NCBI GenBank assembly: GCA_903931735.1
Contig: CAIZDL010000075.1
Coordinates: 1-50,979 of the forward strand
Source: an uncultured Rhodospirillales bacterium
Lineage (GTDB): Bacteria > Pseudomonadota > Alphaproteobacteria > Azospirillales > Azospirillaceae
Direction of reading: 5' to 3'
DNA: 50,979 bases
In this document: positions 1 to 50,979 of the stretch, piece after piece
Layout of the letters: every line of letters starts with the position of its first letter
Position numbering within the stretch: the first letter of the stretch is position 1
The notes under the pieces: generated by a model
Databases searched by the model: none
The model's input: only the letters and a program-made list of their open reading frames with translations
Told to the model about the DNA's origin: nothing
Made by a program: the position numbers and the translations under genes

Positions 1-42
1 CTAGGATGATGGCCACGACGTGCTCTAAGCTGGGGAGTGGGG

Positions 43-711
43 ATGATGCGGAAATTGGTCGCTTGGGTAGGTCTTTTGGCGCTTGGCACCATGGCCGGCC
101 CGAATCTGGCTGGGGCGCAATCGAGAGCTGAGATCATTAGGGGGTTGGCTTTTCCGTCGGCGGTCGAGAAGTCGTCGGTGAGTAACGATGATGACGATGT
201 GGGGGTCCAGAAGTCGACCCGGCGCACGATTATTGGGGAGGGGGCGCTGACCAGCTCCTCCACCCACGTTGCCTATCCTTCCAGATCTACGGTGTCGACG
301 TCGGCGGCTGGCGACCGGCATGAGTCGGCGTCACGGTCTCGGGGGCAGGCGGCGAGTGGGGGGGCGATGAGCTTCGCCAACATTACCTTTGAGACTGATT
401 CGGCGGAGCTTTCCGCGTCGTGTACCGAGATCCTCTCCAACATCGGGGGCGCTTTAGCGTCGCCTGAGCTTACGCCGTATCGGTTCAGAATAGCGGGCCA
501 CACGGATGCTCGGGGCAGCGATGAGCGTAACGAGCGGCTGTCGCAAGACCGGGCCGCTGCGGTCGTCCAGTACCTTGTGGACAATTTCGGCTTGGACCGG
601 TGGCGGTTTGAGGTGGTCGGCTATGGCGCGAGCCACCTCAAGGACAGCGAGAACCCGGCTGGCCGGGCGAATCGTCGGGTCGAAGTGGTCAACCTTGGCC
701 CGAAGTCCTGA
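43..711 (+). CDS. OmpA-family peptidoglycan-binding envelope protein
   Basis: The 222-residue product starts with a signal peptide (MMRKL, hydrophobic run, likely cleavage after about residue 25 at AGA-Q). A low-complexity Ser/Thr-rich linker of about 80 residues follows, then a C-terminal OmpA-like domain at about 108-220. The domain carries the diagnostic GHTDARG motif (152-158), the LSQDRA helix and the NRRVE end motif that contact diaminopimelate in peptidoglycan. It probably anchors the outer membrane or a periplasmic complex to the cell wall. No lipobox cysteine is seen, so it is more likely a soluble periplasmic protein than a lipoprotein. ATG 43 was chosen over the in-frame GTG 37 because GGGGA lies six bases upstream of it. 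The gene opens a same-strand group with the SapC-family gene. The family call is firm; the specific role is unknown. Confidence 0.85.
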   Translation: MMRKLVAWVGLLALGTMAGPNLAGAQSRAEIIRGLAFPSAVEKSSVSNDDDDVGVQKSTRRTIIGEGALTSSSTHVAYPSRSTVSTSAAGDRHESASRSRGQAASGGAMSFANITFETDSAELSASCTEILSNIGGALASPELTPYRFRIAGHTDARGSDERNERLSQDRAAAVVQYLVDNFGLDRWRFEVVGYGASHLKDSENPAGRANRRVEVVNLGPKS

Positions 712-815
712 TGGCGCGGACCTGATGTGATGTGCTTTTCGATCGGTGGCGGGGGCTCGTGTGTGCCCTCGCCTCGATCTTTGTACGGCGGTGGGTTTGC
801 GACGGGGGAGCGGTG

Positions 816-1571
816 GTGAAGCGAGGTGATTCGGCGGCGTTGCCGTTGTTTTATAAATCCGTTGTGCCGGTGCTTTACTCCCGGCATGAGGCGTTGTCCC
901 TGAGTGAGGCCGTCGATTATCGGTTTGCCTGCGTGGCGAATTCGGTTCCGCTTGCGGTGACCGAGTTTGCCTATGCGAGCCGGGATTATCCGATTGTGTT
1001 TGGTGAGGGGGCGCGGCCGGTCCCTTTTGCGGTGCTGGGCTTGAGGGCTGCCGATAATTTGTTTGTGGATGATCGGGGGGCATGGGAATCGGGGGCCTAT
1101 GTTCCCGCTTATGTGCGGCGGTATCCCTTCGTGCTGATTGAAGGTGCGGGCGACGGCTCGTTGATGCTCGGGGTGGATGAGGAGTCTGATAAGTTGATCA
1201 AGGGCGGCGGCGCCCGCCTTTTCAAAAATGGTAAAATTTCCGCCCATGTCGAGCAGGTTTTGGCTTTTGGCAAACGGTTCTACGACGATATTCGGGTCAG
1301 TCAAGACTTCGGGGAAGCATTGCGGCTGGCGGGCGTGCTGGTCTCAAACAAGGCGACGATCAATACCGAAAGCGGTGAAGTGTTGTCTTTGGACGGGTTT
1401 AGCGTTATTGATAAAGAAGCCTTCAACAATCTTTCGGATGAGATAATTTTGGGGTGGCGGCGGAAGGGATGGCTGGATCTGGTCTATAGCCATTTGCTTT
1501 CGGTCTCCAGTTGGCGGCATTTACTCGAAAGAGATTCAAAGAAAAGGAAGTTGATCGATGGCTCTCGGTAA
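816..1571 (+). CDS. SapC-family protein
   Basis: This 251-residue protein matches the SapC family, named after a gene linked to S-layer export in Campylobacter but of unproven function in proteobacteria. Family landmarks are the PLFYKSVVPVL start, the YVPAYVRRYPF motif near residue 100 and a C-terminal stretch with an acidic tail. There is no signal peptide and no membrane segment. The frame is open back to 732, but GTG 816 is preferred: GGGGGAG ends five bases upstream and the protein then begins at the conserved region at family length. The last 14 bases overlap the next gene in another frame, which suggests translational coupling. The biochemical function is unknown. Confidence 0.8.
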   Translation: MKRGDSAALPLFYKSVVPVLYSRHEALSLSEAVDYRFACVANSVPLAVTEFAYASRDYPIVFGEGARPVPFAVLGLRAADNLFVDDRGAWESGAYVPAYVRRYPFVLIEGAGDGSLMLGVDEESDKLIKGGGARLFKNGKISAHVEQVLAFGKRFYDDIRVSQDFGEALRLAGVLVSNKATINTESGEVLSLDGFSVIDKEAFNNLSDEIILGWRRKGWLDLVYSHLLSVSSWRHLLERDSKKRKLIDGSR

Positions 1572-2268
1572 GGCTCGGCTGATTGGATCTCTCGCCATTA
1601 TGGCAATCGCTTTTTTTGTTTTCGATCGCGGTGCAGGTGGCGTTGGAGGGGGGGAGTTGTTGGCGGCAGAGCGGCTGCAAGCAAGCTCTCCATCCTTGTC
1701 GGCGAAGCGGCCGGGGGGGGCTGCGGTCGAGGGTTTCCGCTCCGCTCGTTTCGGGATGGACGAGGCGGAGGTCGTGAGAGCGATCAAGAAAGATTTTGCA
1801 ATCCGGGACGAAAAACTAATCAACAAGACAGTCAATGATACCGAAAAAACCACGAGTTTTGTCGTCACGGTGGACGATATTCTGCCTAATTCGGGCTCCG
1901 CGCTGGTGGCTCATGTTTTCGGTTATAGCTCAAAGAAGCTGATGCAGGTTAACATTCAGGTGGGCGATCCGGTTGGTAAGTTGGATGGGGCCAGTTTGGT
2001 TGGAATTGCCAACAACTTCCGGAATTACTTTTCTGAGCAAGGCTTTGACCCGGCCAAGGTCGTCGTTAATACCAAAGTTCCGAGCGGGTCGGTGATTGTG
2101 TTTCGTGGTGTTGATGAGAGCGGCCGGATGATTCTGGTGGAGTTGTCGTTGGCCCCGGGGAGCGACACTGCGCCAAAGACGGGCACGGCACCCGTTGGGT
2201 GGCTCCGTTTGTCCTATATTCAAAATCCCGAAAAGCCCGACATTTTCAAGATTAACGGCGGGTTTTAG
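1558..2268 (+). CDS. Exported protein of unknown function, paralog 1
   Basis: The 236-residue product has an N-terminal hydrophobic segment (about residues 8-24) consistent with a signal peptide or anchor, then a linker, then a domain that begins FRSARFGMDEAEV. I recognise no named family. It is a clear paralog of the next gene (2328-3017): both share the FRS-x-x-FGM-x-EAEV-x-x-AIK-x-DF opening, a D-T/E-x-TT block, a VxVxVQVN-type strand, a FRG-x-D-x-x-GRM-x-x-LxL strand and an LRLSYI-x-NP-x-KPD-x-x-x-I end. The start overlaps the SapC-family gene by 14 bases. Placement suggests an envelope role shared with the OmpA and SapC proteins; this is inference from neighbours only. Confidence 0.7.
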   Translation: MALGKARLIGSLAIMAIAFFVFDRGAGGVGGGELLAAERLQASSPSLSAKRPGGAAVEGFRSARFGMDEAEVVRAIKKDFAIRDEKLINKTVNDTEKTTSFVVTVDDILPNSGSALVAHVFGYSSKKLMQVNIQVGDPVGKLDGASLVGIANNFRNYFSEQGFDPAKVVVNTKVPSGSVIVFRGVDESGRMILVELSLAPGSDTAPKTGTAPVGWLRLSYIQNPEKPDIFKINGGF

Positions 2269-2327
2269 GAACAGGGGCAAAAGCCCGGGCAGGGTTTGGG
2301 CGGTGTCCCCCTCTCTATCCGGAGAAA

Positions 2328-3017
2328 ATGATGAAAAAATGGTCTGTGGTGGTCGCCGTTGCGGCGGTGGCGATTCTCGGCTTGCCGATCGCCTTTGCGG
2401 AAAATAGCGGCAAACCGGCGGCGTCCGTGGCCGGCGATCCGGTGCAAGCCGCCGAACCGGCGATCATCGACGGCTACCGTTCGTCCCATTTCGGCATGAC
2501 CGAGGCCGAGGTGAAAAAGGCGATTAAGGCAGATTTCAGCGTTGACGATCCTGTCAAAGCCGTGAACGAGACTGAGCGCACCACCATCCTTATCGTGCCC
2601 GGTAAGACGCTGATCCCCGACTCACCACCGGCCACGGTGTCCTACATCTTCGGGGCGAGCACTGCCAAGCTGGTCCAGGTCAACGTCGTTTGGGGTGGTG
2701 CTGGCGGTGTCGAGGCCAAACAAATCGTTCCCACGACGCACGCGCTGGCGACCTATTTCCTGGACAAGGGCGGCTACGCCAAAAACAGCGTGGCCGTAAA
2801 CCAAGGTCTGCCGGATGGAACGGTCCTGGTGTTCCGTGGCGCTGACGCCAAGGGCCGCATGGTCGTGTTGCAGTTGGTTCCGATCGCAGACCCCGTCGAT
2901 GACAAGAAGGCCGGTAAAGACAAGCCCATCGAGTTCAAGACGGTGATGCTCAGGCTGTCCTACATCGCAAATCCATTAAAGCCGGACGTGTACCGCATAG
3001 AAAAAGGGCGGTTCTGA
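2328..3017 (+). CDS. Exported protein of unknown function, paralog 2
   Basis: This 229-residue protein has a good Sec signal peptide (MMKKW, hydrophobic core, AFA-E cleavage near residue 24). The mature part repeats the fold of the preceding gene: FRS-like YRSSHFGMTEAEV, a TERTT block, VVWGGAGG, FRGADAKGRMVVLQL and a final LRLSYIANPLKPDVYRI. The GGAG of tctatccGGAGaaa gives a ribosome site before ATG 2328. It lies 59 bases after paralog 1, so the pair is a tandem duplication with considerable divergence. The regular FGM-x-EAEV opening resembles short periplasmic repeat domains that occur in bacterial envelope proteins, but I cannot assign a function. The gene is the last host gene before the phage block. 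Confidence 0.7.
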   Translation: MMKKWSVVVAVAAVAILGLPIAFAENSGKPAASVAGDPVQAAEPAIIDGYRSSHFGMTEAEVKKAIKADFSVDDPVKAVNETERTTILIVPGKTLIPDSPPATVSYIFGASTAKLVQVNVVWGGAGGVEAKQIVPTTHALATYFLDKGGYAKNSVAVNQGLPDGTVLVFRGADAKGRMVVLQLVPIADPVDDKKAGKDKPIEFKTVMLRLSYIANPLKPDVYRIEKGRF

Positions 3018-3179
3018 TCGAGCGTGAACCGGCTTGTCTTTACATCTTCGATCGGGAACACCGGCCCCGACCGAAACCACATCGCCGAAAATCCCCGGAT
3101 TGCCTGGGAGATCCCGCTGTTCGTGGCCGTTTAATTCCAGCGGCGGCAAGGTAATTATAACTGTAGCACCTCCCGGTGT

Positions 3180-3677
3180 TCAGGGCTCGATGCGGTAGAA
3201 CAGTGTGGTTCCGATTTCGGCGGTGGGTAACTGGTTGGCGGCCCAGGGGGGATACTTGGTGGCGGCGTGGTAGTGGGTTGCGCCATTGGTCGGGTCCGGC
3301 AGGACCCCGGCGGTGGCCCGCCGGGCAATGCGCAGGCAGGTGTCGAACACCGGATCTCCGGGTTTGAGGGCCAAGAGCACGGCCCTTCCCGCCCGGTCTT
3401 GGTCCCAGCACGGGAATTGGCCCGGATGCCGGCACACCGATACGATACCATCTCCCCACCAGCAGCCTTGGCGGGCCGTGCTTATGGCGACCCGGTTGAG
3501 CACCACCGATGCCACGGCTTCAATGCTCCGTACCGGTTGGTCCCTCGCTTCGCCCCAGAGGGTGCGGGCGAGGGTGTCGATGGCGCTGTTCCACGGGCCG
3601 CCAAGAGCGGGGCGGTTTTGATTGACCGGGGCCGGCGGCGGGGCGTCGGCAAGCGGGCGCAAGGCGGGGGCGGCCAT
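3180..3677 (-). CDS. SleB-type cell wall hydrolase (phage endolysin)
   Basis: The 165-residue protein belongs to the cell wall hydrolase family related to SleB/CwlJ, used by spores and by many alphaproteobacterial phages as endolysin. Visible motifs are LARTLWGEAR (about 36-45, with Glu43 as likely catalytic acid), EAVASVVLNRV (53-63), FPCW (88-91), DPTNGATHYHA and the terminal IGTTLFYRIEP. It would cleave peptidoglycan glycan strands at the end of phage growth. The N-terminal 30 residues are Pro/Ala-rich with no signal peptide, so release would need a holin or pore. Its ATG overlaps the stop of the upstream gene (TAATG), and it is the last gene of the phage block. Confidence 0.85.
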   Translation of the reverse strand: MAAPALRPLADAPPPAPVNQNRPALGGPWNSAIDTLARTLWGEARDQPVRSIEAVASVVLNRVAISTARQGCWWGDGIVSVCRHPGQFPCWDQDRAGRAVLLALKPGDPVFDTCLRIARRATAGVLPDPTNGATHYHAATKYPPWAANQLPTAEIGTTLFYRIEP

Positions 3678-3985
3678 TATAACCGGTCCTCGGCGAGCAT
3701 TCCCCAGCTAAATTCCAGCTTGGTTTCGATGCGCAGCAAATGGTCGGTGAGGCGCTGTTCCACCGTTTTCAGCGTGTCGATCCCGGCGTACGAGCGCGCG
3801 ACCTCCACTTTGTAGTTTGCCAGCGAGTCGCGGACTTGGCTCTGGGCGTTCTCGGCCCGTTGGCGGACAGTATCCAGCGCTTGTTCGGCCTCGTGGCGGT
3901 GCCGGTTGATCATCCAGAACAGTCCGCTGATAACCGGCAGTTCGACGGCGGTTATCCACCAGACGACATCGAGCGTTTCGTGCAT
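3677..3985 (-). CDS. Small membrane protein with coiled coil, lysis-module candidate
   Basis: The 102-residue product has one hydrophobic helix near the N-terminus (about 7-24, ITAVELPVISGLFWMI) and then a long charged helix with heptad character up to about residue 90. Similar small one-helix proteins ending in a LKTVEQRLTDHLLRIE-like segment sit beside endolysins in alphaproteobacterial phages. It could be a spanin-like or holin-like partner of the endolysin; the sequence does not decide between them. The start is the ATG preceded by AAGGAGA, 13 codons inside the longer open frame. The stop overlaps the endolysin start by one base, so the two are translationally coupled. Confidence 0.6.
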   Translation of the reverse strand: MHETLDVVWWITAVELPVISGLFWMINRHRHEAEQALDTVRQRAENAQSQVRDSLANYKVEVARSYAGIDTLKTVEQRLTDHLLRIETKLEFSWGMLAEDRL

Positions 3986-4025
3986 GGCATTGTCTCCTTT
4001 TGGGTTTGAGCAAAACTTGTGCAAT

Positions 4026-4060
4026 AAAAAAAGCCGCTTCCCGGGGTAGGGAAGCGGCTT
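4026..4060 (-). terminator. Intrinsic terminator after the toxin-antitoxin pair
   Basis: A perfect 12-bp stem (AAGCCGCTTCCC at 4031-4042 and its complement at 4049-4060, loop GGGGTA) is followed on the - strand by a run of seven T. It lies 27 bases beyond the antitoxin stop and separates the pair from the lysis genes, which therefore need either read-through or their own promoter. Confidence 0.85.
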
Positions 4061-4087
4061 AGCAGTACCGAGCGCCGACGTTGCGGG

Positions 4088-4654
4088 TCAGGCTACCCGT
4101 TCGATATATTCAGTATCCCAATGGCGCGCCTTCCGAGGTGTTTCGTAGCCCTTGAACTTGATCAGGACCAGCTCGAAGACTAACGGTGGCAGTTCGGAAC
4201 TGGCGCTACTACGGTGCACGAGCTTCATGTTGACGATCACGCCGTGCTCGTAGTCGATGGCGGGGGCGAGCGTTTTTAGTCGCTCGCAAACTGTTTGGCG
4301 CACCAGTTTTTCGGTTACTCCGCCTGTGCCCTGCGCGTCATTTTCCCAACGCGACACGGTTTCGGGCCGGTTATCGGTCAATTCGGCGAACTCCCGTCCG
4401 GTCATTCCCAGCGCTTTGCGCAAAAAGCGAAATTCATGACTGCACAGGGTAACCGGCATCAGGCAGCGGGCAATGGCAGCAGCTGCCACCAGCTCGTCCA
4501 TGTTTGGCACGGCGATTATGTCGTTATCGCAGTCCGTGCAAAAGCGCCGGATCGCAGCGTTCTTGAGCACCACCGGAATTCCGATATGGGCGTCCCGATA
4601 GGTCTCAATCACTTCCTGCTGCATGCGTCCGCCGCATTCAGAGCAGGTCATCAT
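4088..4654 (-). CDS. MqsA-like antitoxin: zinc ribbon plus HTH
   Basis: The 188-residue protein begins with a YgiT-type zinc ribbon (C4, C7, C39, C42), followed by an HTH of the XRE/MqsA type at about 75-128 (FRFLRKALGMTGREFAEL, then PETVSRWEND as recognition helix). This architecture is that of MqsA antitoxins, which bind a toxin through the zinc domain and repress their own promoter through the HTH. The last 60 residues form an extra domain not present in E. coli MqsA, so the protein is longer than the family norm (about 130). The start ATG overlaps the toxin stop (ATGA), the usual toxin-first order of mqsRA. Neutralisation of the upstream toxin is inferred. Confidence 0.8.
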   Translation of the reverse strand: MMTCSECGGRMQQEVIETYRDAHIGIPVVLKNAAIRRFCTDCDNDIIAVPNMDELVAAAAIARCLMPVTLCSHEFRFLRKALGMTGREFAELTDNRPETVSRWENDAQGTGGVTEKLVRQTVCERLKTLAPAIDYEHGVIVNMKLVHRSSASSELPPLVFELVLIKFKGYETPRKARHWDTEYIERVA

Positions 4655-4968
4655 GGTGTTGCCCCTAACTTTTCAATCACGGTTACGACGGTTATCTCGA
4701 TATCGTCCTCATTGACGATGACAACCAGTTCGACATTTCTTCCATCAAGGTCTTTGCCGCGAACATTCCATCGGATGCTTCCCAGATGCGGTTCCACTCG
4801 AACCACGGGACAACGCCCTAGAATATGCTTAACATCAAGTTCGCTGATATGACGCTCGATCATCCGTGTCCTGGCGTGTTTGCCATAGAAGACATGGACG
4901 TTTGGGTTGCCCGCGACACGCCGCAGCCGCGCGGTTTCACCGCTAAAACTGGGCTGCTTCTGCGACAT
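4651..4968 (-). CDS. DUF4258-family toxin candidate
   Basis: The 105-residue product fits the DUF4258 family, small basic proteins that are commonly encoded just before MqsA-like antitoxins. Visible family features are FYGKHARTRMIERHIS (His/Arg-rich helix), DVKHILGRCPVV, a WNVRGKDLDGRNVELVVIV beta hairpin and a final ITVVTVIE strand. The fold is likely RelE/MqsR-like, so mRNA cleavage is a reasonable but unproven activity. The frame is open further upstream, but ATG 4968 gives the family length and lies about 35 bases downstream of a candidate promoter. It forms an operon with the zinc-ribbon HTH gene, overlapping it by four bases. Confidence 0.75.
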   Translation of the reverse strand: MSQKQPSFSGETARLRRVAGNPNVHVFYGKHARTRMIERHISELDVKHILGRCPVVRVEPHLGSIRWNVRGKDLDGRNVELVVIVNEDDIEITVVTVIEKLGATP

Positions 4969-5002
4969 GAGCGAACGGGACCTCGATATTCGAATGGTAC
5001 GA

Positions 5003-5032
5003 AGTGTGGGCCAGAATTGATCGATAGTCAAT
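5003..5032 (-). promoter_or_regulatory. Candidate promoter and operator of the toxin-antitoxin pair
   Basis: On the - strand TTGACT (5031-5026) is separated by 17 bases from CACACT (5008-5003), a good -35 with a weak -10. The -35 overlaps a dyad ATTGA-N7-TCAAT (5016-5032), a plausible site for autorepression by the HTH antitoxin. Pattern only. Confidence 0.4.
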
Positions 5033-5053
5033 CTATTCCCACTGGCCTATGCG

Positions 5054-5068
5054 CCGTGGTTTCCACGG
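5054..5068 (-). terminator. Hairpin after the large terminase gene
   Basis: A perfect CCGTGG-TTT-CCACGG dyad 21 bases past the terminase stop. There is no T-run, so it may be a weak terminator or a 3'-end stabiliser separating the structural genes from the toxin-antitoxin promoter. Confidence 0.35.
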
Positions 5069-5089
5069 TTGATCATGGTGCTTTGCCGC

Positions 5090-6559
5090 TTACCCACCCC
5101 GCCAGCCGGCATCCCGGTTGGGCAGACGGCCGGGGGCGCCGAGCCGGACCGGTTCGGCTTTGAGGCAACCGGCAACGGCGTCGAGGCCATCGTCGCGGCC
5201 TTTGAACCGTCCGTCGGGCCGCCAGTCGCGCATTTCGCGAACAAACGGGGTGTCCCAGACTGCGCGATGGGCGTTCAGCGCGCCTGCGGCCAGCACCACG
5301 TCGAACGCTTCGACAATCCGCTGGTGTTTGGCTTGCCGGGACGTGACCTCCACCACCGCCGCCGCAACTCCGGCTTTGCGCAATTCCTGGCGCAGAAGGC
5401 CGGGCAGGAAACGGCCGAGGCCGTTGATTTCCAGGCTGACCGAAGGCAAATAGAGGTCTTTCAGGAACGCTGCCACCAAGCGGCATTGGCGGCTCGCTTG
5501 GTCTTCCTCGACCAATCCCCCTTCATCGGGTGCGTTGAGATAACGGATGCGGTGGAGATAATAGCTGCCCTGTTCGCAGGTGAAGATCGCTGCAATGACG
5601 CTGGCGTCGCCGCCCGAGCTTTTGGCGCCATAGGCCGGGTCCCACCAGCAGCTTGCCGAAACCAACCGCTTGCCGTTGAGGCTGAGCACCGGTTTTCCGC
5701 CCGCCTCGCGGTATTCAAGCTCGCTGTCGTAGGGGCGCAGACGGTCGGGGTCGAGCCGGCCTTCGGCGATGTTCACCGGTTCCAGCATCATTTGGCTCTG
5801 GAACTTATTGGCGCCGGTGTGCCGCCGAATGCGGCCGATGGCGTCTTCGGGAAACCGATCGGGCCAGCGGCTTTTGCCGCATGGGGTCAGCACCGGCAGC
5901 ACCAGTCGTTGAAAACCATCGAGAAACTGGGCGCTCTCGCCAAGTTCCCGTCGCGCCTGATCGGCATAAAGCGTGTAGTAGCTGTGGGGCGTGCCGACAT
6001 AGAGCTGAAGGCCGCCTGGCACCAGGATATAGTCGATTTCGGCGAGGCGGGCGCGCAGATCGGCCCGCTTTGGCGCGCTGTCCGAGGTGTTGGGCACCTC
6101 CACATCGTCGCAGACCACAATATCGGCCCGGCTGCCGGTGAGGTTTGCTTCAATCCCCCGGGCCAGCATCGAGGGGTCCCGAAGCTCGGCGCTTCGGGCC
6201 ACGGTGAATTGTTCGGCCGACCACTGATCGGCCCGGCGCGGCTTGAGCTTCATGGTCCGCGAGATTGGATGGCGTTCAAGCAGGCGTTTGACGTTGCGCA
6301 CCATTTTGCGCGCCAAGGCCAAGTCGGCCGCCAGCACCAATAAGCGCAAATTGGGGTTGCGGCACAGCAGCCAAGCTGCGAACAGGCCAACCAGGGTGGA
6401 TTTTCCGCTGCCCCGGAACGCCATCAGCAAAAGTTGACGGTCGCCGGTTTCCCAGCGGTCGGAGAGCCAGCGGGCCATGGTGTCGTGAAGCAGGGGCATC
6501 GACTGCCCCTGCTCGCGCGCCCACAGCCAAACAAAATCGGGGAACGGCACCAGTTTCAT
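5090..6559 (-). CDS. terL: Phage terminase large subunit
   Basis: The 489-residue protein is a two-domain packaging motor. The ATPase half shows Walker A FRGSGKST (48-55), Walker B IVVCDD (147-152) and a coupling motif YVGTPHSYYT (about 187-196). The nuclease half shows the acidic residues of an RNase H fold: WWDPAYG (D307), GGDAS (D318), LEINGLG (E378) and RDDGLDAVAG (D457/D460). Length and motif order fit T7 gp19-like terminases of podoviruses. All catalytic acids are present, so the protein may be active. The frame is open upstream to 7000, but ATG 6559 overlaps the stop of the preceding gene (ATGA) and begins at the first conserved region. It would cut and translocate DNA into a procapsid, yet no portal gene is present in the block. 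Confidence 0.92.
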   Translation of the reverse strand: MKLVPFPDFVWLWAREQGQSMPLLHDTMARWLSDRWETGDRQLLLMAFRGSGKSTLVGLFAAWLLCRNPNLRLLVLAADLALARKMVRNVKRLLERHPISRTMKLKPRRADQWSAEQFTVARSAELRDPSMLARGIEANLTGSRADIVVCDDVEVPNTSDSAPKRADLRARLAEIDYILVPGGLQLYVGTPHSYYTLYADQARRELGESAQFLDGFQRLVLPVLTPCGKSRWPDRFPEDAIGRIRRHTGANKFQSQMMLEPVNIAEGRLDPDRLRPYDSELEYREAGGKPVLSLNGKRLVSASCWWDPAYGAKSSGGDASVIAAIFTCEQGSYYLHRIRYLNAPDEGGLVEEDQASRQCRLVAAFLKDLYLPSVSLEINGLGRFLPGLLRQELRKAGVAAAVVEVTSRQAKHQRIVEAFDVVLAAGALNAHRAVWDTPFVREMRDWRPDGRFKGRDDGLDAVAGCLKAEPVRLGAPGRLPNRDAGWRGG

Positions 6560-6924
6560 GAGAGATCTCCCGCGTCTGCGCGAAGGGCGGTCAAAGCCCG
6601 GCTGGCGTCGAGCAGCATGGTGTCGATGCCCGGGGGGTCGTTCTTTTCGCCCGATCCTTCTTCCGCCTCTCCTGCATCGCTGCCGAGGGTTGCCGGCAGG
6701 GCGGCCCACCGGGCGAGGCGGAGTAGGGATTCGAGGTGGACCAAAGCGGTCCGTCCCGCCGTGTGATGGTCTTTGAACTCTTTGGCGTCGAGGGGGACGG
6801 TCACGGTCACAAAGTCGCGATAAGAGCCCACTGCGCGGTCCATGGCCTCGGGCACCAACCCCGCGATGGCGGCGCGCACAGTCTCCAGGCTTTGGCTCGC
6901 GAGGTGTTCGGTCTGATCGGTCAT
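6556..6924 (-). CDS. Candidate terminase small subunit
   Basis: The 122-residue acidic protein matches no family that I recognise. It is placed directly upstream of and overlapping the large terminase by four bases, which is the usual position of a small terminase. The predicted structure is mainly helical (helices around 5-30, 45-75 and 105-118), with an acidic/glycine-rich loop near 82-98. A ribosome site GGAG lies about 11 bases before ATG 6924. DNA-recognition function is inferred from position and size only; it could also be a head-completion or assembly protein. Confidence 0.55.
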   Translation of the reverse strand: MTDQTEHLASQSLETVRAAIAGLVPEAMDRAVGSYRDFVTVTVPLDAKEFKDHHTAGRTALVHLESLLRLARWAALPATLGSDAGEAEEGSGEKNDPPGIDTMLLDASRALTALRADAGDLS

Positions 6925-6962
6925 GGCTTGGGGGCTCCTTAAACACTATTTTTCCGGGCGGG

Positions 6963-8996
6963 TCAGGGGTTGCGGGCAAGGATTTGCCAGGCGGCGCCAT
7001 TGGACATTGCGGTCAGACTGTGGCACATCGCGGTCAGCGCGATGGCCTCGCCATCGGGACCGGTGGTTCGGGTTGCTGTCACGGTCACTGCGTTGGCCGA
7101 GCTGTCGGCTTTTTTAACGCTCACCGTTTGGCCGACCGCGTTGGTGCTGCTGGGGTCTGGCAACCGGAATTCCACCGCCCCGCCATAGGCGCTGACCATG
7201 TAAAGGTCTTTGCTGAGATCGGGGATAATCAGGCCCGGTGTTTCCGAATATTGGCTGTTGCCAGGGGCGCGGTTGGCCGCCACCACCCACCAGTTTGCGC
7301 CATTGGACACAACAGTTACAAAGTCGTAACGATTTCCTAGCACGAGGGAGCGGCCATCCGGCCCTGCTCCGCCGCTGGCTTCGGTGACGGTGAGGGCGTT
7401 GGCGGTGGCGTCGGTTTTTTTGATCGTCACCGAAAAGCCGTTGGCCGCCGCCGCTGCCGGCAAACGCACCTCGACCGCACCATTCCAAGCGCTGACCAGA
7501 TAAACCGAGTGGGTGAGGTCCACCACACAGGTCGCCGGCCCGGTCGCTTCAAAAAATGTGGTGTCGAACCGGAGCGCCTGAACCGTGAGTTCGCTGATCC
7601 GCGTTTGAAGCAGGCGGTTCTTGGTTGGGTAGCCGGCGTTGAGCGCCGCGTATTGGCCGCCGCACAGGTCTAAGATCGCGGGACCCGAGGCGGCGGAAAA
7701 CAGGTTGATGATCGAGGTTTCCACCGAGCCGGCGTCGAGCTGGACATTGGGCAGGCCGCCGAGGGACTCGCAGTAGAGATTGACCAGCAGGGTTTTGTTG
7801 GTGTTGGCGCCAAGGCGAAAACAGGCTTCGGCACTCGGGCTGAGATTGGCCTCGCAATCGATAAACGAGTTATTGTAGCGCCCGGCCTCCACGAAAAAGC
7901 CGCAGCCGCTGGTGGAGGCACCGAGCGAATAGACACGCACCGAATGGAACTTGTTGGCGTTGGGTGTATCGCCGGCGCCGCTAACGGTGAGCCAGACACC
8001 GTGGATGCCCGGCTTTGCCACCAGCACGCGGACGGTCGTGTTCCAGTAGCACGGCCGATCGGTGCGGCTGCCGCCGTCCAGCACCAGCCCGTAGGTCGGT
8101 TGCCACAGCGTTATGTCAGAAATGCTGTTTTGGATACAGGGGCCGGTCAAACCACACAGCGATATGCCAGCTCTGCCGTTTTCAAGCCGGAGATCGCGCA
8201 GAGTGGCATAGCCATCGGGCACCTGGATCAGGTCAAAGCTGTTGCTGGTGCCATGAATGATCGTGGATTGCCCGGCGCCGGCCAAGGTTTTGCCAAAGCC
8301 AAACGTGAGCGTGCCGGAAATGCGGTAGGTGCCGGGCGGCAGGTAAACCGAGGCGTGCCCGGTAAGCGCGGCCTGGATTGCCACAGTATCGTCGCTCACC
8401 CCATCGCCGGTGGCGCCGAAATCCTGGGCCGATACCGTGTCGCCGAGCTTGTCGGCAATTGGCCGGGCGGCGGCGCCTTCCCCTTGGGGCAGGTAGGTTG
8501 AAAGCGCCTGGGCATTGACCGGAGCGACCACGGTCGGCTCGCCCGCGCCGTCGAAGCTCAGCAGTTTACCGGCCCGCACCGCCCGTCCTGGCAATTCGGA
8601 TGAGGCGGGTAAATCGGTGTTTCCATAATGGAGCATCGCTTGCTGATCGCCCGCCACCTGTTGCAAGCAGGCGGTGATCATGTCGAGTTCGGTGTTGAGC
8701 GCGAGCGCCGAAAGAGGCCCGCTCTCGGAAAAATCGGTGACCCGTTCCACCGGAATTTGGCGGTCGAGCGTGATAACGGTGCCGGCAGCGGGTGCTGTGG
8801 CGAAGGTCACGGTGCCGCCGGTGGTCACCCCGCTCCCTGCCACGAGATAGCCGGTTTGGCGTAAGGCCGCCCCGAGGTAAACGACGAGATCCTCTGAGGC
8901 AAATATTGGAAACGGGAACGGAAACGCGGTTTGGGTGCCATCGGCGACATATTGCACGCGGGGTGTCCCGCGTGGCATTAGGAGCGAGGTGGGCAT
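6963..8996 (-). CDS. Tail fibre/tailspike with T7-type N-terminus and pectate-lyase fold
   Basis: The 677-residue protein has three regions. Residues 10-130 match the T7 tail-fibre attachment domain (VQYVADGTQTAFPFPF, then a DRQIPVERVTDF motif) that docks fibres to the tail nozzle. Residues about 185-480 begin with VSAQDFGATGDGVSDDT, the signature of the pectate lyase superfamily beta-helix used by phage tailspikes to bind or cut surface polysaccharide. Residues 486-677 are two copies of a domain of about 90 residues. The ATG follows a GAGGGAG ribosome site. The product would recognise the host surface. A depolymerase activity is possible, but I see no certain catalytic triad. Confidence 0.85.
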   Translation of the reverse strand: MPTSLLMPRGTPRVQYVADGTQTAFPFPFPIFASEDLVVYLGAALRQTGYLVAGSGVTTGGTVTFATAPAAGTVITLDRQIPVERVTDFSESGPLSALALNTELDMITACLQQVAGDQQAMLHYGNTDLPASSELPGRAVRAGKLLSFDGAGEPTVVAPVNAQALSTYLPQGEGAAARPIADKLGDTVSAQDFGATGDGVSDDTVAIQAALTGHASVYLPPGTYRISGTLTFGFGKTLAGAGQSTIIHGTSNSFDLIQVPDGYATLRDLRLENGRAGISLCGLTGPCIQNSISDITLWQPTYGLVLDGGSRTDRPCYWNTTVRVLVAKPGIHGVWLTVSGAGDTPNANKFHSVRVYSLGASTSGCGFFVEAGRYNNSFIDCEANLSPSAEACFRLGANTNKTLLVNLYCESLGGLPNVQLDAGSVETSIINLFSAASGPAILDLCGGQYAALNAGYPTKNRLLQTRISELTVQALRFDTTFFEATGPATCVVDLTHSVYLVSAWNGAVEVRLPAAAAANGFSVTIKKTDATANALTVTEASGGAGPDGRSLVLGNRYDFVTVVSNGANWWVVAANRAPGNSQYSETPGLIIPDLSKDLYMVSAYGGAVEFRLPDPSSTNAVGQTVSVKKADSSANAVTVTATRTTGPDGEAIALTAMCHSLTAMSNGAAWQILARNP
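6966..7541 (-). repeat. Tandem C-terminal domain repeat in the tail fibre
   Basis: Residues about 486-575 and 586-677 of the fibre align over their whole length. Shared elements are YLVSAWNGAVEVRLP versus YMVSAYGGAVEFRLP, then VTIKKTDATANALTVT versus VSVKKADSSANAVTVT, GPDG, and SNGANWWVV versus SNGAAWQIL. The sequence divergence suggests an old duplication kept for function, perhaps as a trimerising or glycan-binding tip. Confidence 0.85.
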
Positions 8997-9016
8997 GGGA
9001 TTGGTGACTCCCTCGG

Positions 9017-9592
9017 TTACGAAAAGCTATTGAGCCATTGCAGGCGTTGACGTTCGGCGAGCTGGGTCTGTTCCAGCAGATTGCGTTGGTTCAAGACGTC
9101 GGCTTGCTGGGTCAGGGCTTGCTGGCGCAATTGGGTCGCGGCGGCGCTGGCTTGGCGGTTTTGGTCCGATGCCCGGATCTGGCCGAGCAAAATCGCCTCT
9201 CCCGAGCCATCGGTTTGGTCGACCCCTTGGCCGGCTAGGCTGGTTTTCGTTTTCGCCACCGCTTGCCGTAGGGCGTCGCGCCGGGCTTGTTCGTCTTGGT
9301 TTGCCGAGAGTTGAGCCTGATCCATCTGGGTCTGGATCTGCGCATCCTGGTTGGTGGTATCGAGCGCCTGGGTCTCTTGAAGCTGTTGCATCTGAAGCTC
9401 TTGGGAGGCTTGCAAATTGTCTTGGGCTTGGGCGCGGGCGGTGGCGGCCCTTTGCGCCGCCACCTCTTGACGCTGGGCGGCAAGCTCCTGGCTGGATTGC
9501 CGATTTAGGTAGCCGCTGGCGGCGTTGAACACGGGAATGGCTTCGGAGACAGCGGGCAGCACCGAAGAAACCACCGAGGATATGGCCGACAT
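9017..9592 (-). CDS. Internal virion-like protein, Gln/Ala-rich coiled coil
   Basis: The 191-residue protein has a short hydrophobic N-terminus (SSVVSSVLPAVSEAIPVF) and then about 150 residues of Gln/Ala-rich helix with very few prolines. In T7-like phages an internal virion or injection protein (gp14-like) with this make-up follows the tail nozzle gene, and gene order here is the same. It could be ejected with DNA to form a channel across the envelope. ATG 9592 overlaps the nozzle stop by one base (TAATG); the longer frame to 9667 would intrude into the nozzle gene. Family assignment rests on composition and position. Confidence 0.6.
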   Translation of the reverse strand: MSAISSVVSSVLPAVSEAIPVFNAASGYLNRQSSQELAAQRQEVAAQRAATARAQAQDNLQASQELQMQQLQETQALDTTNQDAQIQTQMDQAQLSANQDEQARRDALRQAVAKTKTSLAGQGVDQTDGSGEAILLGQIRASDQNRQASAAATQLRQQALTQQADVLNQRNLLEQTQLAERQRLQWLNSFS

Positions 9593-11493
9593 TATTCGCT
9601 CACTTTCAGTTCGGTCGCGACCGACAACAGGGTGAAAGGCAGGGGCACATCCTGGTCGATGCGCCATAGGGGTTTGGTGAGGTCGCGCAGCCAGCCCAGC
9701 GCCTTAAGGCTGCGGTCTCCGGTGACCAGCGCGGGCGCCGTGCCCAGCAGCGGCGCCGGCCCAAAACGGTGCATCGGCAGATCGAACGGCCCCCTGCCGA
9801 GGTCGATCCGCACGGCGGCGGTGTCCTTCAGCCTGAAGCTCGCCTCGACCAACCGCACCGGCGCGCCGACCACCAAGCCGAGCCCCAGCAGATTGGGCGG
9901 CAAAGGCTCAACCACATGGCTGTAAGGGAGCCCGGCCGAAACCGTGGTGGCGGCCTCGGCGAGCCGGATCGCGCCGGCGGCGACGGTGGCGTTGGGGCGA
10001 ACGATGCCATCGGCCACCACCGCCACCGAGCGGCCTTCAAGATGGCCCAGCCCGGCCCAGCTTTGGGTTGGCGTGGTGGCGGTGCCGGTCAGCGACGCAT
10101 CGAGATGCACGCCGTCTTGAAAACATTCCACCGTCCAGTGGCTACCACGCTGGACCATCAGGTAAACGGCATCGCCCACCACCGCCACCGAGCGCGAGGG
10201 TCCATCGGTTTCGATATGGGTCCAAGCGCTGACCGCCTCGGCGCGGTAAACGGTCAGCACCGCAACCGAACCATCCATCATCACCACGAACAGCAGCCTC
10301 CGACCGGCGTCATAGTCCTGGTCGCGCGGAGTGCGGATCAGGTGGCGGGCAAAGAGAGTGAGGTCGTTGGCTTGATAGGCCTGTTCGGTGATCGTAAACA
10401 AAAACTCCCGAATCTCGCGACCGTTTCGGGATGCGAACAAAGTTGCGCCGTCCACATTGCGCGGATGTACCGTGCGGTCGATGGGCGAGCCCACCCGCGT
10501 TTGCCGATAAAGCTGAATATTGAGCGGGGTCAACGGAACGCCATCGACCATCCATTCCGCGCCCGAGGTGAACACCTGGAGATGCCGGCCCGAGAACACC
10601 GCGCGGATGGCGTTCACTTGGTCCGACATGATGCCGAACTCGATCGCCTCGTCGTCGAGACCGGTGCCGAGGTCGAAGTTCCACAGGTCGGCCGATTGGG
10701 ACAGCCAAAGCCGATTGGGCAAATCCCGGGAGCCGCCAATCACCAGCCGGTGTTGATGAAAACAGGCCGACACCGGCCAGCCCCGGACGGCGGAGAAGGC
10801 CGGCTCATCCCAATCCACGGTCGCGCTGGTGCTCGATAGCGGTTCCTGGCAGGTCGCGGTGATCTGGGTGGCCGAGGTGACCGCACCGATCAAAACCTGT
10901 TTGTCGCCGACCCGCAGCCGTAGCCCGGCATGGTCCTGAACAAACACCGCAGCCGAAGCTGTGAGCGTGATTTGTCCGGCAGTGCCGCTGGGCGTTAGGG
11001 TCACGGTGGTGTCGCCAAAGCGGTAATAAGGCTGGCGGACCAGGGCGCCTTCGCTAAGATAGGCCCAGGTGGTGAGCGTCCACGAGGTACTGCCGGTGCG
11101 GGTCAGTTTGCGCGGCGCCACATCGGGATGGCAGATCAGCAAGGTATCGGCGCTTTGGGTCCAGTTGATTTGGTCGAGCTGGGCCGTCGTCCAGGGCGCC
11201 GCGATGGAGGCTGTCACCACGTCGTTGTCGTAAACGTCGATCCAGCCGTTGGTGAAGACCAGCAGGTAGGTCTGTTCGGTGTTGAACTCGAACGCCACCA
11301 GCCGGCCCGGGCCGCGCACGGTATCGACATAGGCCAGCCCGGCGCGCCGTGTGACGCCGCCGGTGGGGTCGATAAAGACGTTGGTGAGGGATCGGGCGCC
11401 GTTGTCGTAGGCCTTGAGGTCGCCCCGTCCGAGCAGATCGGGCGAAATCTCTCCCCCGGTGAAGTTGGTTTTATCCTGGCGGGTGACGGGCAT
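9592..11493 (-). CDS. Podovirus tail nozzle (gp12-like tail tubular protein B)
   Basis: The 633-residue protein begins TRQDKTNFTGGEISPDLLGRG, a signature start of podoviral tail tubular/nozzle proteins, followed by VFIDPTGGVTRRAGLAYV. The middle is rich in beta strands with repeated WTxxxxD-type segments (beta-propeller-like in T7 gp12). A RLWLSQSADLWNFDLG segment and the IEFGIMSDQVNAIRAVF segment near residues 270-300 are also typical. It forms the distal tube to which fibres attach and through which DNA leaves. It starts at an ATG overlapping the adaptor stop by one base and ends overlapping the next gene by one base. Confidence 0.85.
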   Translation of the reverse strand: MPVTRQDKTNFTGGEISPDLLGRGDLKAYDNGARSLTNVFIDPTGGVTRRAGLAYVDTVRGPGRLVAFEFNTEQTYLLVFTNGWIDVYDNDVVTASIAAPWTTAQLDQINWTQSADTLLICHPDVAPRKLTRTGSTSWTLTTWAYLSEGALVRQPYYRFGDTTVTLTPSGTAGQITLTASAAVFVQDHAGLRLRVGDKQVLIGAVTSATQITATCQEPLSSTSATVDWDEPAFSAVRGWPVSACFHQHRLVIGGSRDLPNRLWLSQSADLWNFDLGTGLDDEAIEFGIMSDQVNAIRAVFSGRHLQVFTSGAEWMVDGVPLTPLNIQLYRQTRVGSPIDRTVHPRNVDGATLFASRNGREIREFLFTITEQAYQANDLTLFARHLIRTPRDQDYDAGRRLLFVVMMDGSVAVLTVYRAEAVSAWTHIETDGPSRSVAVVGDAVYLMVQRGSHWTVECFQDGVHLDASLTGTATTPTQSWAGLGHLEGRSVAVVADGIVRPNATVAAGAIRLAEAATTVSAGLPYSHVVEPLPPNLLGLGLVVGAPVRLVEASFRLKDTAAVRIDLGRGPFDLPMHRFGPAPLLGTAPALVTGDRSLKALGWLRDLTKPLWRIDQDVPLPFTLLSVATELKVSE

Positions 11494-12062
11494 CAGCTTC
11501 GAGCCTCGATCAGGGAGAAGGTTTCAAAGCAGCTCCGGGTATCCTGCTGGCCATCGACCAGCCGGGCGCGCCGGAACTCTTGCTCGGCCAATTGGTAAAG
11601 GGTGGTCGCTCGGGCGGCGCTTTCGGTGAGCGGCAGGCAGAACTCGGCAGCCAGCCGGGCGACCAGCGCGGAGGCGAAAATGGGCGGAAAGCCGCTTTCA
11701 TCGACCCGCGAGAGGTAGGTCAGCACCACGGCGGCGCTGCCGGCCTCAAGCGATTGGCCCGAGATCCGGTAACACAGCCCCCGCCCGGCCCCCGGCCCGC
11801 CCGCCGAAAGCGCGGCGAGGTAATCGGAGGGCAATGCGAACGCATAGTCATAGTCGGCGATCGGTGGCTGGGCGAGCTGGGCCAGCGTTGCCTGCCGGGT
11901 CGAAAAGCGCCACGGATGAGCCGAAAGCAAAGCATCCCGCGTCGGCTCATAAAGGACGCCAGCCGTTTCCGCCTCGGCGGTCCCGTCATTGAACCCGTCG
12001 ATAGGCGCGGCCCCGAGCTTCACCAGCGCACGGTTGCAGAGCCCAATGGCATTGAGAGTCAT
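11493..12062 (-). CDS. Tail adaptor (gp11-like tail tubular protein A)
   Basis: The 189-residue protein opens MTLNAIGLCNRALVKLGA and continues ALLSAHPWRFSTRQATLAQL and YAFALPSDYL, the hallmark of gp11-like gatekeeper proteins that join the portal to the nozzle in T7-like phages. The C-terminal half carries a helical LVARLAAEFCLPLTESAARA segment. The open frame extends to 12221, but the conserved start is ATG 12062, just after the bidirectional terminator at 12106-12132. Transcription therefore must begin between 12063 and 12105 or read through. Its natural partner, the portal, is not in the window. Confidence 0.85.
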   Translation of the reverse strand: MTLNAIGLCNRALVKLGAAPIDGFNDGTAEAETAGVLYEPTRDALLSAHPWRFSTRQATLAQLAQPPIADYDYAFALPSDYLAALSAGGPGAGRGLCYRISGQSLEAGSAAVVLTYLSRVDESGFPPIFASALVARLAAEFCLPLTESAARATTLYQLAEQEFRRARLVDGQQDTRSCFETFSLIEARS

Positions 12063-12105
12063 GGGGTGGGGTCCTTGGGTTGGGGTGAGAAAAAGCACAA
12101 ACGAA

Positions 12106-12132
12106 AAAAGCCGCCCGGGAAGGGCGGCTTTT
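12106..12132. terminator. Bidirectional intrinsic terminator after the DUF2335 cassette
   Basis: An 11-bp perfect stem (AAAAGCCGCCC 12106-12116, GGGCGGCTTTT 12122-12132, loop GGGAA) with A/T runs on both sides. It lies 34 bases after the DUF2335 gene stop and 44 bases before the adaptor gene start. The T-run on the - strand is six bases. Confidence 0.85.
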
Positions 12133-12165
12133 GGCAACAAACACCGAATGATGAAAGAGGCGGGC

Positions 12166-12582
12166 TTAGTCTTTCTTGCGCGCCCGGATACCGCTGTCGA
12201 TGAGCGCTTTGACCACGGCAAACATCGGCATGCTCAAAAAGACTGTTGCGACCCAGGGCTCCTTTAAAGCGACGCAGCCCAGAGCACCGAGCATCGCGAT
12301 GATCGAAACCGAGGCTCCGAGCCAAGGGCCGCGTTTGCTATCGTTGATTTTTGCTTTTAGCGACAACTCCGCCATCGCCATTACGCGGTCCGCGCCGTTG
12401 GGAATAATCTCACCGTATCGAGCAACCAAGTCAGGGTGCGGAAGCGGCCCCTGCCACATCCGAAGGCGGGCGTGCTCAACGATCTCCCCGTTGGTTTTAT
12501 GTGCAACAGCGGTCTCCAGACTCGCCATCTTGTTGTTTTGAGGGTCGGCCAAGGATATGTCGTTGGTCGTGCGATCAGCCAC
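12166..12582 (-). CDS. DUF2335 membrane protein, phage cargo
   Basis: The 138-residue product carries the DUF2335 core, GPLPHPDLVARYGEIIPNG then ADRVMAMAE (45-72), followed by two membrane helices at about 86-106 and 109-128 and a basic tail. DUF2335 proteins are small, two-helix membrane proteins of unknown function, often found on mobile DNA. The start GTG 12582 is supported by GGGGGCGA just upstream; it overlaps the preceding gene by eight bases. The gene sits between capsid and tail genes but has no known virion role. With its partner it forms a separately controlled unit. Superinfection exclusion or membrane-damaging defence are possible roles; both are guesses. Confidence 0.7.
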   Translation of the reverse strand: MADRTTNDISLADPQNNKMASLETAVAHKTNGEIVEHARLRMWQGPLPHPDLVARYGEIIPNGADRVMAMAELSLKAKINDSKRGPWLGASVSIIAMLGALGCVALKEPWVATVFLSMPMFAVVKALIDSGIRARKKD

Positions 12583-12823
12583 GATCGCCCCCGACTTGCT
12601 TATCGAGATCGCCCATCGCTCCGTTAATACTCTGACCAACCTGTGACCAGGCGCCCCTGATCATTGCGTTGGCTCCGTCATAAGGCGAGTGCCGCGAGGG
12701 TGGTTCGTATACCATGGTCGGAGCCGCCAAACCTTGCCAGAACCCTTCCCAGAAGGTTGTTAAGGCGTGAGGCGGTCGTTGCGCCAGTCGGTTTCTGAAA
12801 CGGCGAACAATCTGGCCCATCAT
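12575..12823 (-). CDS. Small protein of unknown function paired with DUF2335
   Basis: This 82-residue protein begins MMGQIVRRFRNRL, a basic amphipathic helix, followed by a WEGFWQGLAAP hydrophobic stretch and an acidic C-terminus. I recognise no family. The start ATG 12823 has GGGAG five bases upstream; earlier in-frame ATGs (12862, 12877) lie inside the promoter region and lack a ribosome site. It is the first gene after the operator-bearing promoter and overlaps the DUF2335 gene by eight bases, so the two are expressed together. The amphipathic N-terminus suggests membrane association or interaction with the DUF2335 helices. Confidence 0.55.
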   Translation of the reverse strand: MMGQIVRRFRNRLAQRPPHALTTFWEGFWQGLAAPTMVYEPPSRHSPYDGANAMIRGAWSQVGQSINGAMGDLDKQVGGDRG

Positions 12824-12857
12824 CTTATCTCCCAGCGTAAGAACGGATTCGGGCGAA

Positions 12858-12887
12858 CTCATACAAGTTAGTGACATTCTGTCACAA
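12858..12887 (-). promoter_or_regulatory. Promoter with palindromic operator for the DUF2335 cassette
   Basis: On the - strand TTGTGA (12887-12882), 18 bases, TATGAG (12863-12858). A perfect dyad GTGACA-TTC-TGTCAC (12871-12885) overlaps the -35 and spacer, the classic place for a dimeric repressor. The transcript would start about 30 bases before the first gene. No matching repressor gene is in the block. Confidence 0.5.
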
Positions 12888-12971
12888 GCAGTGATGAACT
12901 TACAGTCTCCGTTTGGTGGATAGCCAATGAATTTTTTGGGGCAATAATTGCGCCGAGTTGGCGGAAAGGAG

Positions 12972-13008
12972 CGCAGTCGGCCGTGTGGGCGATTTCCGGC
13001 CGACTGCG
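12972..13008 (-). terminator. Long stem-loop after the capsid genes
   Basis: Perfect 11-bp arms CGCAGTCGGCC (12972-12982) and GGCCGACTGCG (12998-13008) with a 15-base loop, 13 bases past the stop of the 89-residue gene. There is no T-run; it may protect the capsid mRNA 3' end or cause partial termination, isolating the DUF2335 cassette. Confidence 0.5.
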
Positions 13009-13021
13009 GTGTTCCCTCTCC

Positions 13022-13291
13022 CTAATCCGTGTTCGTGCTGTTCATCTGGGTGAGGTTGGCCACGTCCACCACCGAGGCGGTGTTGCTGGCGACCACGAAG
13101 ACCCCGGTGGCGATCGAGGCGCCGGTGTCGGTGTTGGCGAGGATCATGTCGCCCACCCGCACCATGTCGGAGGCTGCGTTGAAGTAGCCGGAGGTATCGA
13201 CGGTGGTTGCGGTGTCGGGTGTGGTGTAGTGCCAGAGGGTGAAGCCGTTGGAATAGGCGAGCACGCTCAGATTTTTGGACAAATAAGCCAT
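13022..13291 (-). CDS. Small capsid-associated phage protein
   Basis: The 89-residue product (MAYLSKNLSVLAYSNGFTLWHY, then GYFNAASDMVRVGDMILANT) resembles short proteins that directly follow the capsid gene in T7-like and related alphaproteobacterial podoviruses. It has predicted beta-rich structure with no membrane segment, which would suit a capsid decoration or head-fibre protein. It lies 25 bases downstream of the major capsid gene and is likely co-transcribed. The virion role is inferred from position and recurrence with capsid genes. Confidence 0.6.
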   Translation of the reverse strand: MAYLSKNLSVLAYSNGFTLWHYTTPDTATTVDTSGYFNAASDMVRVGDMILANTDTGASIATGVFVVASNTASVVDVANLTQMNSTNTD

Positions 13292-13316
13292 GGTTTGGGC
13301 TCCGGGAGCGGTTGGA

Positions 13317-14135
13317 TTATGATTCGAGGCAACGCATGGTCACGACGCCGGTTGCGTCGATCAGGGCCGCGCCTTGGCTCATCATGTTGTTGACGAAGTG
13401 GGCGGCGCGGTCGCCGTGCCAGGTGATATCGGTCTGGACATCCGAGCCCGAGGCGTGGCCGACTGCGGTTTTGTGGAACCAATGGCAACTGCGAACATTG
13501 GCGGCGACGGTCAGGCCCGAGTGGGGCAGCCACAAAGTGCCGAGCCAGCGCTTGGCCTGAGTGCCCTGCCAGGGCAGATCGGCAGCACCGACATATTCCG
13601 AGTTGGCGAACTCGGGAATGCCCAACAGTTGGCTCCACTGCTTCCAGCCGACCACCGCATATCGCTGGCCGTCGTCGGGAACATCAATGGCGCCGAGGAT
13701 CTCGAAAGCCTGCAACACTTTGGCCTTGGTCAGACCATCGGTGCCGTCGAGGGCATAGTTGGTGTTGGTGTTGAGCGCCGCGATGATCAGGTCGTCGGTC
13801 TTGCGGCCAAGGGCATAAGCGCCGGCATTGGCGATTACTGTCCGCTCGTCGATATTGGTTTTCAGCTCGTCGAGCTGGTCAACCCAATCGCCGGCATAAT
13901 AGTCGGAAAGGGCGCATTCGATCGGCGTGTGGTCGATGTTCATCACCGGCACGGTGCCGTGGCGGGCCTTGGTGCTGGCGGTGCCTTTGCCAACCTTCTG
14001 GAACACCGTCGAGGCACCGACGACGTTGCCTTTGGAGCGGACGGTACTGCGCAGTTTTGAGCCCATGCGCTGATAGGCCTCGTGAACCTCACGTTCGAAC
14101 TGCTTGATGAAAGCTTGCGTCACCGAAATAGACAT
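13317..14135 (-). CDS. Major capsid protein (HK97-type fold, podovirus family)
   Basis: The 272-residue protein begins MSISVTQAFIKQFEREVHEAYQ and continues LRSTVRSKGNVVGAS and a Lys-rich loop, as in a family of short capsid proteins of podoviruses infecting alphaproteobacteria. Further landmarks are the HTPIECALSDYYAGDWVD segment near residue 70, DDLIIAALN (about 118-126), a VVGWKQWSQLL segment and a C-terminal HFVNNMMSQGAALID. At 272 residues it is shorter than the usual 330-350, but the family is known for this size. There is no protease or scaffold gene next to it, which a shell of this type normally needs. First gene of the block. Confidence 0.85.
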   Translation of the reverse strand: MSISVTQAFIKQFEREVHEAYQRMGSKLRSTVRSKGNVVGASTVFQKVGKGTASTKARHGTVPVMNIDHTPIECALSDYYAGDWVDQLDELKTNIDERTVIANAGAYALGRKTDDLIIAALNTNTNYALDGTDGLTKAKVLQAFEILGAIDVPDDGQRYAVVGWKQWSQLLGIPEFANSEYVGAADLPWQGTQAKRWLGTLWLPHSGLTVAANVRSCHWFHKTAVGHASGSDVQTDITWHGDRAAHFVNNMMSQGAALIDATGVVTMRCLES

Positions 14136-14425
14136 GGCGGATTGCCCTTCGTTTTAAGAGTGATGGTGATGGCGTGGCAGACGCGCGGTCGCCGCCTGCG
14201 GTTCTCGGGGCTAGGATCGTTATCCTGCTCCGGCCGGGAGAGCGCGCAAAAATAAACGAGCTTGGCGGGCCGGGGGCGCACTGCGCAACCGGTTATTCGC
14301 TCAGCTCGTTCAAGGTGGTTTGTTTGGGAGACACCAACACCGGTTGCGCTGGTTTAAGGCGCAACTCAGGTGTTGATAGACCGCTTATAGGATGCTGATC
14401 CTATACCGTCAAGGAAAATCGTCCG
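14136..14425. promoter_or_regulatory. Capsid leader with two related dyads and a hairpin
   Basis: This 290-base gap contains no convincing gene. It holds AGGAT-CGTT-ATCCT (14213-14226) and AGGAT-GCTG-ATCCT (14389-14402, extended to TATAGGAT/ATCCTATA at 14386-14405), centres 176 bases apart. Between them an imperfect hairpin CAACACC..TTGCGC / GCGCAA..GGTGTTG spans 14335-14375. These lie upstream of the capsid gene and downstream of the carbonic anhydrase stop, so they may control the phage operon or mark the block edge. I see no good -35/-10 pair. Confidence 0.4.
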
Positions 14426-15061
14426 TCACCGCAACGGTTCAAACCGGTCGGTGTTTTCCTGATATTGAAACAGGGTGGCGCTGGCGATATCGAAATACAG
14501 CCCGCGCAGGCGCAGCCGCCCAATCTTGACCCCATGGGCGATGCAGGGGAATGAGAGCAGGTTGAGCAACGACACCTTGATCACCTCCCGCTCGCAAATG
14601 CAGATTTGGTGCTCAAGAGATTGCTCGGCGGCGATTTCGATGGTGCGCAGGCGGGCGGGTTCGGCAATCCGCATCCAACGATTGATGAAGGGGTTGACCT
14701 CGGCGATATCGGGATCGTTGGTCATCAGCGCCCGGACGCCGCCGCAACTGGCATGGCCCATGACCACGATATATTCGACCCGGAGCGCGTTGACCGCAAA
14801 TTCCAGCGCGGCGCTGGTGCCGTGATACAGCCCATCGGGCTCGCAGGGCGGAACGAGATTGGCGACGTTGCGCAAAATAAAAAGTTCGCCCGGCGCGGCG
14901 TTGGCGAGAATCGCCGGGTCCACTCTCGAGTCGCAGCAGGCGATAACCATACATTTCGGGGTTTGACCCACCGCGAGCCGGGCAAACAGCTCCGGGTCGG
15001 CGTGGGCGGCTTTGCTTTGGTAGTCGAGGAAGCCAGTGACAAATTTTTCGTAAGCGGACAT
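14426..15061 (-). CDS. Beta-class carbonic anhydrase
   Basis: The 211-residue protein interconverts CO2 and bicarbonate. Zinc and catalytic residues are all visible: ACCDSRVDP (C42, D44, R46) and GHASCGG (H103, C106). The region [15 protein letters not shown] and the dimer helix [11 protein letters not shown] are typical of plant/bacterial-type beta enzymes. The open frame extends to 15322, but ATG 15061 gives the normal family start and avoids overlap with clpB. The gene diverges from clpB, sharing a 183-base upstream region. It lies immediately beside the phage leader on the same strand. Bicarbonate supply for carboxylating enzymes is a likely role. Confidence 0.92.
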
Positions 15062-15162
15062 GGGGCGAACTCGGCCGTGGTGCGGCGCAATATTATACCA
15101 AGCCTTCCGCAAAGGGTAGCGCAACCGGTCGGCCGGCGTCGGTCCGCGTGCCCCGTCTTGCT

Positions 15163-15190
15163 CTTGCATCGGCAGCCGCGCTCGCCATAT
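15163..15190 (+). promoter_or_regulatory. Candidate heat-shock (sigma-32 type) promoter of clpB
   Basis: CTTG (15163-15166), 18 bases, CCATAT (15185-15190), matching the CTTG...CCATAT-like RpoH pattern of alphaproteobacteria. It lies 54 bases before the clpB start, a sensible position for a heat-shock disaggregase gene. Confidence 0.5.
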
Positions 15191-15244
15191 GTGACGGGCG
15201 GAGTGGTGCGGCTTGGCCGACCCGGCCATATTTGGGAGCGCGGA

Positions 15245-17827
15245 ATGGATTTTGAGAAATACACCGAGCGGGCGCGCGGCTTTGTGCAGGCGGCGCAGAG
15301 CTTGGCGCAGCGGCGTGGTCATCAGCAGTTGCTACCGCTCCATCTTCTCAAAATCCTGCTCGACGATAAGGAGGGGTTGGCCGCCGGCCTGATCAAGGCG
15401 GCGGAGGGCGACCACACGGCGGCGCTGTCGGGTGCCGAGGCCGAGCTGGAGCGGTTGCCCAAGGTCGAGGGCGCGGGGGCTGGGCAGGTCTACCTTGGTG
15501 CCGATTTGGCCCGGCTGTTTGAGAGCGCCGAGACGTTGGCCCAGAAGGCCGGCGACAGCTTTGTCACGGCCGAGCGGCTGTTGCTGGCGATGGCTCTGTC
15601 CCAGGGCTCGCCGGTGCAACGGGTACTTGGCGGTGCGGGGGTGACGCCCCAGGCGCTTAACCGGGCGATCAACGAGATGCGCAAAGGGCGGACCGCCGAT
15701 AGCGCGTCGGCCGAACAGTCATACGATGCGCTGAAAAAATACACCCGCGACCTGACCCAGGCCGCCCAAGAGGGCAAGCTCGACCCGGTCATCGGGCGGG
15801 ACGACGAAATTCGGCGCTGTATTCAGGTGTTGGCGCGGCGGACCAAAAACAACCCGGTGTTGATTGGCGAGCCGGGGGTGGGCAAAACCGCGATCGTCGA
15901 AGGCTTGGCCCAACGCATCATTAACGGCGATGTGCCGGAGGGGTTGAAGAAGCGCAAGCTTTTGTCGTTGGACCTTGGCGCCCTGGTTGCCGGCTCTAAG
16001 TTTCGCGGCGAGTTCGAGGAACGGCTGAAGGCGGTGCTCCAGGAAATTCAGGCGGCGGCGGGTGAGATCATCGTTTTTATCGACGAATTGCACACCCTGG
16101 TTGGCGTTGGCAAGGCCGAAGGGGCGATGGATGCGTCCAATATGCTGAAGCCAGCATTGGCTCGGGGCGAGCTTCATTGCTTAGGCGCAACGACTTTGGA
16201 CGAGTACCGGAAGCACGTCGAGAAGGATGCAGCGCTGGCCCGCCGCTTCCAGCCGGTGTTTGTGCCCGAGCCCAATGTCGCCGACACGATCTCGATTCTG
16301 CGCGGCCTCAAGGAAAAGTATGAGCTTCATCACGGGGTGCGGATCACCGATAATGCCATCGTCGCGGCGGCCACGCTTTCCAATCGCTATATCACCGACC
16401 GCTTTTTGCCCGATAAGGCGATCGATTTGATTGACGAGGCGGCGTCGCGTTTGAGGATGGAGGTCGATAGCAAGCCCGAAGAAATTGATGAGCTGGACCG
16501 CCGGATCATCCAACTGAAAATCGAGCGGGAAGCGCTCAAAAAGGAGAGTGACGCCGGCTCGAGGGATCGGCTGGTGCGGCTGGAGGGGGAACTTACCGAG
16601 CTTGAACGCAAATCGGCCGAGTTGACCGAGCGCTGGCAGTCCGAAAAGGATCAACTTTCGGTGGCCCAGCGGACCAAGGAACAGTTGGAACAGGCCCGCT
16701 CGGCGCTGGACCAGGCCCAGCGAATGGGCGATTGGGCGCGGGCGGGCGAACTGACCTACGGTGTCATTCCGGACCTGGAACGAAACTTGAAAACGGCGGA
16801 GCACGCGGCCGAAAATCGGATGCTTAACGAAGAGGTGCGCGATAGCGACATTGCCGGAGTGGTGAGCCGCTGGACCGGGATTCCCGTCGATAAGATGCTG
16901 GCGGGGGAGCGCGATAAGCTGTTGGCGATGGAGGCGCGGCTGGGGCGGCGGGTGATCGGCCAGGAGGAGGCGATATCGTCGGTGGCCAATGCCGTGCGCC
17001 GTGCCCGTGCCGGTTTGCAAGACCCAAACCGCCCGATCGGCTCGTTTATTTTCCTTGGTCCTACCGGAGTGGGGAAAACCGAGTTGACCAAGGCGCTGGC
17101 CGAATTTTTGTTCGACGACGAGACCGCAATGGTCCGGCTCGATATGTCGGAGTATATGGAAAAACATTCCGTAGCCAGAATGATCGGTGCGCCGCCGGGG
17201 TATGTCGGCTATGATGAGGGCGGAGCCCTGACCGAGGCGGTGCGCCGCCGGCCCTATCAGGTGGTGCTGTTCGATGAGATCGAAAAGGCTCATCCCGATG
17301 TTTTCAACGTTCTGCTTCAGGTGTTGGATGATGGCCGGTTGACCGATGGGCAGGGCCGTACGGTGGATTTTCGCAATACCCTGATCGTCATGACCTCAAA
17401 TATCGGCTCCGATATCCTGGCAGCTCAGGCGGAGGGGGAGGAGAGCGACGCTGTGCGTGCGGCGGTGATGGAGGTGGTGCGGTCGGCGTTCCGGCCCGAG
17501 TTCCTCAATCGACTCGACGAAATTTTGTTGTTCCACCGGCTGAGCCGCACCCACATGACTGCGATTGTCGCCTTGCAATTGGCGCGGCTGCGCAAAATGC
17601 TGGGCGAGCGGGATATTGGGCTGGAGCTGGATGGACCGGCCCTGACGTGGCTGGGCGACGCCGGCTATGATCCGGTTTATGGGGCCCGGCCCCTGAAGCG
17701 GGTTATTCAACGCGAACTGCAAAACCTTCTGGCCACCCGGATTTTGGCGGGCGAGATCGCTGGCGGGCAAACCGTTCGGGTTGGCACCGCCGGGGGCGGG
17801 CTGGTGCTGGGCGTGGCGGGCGCTTGA
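15245..17827 (+). CDS. clpB: ATP-dependent chaperone ClpB
   Basis: The 860-residue protein is a Hsp100 disaggregase that works with DnaK to extract proteins from aggregates. Domains in order: N-terminal double-Clp domain (1-150), AAA+ domain 1 with Walker A GEPGVGKT near 207 and Walker B VFIDELH, the long coiled-coil middle domain (about 400-525) that distinguishes ClpB from ClpA, and AAA+ domain 2 with Walker A GPTGVGKT near 605 and the GYVGYDEGG pore loop. The C-terminus ends [11 protein letters not shown]. Length is normal. ATG 15245 has GGGAGCGGA just upstream; the in-frame extension back to 14606 is antisense to the carbonic anhydrase gene and is rejected. No fault is seen. Confidence 0.97.
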
Positions 17828-17853
17828 AATGAAGCTGCGATGAATCGGCGCCA

Positions 17854-17869
17854 GGCGCTATAGTGCGCC
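17854..17869 (+). promoter_or_regulatory. Candidate -10 inside a dyad before the EAL gene
   Basis: TATAGT (17859-17864) is framed by GGCGC and GCGCC, a perfect 5-bp dyad. No good -35 lies at the usual distance. It sits in the 61-base gap between clpB and the EAL gene and could let the latter be transcribed apart from heat shock. Confidence 0.3.
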
Positions 17870-17888
17870 GGGGATTTGGGGGGTGTCG

Positions 17889-19091
17889 ATGCAGCTTCGG
17901 TGGTGGGGCCATGCCATTTTCGCGGCCGGCTATTGCGCGGCGGCGGTGGTCACGGTGGTGCTGCTGGCCGTGTTGCGACCGCAGACCGACACCGTTGTCG
18001 TCGTGCTGGCCGGCGCGGTGGTGGTGCTCGCCGGGGGTTTGGTCCACGAAGTGGTGACCCGCCGGGCCGTTGAGCGCAAAGTGTTCGAGCGTCAGGTGCG
18101 GTTGCGCGAGGCTTACGAAGATTTAGTAGACATGTTCTTGAAGTTGAAACCGCCCAAGACCAAATCCGGACCCGCCGTCAAAGCCGTACCTTCCGCATTA
18201 CCCGAGGCGCCGCTGCCGGACCCTGCGCCGTCCTTGCCTGAGCCGGCGCCGTCGTTGCCTGAGCTGGCGGCGCGGGCATCTTCGCCGGAGGCGCGGGTGC
18301 GCCGGGCACCGCCGAGGATGGTGCGCACTCCGGCATCATTGGCCCCGCTTTCGCCCGAGGATGCCGAGACGGCGGCCATGATCCGCGCGGCGCTGGCCGA
18401 AGAGCGGGTCGAGGCATTTCTTCAGCCCATTGTCGGCTTGCCCAGCCGCAAGTCGCGCTTCTTCGAGGTGCTGTCGCGGATCCGCTTGCCCGACGACGGG
18501 TTGGTTCTGCCCGATCGGTATCTGGCGGTGGCGGAGCGGGAGGGGATGCTGCCGGCGATCGATGAGTTGTGTTTCGCGCGGGTCGCTGCGATGATCCGGG
18601 AGACTGACCGGCATAAGCACGCCATCGGATTCTTTTGTAATGTGTCGCCACAGACGTTGGGCGACGCTGCGTTTCTTGCCCGCTTTCTGGGCAACGGGGG
18701 CGACCCGCACAATCTTAAGGGCAAGTTGGTGTTCGAGCTGAGCCAGCGCACGTTGACCGCCGAGATCGCGTCGTCTCTGAGCGTCGTGAACGAGTTGGCG
18801 GAGGCGGGCTTTTGCTTCTCAATGGATCGGGTGGACCTGCTCGATATCGATGTGCCGGCAATGGTCGGGCATCAGGTCCACTACCTGAAGCTAAACTGCG
18901 ACTTTTTTCTCCAACCGCCAACCCGCAATGCCGCCGTCGATCTTCTCCGCCGGCTGGAGGGACAACCGGTGGCGCTGATCGTGGAGAAGATCGAAACCGA
19001 GCATCAATTGGCCGGGCTTGCCGAGTTTGGCATCACCCTCGCCCAGGGTTATCTTTTCGGGGCCCCTCGCCTCAGCCGTCGAACCGCCTGA
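17889..19091 (+). CDS. Membrane-anchored degenerate EAL-domain protein
   Basis: The 400-residue protein has two N-terminal membrane helices (about 8-29 and 36-56), a short coiled coil, a Pro/Ala/Ser linker with the repeat EPAPSLPE, and an EAL domain at about 168-395. EAL enzymes hydrolyse cyclic-di-GMP. Here the signature reads EVLSRIR, and N (FFCNVSPQ), E (VFELSQ), K (YLKLN) and Q (AQGYLFGAP) positions are kept, but the metal-binding DDFGTG loop is replaced by MDRVD. It is therefore probably a weak or inactive enzyme and may act as a c-di-GMP-binding or protein-interaction module. ATG 17889 is chosen because GGGGGG lies about six bases upstream; GTG 17883 is the alternative. Confidence 0.85.
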   Translation: MQLRWWGHAIFAAGYCAAAVVTVVLLAVLRPQTDTVVVVLAGAVVVLAGGLVHEVVTRRAVERKVFERQVRLREAYEDLVDMFLKLKPPKTKSGPAVKAVPSALPEAPLPDPAPSLPEPAPSLPELAARASSPEARVRRAPPRMVRTPASLAPLSPEDAETAAMIRAALAEERVEAFLQPIVGLPSRKSRFFEVLSRIRLPDDGLVLPDRYLAVAEREGMLPAIDELCFARVAAMIRETDRHKHAIGFFCNVSPQTLGDAAFLARFLGNGGDPHNLKGKLVFELSQRTLTAEIASSLSVVNELAEAGFCFSMDRVDLLDIDVPAMVGHQVHYLKLNCDFFLQPPTRNAAVDLLRRLEGQPVALIVEKIETEHQLAGLAEFGITLAQGYLFGAPRLSRRTA

Positions 19092-19124
19092 TCCCTGACC
19101 GTCCAGATCTCTGACCGTAACGCG

Positions 19125-20012
19125 ATGACCAGCCTTCCAAATCCCCCCATTCTGACCGGCGTGAGCGCCCTTGCCGACCGGTTCGACGGCTATATCCTCG
19201 ATTTGTGGGGGGTGCTTCACGATGGTGTGCGCCCCTATCCTGGCGTGTTTTCATGCCTTCAGCGTTTGGTGGCCGAGGGCAAGCGCGTTTGTCTGCTGTC
19301 CAACGCCCCGCGTCGGGTTGGCCCGGTGGTGGAGATTTTGGCCGGCATGGGGATCGGCCGGGAGTGCTATCACCATATTATGACCTCGGGGGAGGCGGTG
19401 TTCGAGGCGCTCTCGGGCCGGGATTGCGCGTGGCACGCTGGGCTGGGCCGGGTTTGCCTCCATCTTGGCCCGTTGCATGACCGCCAGTTGTTCGAGGGCT
19501 TGCCAGACCTTGAGCTGACCGACGATCCGGCGCGTGCCACCTTTATTCTGAACACCGGCCCCTCTTGCTACGACGAGTCGCCGCTGGATTATGGCCCGGC
19601 GTTGAGCGCTTCGGCGCTTCGGGGGCTGCCGATGGTTTGCGGCAATCCGGATATTGAGGTGATGGTCGGCTCGCGCATTGTAGAGTGCGCCGGTGCGCTG
19701 GCCCGGCGCTATGCCGGTCTTGGGGGCGAGGTCCGGTATCACGGCAAGCCCCATGCGCCGGTTTATCAGCGGTGTTTCGAGTTGCTGGGGGTGCCCGACC
19801 GGGAGCGTATCGTGGCCATTGGCGACACCCTCCATACCGACATCGCCGGCGCCGCCGCTGCCGGTATCGCATCGGTGCTGGTGACGGGGGGAATTTTGCG
19901 GCGCGATCTTGGCGGTGCCTGGGGCGAGGCGCCCTGCCCGGCACGGCTTGCCGCCCTTTTGGCATTGGCGGGGCCGCGCCCCACCGCGATCGTGCCGCGT
20001 TTCGTGTGGTAA
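19125..20012 (+). CDS. HAD-superfamily class IIA hydrolase (TIGR01459 type)
   Basis: The 295-residue protein belongs to the class IIA haloacid dehalogenase phosphatases, and specifically resembles the TIGR01459 subgroup common in alphaproteobacteria. The motif order is clear: motif I GYILDLWGVLHDG with the nucleophile Asp, motif II LLSNAPR, the class IIA cap with GNPD, motif III GKPHAPVY and motif IV IAIGDTLHTDIAGAAAAG. It dephosphorylates a small phosphometabolite; related enzymes act on nucleotides or sugar phosphates, and the substrate is unknown. It starts 33 bases after the EAL gene on the same strand and likely shares its transcript. Confidence 0.88.
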   Translation: MTSLPNPPILTGVSALADRFDGYILDLWGVLHDGVRPYPGVFSCLQRLVAEGKRVCLLSNAPRRVGPVVEILAGMGIGRECYHHIMTSGEAVFEALSGRDCAWHAGLGRVCLHLGPLHDRQLFEGLPDLELTDDPARATFILNTGPSCYDESPLDYGPALSASALRGLPMVCGNPDIEVMVGSRIVECAGALARRYAGLGGEVRYHGKPHAPVYQRCFELLGVPDRERIVAIGDTLHTDIAGAAAAGIASVLVTGGILRRDLGGAWGEAPCPARLAALLALAGPRPTAIVPRFVW

Positions 20013-20088
20013 TGGGGGCGGTTGGCCTGTAGCGGGGCGCGTGGCCGCCGGCTTTCAACGATCGCGATTCCAAACCTATGGAAAGGCC

Positions 20089-20116
20089 TTGCCTCCGCCG
20101 GGGAATCGGCTATAGT
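20089..20116 (+). promoter_or_regulatory. Promoter of the rimP-nusA-infB operon
   Basis: TTGCCT (20089-20094), 16 bases, TATAGT (20111-20116): a good sigma-70-type match. The start would be near 20123, giving a leader of about 130 bases before rimP. Confidence 0.6.
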
Positions 20117-20177
20117 GCCCAAGGTATCCGATACGACTGAGCGGCGCGCGAGTTGTGGGCCGCGATGTTGCTTTGCG

Positions 20178-20202
20178 GGTGGGCCACCGGCCCACCTTTT
20201 TT
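20178..20202 (+). terminator. Intrinsic terminator in the rimP leader
   Basis: GGTGGGCC-ACC-GGCCCACC followed by TTTTTT. It lies between the candidate promoter (20089-20116) and the rimP start (20254), so it sits in the leader of the operon that encodes NusA. It could end the HAD transcript, act as an attenuator, or both. Confidence 0.8.
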
Positions 20203-20253
20203 ATTAACCGGAGATGACGTCCCGCGTTATCGAGCGGGGCGGGTTAGTCGGGG

Positions 20254-20733
20254 ATGGACGGAACAGAGCGACTGCAAAAGATATTCGCGCCAGCGGTCAC
20301 AGCCATGGGCTATGAAATCGTGCGCGTTCAGCTCTCGGGTGGTCGGCGGCCAGTGCTGCAAATCATGGCTGAACGGGTGGATGGTGTTGCCATCACGGTT
20401 GACGATTGCACGGATATCAGCCGCACCGTTTCGGCTTTACTCGATGTTGAAGACCCGATCTCCGGCGCCTATCATCTGGAGGTTAGCTCGCCTGGGATTG
20501 ATCGGCCTTTAACCCGGCTCAGGGATTTTGAGCGTTTTGCCGGTTTTGAGGCCCGGATTGAGACCAAGGCGCTGATCGAAGGGCGTCGCCGTTTCAAAGG
20601 GGTGCTGAAGGGGGTCGCGGGGGAGCTGGTGCGGGTGGAAATCGAGGGCGGGACTCTGGTAGAGTTGCCGTTCGGCGGTGTCCTACGGGCCAAGTTGATT
20701 CTCACCGATGCCTTGATTGCGGCTAGTCTCTGA
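20254..20733 (+). CDS. rimP: Ribosome maturation factor RimP
   Basis: The 159-residue protein assists late maturation of the 30S subunit. The N-terminal alpha/beta domain has the family motif EIVRVQLSGGRRPVLQI and VDDCTDISRTVSALLD; the linker motif YHLEVSSPGIDRPL (about 73-86) is highly diagnostic; the C-terminal SH3-like barrel has RFKGVLKG and PFGGVLRAKLI. Length is normal. It is the first gene of the rimP-nusA-ylxR-infB-rbfA-truB-rpsO-pnp cluster. The gap to nusA (108 bases) contains no terminator. Confidence 0.95.
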   Translation: MDGTERLQKIFAPAVTAMGYEIVRVQLSGGRRPVLQIMAERVDGVAITVDDCTDISRTVSALLDVEDPISGAYHLEVSSPGIDRPLTRLRDFERFAGFEARIETKALIEGRRRFKGVLKGVAGELVRVEIEGGTLVELPFGGVLRAKLILTDALIAASL

Positions 20734-20794
20734 GTGCCACCGGTCTTTTAAGGTGCGGTCGGGTGGTACGTTCGTTGTAAGCCCTGCCGACATC

Positions 20795-20822
20795 TTTAGC
20801 GTCAACGATTTAGTGTCAACGA
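20795..20822 (+). repeat. Two tandem 14-bp repeats before nusA
   Basis: TTTAGCGTCAACGA (20795-20808) is followed directly by TTTAGTGTCAACGA (20809-20822), 13 of 14 identical. The second copy ends about 20 bases before the nusA ATG. Possible translational or transcriptional control site; function unknown. Confidence 0.6.
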
Positions 20823-20841
20823 GTTCGGGGAATCCTGATTT

Positions 20842-22338
20842 ATGGAACTGCTGCAAGTCGCCGATGCGGTAGCTCGGGAGAAGAGCATCGACCGGGACGA
20901 GGTTCTGGAGGCGATGGAACTCGCGATCCAGAAGGCGGGACGCTCCAAATACGGGCATGAGCACGACATTCGGGCGCGCATCGACCGCAAGACCGGGGAA
21001 ATCCATCTTGCTCGGTATCAGACCGTGGTGGAGACGGTTGAGAACGAGGTGGTCGAGCTGACGCTGGCCCAAGCCAGGAAGATCAAGCCCGACGCAAAAT
21101 TTGGCGACAGCTTGGTTGACGAGTTGCCGCCGATCGATTTCGGCCGGATTGCCGCGCAGACCGCCAAGCAGGTGATCGTGCAGCGGGTTCGCGATGCCGA
21201 GCGTAAGCGCCAGTTCAACGAGTACAAGGATCGGATTGGCGAGATCGTCAACGGTCTGGTCAAGCGGGTGGAATACGGCAACGTCACCGTCGACCTCGGC
21301 CGCGCCGAAGCGATTTTGCGGCGGGACGAGTTGCTGCCCCGCGAGCACTACAAAAATGGCGACCGGGTGCGGGCGTTGATTTTCGATGTGCGCGAAGAAG
21401 CGCGCGGACCGCAGATTTTCCTGTCGCGCAGCCATCCGATTTTTATGGCCAAGCTGTTTATGCAGGAAGTGCCGGAAATCTATGATGGTGTCATCGAGAT
21501 AAAATCGGTGGCCCGTGACCCCGGGAGCCGGGCGAAAATCGCGGTGCTGTCGAACGATAGCTCGATTGACCCCGTGGGCGCCTGCGTTGGTATGCGCGGC
21601 AGCCGGGTTCAGGCCGTCGTCGCCGAGCTTCAGGGCGAAAAGATCGACATTATTCCTTGGTCCACCGACGCCGCGACCTTCGTGGTCAATGCGCTGGCGC
21701 CGGCCGAGGTTGCCAAGGTGGTGCTGGACGAAGAAAATCGGCGCATCGAAGTGGTGGTGCCGGACGATCAGTTGAGCCTCGCCATTGGCCGTCGCGGTCA
21801 GAATGTGCGCCTCGCCTCTCAGTTGACCGGGTGGGATATCGATATCCTGACCGAGGCCGAGGAATCCGAGCGGCGCACCGACGAGTTCCGGACCCGCTCC
21901 CAGTTGTTTATGGATGCGCTCGACGTTGACGACGTTATTGCGCACCTGCTGGTGGCCGAGGGCTTCTCGTCGCTGGAAGAGTTGGCCTTTATTGAGATTG
22001 AGGAGCTGGCCGAGATCGAGGGCTTTGATGCCGACGTGGCGGAGGAGCTGAAAGAGCGCGCCCGGGTCTGGTTGGAAAATCAGGACGAGATATATACCGA
22101 GCGGCGCCGGACCCTCGGAGTCGAGGACGAATTGGCGGCCGTGTCCGAGCTTTCGCCGGGAATGCTGGTCAAATTGGGAGAAAACGGGGTCAAAACCCTC
22201 GATGATCTCGCCGATTTGGCCGGCGACGAGCTGACAGAGCTGCTGGGCAAGGATGGCCCCTCGAAAGACGAAGCCAACGATATTATTATGGCCGCGCGAG
22301 CCCATTGGTTCGCCGATGGCGGCGGCAAGCCGTCGTGA
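20842..22338 (+). CDS. nusA: Transcription termination/antitermination factor NusA
   Basis: The 498-residue protein binds RNA polymerase and nascent RNA to control pausing, termination and antitermination. Domains are: N-terminal polymerase-binding domain (1-130, with IDRDEVLEAMELAIQKA), S1 domain (about 132-200, GLVKRVEYGNVTVDLG), two KH domains (about 230-350, GACVGMRGSRVQAVVAEL and SLAIGRRGQNVRLAS) and two C-terminal acidic repeats (about 365-490), the second being ELSPGMLVKLGENGVKTLDDLADLAG. The full proteobacterial domain set is present and no residue loss is seen. It is followed 22 bases on by ylxR. Confidence 0.97.
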   Translation: MELLQVADAVAREKSIDRDEVLEAMELAIQKAGRSKYGHEHDIRARIDRKTGEIHLARYQTVVETVENEVVELTLAQARKIKPDAKFGDSLVDELPPIDFGRIAAQTAKQVIVQRVRDAERKRQFNEYKDRIGEIVNGLVKRVEYGNVTVDLGRAEAILRRDELLPREHYKNGDRVRALIFDVREEARGPQIFLSRSHPIFMAKLFMQEVPEIYDGVIEIKSVARDPGSRAKIAVLSNDSSIDPVGACVGMRGSRVQAVVAELQGEKIDIIPWSTDAATFVVNALAPAEVAKVVLDEENRRIEVVVPDDQLSLAIGRRGQNVRLASQLTGWDIDILTEAEESERRTDEFRTRSQLFMDALDVDDVIAHLLVAEGFSSLEELAFIEIEELAEIEGFDADVAEELKERARVWLENQDEIYTERRRTLGVEDELAAVSELSPGMLVKLGENGVKTLDDLADLAGDELTELLGKDGPSKDEANDIIMAARAHWFADGGGKPS

Positions 22339-22360
22339 AGGTGGGAGCTGGAAAACGGGG

Positions 22361-23071
22361 ATGGATGGGGGAGTTGCGCCAATCGAACAGCACGCGGACC
22401 CGGTAGACGGGGCAGAGGAGGTGCGCGACGCTCGCGACCCTCTGCGGCGGTGCATTTTGAGCGGCACGGTTCAGCCAAAAATCGGCATGATACGGTTTGT
22501 CGTTTCGCCCGATGGTGAGGTGGTTCCGGATTTGGATGGCCGTCTCCCTGGGCGTGGGCTATGGCTTACCGCCGATGGGGCGATGGTGGAACGGGCGGTG
22601 GCGCGCAAGGTGTTTGCCAAGGCGGCGCGGCGGGCGGTGCGGGTCGAGACCGATTTGCTGGCGCGCTTGATTATGCTCTTGGAACGGCGTTGTCTCGACT
22701 CGATTGGCCTCGCGCGGCGAGCGGGGCAAGTGGTTGCCGGGTTTGAGAAGGTGCGGGAAGCCCTTCGTGCCGGGCGGGTTTGCCGGGATGGGGTGCCGGG
22801 GCTGGTGTTGGCGGCTGCCGATGGCGCTGTGGACGGGCGCGGTAAGGTGAGGGGTTTGGCCGGCGAGTTGCCGGTGTTAGAGGCTTTCGATTCCGCGGCC
22901 CTAGGCGCGGCGTTGGGCCGGGATATTACAGTCCATGCGTTGATCGCGCGTGGGGCGTTGGCCGACCGCCTGAGGGTCGATGCCAGCAGACTGATGGGGC
23001 TCAGGACACTACCGGCCGGGCGTTCGCCCGCCGGTCAACCGATCAATGACGGACCAGTCGGGTACCAATGA
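22361..23071 (+). CDS. RNA-binding protein: YlxR (DUF448) fused to L7Ae-like domain
   Basis: The 236-residue protein has an N-terminal YlxR domain (about 35-115: [12 protein letters not shown], then [23 protein letters not shown]) and a C-terminal L7Ae/L30e-like domain (about 120-215: [27 protein letters not shown]). This fusion is usual in alphaproteobacteria, where most other bacteria have two separate genes. YlxR binds RNA and is linked to RNase P and ribosome assembly in other species. The open frame reaches back to 22253, inside nusA; ATG 22361 follows GGGG and avoids the overlap. Its stop overlaps the infB start (ATGA), so they are coupled. Confidence 0.85.
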
Positions 23072-25806
23072 CCGAGAGCAACGACCAGGATCGCGAGAAA
23101 AAAGTGTTGCACCTGACCAGCAAGGGGAAACTCGAGCTGAAGAAGACGGTGGACGCGGGTTCGGTGCGGCAAAGTTTCTCCCATGGTCGAACCAAGACGG
23201 TGACCGTTGAGGTCAAACGCAAACGCACCATCGAGAAGGGCGCCGCGCCTGGAATAGCCGATGGTGGCGCGGCTGCGCGCCGGGCGGCCGAAGGTTTGCC
23301 GACCAAGGGCGGTCCTGGCCGGGGGCCAAAAGGTGCCACCGTGCGCCAGCTCACCAAAGAGGAGCGCGAGGCTCGCGCTCGTGCTCTGCTGGGCGCCTTC
23401 AAAGAGGAAGAGCGTCGGGCCAATGAGCCCGATGAGGAGCTGATTTCCGACGATATCTTTGATGAGGCGGTCGAGTCGGCCGGCCCCGAAGATATCGGCG
23501 AGGAGCTTGAGGCCGTCGATCTTCCGACCGATCCCGAGTCGCTGCGTCAGCGCGAAATCGAAGAGATGAAGCGCATTCAGGCCCACGAGCAGGCGGTTGC
23601 CGCCGAGGCCGAGCGCAAGCGTCAGGAAGAAGAAGCCAAAAAGCGCGCGATCGAAGACGCCAAGCGTCCGCCCGAAGAGAAAAAGGCCGAGGAAAAGAAG
23701 GCCGAAGAGGGTGGCCGGCGGACAACGTTGAAGGCGGGGGCAGCAGCGGTCCCGGCGGTCGACGCCGCGGCGAAACCGGCGGTTGGGGCCGTTCGTCCGC
23801 CGTCAGCGGAAGATGACGAGGAAGAGCGTCGCAATCGCAAGGCCGGCGGTGGGGCCAAGGCGGCGGCGCCAAAGGTGGCGGCAGCGCCGCGTAAGGGGGC
23901 TGATCGCCGTCGCGGTGGTAAGCTCACTGTCTCCCAAGCTTTGAATTCCGATGACGTTGAGCGGACGCGCAGCCTTGCCGCCGTTCGCCGGGCGCGGGAG
24001 CGGGAGCGGCAGCGGCAAAATGCCCGTCAGGAAGTTCAAAAAGTTACGCGCGAAGTCGTGCTGCCCGAAGTCATCACGGTGCAGGAGCTGGCCAATCGTA
24101 TGGCCGAGCGCGGCGCCGATGTGATCAAGTCGTTGATGCGGATGGGCGTGATGGCCACCATCACCCAATCCATCGACGCCGATACCGCTGAGTTGGTGAT
24201 CGCCGAGTTCGGCCATCGCGTGCGCCGGGTGTCGGACTCCGATGTCGAGGTGGGCCTTGGCGGTTTGACCGATATCGACACCGATCTGGTGTTCCGGCCG
24301 CCGGTGGTTACCATCATGGGCCACGTCGATCACGGCAAAACCTCGCTGCTTGACGCGCTGCGGCACACCGATGTGGCCTCTCGCGAGGCCGGCGGGATCA
24401 CCCAGCACATTGGCGCCTATCAGGTGACGTTGACCCATGGCGGGCGCATCACCTTTATCGACACGCCGGGTCACGCCGCCTTCACCGAGATGCGCGCCCG
24501 TGGCGCCAACGTCACCGACGTGGTGGTGTTGGTGGTGGCCGCCAACGACGGCATCATGCCGCAGACGGTCGAGGCCATTCAGCACGCCAAGGCGGCTAAG
24601 GTGCCGATTATCGTCGCGATCAACAAAATCGATCTGCCCGACGCCAAACCCGAACGGGTGCGCCAAGAACTTTTACAGCACGAGTTGGTGGTGGAAGAGT
24701 TGGGCGGCGACATTCTCGCGGTTGAGGTGTCGGCCAAGGCGCGGCGCGGGCTGGATCGACTCGAGGAAGCGATTTTGCTTCAGGCCGAAATTCTGGAGCT
24801 GCGGGCCAATCCCAATCGCGCGGCGATGGGGGCGGTGATCGAAGCCAAGCTGGAGCGTGGCCGGGGTTCGGTCGCAACCGTGCTGGTGCAGCGAGGGACG
24901 CTTCGGGTTGGCGACATTTTCGTAGCCGGCAGCGAGTGGGGCCGGGTGCGCGCCCTGATCAACGATCGTGGCCAGCAGGTGGAAGAGGCGGGGCCGGCGG
25001 TTCCGGTGGAAGTGCTGGGCCTCAATGGCACGCCGATGGCCGGCGACGACTTCGCGGTGCTGGAGAGTGAAGCGCGGGCGCGGGAGATCATCGAGTTCCG
25101 TCAGCGCAAGAAGCGGGATGCTCAGGTTAAGGCCACCGCGCGCGGTACGCTGGAGCAGATGTTTACCCGCATTCAAGAGGGTGAGGCTAAAGAGCTGCCG
25201 ATCGTGCTTAAGGGCGACGTTCAGGGCTCGATCGAGGCGATTGTCGGGGCGTTGGAGAAGCTGGCGGGCACCAATACCGAGGTTAAGGTTCGGGTATTGT
25301 CTTCCGGTGTTGGCGCTATCAACGAATCCGATGTTACGCTGGCCAATGCTTCCAAGGCGCTGGTTATCGGCTTTAACGTTCGCGCCAATCCTCAGGCCCG
25401 CGAATTGGCAAGGCGCGATGGTGTCGAGCTTCGCTATTACTCGGTGATTTACAACGTTATTGACGATGTACGCGCTGCGCTGGTGGGAATGCTCTCGCCG
25501 ACCTTGCGCGAGCGGTTCCTCGGCAACGCCTCTATTTTGGAGGTGTTCAACATCACCAAGGTTGGCAAGGTGGCGGGTTGTCGTGTTACCGAAGGTGTCG
25601 TCAAGCGCGGTGCCGGAGTGCGGTTGTTGCGCGACAACGTGGTCATCCACACCGGGTCGCTCAAGACGCTCAAGCGCTTCAAGGACGAAGTTAAGGACGT
25701 TCGCGAGGGCTATGAATGCGGTATGGCCTTCGAGAACTACGACAATATGCAGGCTGGTGACGTTATCGAAGCCTTCGAGATGGAAGAAGTCGCGCGGGTG
25801 CTGTGA
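23068..25806 (+). CDS. infB: Translation initiation factor IF-2
   Basis: The 912-residue GTPase delivers initiator tRNA to the 30S subunit. A long, charged, low-complexity N-terminal region (about 1-330, rich in Ala/Glu/Lys) precedes the conserved core. G-motifs are GHVDHGKTS near 417, DTPGH near 465 and NKID near 519; after them come domain II ([23 protein letters not shown]), domain III ([17 protein letters not shown]) and the tRNA-binding C-terminal domain ([26 protein letters not shown]). All landmarks are intact. ATG 23068 overlaps the ylxR stop by four bases. Confidence 0.97.
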
Positions 25807-25810
25807 GTTT

Positions 25811-25831
25811 CAGGGGGCCTCGTGCCCCCTG
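25811..25831 (+). other. Strong hairpin between infB and rbfA
   Basis: CAGGGGGC-CTCGT-GCCCCCTG, an 8-bp perfect stem five bases after the infB stop, without a T-run. It could be an RNA-processing site or 3'-end stabiliser within the operon rather than a terminator. Confidence 0.5.
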
Positions 25832-25902
25832 GCTTCCCGCCGGGGCCGTGGGCTCCCGACCCTCCAACCTTCCGATACCGCATCTGTTTGGTGGGCAACC
25901 TT

Positions 25903-26397
25903 ATGACACACAAGCATTCGGCGCGGCCGGCATCGCAGCGGCAGTTGCGGGTTGGCGAGGAAGTGCGTCACGTCCTTTCCGCGTTGTTTTTGCGCGGAGA
26001 TTTCCGGGACCCGGCGTTGCAGAGCCAAAACTTCACCGTGACCGAGGTGCGGGTCAGCCCCGACCTTCGTAACGCCACGGTGTTTGTCACTCCGCTTGGC
26101 GGCGCTGAGATTGGGGTTGCGGTTAAGGCGCTGCGTCATGCCGCCGGGTTTTTGCGCGCCCAGGTTGCCCGCGAGGTTAATTTGCGGTTCGCGCCCAATC
26201 TGAGCTTTGAGCCTGATACATCCTTTGATCGGGCGGCGCGAATCGAGATTTTGTTACAACAGCCGGAAGTGGCGCGTGATCTTGCCCACCCGCCGGAGTC
26301 TGCCGCGACGGATGGCGGCGACGTGGGGCTGTCTGACGGGACGTTGCACGAAGATTTAGCAGACGATTTGGGCGAGGATTGCGACGATGGCGCGTAA
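25903..26397 (+). CDS. rbfA: Ribosome-binding factor A
   Basis: The 164-residue protein binds the 30S subunit near the 16S 5' end and helps cold adaptation and maturation. The KH-like core covers about 12-115: QRQLRVGEEVRHVLSALF, then VTEVRVSPDLRNATVFVTPLGG, and a LRHAAGFLRAQVAREVNLRFAPNLSFEPD segment with the AxG kink region of the type II KH fold. The last 40 residues are acidic and lie beyond the core. ATG 25903 starts the conserved region; the open frame extends 27 codons upstream without a supporting site. It overlaps truB by 11 bases. Confidence 0.93.
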   Translation: MTHKHSARPASQRQLRVGEEVRHVLSALFLRGDFRDPALQSQNFTVTEVRVSPDLRNATVFVTPLGGAEIGVAVKALRHAAGFLRAQVAREVNLRFAPNLSFEPDTSFDRAARIEILLQQPEVARDLAHPPESAATDGGDVGLSDGTLHEDLADDLGEDCDDGA

Positions 26398-27328
26398 AAA
26401 GCGCGGCCGCCCGGTGAGCGGTTGGTTGGTTGTGGACAAGCCTGAGGGCATGACGTCGACCCAGGTTGTGGGCAAAGTGCGGTGGCTGTTTCAAGCCGAG
26501 AAGGCGGGGCATGGCGGCACCCTTGACCCGATTGCGACCGGGGTTTTGCCAATCGCCATGGGTGAGGCGACCAAAACCGTGGCGTTTGCGCAGGATGGCA
26601 CCAAGTGTTATCATTTTCGCGCCCGGTGGGGTGAGGAGCGCAATACCGACGACCGGGCTGGTGACGTGATCGACCGCTCGGACCGTCGTCCGGAGACGGC
26701 GGCGATTGAGGCGGCGCTTGGCGCTTTCGTTGGTGAGATCCAGCAAATTCCGCCTCAGTTTTCAGCAATCAAACTCGATGGCGCGCGGGCCTATGACTTG
26801 GCGCGCGCGGGCGAAGTGGTGGATTTGGCGGCGCGGCAGGTGCGGGTCGATCGGTTTAGTCTGGTCGGCCAACCCGATGCCGATCACGCCGACTTTGAAG
26901 TTGTGTGCGGAAAAGGCACCTATATGCGATCGCTGGCCCGGGATATGGGGCGGGCACTGGGGTGTCTCGGTCATATTGCCGAGTTGCGGCGCCTTTCGGT
27001 TGGGCGCTTTACCTTGGCAAAGGCGATTTCGCTGGACCAATTGGTGGCACTGGGGCAAGGTGCCGACCTCGACAGCCAATTACTGCCGGTCGAGACCGCG
27101 CTGGACGACATCCCGGCGTTGGCCTTAACGGCGGAAGAGGCGTACCGGTTGAGACAGGGCCAAGCGGTGGCGCTTTTGCGCCGGCAGGATTTCGAGCGGC
27201 TGGAAAAGCTGATCGATGATTCGGCCGAGCGTGAGGTGTTGGTGCTGGCCACAACGGCGCGGCGTCCAGTGGCATTATGCCGGCTGGAAGGCGCGGAAAT
27301 CCGTCCGGTGCGTGTTATAAACACCTAA
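26387..27328 (+). CDS. truB: tRNA pseudouridine-55 synthase
   Basis: The 313-residue enzyme isomerises U55 in the T-loop of tRNA. The catalytic motif GGTLDPIATGVLP holds Asp47; further motifs are KPEGMTSTQVV (18-28), a KCYHFRARWGEERNTDD loop, IQQIPPQFSAIKLDGARAYDLAR and a VVCGKGTYMRSLARD motif III. A C-terminal PUA-like domain covers about 245-305. Start and length are normal. The 15-base gap to rpsO has no terminator. Confidence 0.96.
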   Translation: MARKKRGRPVSGWLVVDKPEGMTSTQVVGKVRWLFQAEKAGHGGTLDPIATGVLPIAMGEATKTVAFAQDGTKCYHFRARWGEERNTDDRAGDVIDRSDRRPETAAIEAALGAFVGEIQQIPPQFSAIKLDGARAYDLARAGEVVDLAARQVRVDRFSLVGQPDADHADFEVVCGKGTYMRSLARDMGRALGCLGHIAELRRLSVGRFTLAKAISLDQLVALGQGADLDSQLLPVETALDDIPALALTAEEAYRLRQGQAVALLRRQDFERLEKLIDDSAEREVLVLATTARRPVALCRLEGAEIRPVRVINT

Positions 27329-27343
27329 TTAGTGGAGAACCCG

Positions 27344-27613
27344 ATGTCGATTACCGCAGAGCGCAAGACCGCGCTTATTAGTGAATATGCCGTCACCGCC
27401 GGCGATACCGGCTCCCCCGAAGTTCAGGTTGCGATTCTCACCGAGCGGATTGCCAACCTGACCGAGCATCTGAAGACCCACTCCAAGGATTTTCATTCCC
27501 GCCGGGGTCTTTTGATGATGGTCGGCCAGCGTCGCCGGCTTCTCGATTATCTCAAGGGCAAAGCCAGCCCCCGCTATGACACCTTGATTCAGCGGCTCGG
27601 GTTGCGGCGCTGA
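27344..27613 (+). CDS. rpsO: 30S ribosomal protein S15
   Basis: The 89-residue protein binds the 16S central domain and forms bridge B4 with the 50S subunit. Signature segments are [33 protein letters not shown] and [14 protein letters not shown] 27344 is chosen because GTGGAG lies eight bases before it and gives the standard 89 residues; the in-frame start at 27332 would add four non-conserved residues. In many bacteria S15 controls its own translation through the leader, which here is only 15 bases long. Confidence 0.97.
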
Positions 27614-27743
27614 TTTCGTTGGAAAAGGGCGTGCCTCCCCCCAGCCCGGTCTGGGCAGAGTTCGGGCCGATGTGCCCGGAGTGGTGGGGGAGGAGCGCTG
27701 GTCTCCGATGGGGTGCCGGGCTGGGCAAGAGTCTGGATGTAAA

Positions 27744-27768
27744 ACCGGCCGGGATGTCCCGCGCCGGT
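27744..27768 (+). other. Stem-loop in the rpsO-pnp intergenic region
   Basis: ACCGGC (27744-27749) pairs with GCCGGT (27763-27768), with an inner GGG-ATGT-CCC stem. It sits 100 bases before pnp in a 254-base gap. In E. coli an RNase III-cleaved hairpin at the same place permits pnp autoregulation; this element may serve the same purpose. A weaker long-range CCTCCCCC/GGGGGAGG pairing also spans 27635-27695. The gap otherwise shows nothing. Confidence 0.45.
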
Positions 27769-27867
27769 ATTTGCTGTTTTTCACAAGGCGGATGAACACG
27801 ACAACGCCTTGGCCTGAGCGCACCCAATCCGGGGTGGCCAGGTGTCGGATGGAAGGAAGAGAGAGAC

Positions 27868-29976
27868 ATGTTTAAAGTTTATCGTAAGGAAATAATGTGG
27901 GGTGGCCGCAAGCTGACCCTCGAGACCGGGAAAATCGCCCGTCAGGCCGACGGCGCCGTGGTGGCGACTTATGGCGAAACCGTGGTGTTGTGTACTGCGG
28001 TGGCCGCGAAAACGGCGCGACAGGGGATCGATTTTTTTCCTCTTACCGTGAATTATCAAGAAAAGACTTTTGCTGCCGGTAAAATTCCGGGCGGATTTTT
28101 TAAGCGCGAAGGGCGTCCGACCGAAAAGGAAACCCTGGTTAGCCGGTTGATCGATCGGCCGATCCGGCCGCTATTTGCCGAAGGGTTCCGCAACGAAACC
28201 CAAATCGTTTGCACCGTGCTGAGCCACGACCTGGAGAACGACCCGGATGTCGTTGCCATGATCGGCACCTCGGCGGCGTTGACGATTTCCGGCGTTCCGT
28301 TTCTGGGGCCGGTGGGCGCCGCCCGCGTCGGCTACAAGAACGGCGAATATATTCTGAACCCGACCTCCGATCAGTTGGAAACTTCGGACCTCGACCTTGT
28401 GGTCGCCGGCACCACCGAAGGCGTGCTGATGGTCGAGTCCCAGGCGATGGAGCTGTCGGAAGACGTGATGCTCGGCGCCGTGATGTTTGGTCATCGCAAT
28501 TTTCAGCCGGTGATTCAGGCGATTTGTGAGTTGGCCGAGCAGTGCGCGAAAGAGCCGTGGGTTGTGCCCGAGCCGGCGTTCGATCGCAAGGCGGTGTTGG
28601 CGCGGCTTAACGAGGTTGTCGGGGCCGACGTTCGCGCCGCTTACACCGAGACGGTTAAACAGGCCCGTTACGAAAAAATCGGCGCCGCCAAAGCCAAGGC
28701 CCTCGCGGCCCTGGCCGAGGAGTTTGCGCCTGAGGCGATCGGGTCGGTTTATCACGACCTTGAGAGCACCATTTTGCGCAGCTCGGTCATCGAAACCGGC
28801 CGTCGCATCGATGGCCGCGACACCAAGACCGTGCGTCCGATTGTCGGCGAAGTGGGCGTGCTGCCGCGCGCGCATGGCTCGGCGCTGTTCACGCGGGGTG
28901 AAACCCAGGCGTTGGTGGTGGCAACTCTTGGCACCAGCCAGGATGAGCAGATTATCGATGCCCTCGAAGGCGAATACCGCGAGCATTTCATGCTTCATTA
29001 CAACTTCCCTCCCTATTCGGTGGGCGAGGTTGGGCGCATGGGCTCCCCCGGTCGGCGCGAAATTGGTCACGGCAAGTTGGCGTGGCGGGCGGTTCGCCGG
29101 ATGCTGCCGCTGAAGGAAAACTTCCCCTACACCATCCGCATCGTTTCCGAAATTACGGAGTCGAACGGGTCGTCGTCGATGGCCACGGTTTGCGGCACGT
29201 CGCTGGCGTTGATGGATGCCGGCGTGCCGTTGCCGCGTCCGGTGGCGGGTATCGCCATGGGCTTGATCAAGGAAGACAACGGCTTTGCGGTGTTGACCGA
29301 CATCCTGGGCGACGAGGATCACCTCGGCGACATGGACTTTAAGGTTGCCGGCACCAGCGCCGGGGTTACCGCTCTCCAAATGGACATCAAGATCACCTCG
29401 ATTACCGAGGAGATCATGAAGATCGCGTTGGCACAGGCTCAGGAAGGCCGCATCCATATTCTGGGTGAGATGGGCCGGGCCATTGGCGGCGCCCGCGATG
29501 AGGTCAACCAGAACGCGCCGCGTATTACCGTGATCATGGTGCCAAAGGAAAAGATCCGCGATGTGATCGGCTCCGGCGGCAAGGTCATCCGGGAAATTTG
29601 TGAAGTGACCGGCGCCAAGGTCGATATCGACGACGACGGCACGGTTAAGGTCGCAGCGGTGGATAGTAAGGCAGCGCAGGCCGCGATCAACTGGATCAGG
29701 GGCATTGTCGCCGAGCCCGAGCTGGGCGTGGTTTATGATGGCAAGGTCGTGAAGGTGGTGGATTTTGGCGCCTTCGTGAACTTCCTCGGCAGCCGCGATG
29801 GTCTGGTTCATATCTCGGAGCTGGCCGGGCAGCGCGTTGGCAAGGTGGCCGATGTGGTGAAGGTTGGCGATCCGGTGAAGGTCAAGGTTTTGGGCTTCGA
29901 CGATCGCGGTAAGGTTAAGCTTTCGATGAAGCAGGTTGATCAGGCGACTGGCGAGGACCTGACCAAGAAGGCTTGA
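27868..29976 (+). CDS. pnp: Polyribonucleotide nucleotidyltransferase (PNPase)
   Basis: The 702-residue enzyme degrades RNA phosphorolytically and is part of the degradosome. Domains: RNase PH domain 1 (about 5-215), helical linker, RNase PH domain 2 (about 310-540, with [18 protein letters not shown] and the [16 protein letters not shown] segment), KH domain (about 555-610, [15 protein letters not shown] with GSGG loop) and S1 domain (about 622-690, [21 protein letters not shown]). All parts are complete. It is last in the operon; a strong terminator follows. Confidence 0.97.
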
Positions 29977-29988
29977 AACTAAGCCGCG

Positions 29989-30026
29989 CCCCACTTTCGC
30001 CAATCGGCGGAGGTGGGGTTTTTTTT
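29989..30026 (+). terminator. Intrinsic terminator of the rimP-pnp operon
   Basis: CCCCAC (29989-29994) pairs with GTGGGG (30013-30018), with an inner CGCC/GGCG stem, followed by eight T. It lies 13 bases after pnp. The following 208 bases to korA show no gene and no clear promoter. Confidence 0.9.
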
Positions 30027-30234
30027 GCCCGCCGGCAGGCCTCCCAGCCGCACGAAAATTGCCCTTATCAGGACCTTAGCGCAGTAACCGTGAAGCAACA
30101 GGGCAGCCCAGCGTCAAAATCGCATCGAACCAGGGTTGCCAGGGCCGGCGTCATCCGTTAAGCGAAGGGGGCGGGCCGGGAGCTTCCCTTATGTGGGCGG
30201 CGGTGGTGGAAGGCCAGGATCAGAGGAACCACGC

Positions 30235-31995
30235 ATGACACAATTTACTTCGGAGGCCGGCACTGTTTCGGTCGCTATCACCGGCAGTGGCGGCGCGGGT
30301 GCCATTACCGCCGGCACCCTGCTGCTGGAAGCCGCGGGTAAGGCTGGTTGGTATGGTTTGATGACTCGCACGGTCGGCCCGCAGATTCGCGGTGGCGAGG
30401 CGGCGGCGCTGGTTCGGCTCGCCCGCTCGCCGGTTGCCGGGCATGGTGATGTGTTCAATATTCTGATCGCGCTGGATTGGCGCAACGTCGAACGTTTTGT
30501 CGCCGAAATTCCGCTGGGGCCAAACAGCTTGGCGCTGGCCGATGACGACGCCGGCGACGTGCCGGGCAAGATCGCCGCATCGGGCGCTCTCAACCTGACC
30601 GCGCCGTTCGCCAAGCTGGCCGATGACATTCGGGGCGCGCGTCCGAATATCATCGCGCTCGGCACGGTTGCGGCCTTGGTTGGGTTGCCGATTGAGGCGA
30701 TGGTCGAGACGGTTGCGGCAACCTTGATCGAGAAGGGGGTCAGCCTCGCTGACTGCACCCAGGCGATCCGCGCCGGCTTCGATATTGGTGTGCAACTGAT
30801 GGCGTCTCAGGGTGCGGCAGCCTCGTTCAGAGTGCCGGAAGCCGCTGGCGCGGGTGCATTGCCCGATCGGTGGGTTATCACCGGCAATCAGGCGGCGGGC
30901 TACGGGGCGCTTAAGGGCGGCATCCGGTTTGCGGCGCTGTACCCGATTACGCCTGCGACCGACCTTTTGGAATGGGTGGCGCCGCGCTTTGCGGCCATTG
31001 GTGGCGTGCTCTGCCAAGCCGAGGACGAGATCGCGGCGGTTCAAATGGCGATTGGCGCCTCCTATGGTGGGGTGCCCTCGCTGACCACCACCTCTGGCCC
31101 CGGCTTGGCGCTCAAATTGGAGTCGATTGGCCTCGCGGTCGCGGCGGAGGTTCCGCTGGTGATCTTCAACGTGATGCGCGGCGGTCCTTCCACCGGCATT
31201 CCCACCAAGTCCGAGCAGACCGATCTCAACATCGCGCTCTATGGGTTGCATGGCGATGCACCCCACGTGGTGGTGGCGCCGTTGTCGGTGGATGATTGCG
31301 TGATCACCACCCAGTGGGCGGTGCATTTGGCAGAAGAGCTGCAAACAGCGGTGTTCGTGCTGTCGGATCAGCTGATGGCTCAGGCCAAAGCCGTGATTTC
31401 GGCGCCAAAAGAAGTGGATTTTGGCACGAAGCGGCTGGTGCCGGTGGAGCCCAAGGCCGGCGTTTACAAGCGCTATGCCTTGACCGGCTCGGGTGTTTCG
31501 CCGATGGCCATTCCCGGGATGCCGGGCGGGCAATATACCGCCGATGGTCTGGAGCATAACGAGCGCGGCACGCCGTCGTCTCAAGCCAACGACCACCATT
31601 CCCAGCTCGATAAGCGGAACGACAAGCTCAACAATTTCGACTACGGCGACATTTGGGCCGATATCGAAGGCGATGCCGATGCCGAGATCGGGATTATCAC
31701 CTGGGGCTCGACCTCGGCACCGGTGCGGGAAGCCTTGGCTCGCGCCAGTGCCAGCGGGATCAAGACCCGGCTGGTGGCGATGCGGTTGCTGGCCCCGGCC
31801 CGCCCCGCGCAGTTGGCGGCGGCTTTGAAGGGGGTCAAGAAGCTGTTGGTGGTGGAGCAAAGCCACTCCGGTCAGTTTATTGGCTATCTCAGGGCGCAAT
31901 ACGATTTGCCTGTGACACCCGAAAGCTTGCGCCATCCCGGTCCGTTGGCGATCAGGCCGTCGGAAGTCTGCGAAGTTCTTAGCCGCTGGAGCTGA
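30235..31995 (+). CDS. korA: 2-oxoacid:ferredoxin oxidoreductase alpha subunit (gamma-alpha fusion)
   Basis: The 586-residue protein joins the gamma domain (about 1-190: ITGSGGAGAITAGTLLLEAA, TVGPQIRGGEAAALVRL) to the alpha pyrimidine-binding domain (about 215-585: GNQAAGYGALKGGIRF, AALYPITPATDLLEWV, TTTSGPGLALKLESIGLA). With the next gene it forms a two-subunit, CoA-dependent enzyme, most likely a 2-oxoglutarate:ferredoxin oxidoreductase, though pyruvate and other 2-oxoacids cannot be excluded. Products reduce ferredoxin; run in reverse the enzyme can fix CO2. ATG 30235 is preferred over the open frame to 30136 because it starts the conserved domain, with AGAGGAA upstream. korB follows after three bases. 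Confidence 0.9.
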   Translation: MTQFTSEAGTVSVAITGSGGAGAITAGTLLLEAAGKAGWYGLMTRTVGPQIRGGEAAALVRLARSPVAGHGDVFNILIALDWRNVERFVAEIPLGPNSLALADDDAGDVPGKIAASGALNLTAPFAKLADDIRGARPNIIALGTVAALVGLPIEAMVETVAATLIEKGVSLADCTQAIRAGFDIGVQLMASQGAAASFRVPEAAGAGALPDRWVITGNQAAGYGALKGGIRFAALYPITPATDLLEWVAPRFAAIGGVLCQAEDEIAAVQMAIGASYGGVPSLTTTSGPGLALKLESIGLAVAAEVPLVIFNVMRGGPSTGIPTKSEQTDLNIALYGLHGDAPHVVVAPLSVDDCVITTQWAVHLAEELQTAVFVLSDQLMAQAKAVISAPKEVDFGTKRLVPVEPKAGVYKRYALTGSGVSPMAIPGMPGGQYTADGLEHNERGTPSSQANDHHSQLDKRNDKLNNFDYGDIWADIEGDADAEIGIITWGSTSAPVREALARASASGIKTRLVAMRLLAPARPAQLAAALKGVKKLLVVEQSHSGQFIGYLRAQYDLPVTPESLRHPGPLAIRPSEVCEVLSRWS

Positions 31996-31998
31996 ATT

Positions 31999-32838
31999 AT
32001 GGACGGATGCACCCCCAAACTCGAAGCTAAGCACTATAAGTCCGACCTTACGCCGATTTGGTGTCCTGGATGCGGCCATTTTGGCATTCAGGCTGCGGTG
32101 AACCGGGCGTTCGCCGAACTTCAGCTCGACCCGGCCAAGGTTGTGGTGGTGTCGGGCATTGGTTGCTCGTCACGGATTCCCGCTTATACCACCTGCTATG
32201 GCTTTCACGGTTTGCACGGCCGGGCGCTGCCCTTGGCGATTGGGCTTAAGCTCGCGCGGCCCGACCTCACCGTGTTGGTGGCCGGCGGCGATGGCGATGG
32301 CTTTTCCATTGGCGGCAATCACTTCCTTCATGCCTGCCGGCGTAACGTCGACCTCACCTATGTCGTGATGGACAATGAGGTTTACGGCATGACCAAGGGC
32401 CAGCCCTCGCCGACCACGGCGCCGGACTGGGACAGCGATCTTCAACCCGGCGGCACCGGCATTAGTGCGTTCCGTCCGTTGGGCGTCGCGTTGCAGTCGG
32501 GCGCGAACTTTATCGCACGGGGGTTTTCGGGCGATCTTGGCGGCCTGACCAAGCTCATTGTTCAGGGCATTAAGCATCCGGGCTTTTCGTTCATTCACGC
32601 GCTGAGCCCCTGCGTCACGTTCCGTCCCGAGGAAAAGGAGTGGAAGACCCAGACCCACGCCAGTGGCGAGGCGTTGACCAGCGATTTCCAGGAAGCCTCG
32701 CGTCGGATTGCCGCAGATGATGGCCTGACCACCGGCCCACTCTATGCCGCTGACCGTAAGGCTTACGCGCCTCCCGTGGCGCCGATGCGGGATACCAAAA
32801 CCGATCTCTCTCACATCCTGGCCGAATTCAGGATTTAG
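31999..32838 (+). CDS. korB: 2-oxoacid:ferredoxin oxidoreductase beta subunit
   Basis: The 279-residue thiamine-diphosphate subunit shows WCPGCGHFGI (C22, C25), GIGCSSR (C56) and a later SPCVTF cysteine that together hold a 4Fe-4S cluster. The TPP/Mg motif is GDGDGFSIGGNHFLHACRRN (97-116), and MDNEVYGMTKGQPSPTT follows, as in the KorB/PorB family. It pairs with korA directly upstream. A bidirectional terminator follows. Confidence 0.93.
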   Translation: MDGCTPKLEAKHYKSDLTPIWCPGCGHFGIQAAVNRAFAELQLDPAKVVVVSGIGCSSRIPAYTTCYGFHGLHGRALPLAIGLKLARPDLTVLVAGGDGDGFSIGGNHFLHACRRNVDLTYVVMDNEVYGMTKGQPSPTTAPDWDSDLQPGGTGISAFRPLGVALQSGANFIARGFSGDLGGLTKLIVQGIKHPGFSFIHALSPCVTFRPEEKEWKTQTHASGEALTSDFQEASRRIAADDGLTTGPLYAADRKAYAPPVAPMRDTKTDLSHILAEFRI

Positions 32839-32860
32839 AGCGAGCGAACATGAAAAAAAA

Positions 32861-32885
32861 GGGAGGCTTCGGCCTCCCTTTTTTT
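32861..32885. terminator. Bidirectional terminator between korB and phaR
   Basis: GGGAGGC-TTCG-GCCTCCC with a stable UUCG-type loop, flanked by eight A on the left and seven T on the right. It serves the converging korB (+) and phaR (-) transcripts. Confidence 0.93.
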
Positions 32886-32933
32886 GTCCCCACACTTGGC
32901 GGGGACCGGTTCAAATCCGCGTGTGTTCGCGGC

Positions 32934-33542
32934 TTACGGGCGGTCGCCGTGGCCTTTGGTCAGGGCCGCCAATTGCTGCTGCAACTCATCGACTCGACGT
33001 TGTAGTGCTTCGAGCGGCTTGTCGGGCTCAGCGGCCTTGGTGAACTCGGGCGGGCGGGCCAATTGCGCGAAATCGGCGGCGCCAAAGGGGGTGAACATTC
33101 GCATCGCCCGGTCGAAGAGGCCGAGGTTATGTTTGCTCATTTCCTCAAAGCCGTTGAAAGGGAAGATGCCGCCCACCGCGCTCTGGAAATATTCCCGCAT
33201 TTGCTCCTGATTGCGCGTGAAGGCCTGCATACTATAATCGAGATAGCTGGGCACCATCCACTGCATACTGTCGCCGTAAAAGCCAATCAGTTGCCGCAGG
33301 AAGCTGATGGGGAGCAAGTTCTGCCCCTTGCCTTCTTCTTCGACGATAATTTGGGTCAACACCGAGCGTGTGATATCATCGCCCGACTTAGCGTCGTAGA
33401 CGATGAAATCGACACCCTGTTTGACCATCTGACACAAATGATCAAGGGTCACGTAGCTGCTGGTGGCCGTATTATAGAGCCGCCGATTGGCGTATTTTTT
33501 TATGGTGATTGGGGCGGGAGACGCTGCGGCTTTTTCGACCAT
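32934..33542 (-). CDS. phaR: Polyhydroxyalkanoate synthesis repressor PhaR
   Basis: The 202-residue protein is a DNA- and PHA-binding repressor of phasin and synthesis genes. The N-terminal domain is diagnostic: KKYANRRLYNTATSSYVTLDHL (15-36), followed by DFIVYDAKSGDDITRSVLTQII and the LLPISFLRQLIGFYGDSMQ segment (about 77-95). The C-terminal 40 residues form a Gln-rich coiled coil. It diverges from the PhaE/PhaC genes, so its likely targets lie in the shared 180-base upstream region and before the phasin gene. Sensing works by release from DNA when PHA granules appear, as known for the family. Confidence 0.93.
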   Translation of the reverse strand: MVEKAAASPAPITIKKYANRRLYNTATSSYVTLDHLCQMVKQGVDFIVYDAKSGDDITRSVLTQIIVEEEGKGQNLLPISFLRQLIGFYGDSMQWMVPSYLDYSMQAFTRNQEQMREYFQSAVGGIFPFNGFEEMSKHNLGLFDRAMRMFTPFGAADFAQLARPPEFTKAAEPDKPLEALQRRVDELQQQLAALTKGHGDRP

Positions 33543-33619
33543 CGGAAAGCGCTTTCAGTCTGTGTGTCTTGGCTTAAGCTCATGCTGACACGTTATAAGT
33601 ACGCGATGCCAGGGCTATG

Positions 33620-33719
33620 TTGCAAGAGCGAAGAAGGCAAAAAGGCGTGGGGGATTTGCCACGCCTGTTGGTCTTTTCGGCTATGAAGGCTATCAAGGGT
33701 GCGTCGCGGCACTTATAAT
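33620..33719 (+). promoter_or_regulatory. Divergent phaR/phaE control region
   Basis: Contains TTGCAA (33620-33625), a TGC/GCA-type site of the kind PhaR binds in other bacteria, a perfect hairpin AGGCGTGG-N8-CCACGCCT (33643-33666), and a consensus TATAAT (33714-33719) seven bases before ATG 33727. The -35 is poor. The tight spacing hints at a leaderless mRNA. Confidence 0.4.
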
Positions 33720-33726
33720 GGCTGGC

Positions 33727-34272
33727 ATGACCGACCCGATCGAACCAGAAGCTCCGTCTTTGGAGGCGTTGTCCCGGCGTTATCTGGACCTCTGGCAGGA
33801 CCAATGGGCGGCGGTTGCCGCAGATCCGGTCACGGCGGAGAATGTTACGCGCTGGTTCCAGATCATGGCGCAAGGGGTTGCCGCGTTTTCGCCGTTTGCG
33901 GGCTTGACCGGCGGTTCAGGAACCGGTTGGGATACGCGGCCGGTTTCGTCGCCATCATCACAGGACCCTTCATGGTTTCCCTTCCCGCCATTCACAACCG
34001 CCAAACCGGCGCCTGGAGTCGCTCCAGGCGGGTCGGCTGGCGGGGGGGCGGGTCGTGACGGATCAGCATCCTCCCCTTCCACCCCCGCCGGGGCCACGCC
34101 AGGGACCACGCCCACTGGCGCTGCACGTAACGACGGCGCTGATGGTGCTGTTGACCTCGCCGGGCGGATTGCCGTTCTTGAAGGGCGGCTCGCTGCCATG
34201 GAAGCCGCCGCTGCGGGGGCGGGCGGCGGAAATCGGCCATCTCGTCGATTCCGTTGGCGGCGCGACCGGTAA
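33727..34272 (+). CDS. PhaE-like/PhaR-like PHA synthase accessory subunit
   Basis: The 181-residue protein begins MTDPIEPEAPSLEALSRRYLDLWQDQWAAV, like PHA synthase partner subunits and phasin-like proteins that start with a short amphipathic helix. A Gly/Ser/Pro/Ala linker follows, then a C-terminal coiled coil (DLAGRIAVLEGRLAAMEAAA, about 142-161) and a basic end. It overlaps the synthase gene by 218 bases in another frame. Composition and position next to a short synthase suggest a PhaE-type subunit of a class III-like enzyme, but similarity to named PhaE is weak, so the name is tentative. ATG 33718 is an alternative start; neither has a ribosome site. Confidence 0.55.
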   Translation: MTDPIEPEAPSLEALSRRYLDLWQDQWAAVAADPVTAENVTRWFQIMAQGVAAFSPFAGLTGGSGTGWDTRPVSSPSSQDPSWFPFPPFTTAKPAPGVAPGGSAGGGAGRDGSASSPSTPAGATPGTTPTGAARNDGADGAVDLAGRIAVLEGRLAAMEAAAAGAGGGNRPSRRFRWRRDR

Positions 34273-35305
34273 AGGCTTTTCTCGCGCGGTCGATCACGAG
34301 ATGCGGCGGCGGCTGGATTTGTTTTTCACCGGAGTCGAGCGCTATCGGCGCCACCCCTATCGCCGGGATCTGGCCGACCCGCCGGTGCTCTGGACCGAGG
34401 GGGGAACCCGGCTGCTGGACTTTGGCGGCGAGGGGCGGCCGGTGCTGTTTGTGCCGTCGCTGGTCAATCGCGCTTATATTCTCGATCTTTCGGCCAAACG
34501 CAGCCTGTTGCGCTGGCTGGCGACCGAGGGCGTTCGGCCGCTGCTGGTTGATTGGGGGATGCCGGGTGCGCTGGAGCGGCGTTACACCCTAACCGATTAT
34601 GTCGCAGGTCGGCTCGACCGGGCGCTCGATGCCGCGCTCGATGCCGTGGGCGGGCCGATGGCGACGGTTGGCTATTGCATGGGTGGGATGCTGGCGACCT
34701 CGCTCGCGCTGCGCCGCCGCCGCGATATCAGTGCGCTGTGCCTGATGGCGACTCCGTGGGATTTCAGCGGCGGCGAGGCTGGCAACGCCAAGGCCGCTTC
34801 GGCTTTGATGTCGGTGTTCGGCCCGGCCCTTGATGTTTGGGGCGAAATGCCGGTGGACGCTTTGCAAAGCATGTTCGCCCAAGTTGATCCGCTCTTGGCG
34901 CTGCGTAAGTTCAGCCAGTTTGGGCGACTCGAAGCCACATCCAGCCATGCGGCGAACTTTGTGGCGCTGGAGGACTGGTTGAACGACGGGATTCCCTTGG
35001 TCGCGGCGGTGGCGCGGGACTGTATCGCGGGTTGGTACGGCCGCAATGACCCGATGCAGGGCCGCTGGTTGATCGCGGGCCAACCGGTGGAGCCGCAAAA
35101 TATTCGCCAGCCGACCTTGGCCATGGTCCCCGCCAACGACAAAATCGTGCCGCCGGCCTCGGCCCTGGCGCTGGCTCGGCTGGTGCCCGGCGCCGAGATA
35201 AAAACGCCGTCTCTTGGCCACATCGGCATGGTGGTCAGCGCTGGCGCGCAAACGGCGGTTTGGCAGCCGATGGCCGCGTGGTTGCGGGGGCTTGGCGAAC
35301 GGTAG
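34055..35305 (+). CDS. phaC: Short PHA synthase (class III PhaC-like alpha/beta hydrolase)
   Basis: The 416-residue protein polymerises hydroxyacyl-CoA into PHA. The lipase-like box is GYCMGG (206-211) with nucleophile Cys208; Asp362 (PANDKIVP) and His389 (LGHIGMV) complete the triad. The DWGMPG motif (166-171) and the W-rich LVDWG region are also typical. It lacks the long N-terminal domain of class I enzymes (about 590 residues), so it resembles the short class III subunit. The start is GTG 34055, with GGGGGGG six bases upstream; conserved sequence (RPLALHVTTAL, PFLKGGSLPWKP) begins well inside the overlap, which argues that the overlap is real. Some alphaproteobacterial relatives may be depolymerase-like or granule-bound; the triad fits synthase best. 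Confidence 0.8.
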   Translation: MTDQHPPLPPPPGPRQGPRPLALHVTTALMVLLTSPGGLPFLKGGSLPWKPPLRGRAAEIGHLVDSVGGATGKGFSRAVDHEMRRRLDLFFTGVERYRRHPYRRDLADPPVLWTEGGTRLLDFGGEGRPVLFVPSLVNRAYILDLSAKRSLLRWLATEGVRPLLVDWGMPGALERRYTLTDYVAGRLDRALDAALDAVGGPMATVGYCMGGMLATSLALRRRRDISALCLMATPWDFSGGEAGNAKAASALMSVFGPALDVWGEMPVDALQSMFAQVDPLLALRKFSQFGRLEATSSHAANFVALEDWLNDGIPLVAAVARDCIAGWYGRNDPMQGRWLIAGQPVEPQNIRQPTLAMVPANDKIVPPASALALARLVPGAEIKTPSLGHIGMVVSAGAQTAVWQPMAAWLRGLGER

Positions 35306-35308
35306 AAG

Positions 35309-35341
35309 GTATGTGCATACGGATACCTCGCTATGGATACC
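35309..35341 (+). promoter_or_regulatory. Dyad and direct repeats before phaA
   Basis: GTATG-TG-CATAC (35309-35320) is followed by two GGATACC copies (35321-35327 and 35335-35341) 14 bases apart. This compact cluster starts four bases after the phaC stop in the 144-base gap before phaA, and could be a regulator site. Confidence 0.35.
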
Positions 35342-35449
35342 GTCATGCCTCACTAGGGCTTGCGCCGATACGGTCCGGCTCGTAATGTGGGCGCTCTCCA
35401 ATTCCGATTTTCCGGGCAATAAAACCAAGTCTGTGAGGAGCGTTACCCA

Positions 35450-36628
35450 ATGACCGATGTCGTCATCGTCGCCGCCACGCGCACCGCCGTTGGCAGTTTT
35501 AACGGAGTCCTGAGCGCGGTTCCGTCCTATACCCTCGGTGAAACCGTTATTCGTGAGTTGCTGAAGCGCGGGAAGCTCGACCCGAAGGAGATCGACGAGG
35601 TTATTCTCGGGCAGATTCTCATTGCGGGTTGCGGCCAGAACCCGGCCCGGATCGCTGCTGTCAATGCCGGCCTGCCGATCGAGTCCACCGCGTTTGGCAT
35701 CAACCAACTGTGTGGTTCCGGGTTGCGCGCGGTCGCGCTCGGCTTTCAGGCGATTCGCAATGGCGACGCTGATATCATCATCGCCGGCGGTCAGGAGAGC
35801 ATGACCCAGGCCCCGCATTTGATCCATCTGCGCAATGGCGTCAAGATGGGCACCGCGGAAATGCTCGATCACATGCTGCGCGATGCTTTGTGGGAGGGCT
35901 TTAGCGCTCTCGGTTACCATATGGGCAACACCGCCGAGAACGTTGCCAAAAAGTGGGGCCTCACCCGCGCTGAGCAGGACGAGTTGGCCCTGCGGTCCCA
36001 GAACAACGCCGAGGCGGCGCAAAAGGGCGGCAAGTTTAAAGACGAAATCGTGCCGCTGACCATCAAGGGCCGTAAGGGCGATGTGGTCGTCGATACCGAT
36101 GAGTTCCCCAAGCACGGCACCACTATGGAGTCGTTGGGCAAGCTCCGTCCGGCGTTCGACAAGGCCGGCACCGTCACCGCGGGCAACGCTTCGGGTATCA
36201 ACGATGGCGCCGCCGGCGTGGTGTTGATGAGCGCCGCCAACGCCGCCAAGCGTGGCCTCACCCCGCTCGCCCGGATTGTCAATTGGGCGACCGCTGGCGT
36301 CGACCCGTTGATCATGGGCACGGGGCCGATTCCGGCGAGCCGCAAGGTTCTCCAGAAGTCGGGCTGGAAGCACGACGATCTCGACCTGATCGAGGCCAAC
36401 GAGGCGTTTGCCGCCCAGGCGGTCGTGGTCAACAAGGAAATGGGCTGGGATCTCTCGAAGGTCAACGTCAATGGCGGCGCGATCGCGCTCGGCCATCCGG
36501 TTGGGGCTTCGGGTGCCCGCGTGCTCGTCACCCTGTTGCACGAGATGCAGAAGCGCGACGCCAAAAAGGGCTTGGCCACGCTGTGCATCGGTGGCGGCAT
36601 GGGCATCGCGCTGACTGTTGAGCGTTAA
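35450..36628 (+). CDS. phaA: Acetyl-CoA acetyltransferase (beta-ketothiolase)
   Basis: The 392-residue thiolase joins two acetyl-CoA to acetoacetyl-CoA, the first step of PHB synthesis. Catalytic residues are Cys88 (NQLCGSGLRA), His349 (GHPVGASG) and Cys379 (LCIGGGMG). Motifs GGQESMTQAPH and EAFAAQAV are typical of biosynthetic thiolases. TGAGGAG gives a ribosome site 12 bases before ATG 35450. No acetoacetyl-CoA reductase (phaB) follows, so that gene must be elsewhere. A terminator follows. Confidence 0.95.
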   Translation: MTDVVIVAATRTAVGSFNGVLSAVPSYTLGETVIRELLKRGKLDPKEIDEVILGQILIAGCGQNPARIAAVNAGLPIESTAFGINQLCGSGLRAVALGFQAIRNGDADIIIAGGQESMTQAPHLIHLRNGVKMGTAEMLDHMLRDALWEGFSALGYHMGNTAENVAKKWGLTRAEQDELALRSQNNAEAAQKGGKFKDEIVPLTIKGRKGDVVVDTDEFPKHGTTMESLGKLRPAFDKAGTVTAGNASGINDGAAGVVLMSAANAAKRGLTPLARIVNWATAGVDPLIMGTGPIPASRKVLQKSGWKHDDLDLIEANEAFAAQAVVVNKEMGWDLSKVNVNGGAIALGHPVGASGARVLVTLLHEMQKRDAKKGLATLCIGGGMGIALTVER

Positions 36629-36652
36629 TTGTTGCAAATACGCTAAAAATGC

Positions 36653-36693
36653 GGGGCGGGCAGTCGGTTGCGGCGGCCCGCCCCTCGCTTTTT
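36653..36693 (+). terminator. Intrinsic terminator of phaA
   Basis: GGGGCGGGC (36653-36661) pairs with GCCCGCCCC (36676-36684) and a T5 run follows after four bases. Confidence 0.8.
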
Positions 36694-36707
36694 CAGGGCG
36701 CTGACAG

Positions 36708-37157
36708 ATGCAAAGAGAATATCCCAGCCGGCCGTGGGTCGGGGTCGGCGTCGTGGTTTGGCGTGATGATGAGGTGCTGCTGATCAGGCGGGGCTCGCAG
36801 CCTCAGCGCGATCAGTGGGGGTTGCCCGGGGGTGCTCAGGCGCTGGGCGAGACGTTGTTTGAGGCCGCCATACGCGAGGTTCAAGAGGAAACCGGCCTCT
36901 TGGTGACGCCGACCGGGGTTATTACGGCCTGCGATGGGATCAGCCGCGATGAAACCGGACGCGTTTGCTACCACTATACATTGGTCGAGGTTGCCGCGAC
37001 CTGTGACGACCACGCCGACCCCCAGGCCGGCGATGATGCCCTCGACGCGCGCTGGGTTCATGTTGAAGAGGTTCATACCCTGATCGGTTGGGATGAAACC
37101 TTGCGGGTGATTATGGTATCGGCCGAACAGCGACGGGCTCCGGGCGGCTCCCGGTGA
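36708..37157 (+). CDS. NUDIX hydrolase
   Basis: The 149-residue protein carries a complete Nudix box, G42-x5-E48-x7-RE(56-57)-x2-EE-x-G, within GGAQALGETLFEAAIREVQE. The preceding WGLPGG is typical of ADP-ribose pyrophosphatase or MutT-like enzymes. It hydrolyses a nucleoside diphosphate linked to another group; the substrate cannot be read from sequence. The start follows the phaA terminator directly, and the stop overlaps a possible GTG start of the next gene. Confidence 0.9.
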   Translation: MQREYPSRPWVGVGVVVWRDDEVLLIRRGSQPQRDQWGLPGGAQALGETLFEAAIREVQEETGLLVTPTGVITACDGISRDETGRVCYHYTLVEVAATCDDHADPQAGDDALDARWVHVEEVHTLIGWDETLRVIMVSAEQRRAPGGSR

Positions 37158-37171
37158 GGGAAGGAAAAGAG

Positions 37172-37774
37172 ATGGTTATGGCGCAGCGTTTGGCCGGTGT
37201 TGTCGAGCGGGTCTCAAAATTGGCCCTGGTTGCCGTAATCGCTTTGGCGCTGGTGGCCCCCCCGGCCGTTGCCGTGGCTTCCACCCCCGAGGCGAGCGCG
37301 CCCGCCGCAGCGGATGGGTCGCAGGCGGTGGAGCCGTGGAAGATCGGGCTGGGGAAAACCTTCACCTACCGCATCGCGGCGTCGATCGATGCGTTGGTGG
37401 TGGGGTATTTGTATACCGGCAGCCTGCTTGGCGGCGGTGGCATCGCGCTGTTTAACGCCGTGGTGTCCAGCACGCTTTACGATCTTCATGAACTGGGGTG
37501 GAGCAATTACGGCCCCGACCCGCAAGCGGTCGACCCGGTTCAGCTCGGGCTCTGGAAAACAGTTAGCTATCGCTGTATCAGCATCGCCAACGTGTTGGCG
37601 ACCGGGCTGTTTTTCACCGGCAACTTCTGGCTTTCCAGCGGATTAGCCTTGGGCAACGCGGTGATCGACAGCACGATTTACTTCTTCCACGAACTCGCCT
37701 GGAGCTACTGGGGCCCCCCGGTCCAACACGACCGCCCGGCCCTCGCCCCCGCCATGGCCCATAAAGAAGGGTGA
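37172..37774 (+). CDS. Membrane protein with two DUF2061 domains
   Basis: The 200-residue product has an N-terminal hydrophobic segment ending AVAVAS (signal peptide or anchor), then two copies of the DUF2061 unit: KTFTYRIAASIDALVVGYLY and KTVSYRCISIANVLATGLFF, each ending HELGWSNYG or HELAWSYWG. Each unit holds two hydrophobic helices. DUF2061 proteins are small membrane proteins of unknown role, sometimes encoded near sulfur-assimilation genes. ATG 37172 has AAGGA about six bases upstream and is preferred over the GTG at 37154. Confidence 0.8.
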   Translation: MVMAQRLAGVVERVSKLALVAVIALALVAPPAVAVASTPEASAPAAADGSQAVEPWKIGLGKTFTYRIAASIDALVVGYLYTGSLLGGGGIALFNAVVSSTLYDLHELGWSNYGPDPQAVDPVQLGLWKTVSYRCISIANVLATGLFFTGNFWLSSGLALGNAVIDSTIYFFHELAWSYWGPPVQHDRPALAPAMAHKEG

Positions 37775-37813
37775 GCGGGGGGGTGATCAATCGCCCCTTC
37801 GCACAAACCTCGG

Positions 37814-38914
37814 TTACACATTAAACCTAAAGTGGAAGATGTCGCCGTCCTGGACGATGTATTCTTTGCCTTCCTGGCGCATCTTTCCGGCGTCTTTGCA
37901 GGCTTGTTCGCCGCCGAGTTCGACGAAGGCATCGTAGGCGATGGTTTCGGCGCGAATGAAGCCGCGTTCAAAGTCGGTGTGGATCGCGCCGGCAGCTTCT
38001 GGGGCGCGGGCGTTTCGGTGGACGGTCCAGGCGCGGGCTTCTTTTGGGCCAACAGTGAAAAATGTGATTAAATCGAGCAGGCTGTAGCCGGCGCGGATCA
38101 CGCGGTTAAGGCCGGTTTCGTCCATGTCCAGGGCGGCCAGAAACTCGCGTTTTTCTTCGGGGTCGCTGAGTTGGGCGACCTCCGACTCGATGGCGGCCGA
38201 AATCACCACCGAGGCGGCGCCTTGGGCCGCCGCCATTGCCGCGACCTTGGCCGAAAGGCTGTTTCCGGCAGCGGCCGAGGCTTCCTCCACGTTGCAAACA
38301 AACAGCACCGGCTTTGCGGTCAGCAGTTGCAGCGAGCGCCACAGGGGCTTGTCTTCGTCGGCAATTTTGAGAGTGCGGGCCGGCTTTCCCGCTTGAAGCG
38401 CGGCGAGTGCCGGCTCCATCAAGGCGGCGAGGGCTTTGGCGTCCTTGTCACCGCCTTTGGCTTTCTTTTGCGCGGCGTAGAGCCGGCGGTCGAGCGAGTC
38501 GAGGTCGGCGAGCATCAACTCGGTTTCGACGGTTTCAGCGTCTCGCAGCGGGTCGATGTTGCCCTCGACATGGGTGATGTCGTCATCCTCGAAGCAGCGC
38601 AGCACATGGAGGATGGCGTCCACCTCGCGGATGTTGGCCAAAAACTGGTTGCCCAGCCCTTCACCCTTGGACGCGCCCCGAATCAAGCCCGCGATATCCA
38701 CAAACTCCAACTGAGTCGGGATGATTTTGGCGGATTTGGCGATCGCACAGACTTTTTCCAGCCGTGGGTCCGGCACACCGACTCGGCCGACGTTCGGCTC
38801 CTTGGTGCAAAACGGAAAATTGGCCGCCTCGGCCGCCTGGGTGGCGGTGAGCGCATTAAAAAGAGTCGATTTGCCGACATTGGGCAGGCCGACGATGCCG
38901 CAATTGAAACCCAT
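37814..38914 (-). CDS. ychF: Redox-regulated/ribosome-associated P-loop ATPase YchF (OLA1 family)
   Basis: The 366-residue Obg-like protein shows G1 GLPNVGKST (8-16), G3 DIAGLI, and the NVE(E) motif that replaces NKxD and gives ATP preference. The C-terminal TGS-like domain covers about 280-366 and ends FHFRFNV. It is near-universal and binds ribosomes. A -35/-10 pair (38981-38953) lies just upstream. No oddities. Confidence 0.95.
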
Positions 38915-38952
38915 TGGTCTGGTCTTCGCTTTCGGGGGAAACAGTTGGGCGG

Positions 38953-38981
38953 GTTATGCTACGCCGGGCGCCAAAGCGCAA
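38953..38981 (-). promoter_or_regulatory. Candidate promoter of ychF
   Basis: TTGCGC (38981-38976), 17 bases, CATAAC (38958-38953), 39 bases before the ychF start. Between it and dnaE is GTGGGGGG-AG-CCCCCCTCAC (38989-39008), a hairpin overlapping the dnaE stop without a T-run. Confidence 0.45.
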
Positions 38982-39004
38982 ATGGCAAGTGGGGGGAGCC
39001 CCCC

Positions 39005-42000
39005 TCACATCTCATGCAGCTCCACCCCCTTCAGCGCTTTCAGGGCGGCGCGGTCTTTGGGGGTGAGGGTGTAGGTGGCGGCAAGGTCGATATCCACCTC
39101 CTGAAAGGCGGTGGTTTCAATCGAAAGGCTGATCTTGGCCTTGCCCCGGCCGAGTTGGTCGATAATGGCTTTGAGCGCGGGCAGCGGGTCGGCTTCAGTG
39201 AGGAGCAGCCGAATTCCCTCGGCAACCTTGGCGGCTTCCTCCTCCAAGGACTTAACCGATTGGCAGGTGAGGCGCAACTCCTCGCCTTGCCGTTGCACAT
39301 CCACGGCGAGTAGCACGGCGGTGCCGGGCACCAGAAGCTCGCGGGTTTGGGCCAGGGTCTCTTGAAACAGCGTAACCTCAAAAACGCCGCTGGCATCGGA
39401 AAGGGAGCAGAAAGCGAAACGATTGCCGCTTTTGGCGGTTCGTTCTTGTTTAGCAATGATAATTCCAGCCATCGAATAGCGGGTGGAGCCGCCTCCTGCC
39501 AGCTTTCCCGGCAAGTCCGCCACCCGCACCGTGTTCAGGCGACGCAGCGGCCCGGAGTAGGCGTCAAGCGGGTGGGCGGAGAGATAGAAGCCGATGGCAT
39601 CGAACTCGTGTTTCAGTTTTTCCAGTGTGTCCCAGGCGGGCGCGCTGGCGAGGTTGGGTTCCTTCAGGGCCGGGCCGCCAAAGCCGCCAAAAAGGCTGAC
39701 CTGCCCGCTCTCGGTTTCTGCGGCGATGGATTGTCCATAGCGCATCAAGGTTTCCACCGAGCCCAGAACGCGCGCCCGGTTGGGCTCCAGCCCATCGAAG
39801 GCGCCGGCTTTGGTCAGGTTCTCCAGTTGCCGCTTGTTGACAGCTTTGGTATCGAGACGGCGGGCAAGATCGTAAAGGTCGTGGTAGGGGCCGTTGGCGG
39901 CGCGCTCGCCCACCAGCCCCTTCATGGCAACCGCCCCCACACCCTTGACTGCCGCCAGGGCATAGCGGATTGTCTGTTCGCCCCCATCAGTCATTTCGAC
40001 TGCGAAAACATCCTTGGATCGGTTGATATCTGGCGTCAGCAGCTTGATCCCTTGGCGCACCAGCTCTTGGCGGAACACGTTGAGCTTGTCGGTGTTGCCA
40101 ATGTCGAGGGTCATGGAGGCGGCCAGGAAGGCAACCGGGTGATTGGCCTTGAGCCATGCGGTTTGGTAGGCGACCAGGGCATAGGCGGCGGCATGGCTCT
40201 TGTTGAAGCCGTAGCCGGCGAATTTATTCACCTGATCGAAAATCATTCCGGCTTGAGAGGGATCGACCTTGCGCTCTTTTGCACCATCAATGAACAATTG
40301 CCGTTGGGCGTCCATTTCAGCCTGAATCTTTTTGCCCATTGCCCGGCGCAAGAGATCGGCGCCGCCCAGGGTATAGCCCGACAGGACTTGAGCGATTTGC
40401 ATCACCTGTTCCTGGTAAATCATAATGCCGAAGGTTTCCTTTAAAATACCTTCGAGCGAGGGGTGAAGATAGTCGGGCGCCTCCTCGCCATTTTTGACCC
40501 GAATGTATTTGGGGATATTGTCCATTGGGCCGGGGCGATAAAGCGCGACCAGCGCGATGATGTCTTCAAAACGGTTGGGCTTCAGGCGGCGCAGCACATC
40601 GCGCATCCCCGAACTTTCAAGCTGGAACACCCCGGTGGTTTCGGCCCGGCTGAGCAGCGCGTAGGTCTTGGGGTCATCGAGCGGCAACCCGGCGATGTCG
40701 ATGCCGCCCCCGGCCAGCTCCACCGCTTTTTCGATGACGGTGAGGGTCTTCAGGCCGAGAAAGTCGAACTTTACCAAGCCAGCCTGCTCGACATATTTCA
40801 TGTTGAACTGGGTGACAGGCATGTCGGAGCGCGGGTCGCGGTAGAGCGGCACCAGCCGGTCGAGCGGGCGGTCGGCGATTACGACTCCGGCGGCATGGGT
40901 CGAGGCGTGGCGGTAAAGTCCCTCCAGTTTGATCGCAATCCCCATCATGCGGCCGACGGCGGCGTCGCCATCGCGGTGGGATTGAAGTTGCGGCTCGCCG
41001 TCGATGGCCTGTTGCAGGGTGACCGGATTGGCCGGATTGTTGGGGACCAGTTTGCAAATGCGGTCCACTTGGCCCAGCGGCAGTTGCAGCACCCGGCCCA
41101 CGTCGCGCAGCACCGCGCGGGCTTGCAGCTTGCCAAACGTGATGATCTGGGCCACCCGATCCGGCCCATAGCGGCGCTGGACATACCGAATCACTTCGTC
41201 CCGGCGGTCTTGGCAAAAATCGATGTCGAAGTCGGGCATCGAGACCCGCTCGGGGTTGAGAAAGCGCTCGAACAGCAGGCCAAAGCGCAAGGGATCGAGA
41301 TCGGTGATCGTCAGTGACCACGCCACCACCGAGCCGGCGCCTGAACCGCGCCCCGGGCCAACCGGAATTCCATGTTGTTTTGCCCACTTGATAAAGTCGG
41401 CGACAATGAGGAAGTAGCCGGGAAACCCCATTTTTTCGATGACGTTCAGCTCAAAATCCAGCCGCTCCCGATAGCTGGCGGCGGCGCTGGCGTCGATCGT
41501 GCGCAGACGCAGGGTGAGGCCGGTGTGGGCCTGGCTCCGTAACTCGTCGGCCTCGCTGTGCCCGGCGTTGATCGCCTCGGTGAACGGCGGCAAAATTGGC
41601 TTGATCGGCTGTAACAGGAAGGAGCAGCGGCGGGCGATGACCAGGGTGTTATCCACCGCCTCAGGCAGGTCGGCGAACAGCTCGCGCATTTCGGCGGCGG
41701 ATTTGAACCGATGGTCGGGAGTGACCCGGCGTCGCTCGGCTTCTGCGACATACCGGCCGTCGGCGATACAGAGTAACGCATCGTGGGCCTGATACATGCT
41801 GGCGTCGGAAAAATAGCAATCGTTGGTCGCCACCAGCGGCAGGCCAAACTCATAGGCGAGGGTGATCAGCGCCGGCTCTACCCGGTCTTCGATGGCGCCG
41901 AGGCCGCTGGCGTCTTCCCGGCTGTTGTGCCGCATCAGCTCGACATAGAGCCGGCCGGGAAAGAGTGTCATCAGGCGGTGAAGCAGCGCGCGCGCCGCTG

Positions 42001-42475
42001 GCTCTTGCCCGGTCGCCAGCGCTTGGCCGACCGGCCCGCCCGGCCCACCGGTCAACGCGATCAGGCCTGCGCTGGCGTCTTCAAGGTCGGTGAGGGTGAT
42101 TTGAGGTGTTTCGGCGGATTCGCTCTCGATGAACGCCTTGCTCACCAGCCGCATCAAGTTGGCGTAGCCGGCTTGGTTTTGCACCAGGAGCAGCAAATGG
42201 TCGGGCGCTGCGGGTTTGGCGGCGCCGGGACCGGTCCCGGTTTTTGGGCCGGTGTGGCGCAGGTTGATCTGGCAACCGATAATCGGCTGCACCCCGCCCT
42301 CGGCCGCAGCCAGCGCGAATTCCAGCGCGCCGAACATATTCCCCGAGTCGGTGATCGCCACCGCCGGCATGGAATGCTTTTGGCAGAGCTTGATCAGCTC
42401 TTTGACTTTGATCGCCCCCTCCGCCAGCGAATAGGCCGAATGAACGCGCAGGTGAACAAAATCGGCGTGGGGCAT
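39005..42475 (-). CDS. dnaE: DNA polymerase III alpha subunit
   Basis: The 1156-residue replicative polymerase starts with a PHP domain (about 1-290, FVHLRVHSAYSLAEGAIKV), then the palm with PDFDIDF (about 408-416) carrying two of three catalytic Asp, the fingers with SHAAAYALVAYQTAWLKANHP, tandem HhH motifs (YALAAVKGVGAVAMKGLVGER) and an OB domain near 975-1060. It lies alone between ychF and the phasin gene. The start ATG 42475 was chosen because conservation begins there; GTG 42487 has no ribosome site. Length is normal for dnaE1; ImuB/ImuA neighbours that would mark dnaE2 are absent. Confidence 0.96.
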   Translation of the reverse strand: MPHADFVHLRVHSAYSLAEGAIKVKELIKLCQKHSMPAVAITDSGNMFGALEFALAAAEGGVQPIIGCQINLRHTGPKTGTGPGAAKPAAPDHLLLLVQNQAGYANLMRLVSKAFIESESAETPQITLTDLEDASAGLIALTGGPGGPVGQALATGQEPAARALLHRLMTLFPGRLYVELMRHNSREDASGLGAIEDRVEPALITLAYEFGLPLVATNDCYFSDASMYQAHDALLCIADGRYVAEAERRRVTPDHRFKSAAEMRELFADLPEAVDNTLVIARRCSFLLQPIKPILPPFTEAINAGHSEADELRSQAHTGLTLRLRTIDASAAASYRERLDFELNVIEKMGFPGYFLIVADFIKWAKQHGIPVGPGRGSGAGSVVAWSLTITDLDPLRFGLLFERFLNPERVSMPDFDIDFCQDRRDEVIRYVQRRYGPDRVAQIITFGKLQARAVLRDVGRVLQLPLGQVDRICKLVPNNPANPVTLQQAIDGEPQLQSHRDGDAAVGRMMGIAIKLEGLYRHASTHAAGVVIADRPLDRLVPLYRDPRSDMPVTQFNMKYVEQAGLVKFDFLGLKTLTVIEKAVELAGGGIDIAGLPLDDPKTYALLSRAETTGVFQLESSGMRDVLRRLKPNRFEDIIALVALYRPGPMDNIPKYIRVKNGEEAPDYLHPSLEGILKETFGIMIYQEQVMQIAQVLSGYTLGGADLLRRAMGKKIQAEMDAQRQLFIDGAKERKVDPSQAGMIFDQVNKFAGYGFNKSHAAAYALVAYQTAWLKANHPVAFLAASMTLDIGNTDKLNVFRQELVRQGIKLLTPDINRSKDVFAVEMTDGGEQTIRYALAAVKGVGAVAMKGLVGERAANGPYHDLYDLARRLDTKAVNKRQLENLTKAGAFDGLEPNRARVLGSVETLMRYGQSIAAETESGQVSLFGGFGGPALKEPNLASAPAWDTLEKLKHEFDAIGFYLSAHPLDAYSGPLRRLNTVRVADLPGKLAGGGSTRYSMAGIIIAKQERTAKSGNRFAFCSLSDASGVFEVTLFQETLAQTRELLVPGTAVLLAVDVQRQGEELRLTCQSVKSLEEEAAKVAEGIRLLLTEADPLPALKAIIDQLGRGKAKISLSIETTAFQEVDIDLAATYTLTPKDRAALKALKGVELHEM

Positions 42476-42543
42476 GGCTCTCGGCACTCAGAAGGAAACA
42501 TGGCGCAGCACCGCTCCGCCATGTCCCTTGGTTGAGGGCGGGC

Positions 42544-43212
42544 TTACTTCCTTTTTGACCGGCCGGCGGCCCCCGGCGCGGGGCGGGCTGCGGCGGGGGG
42601 CGCTGCGGCTGGGATTGCTGGTGCGGTAGCGACCGGCGCCGGAACGGGCACCGCGACGGGGGCCGCAACGACGGGCGCGGGAACGGGCACCACGACCGGC
42701 GCTGTTGCTGGCACTGTTGGTGTGGCGATGACCGGAGCCGCAACGACGGGAACCGCCACAATGGCGGGCGCTTCAATCACTGGAGCTGCGATTGCAACAG
42801 GCGCCGGAGGCGGAGCGGGGGCCGGGATTGGTGCTGGCGCCGGCGCTGCAAGAGCGGCAAAGGGGGAGAGCGCGGCGGGGTCTGGCGCCAGGCTCGACAT
42901 CGTGTCCTGGAGGTTTTTAACGAGGTAGTTTGCGATTTCGATGGTGCCCTGAAGGCTGGTGACGGCGCGGGCGCTCGAGGCGTGGAACCAAGCCTTTTGC
43001 ACCTGCATCACGTCTTCAGGGGACTTACAGGTGGTCAGGTCTTGGGCGGCCTTGATCGCTTCGGTGACCTCGGTGGTCAGCAGGGTCAGCCACAGGCGGT
43101 AGCCTTGTTCCATCACGCCGTTCACGAATATTGCTCGCGATGCCAGCGCTTCGTTTTTGGCACGCGCCGTCGCGTTCATTTCCTCGAAAAAGCTAAAATA
43201 GTTTCCGTGCAT
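42544..43212 (-). CDS. Phasin-family protein with long Ala/Pro/Val tail
   Basis: The 222-residue product has a helical phasin domain (about 1-110: NYFSFFEEMNATARAKNEAL, LWLTLLTTEVTEAIKAAQDL, SSARAVTSLQGTIEIANYLV) that coats PHA granules. The C-terminal half (about 115-215) is a repetitive Ala/Pro/Val stretch that ends in the basic GRSKRK, rather like histone-like tails of PhaF-type phasins. It may tether granules to DNA or other proteins. A good ribosome site (GGGAGACAGGG) precedes ATG 43212. It is probably a PhaR target; the 170-base gap upstream has no other gene. Confidence 0.8.
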   Translation of the reverse strand: MHGNYFSFFEEMNATARAKNEALASRAIFVNGVMEQGYRLWLTLLTTEVTEAIKAAQDLTTCKSPEDVMQVQKAWFHASSARAVTSLQGTIEIANYLVKNLQDTMSSLAPDPAALSPFAALAAPAPAPIPAPAPPPAPVAIAAPVIEAPAIVAVPVVAAPVIATPTVPATAPVVVPVPAPVVAAPVAVPVPAPVATAPAIPAAAPPAAARPAPGAAGRSKRK

Positions 43213-43382
43213 ACCCTGTCTCCCGGTCGAAGGCCCGCCCCGGTCGCCCGGGGATCAGCTCGCAAGGGGGCTAACGGTAAACGGCTGGCGGGTCTCCGAC
43301 AACAGGAATCAGCGTAATTCCCCGGCGAATGCCGTCTGTCGTGAAATCCCCCGGCCGTTTCCGCCAAGCCCTGTTTCAGCGA

Positions 43383-45062
43383 TCAGGTGGTGCGGACGCG
43401 TTGCACGAAGCCATCCACTTCCTGGCGCAGCCGCACGGCTTGCCGGGCAAGATCGTCGGCGGCCCCCAGCACGTTGCCGGCCATGTGACCGGTTTCGCTT
43501 GCAGCCTGGGTGACGCCGCCAATGTTGGAGGAGACTTCTTGCGTCCCGCGCGAGGCTTCGCTGACGCTTTGGGCGATTTCCCGCGTGGCAGCGCCCTGTT
43601 CCTCCACCGCCGAGGCGATGGTGGTGGTGATTTCGCTCATCCGCCGGATGGTGCCGGTGATGCCTTTGATGGCGTCCACAGCGGTGCCGGTCGCGGTCTG
43701 CATCTGGCTAACCTGGACTTGAATGTCCTCGGTGGCCTTGGCGGTTTGGTTGGCGAGATTCTTGACCTCCGAAGCGACCACGGCAAAGCCTTTGCCGGCC
43801 TCGCCCGCGCGGGCGGCTTCAATGGTGGCGTTCAGGGCCAGCAGGTTGGTCTGGCTAGCAATGTCGTTGATCAGCCCAACCACTTCGCCGATTTTCTGGG
43901 CTGCTTCCGAAAGGCTGGCGACGGTTTGGTTGGTGCGGTCGGCTTCGTCCACCGCAACGCCGGCAATGCGCGACGACTCGCCGATTTGGCGGCTGATTTC
44001 ACCAACCGAGCTTGCCAGCTCCTCGGTGGCGGCGGCGACGGTCTGCACGTTTTCCGAGGCAAGCTCGGCGGCGCTGGCGACGGCGGATGCTTGATGGTTG
44101 GTTTGGTCGGCGGTGGCTGAAAGGCTTTGGGCTGCCGACTGCAACTCGGTTGCCGCCGCCGACACGGCATCGACGACACCGCTGACGCTGGTTTCGAAGC
44201 TGTCGGCCAAATGCCTCATGCTATTTCGCTTTTCCACCTCGGCCGCGTGCTTCTGGCGCTCATGCTCGGTTGCGAGGCGTTCTCTTTCCAGGCCATTTTG
44301 CTTGAAAGTTTCGAGCGCACGGGCCAACTCGCCAATTTCGTCGGTTTGGCCGGCACCGGGAATGGCGGTTTGCAGATTCCCTGCGGCAACCAAGTTCATC
44401 GCCTTGGTGATCGAGGCGATTGGCCGCGCAACGCCAGCCAGGATTACCCAAAGCGCCAGTGAAACGATCGTGCCGATTCCACCCAACGACAAAAAGATGA
44501 GCAACTGCCGGCCTTCGTGAACGTGTCTCATCCCATCCTGAAAGTCATCTTCCAGCATCTTCTCGATCGACTGGGAGATAATATTCATATTGCTTTCAAT
44601 ATCGTCGGAAAGGCTACTGTATTTTGCAATCTCCCCCTCGACTTGATCGTATTTACCGGCCGTGAATTCAGAGAAGATCAGATCTTCAATTTTCTTATAT
44701 TCGGTAACAATCGCCCGGACCTTCATAACGCTCTGGCGTGAGGTTTCGAGCGTCAGCATCGGGACCAGCGTGTCCAGATCTTTAGACAGCTTGGTATAGT
44801 CTTGCTGCGCGTCGGTGCGAATTTTTTGAACCTGAACGTGTTGGTGATTGCCGCTGGCCAGCCCCTCGATATTCCGAAACCAGGACTCGGCGTGAATCTT
44901 TGCGTCGCTGGTCAGCGCTTGTTTTTTCGAGCTGACGGCGATCGAGTTAATTTCGCCCTCGACATCGGACAATTTGGTGATACCGATCAACGCCAGTGCG
45001 ATGGAGAGCGCCGCCAGCAGGAGCACCGCGCCCAGCATCTTTGTTTTTAAGGTCAGATTCAC
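43383..45062 (-). CDS. Methyl-accepting chemotaxis protein
   Basis: The 559-residue transducer has two membrane helices (about 8-28 and 180-202) that frame a periplasmic four-helix-bundle sensor of about 150 residues. A HAMP domain (about 205-258) and a signalling domain (about 290-530, with [20 protein letters not shown] hairpin tip and [14 protein letters not shown]) follow. The signalling domain has the class typical of alphaproteobacteria. The ligand cannot be predicted. No che genes are adjacent, so it is an orphan receptor. It diverges from the TIGR02302 gene. Confidence 0.93.
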
Positions 45063-45179
45063 GGTACCCCCTGTGGCGATAATTCAGCCTGATTTCAGTG
45101 TTGCCCAGCTTCGGCATTTTAGAGACTTTAGCGCGCCGATGCCGAGTCTTATATCAGGATATTCCGGGCCGGGAAACGA

Positions 45180-47522
45180 ATGGATGCCATGAATGAGCCG
45201 CAAGATGACGTGTCCCCAATGATTTCTTTGCAAAGGTTGGCCCTGGCCGGTCGCGCCGTTTTATTGGGAGAGCGGTTGGCGAAGGCGTTGTGGCCAGCCG
45301 CCATGGTTGGCTGCGCGCTTTTGGTCGTGGCGGTTTCGGGCTTGCTGCCCGAGTTGCCGGGCTGGCTTCATGGCGGCGTGTTAATGAGTGCGGCCCTTGG
45401 CAGCGGGTTTGCCTTGGTCGCCGGGTTTCGGGGCTTTGCCTGGCCGGGGGCGGCCGAGGCGCTGCGGCGGATCGAATGCGATAACGCCCTGCCCCATCGG
45501 CCGTTGCAAACTCTTTACGACCGGCCGGCGGGCGACGACCCGGGGGCGGCCGAGATTTGGCATTTGCATCGGGAGCAGAGTCGGCAGCGCGCCGCAGGCC
45601 ATGTTCGGTTGCATCCGCCCCGGTTGGCGGCCCTGGATTGGGTGGGGCTGCGCTGGGTCGGCGGGGTTGCCCTGTTGGCGGCGGCGATTGGGTGCTGGGG
45701 CGAGGGCGGGGCGCGTCTCGCTGCGGCATTCGACGTTCGTTTGGGCAAACCCGGCGCTGCGGCGGTGCTCGATTTGTGGCTGAGCCCCCCGGCCTACACC
45801 GGCCTTGCCCCGGTGGTGTGGCGCCGGGATGGCGAAACGGCGGTGGTTCCCGCTGGCAGTGTGGTGCTGGCGCGTGTCAGTGGCGGCAACGGGGTGCCGG
45901 CGCTGGTGGTCGATGGTGGGGAGGTGCCGCTGGCGGTCCTCGACGATGACGCTCACTTTGAGGCGCGCTCGGTGGTGCGGGCTGGCACCGAACTGCTGGT
46001 GCGGCAGGATGGCCGGGTTCTTGGCCGCTGGCCGATCAGCGTTCGGCCGGCGGTGGCGCCAACTGTGGCCTTCACCCAGCCGCCCGATGAGTCCGGGCGC
46101 GGCGCGCTTCGCCTGCGGTATCGCGCCGAGGATGATTATGGCGTGACGGCTGTTGCTGCGACGGTGCGCCCGGAAGTGTCCGAGGCGGATAGCGTGGAGC
46201 CGTTGGTCATTGCCTTACCGGGCGGCGGCGGCGGCGAGCGCCGGCATGTGGAGGCAGCGTCGGTCCATGACCTCACCGATAGTCCATGGGCCGGGCTCAA
46301 GGTGCGGGTGCGGCTGAGCGCCACCGGGGCCGGCGGCCTTACCGGGCTTTCCGACGAACTTGTGGTGACGCTGCCCGAGCGCGCTTTTACCCACCCGGTC
46401 GCGCGCAGGCTGGTGGCGGTGCGCAAGGCGTTGATGCTGAAAGGGGATGCCGCGAGAGCCGACAGCATCCATACCCTGGCCGAAGTATCGGTGCGGCCCG
46501 ATGATTTTGGCGGCAACGGGGGGGTGTTTCTTACGCTGCGGGTGGCGGTGGCCTTGCTCAGTCGGGATTATGCGCCGGAAGCGCTGGCGGCGGTGCGCGA
46601 TTTGTTGTGGCAGAGCGCGCTTCGGCTGGAAGATGGTGCGCTCGGCGGTGCCCGGCGCGATCTTGATGCTGCCGAAAAGGCGCTGCGCGAGGCGCTCGAC
46701 GGGAAAGCCAGCGACGAGGAAATTCGCAAGCGCATCGATGAGTTGGAGACGGCGCTGGCCCGCTACCTGGAGCAGTTGGAGCGCGAGCAGGCGGGTGCGC
46801 CCGAGCCGCCAACCGCGACGGAACGCACCGATCTCGATGCCATGCTTCAGTCTTTGCGCGACATGGCCGAAACCGGCGCCCGCGATGATGCCCGCCGCCT
46901 GCTCTCCGAGTTGGGCAATGTTTTGGACAGTTTGCGTGCCTCCGATGGCGCTCCCTCCCCCGCGCAAGCTCGGGGACAGGAGTTGGCGCGCCAGCTTCAG
47001 GATATAGCGGCGGGGGAGGGGGCGTTGCTCGACCGCACCTTTGCTCAAAACCAAGAGCGCGCCCCTTCGGCGCCGCCGGAAGCCGATGAAGAGGGGGCGG
47101 CGCGTCAGGGGGCGTTGCGTAAGCGGCTGGGCGCGGTGTTGCTGGAGCTTGGCGATAGCGGCGGCGATATTCCCCGCTCGTTGGGGGAGGCCGAGCGCGC
47201 GATGCGGGCGGCCGAGTTGGCGCTGGCAACCGGCATGGCGGAGGTGGCTTTGGCGGCTGAGGGCGAGGCGGTGGAAAAGTTGCGGGACGGGCAACGGGAG
47301 ATGACCCGCGCGATGGGGCAGCGCCTAGTTGGAGCTGGCGGTCGCGACCCGCTCGGCCGGCGACGCCCCGGTTCGGCCGAGGGTCAAGCGGTGCGTTTGC
47401 CCGAGCAGCGGGAGGTTCAGCGCGCCCGGCAAATTTTGGAGGAATTGCACCGGCGGGCCGGTGAGCCGGCCCGGCCGCGCCAAGAGCTGGACTATATCGA
47501 CCGGTTGTTGCGGCGGTTTTAG
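45180..47522 (+). CDS. TIGR02302/DUF4175 membrane protein
   Basis: The 780-residue protein is a member of the alphaproteobacterial TIGR02302 family. It has three N-terminal membrane helices (about 38-57, 60-80 and 155-175), then a beta-rich region, a DDYGV motif near 317-321 typical of the family, and a long charged helical region rich in Glu/Arg/Ala (about 490-770). The function is unknown; an envelope role is assumed from topology. Length is slightly below the usual 830-870. ATG 45180 has GGGA nearby; ATG 45189 is possible. Confidence 0.83.
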   Translation: MDAMNEPQDDVSPMISLQRLALAGRAVLLGERLAKALWPAAMVGCALLVVAVSGLLPELPGWLHGGVLMSAALGSGFALVAGFRGFAWPGAAEALRRIECDNALPHRPLQTLYDRPAGDDPGAAEIWHLHREQSRQRAAGHVRLHPPRLAALDWVGLRWVGGVALLAAAIGCWGEGGARLAAAFDVRLGKPGAAAVLDLWLSPPAYTGLAPVVWRRDGETAVVPAGSVVLARVSGGNGVPALVVDGGEVPLAVLDDDAHFEARSVVRAGTELLVRQDGRVLGRWPISVRPAVAPTVAFTQPPDESGRGALRLRYRAEDDYGVTAVAATVRPEVSEADSVEPLVIALPGGGGGERRHVEAASVHDLTDSPWAGLKVRVRLSATGAGGLTGLSDELVVTLPERAFTHPVARRLVAVRKALMLKGDAARADSIHTLAEVSVRPDDFGGNGGVFLTLRVAVALLSRDYAPEALAAVRDLLWQSALRLEDGALGGARRDLDAAEKALREALDGKASDEEIRKRIDELETALARYLEQLEREQAGAPEPPTATERTDLDAMLQSLRDMAETGARDDARRLLSELGNVLDSLRASDGAPSPAQARGQELARQLQDIAAGEGALLDRTFAQNQERAPSAPPEADEEGAARQGALRKRLGAVLLELGDSGGDIPRSLGEAERAMRAAELALATGMAEVALAAEGEAVEKLRDGQREMTRAMGQRLVGAGGRDPLGRRRPGSAEGQAVRLPEQREVQRARQILEELHRRAGEPARPRQELDYIDRLLRRF

Positions 47523-47531
47523 CCTTAACGG

Positions 47532-48470
47532 TCACTCAGCGATAAAGGTTACGGCAACATCGGTTACCGCGCCGGGGTCGCGCTCTTGGGAGCGGAATGT
47601 CGCGATCGCCCCCGGTTCCAGGTGCGTTTGGGTGACGGCCACACGCCAGCTCTTGACCGGTTTGTGATCGGCTCCGAGCGACGTTGCGACCACGCTGGGC
47701 ACGGTGCGGTCGACCGTCGAGATGTTGACGATCTGGCCTTCCAGCACCAACAGCGAGGCACCGTTGTCGAGCCGTTGCTCCGACCGGACGTTCTGGAATT
47801 GCAGCCCGGCGCCGGGCGCTTCAACCGGCAGGCCGATGACGCTGTAGAGCCGTGCCGCCGCAGGCCAAAGGTCGACGATTTGCGCCCGGCTGCTGAGCAC
47901 AAAGGTCACGAGGCCCAGGACGCCGACGGCAAACCCGACCCAGCGACCGAGGCTGCGCAGGCGCGCCTTCAGTCCTTTTGGGCTGCTCTCGTCGTCGTCG
48001 TTGCCAGTGGGTCCGAAATCCACGCTATGGCTGCCGGCGTTCATCCAGGCGTCGTCGTCGAACGCTGGCGAGGCGACAGTGTGGTCGTCGTCGCCGAAGC
48101 CCGGGCTGGAAAACCCGCCCATGCTGGGAAAGCGTTCGAGCGGCTCGTCCAACGGCTCTGGCGGAGCGGGGGGCGGCGCCTTCTTTTTCTTCTTCTTTTT
48201 CACCGGCGGGTCTTCACCGGGTCTGGCGTTGGCCCGCGCATCCGGCCGGGCATCTGGCCTAGCATCTGGCCGGGCATCTGGACGTAAATCCGGCCGCGCA
48301 TCGCGCTGGGCGGCGGGTTTTGGGCGGCGCGGAGGGTCGGGCAGGCCTTCCCCCGGCTGCTGCACCCAGATGTGTCCGCACTTGGAGCAGTGTACTTTCC
48401 GGGCCTTGCCCCCCAACGCAACGTCTGGGAGATTGAATCGGGTTGAGCAGGCCGGGCAGGGGATGATCAT
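47532..48470 (-). CDS. Zinc-ribbon (MJ0042) protein with DUF3426-like domain
   Basis: The 312-residue protein begins with an MJ0042-type zinc ribbon (C5, C8, C28, C31), followed by a low-complexity linker: five DARP-type tetrads, a run of seven Lys, and an acidic stretch. One membrane helix (about 175-195) separates this from a C-terminal beta-sandwich of DUF3426/FxLYD-like type (LVLEGQIVNIS, TVPSVVATSL, LEPGAIATFRS). The ribbon would be cytoplasmic and the sandwich periplasmic. The function is unknown. It converges with the TIGR02302 gene (nine bases apart) and diverges from ftsE; this ribbon protein often lies next to ftsE in alphaproteobacteria. Confidence 0.8.
   Translation of the reverse strand: MIIPCPACSTRFNLPDVALGGKARKVHCSKCGHIWVQQPGEGLPDPPRRPKPAAQRDARPDLRPDARPDARPDARPDARANARPGEDPPVKKKKKKKAPPPAPPEPLDEPLERFPSMGGFSSPGFGDDDHTVASPAFDDDAWMNAGSHSVDFGPTGNDDDESSPKGLKARLRSLGRWVGFAVGVLGLVTFVLSSRAQIVDLWPAAARLYSVIGLPVEAPGAGLQFQNVRSEQRLDNGASLLVLEGQIVNISTVDRTVPSVVATSLGADHKPVKSWRVAVTQTHLEPGAIATFRSQERDPGAVTDVAVTFIAE
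48238..48297 (-). repeat. Five 12-bp tandem repeats coding DARP tetrads
   Basis: Units of gcatctggccgg type lie at 48238, 48250, 48262, 48274 and 48286, with one to five changes each. They code Asp-Ala-Arg-Pro-like tetrads in the linker of the zinc-ribbon protein. A likely slippage-prone tract. Confidence 0.85.
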
Positions 48471-48586
48471 TGAGGCTGGTCGGGGGGATTGTCGGCGGCG
48501 GAAATCACTGGCGGAGGGGTCGGAGTTTCCGATAGGAATGGCTTTATAGAAAGCGGCGGGGAATTAAGCAAGGCGGGGTTCGGGCG

Positions 48587-49342
48587 GTGATACGCTTCGA
48601 AAACATTGGACTGCGTTACGGTTCCGGACCGGAGGCTCTGCGCGACATCAATTTGACCCTGGAGCCGGGCTCGTTCCATTTTTTGACCGGGGCCAGCGGC
48701 GCCGGCAAATCCTCGTTGTTGCGCTTGATGTATCTCGGTCTTCGGCCGTCGCGCGGGGTTATCAGTGTCTTTGGTCACGATGTGGCAGCCCTCAAGCGCG
48801 CTGATTTTCCGGTGCTGCGGCGCCAAATTGGGGTGGTGTTCCAAAATTTCCGCCTGCTGGATCATCTCTCGGCGCTCGATAATGTGGCATTGCCGTTGCG
48901 CATGGCGGGGGTTGGCGAAGCGGAAATTCGCGAGCATGTGGTGGAATTGCTACATTGGGTCGGCCTGGGCGATGCCCTCGACGCCAAGCCGCCTACGCTT
49001 TCGGGCGGCCAGCAACAACGGGTGGCGATTGCCCGCTCGGTGATCGCGCGGCCCCGGCTTTTGTTGGCCGATGAGCCGACCGGCAACGTCGATGATAGTA
49101 TTGGGATGCGGTTGCTTTATCTGTTCGAGGAGTTGCACAAGCTCGGGACCACGGTGGTGATCGCCACTCATAACGAGGGGTTGATCGCCCGTTTTGTTCA
49201 TCCGCGCCTTCATTTGGAGCGGGGGACGCTATCGGTGATCGCGGCGGGAACGCCGATCGCGCCGCTGCCGATGCCCACGGCAATGGTCTTGCCGGCCGGG
49301 CTGGCAACCAGCCAGTCGTTGACCGGGAGCTGGTTGACATGA
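48587..49342 (+). CDS. ftsE: Cell division ATP-binding protein FtsE
   Basis: The 251-residue ABC ATPase shows Walker [10 protein letters not shown] (35-43), Q-loop [13 protein letters not shown] (84-95), signature LSGGQQQR (138-145) and Walker B LLLADEP (158-164) with GNVD, typical for FtsE. It pairs with FtsX at the division septum to activate peptidoglycan hydrolases. The C-terminal 25 residues extend beyond E. coli FtsE. The start is GTG 48587. It overlaps ftsX by four bases (ATGA). Confidence 0.95.
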
Positions 49343-50223
49343 TCGGCCAACGTCTGGATTTGCCGCTGGCCGAGGATTCAACCGGGCGGTTTTTGGTTTG
49401 GATTATGGCGGTGATGATTTATCTCGCCATCGTCGCGTTGGCCGGCTCGATGGTGCTGGCTGGTATGGCGGGGCGCTGGGAGAGCGGGCTTACCGGCCGG
49501 CTTACCGTGCAGATTGCGCCGATGCCCGACGAGAGCGTACCGCCGCTGGCCCAACGCACCGAGGTGACGCTGGCCTTGCTTCGCTCGACCCACGGCATCA
49601 CCCGGGCCGAGCAGGTGGCCGCCGCCGCCACTCATAAGCTGCTGGAGCCGTGGCTGGGCAATGCGTTGCTGGATGATTTGCCGCTGCCGGCGTTGATCGA
49701 TGTCGAGGTCGGTTCGGGTGCTGGCTTTGACGCGGCGGCGCTGGCCGAGCGGTTGGCCGGGGCGGTTCCCGGCGCCCGGCTCGATAACCACGCCGCTTGG
49801 CTGGCCGATTTGCGCATTCTTGCCCACACGGCCCAACTGGTCGCGTTGGCGGTGGTGGTGCTGGTGGGCGGCGCCGCCGTCGCGTCGGTGGTGTTCGCGG
49901 TGCGCACCGGGCTCGCCATTCATTCGCCGGTGGTGGAGTTGTTGCACATTATGGGGGCCACCGATGCCTATGTCGCCCGCCAGTTTCAAACCCACATCGC
50001 CGGCTTGGCCTTGCGAGGCGGCGCGGTTGGGCTTGGTCTGGCCGCGATAACTCTGTTGGCGCTGCGGCTTGCTGCCGGCGATACGCCGGTTGGGTTGATG
50101 CCCGACATGACGCTGGGCCTGCGCGAATGGCTGGCGTTGATTACCGTGCCCCTGGTGGCGACGGCGCTGGCGGTGCTCACCGCGCGCTGGACGGTGCTGC
50201 GGGTGTTGACCAGGATGCCGTGA
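49339..50223 (+). CDS. ftsX: Cell division permease FtsX
   Basis: The 294-residue protein has four membrane helices (about 20-42, 165-190, 215-240 and 255-282) and a periplasmic loop of about 110 residues between the first two, the standard FtsX topology. It transmits ATP hydrolysis by FtsE to periplasmic amidase activators. Sequence conservation is low, as usual in alphaproteobacteria; the assignment rests on topology and operon with ftsE. It ends one base before the next gene. Confidence 0.9.
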   Translation: MIGQRLDLPLAEDSTGRFLVWIMAVMIYLAIVALAGSMVLAGMAGRWESGLTGRLTVQIAPMPDESVPPLAQRTEVTLALLRSTHGITRAEQVAAAATHKLLEPWLGNALLDDLPLPALIDVEVGSGAGFDAAALAERLAGAVPGARLDNHAAWLADLRILAHTAQLVALAVVVLVGGAAVASVVFAVRTGLAIHSPVVELLHIMGATDAYVARQFQTHIAGLALRGGAVGLGLAAITLLALRLAAGDTPVGLMPDMTLGLREWLALITVPLVATALAVLTARWTVLRVLTRMP

Positions 50224-50224
50224 G

Positions 50225-50836
50225 ATGGGGCGGTTACGGAAATGGGCGGGGGTTGTGGGCTGGTTCGTGCTGGCCTGGTCCACCGGGTTTCTTTGGTTCG
50301 CAACGTCGATTCCCCTCGAGCCGCCCCAACCGGGCAGCGCCGAGGCCGAACAGCACACCGACGCCATCGTTGTCCTCACCGGGGGGAGCGAGCGGCTTGG
50401 GGTCGGGCTGGATTTGCTGGCGGCCGGCAAGGCCCGCAAGTTGTTTGTTTCCGGGGTGTACCATAGCGTCGATGTTCGGGAGTTGCTGCGGGTCAGCCGC
50501 CAGAAGCCGGCCCAGGCAGAGTGTTGCATTGTGCTTGGGTATGCCGCCGACAATACCATTGGCAATGCCGCCGAAACCACCAACTGGATGCGGGCCGAGC
50601 ATTTCACCTCGTTGCGGCTGGTTACCGCCAATTATCACCTCCGGCGCAGCCTCCTTGAGTTTCATATGGCGTTTCCCGAGGCGGTGATTGTCGCTCATCC
50701 GGTGGTTCCCGCTGCGGTCAGGGTGTCCGAATGGTGGTTGTGGCGACGCACGACAGGCTTGATTGTGACCGAATACAACAAGTACATCCTGGCCGTCATG
50801 CGTAGTGCATTGATTTATATAACTAATTATGGATAA
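50225..50836 (+). CDS. YdcF/ElyC-like DUF218 protein
   Basis: The 203-residue protein has one N-terminal membrane helix (about 10-28) and a DUF218 domain: AIVVLTGGSERLGVGLDLLAAG (about 49-70), KLFVSGV, GNAAETTNWM and LRLVTANYHLRRSLLEF. Family members are linked to envelope polysaccharide or vancomycin sensitivity and may bind S-adenosylmethionine; the reaction is unknown. In alphaproteobacteria this gene usually sits with ftsEX and precedes an acyltransferase gene. Here the final ten codons are AT-rich and lead into AT-rich DNA. Confidence 0.85.
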   Translation: MGRLRKWAGVVGWFVLAWSTGFLWFATSIPLEPPQPGSAEAEQHTDAIVVLTGGSERLGVGLDLLAAGKARKLFVSGVYHSVDVRELLRVSRQKPAQAECCIVLGYAADNTIGNAAETTNWMRAEHFTSLRLVTANYHLRRSLLEFHMAFPEAVIVAHPVVPAAVRVSEWWLWRRTTGLIVTEYNKYILAVMRSALIYITNYG

Positions 50837-50979
50837 ACAGCCCTATGTGTAAAAGCGTATGTGTAAAAAATGGGCATTAGCTTGCATAACATAGGAACAA
50901 TACACGCTGGAACACAAACCCCGTCCAACAAGGGGTTAGCAAAATCAAGATGTGGTAGTGTTCTCGATTCGTTTGCGTC
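50837..50979 (+). other. AT-rich tail of the window, no gene seen
   Basis: This stretch is strikingly richer in A and T than the rest of the window. It holds two copies of TATGTGTAAAA (50844-50854 and 50858-50868, 14 bases apart) and a hairpin AACCCC-N9-GGGGTT (50917-50937). The usual downstream acyltransferase gene does not begin here. It may be a promoter region or the edge of inserted DNA; the window ends too soon to tell. Confidence 0.5.

Follow-up and report, generated by a model that had tools for sequence, protein, structure and literature searches.

Two small overlapping genes lie between the capsid and tail genes of a phage-derived region in the 50,979-nt stretch of DNA analysed here (the window), and the question they raise is whether they constitute a genetic unit of their own and, if so, what such a unit might do. 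Their surroundings are phage structural genes, comprising the capsid (13317-14135), tail tubular proteins A and B, a tail fibre and a terminase. On the minus strand of the window, the open reading frames, Pfam and PHROG agree on the arrangement put forward in an earlier sequence-only reading, in which a gene encoding an 82-residue protein (hereafter the partner) is followed, with a short overlap, by a DUF2335 gene (Table 1).

Table 1. Positions in the window of the two cassette genes, the associated signals and the genes bordering the insertion site.
Feature	Position	Strand	Details
Partner gene	12575..12823	-	82 aa, ATG at 12823; conserved immediately 5' of DUF2335
DUF2335 gene (PF10097 / phrog_3996)	12166..12582	-	GTG at 12582; 138 aa
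8-nt overlap GTGGCTGA	12575..12582	-	DUF2335 start within the partner 3' end; 5+3k class typical of the family
Intrinsic terminator	12106..12132	-	11-bp stem, T-rich tail; -22 kcal/mol, z = -4.0
Hairpin	12972..13008	-	12-bp perfect stem; -32 kcal/mol, z = -5.1; without T-run
GTGACA-N3-TGTCAC palindrome	12871..12885	.	over a weak putative -35; chance level
Flanking phage gene phrog_18004	13022..13291	-	conserved left border of the insertion site
Tail tubular protein A-like (phrog_394)	11493..12062	-	conserved right border of the insertion site

The analysis of the noncoding signals confirmed the intrinsic terminator downstream of the pair and the hairpin upstream of it, between the capsid-side gene and the cassette; the latter is likely the end or an attenuator of the upstream transcript. 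The start codon of the partner is preceded by GGGAGATAAG, a Shine-Dalgarno-like sequence with GGGAG shortly upstream, and the cassette stretch (12063-13021) presents a GC content of 0.565, versus 0.663 for the tail gene and 0.608 for the capsid stretch. A promoter belonging to the cassette is plausible solely by position: the terminator is strong and the candidate -35/-10 pair (GTGACA-16-TATGAG) weak in consensus, with 9 of 12 matches and a -10 element that fails the rule of the scan, and the mobile block described below for E. coli takes in 86 bp upstream. The perfect palindrome previously interpreted as an operator is present, with TTC as its spacer, but as an operator it is not distinguishable from chance: 6+6 inverted repeats with spacers of 0-12 turn up in 25% of 107-nt stretches drawn at random from the window. 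The exact palindrome is found at just one further place in the whole genome and hence marks no regulon, and its role as a regulatory operator was dropped as unproven.

The membrane gene of the window is a member of the DUF2335 family (PF10097; PHROG 3996), scoring 29.3 bits against a curated Pfam gathering cut-off of 25 and matching PHROG 3996, a family of 'moron' membrane proteins, with E = 8e-18. The Pfam match spans just 25 of the 50 profile positions because the window copy is devoid of part of the cytoplasmic helix. The core motif of the family, GP[LI]PxP..Y..I.P...[DE]R[IV] followed by two transmembrane (TM) helices, is present in the window copy as WQGPLPHPDLVARYGEIIPNGADRV, and the hydropathy of the two predicted helices (2.18 and 1.88) supports their assignment. 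The AlphaFold model of DUF2335 (mean pLDDT 80.6, pTM 0.42) places a short helix at 49-58, a helix of 43 residues at 62-104, within which TM1 falls, and TM2 at 108-136, supporting a membrane protein with a predicted two-helix hairpin and a long helix running into TM1. For the partner, the model (mean pLDDT 77, pTM 0.38) places helices at residues 18-38 and 49-79, hydropathy detects zero TM helices, and the conserved motif reads ..FWEGFWQGLAAP..(Pro-rich)..W..VG..I..AM. These predictions support a two-helix, non-transmembrane partner, in agreement with the earlier description of a partner beside a two-helix membrane protein. Given the low pTM values, the models were used for helix layout only. 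The two proteins were modelled separately because a joint alignment misplaced partner rows onto the DUF2335 part, and the corresponding single-chain model, derived from an artificial frame-shift read, was dropped. Neither Foldseek searches against viral models nor PDB profile searches returned a match for the proteins of the pair. A fusion of the partner domain to pentapeptide repeats was also observed, at a contig end (L131:1-375, minus strand).

Co-occurrence of the two genes in other genomes had been set beforehand as the check on their association, and the partner was found to be conserved beside DUF2335. A first partner profile was built from 11 sequences outside the viral set, namely the window together with loci that genome and plasmid searches had turned up, some of them in prophages. 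Every reading frame of 59 viral loci, themselves collected by DUF2335 alone, was then scanned with it. The partner lies immediately 5' of DUF2335 in 54 of these loci, and two of the five loci lacking a match begin at a contig end. For the reverse search, a second profile, based on the viral partners and the window, was run through 398 whole genomes in which DUF2335 positions had been found independently with the Pfam model, and 18 of its 23 genome-wide matches (E <= 5e-4) were located 0-400 nt upstream of DUF2335 on the same strand. A DUF2335-like ORF was likewise identified just downstream of seven of nine further partner matches in a class sample. In named genomes, a degenerate DNA pattern of the DUF2335 motif, which favours canonical members, retrieved at least 80 loci. 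Among the matches listed, the second profile places a partner within reach (E<0.1) of 64 out of 80 DUF2335 ORFs, none of the 80 loci presents a partner match at E<0.01 away from DUF2335, and the apparent misses include incomplete loci and partner-like proteins below threshold. All of these genome sets are samples, and the counts depend on the profile thresholds used to detect the partner in short ORFs (E<0.1 to 1, in small search spaces). The match of the window partner to its own profile arises partly by construction, the window being a seed sequence; support independent of the seed is provided by the viral and named-genome counts above and by the partner of a second DUF2335 copy in the same genome (E = 6e-5).

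The organization of the pair is conserved as well. The start of DUF2335 overlaps the stop of the partner by 5+3k nt in the majority of viral loci and also in 47 of the 63 genome loci, with observed lengths of 8 (the window), 11, 17, 29, 32, 47, 53 and 56 nt. Partner and DUF2335 sequence distances are correlated (Mantel r = 0.51 for n=41 pairs, 0.36 after dereplication, with 0 of 10,000 permutations reaching it), a sign of co-inheritance rather than of contact, since linked genes that are inherited together also correlate. Both proteins are encoded by one 315-aa ORF in G114, and helix 1 of the partner is fused to DUF2335 in two Xenorhabdus genomes; these fusions and the constant overlap support, short of proof, a physical complex of partner and DUF2335. 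Each member also occurs singly, with the partner found without DUF2335 in L119 and L126, and DUF2335 without a detectable partner in L028 and L030. In L030 (1270-2010, minus strand), DUF2335 is fused to a TIR domain and no partner gene is present; a further search for this architecture as a recurrent one did not find it again, so that it was seen in a single genome.

According to their record titles, the listed loci come from, among others, Proteobacteria, Bacteroidales, Lachnospiraceae and other Bacillota, Streptomyces and other Actinomycetes, Chloroflexi, Planctomycetota, Elusimicrobia, Zixibacteriota and Patescibacteria, and the partner profile also matches Staphylococcus and Lacticaseibacillus phages, a Helicobacter prophage and a Leptospira plasmid. 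Within this broad range DUF2335 is sporadic, being detected in 26 of the 398 sampled genomes of the phylum (about 6%) and in 5 of 99 in another sample. On the evidence of sequence comparison, the cassette is a member of a widespread, undescribed two-gene module present in many bacterial phyla, phages and plasmids.

The variable insertion site of the cassette in relatives and its transfer as one block in E. coli support the phage-moron layout that had been claimed for it, that is, a moron-like, self-contained unit. The gap between capsid and tail varies among 82 related elements carrying the same capsid and tail genes, with a median of 456 nt versus 1254 nt in the window, and the 959 nt that separate the small gene on the capsid side from tail tubular protein A in the window are far shorter in most relatives. 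A relative of the same genus, with a capsid 91% identical, carries a CheY-like receiver gene at the insertion site. In E. coli, the pair was detected by DNA similarity in 69 of 5,426 genomes (3 of the 69 covering less than 80% of the query), and the only stretch common to two loci in different prophage settings is a 1.17-kb block with 90% identity, which starts 86 bp ahead of the partner and ends just beyond a third gene of 53 aa. The second DUF2335 copy of the window's genome, on another contig, lies between purL and bolA with a small overlapping gene upstream; purL and bolA are adjacent in three of four congeners, indicating that this copy is an insertion there.

Additional observations concern the element that hosts the cassette. 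The capsid/tail junction (12063-13021) behaves as an insertion hotspot, with CheY-like receiver, DUF4258+HTH and tail-collar-like cargo in L220, L162, L149 and L143. The 53-aa gene (PHROG 14503, moron; signal-peptide-like start) lies 3' of the pair in both E. coli and Rahnella (L136:7896-8057, L138:6898-7059 and L017:3455-3616). Positions 3180-14135 of the window (minus strand) hold a compact phage set encoding a lysin, an HTH protein, a terminase, a T7-type tail fibre, tail tubular proteins B and A, and the capsid; no portal, integrase or polymerase was recognised in this set. Among 59 relatives, 26 carry the window capsid, at 59-91% identity. It is also present in no fewer than 598 viral contigs, with several of the top matches about 18 kb in size, and the phage element may represent a podovirus-like element that has been reduced or domesticated. 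A carbonic anhydrase gene (14426-15322, minus strand) adjoins its capsid end, with nusA and IF-2 farther away, and marks the host side.

The predicted topology, the patchy distribution, the moron positions and the single TIR fusion lead us to propose phage exclusion at the inner membrane by DUF2335 and its partner as a best guess, offered tentatively and at somewhat below an even chance. The superinfection exclusion or membrane toxicity suggested in the sequence-only reading is thus possible. DUF2335 would form an inner-membrane hairpin, its long cytoplasmic helix passing straight into TM1, and the partner, probably made by coupled translation, would most likely bind it at the cytoplasmic face. 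Traveling as an accessory unit in phages, and found also alone between chromosomal genes, the pair might yield a membrane complex that guards the carrier cell against other phages by blocking genome entry (superinfection exclusion) or, through an alternative route, by perturbing the membrane when an infection is detected. The TIR fusion and the two-TM topology are pointers to immunity, and DUF2335 and its partner could more broadly represent an unrecognised two-protein membrane immunity system of phages, plasmids and chromosomes in many phyla, with the partner (a TIR domain in one case) as sensor or effector and DUF2335 as membrane module, a proposal that we regard as possible if rather doubtful. 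PADLOC contains no model for DUF2335 or the partner, and defence genes are not enriched among the viral or chromosomal neighbours of the pair. In the literature searched, we found neither an account of DUF2335 mechanism or function nor tests of any family member against phages. As the sequence-only reading had anticipated, Pfam, PDB, PADLOC and this literature yielded no described system of the same make-up and no match explaining the function of the pair. One published table (PMC6267618, Table 1) does list 'DUF2335 (phospholipase)' among T6SS effectors, which we take to be a probable misprint for DUF2235 and therefore gave no weight.

The neighbours of chromosomal copies are unrelated and mostly housekeeping genes. 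The placement of lone copies among them, which offers no functional hint, speaks against exclusion and, together with the positions typical of morons, would fit a general lysogenic-conversion or fitness cassette acting on the host's envelope or stress physiology instead of its phage sensitivity. Deletion of a DUF2335 gene in Dickeya zeae reduced potato maceration (PMC8809351), a phenotype that hints at a physiological, not an antiviral, role. The sporadic, patchy distribution argues against such a cassette, however; moreover, no metabolic gene or regulator recurs beside the pair and no enzyme-like conserved residues were seen, and we deem such a cassette unlikely, if still worth serious weight. 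The small overlapping layout, the mobility and the solitary islands of the pair would also be expected of a toxin-antitoxin-like system in which one protein, DUF2335 or else the partner, disturbs the membrane and is kept in check by the other, and a DUF4258+HTH pair, possibly a toxin-antitoxin system, occupies the same hotspot in a relative. This interpretation appears distinctly improbable, given that fusions hold both proteins in one chain and that neither a DNA-binding antitoxin nor an autoregulatory operator above chance was observed; the loci containing either gene alone also count, weakly, against it.

Neighbours of the pair in viral loci include integrases, repressors, anti-repressors and endolysins. 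Its adjacency to an endolysin or holin in several phages and its two-TM protein could denote an accessory of lysis or virion release, akin to a holin/antiholin pair. Nonetheless, a separate holin is annotated just upstream both in Streptococcus Javan433, where the pair follows the lysin, and in Staphylococcus IME-SA4, where it lies between lysin and integrase. Solitary copies on chromosomes and plasmids, with no phage genes around them, and a very long cytoplasmic helix that seems unlike that of a typical holin, further reduce this explanation to a slim chance. A chance neighbourhood of two unrelated small ORFs in a phage structural operon, favoured by nothing but the chance-level operator, is contradicted by all the pairing results and has practically no likelihood.

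Should phage exclusion, the preferred reading, hold true, the pair would represent a new pan-bacterial defence module; should it not be protective, the pair would still provide a handle on a widespread membrane family. Although found at the frequency reported above and in dozens of phages and plasmids, DUF2335 is named by just two papers in the literature searched, neither of them a study of how it works. Recognition of the pair defines a minimal genetic unit of about 0.7 kb, open to immediate cloning and testing, for which naturally fused and single-gene forms would serve as internal controls.

The records of the DUF2335 family describe one protein of unknown function, and the upstream partner is absent from every model found. 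With toxin-antitoxin modules the pair shares a small, overlapping and mobile two-gene layout, but it is devoid of an antitoxin DNA-binding domain and both of its members occur singly too. CBASS 2TM effectors likewise present a two-TM hairpin with a cytoplasmic part, and one weak match to such an effector was recorded (E = 0.004), which likely reflects hydrophobic helices and may amount to shared hydrophobicity alone; unlike in CBASS, neither a nucleotide-sensing domain nor a cyclase partner was seen here. The superinfection-exclusion morons P22 SieA and HK97 gp15 resemble the pair in being small inner-membrane proteins, encoded in moron-like units and expressed from the prophage, with no sequence relation seen. 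P22 SieA is an inner-membrane protein of 162-164 aa (PMC10883804). SieA needs no second protein, and three TM helices are predicted for it, whereas DUF2335 combines two predicted TM helices with a conserved second protein.
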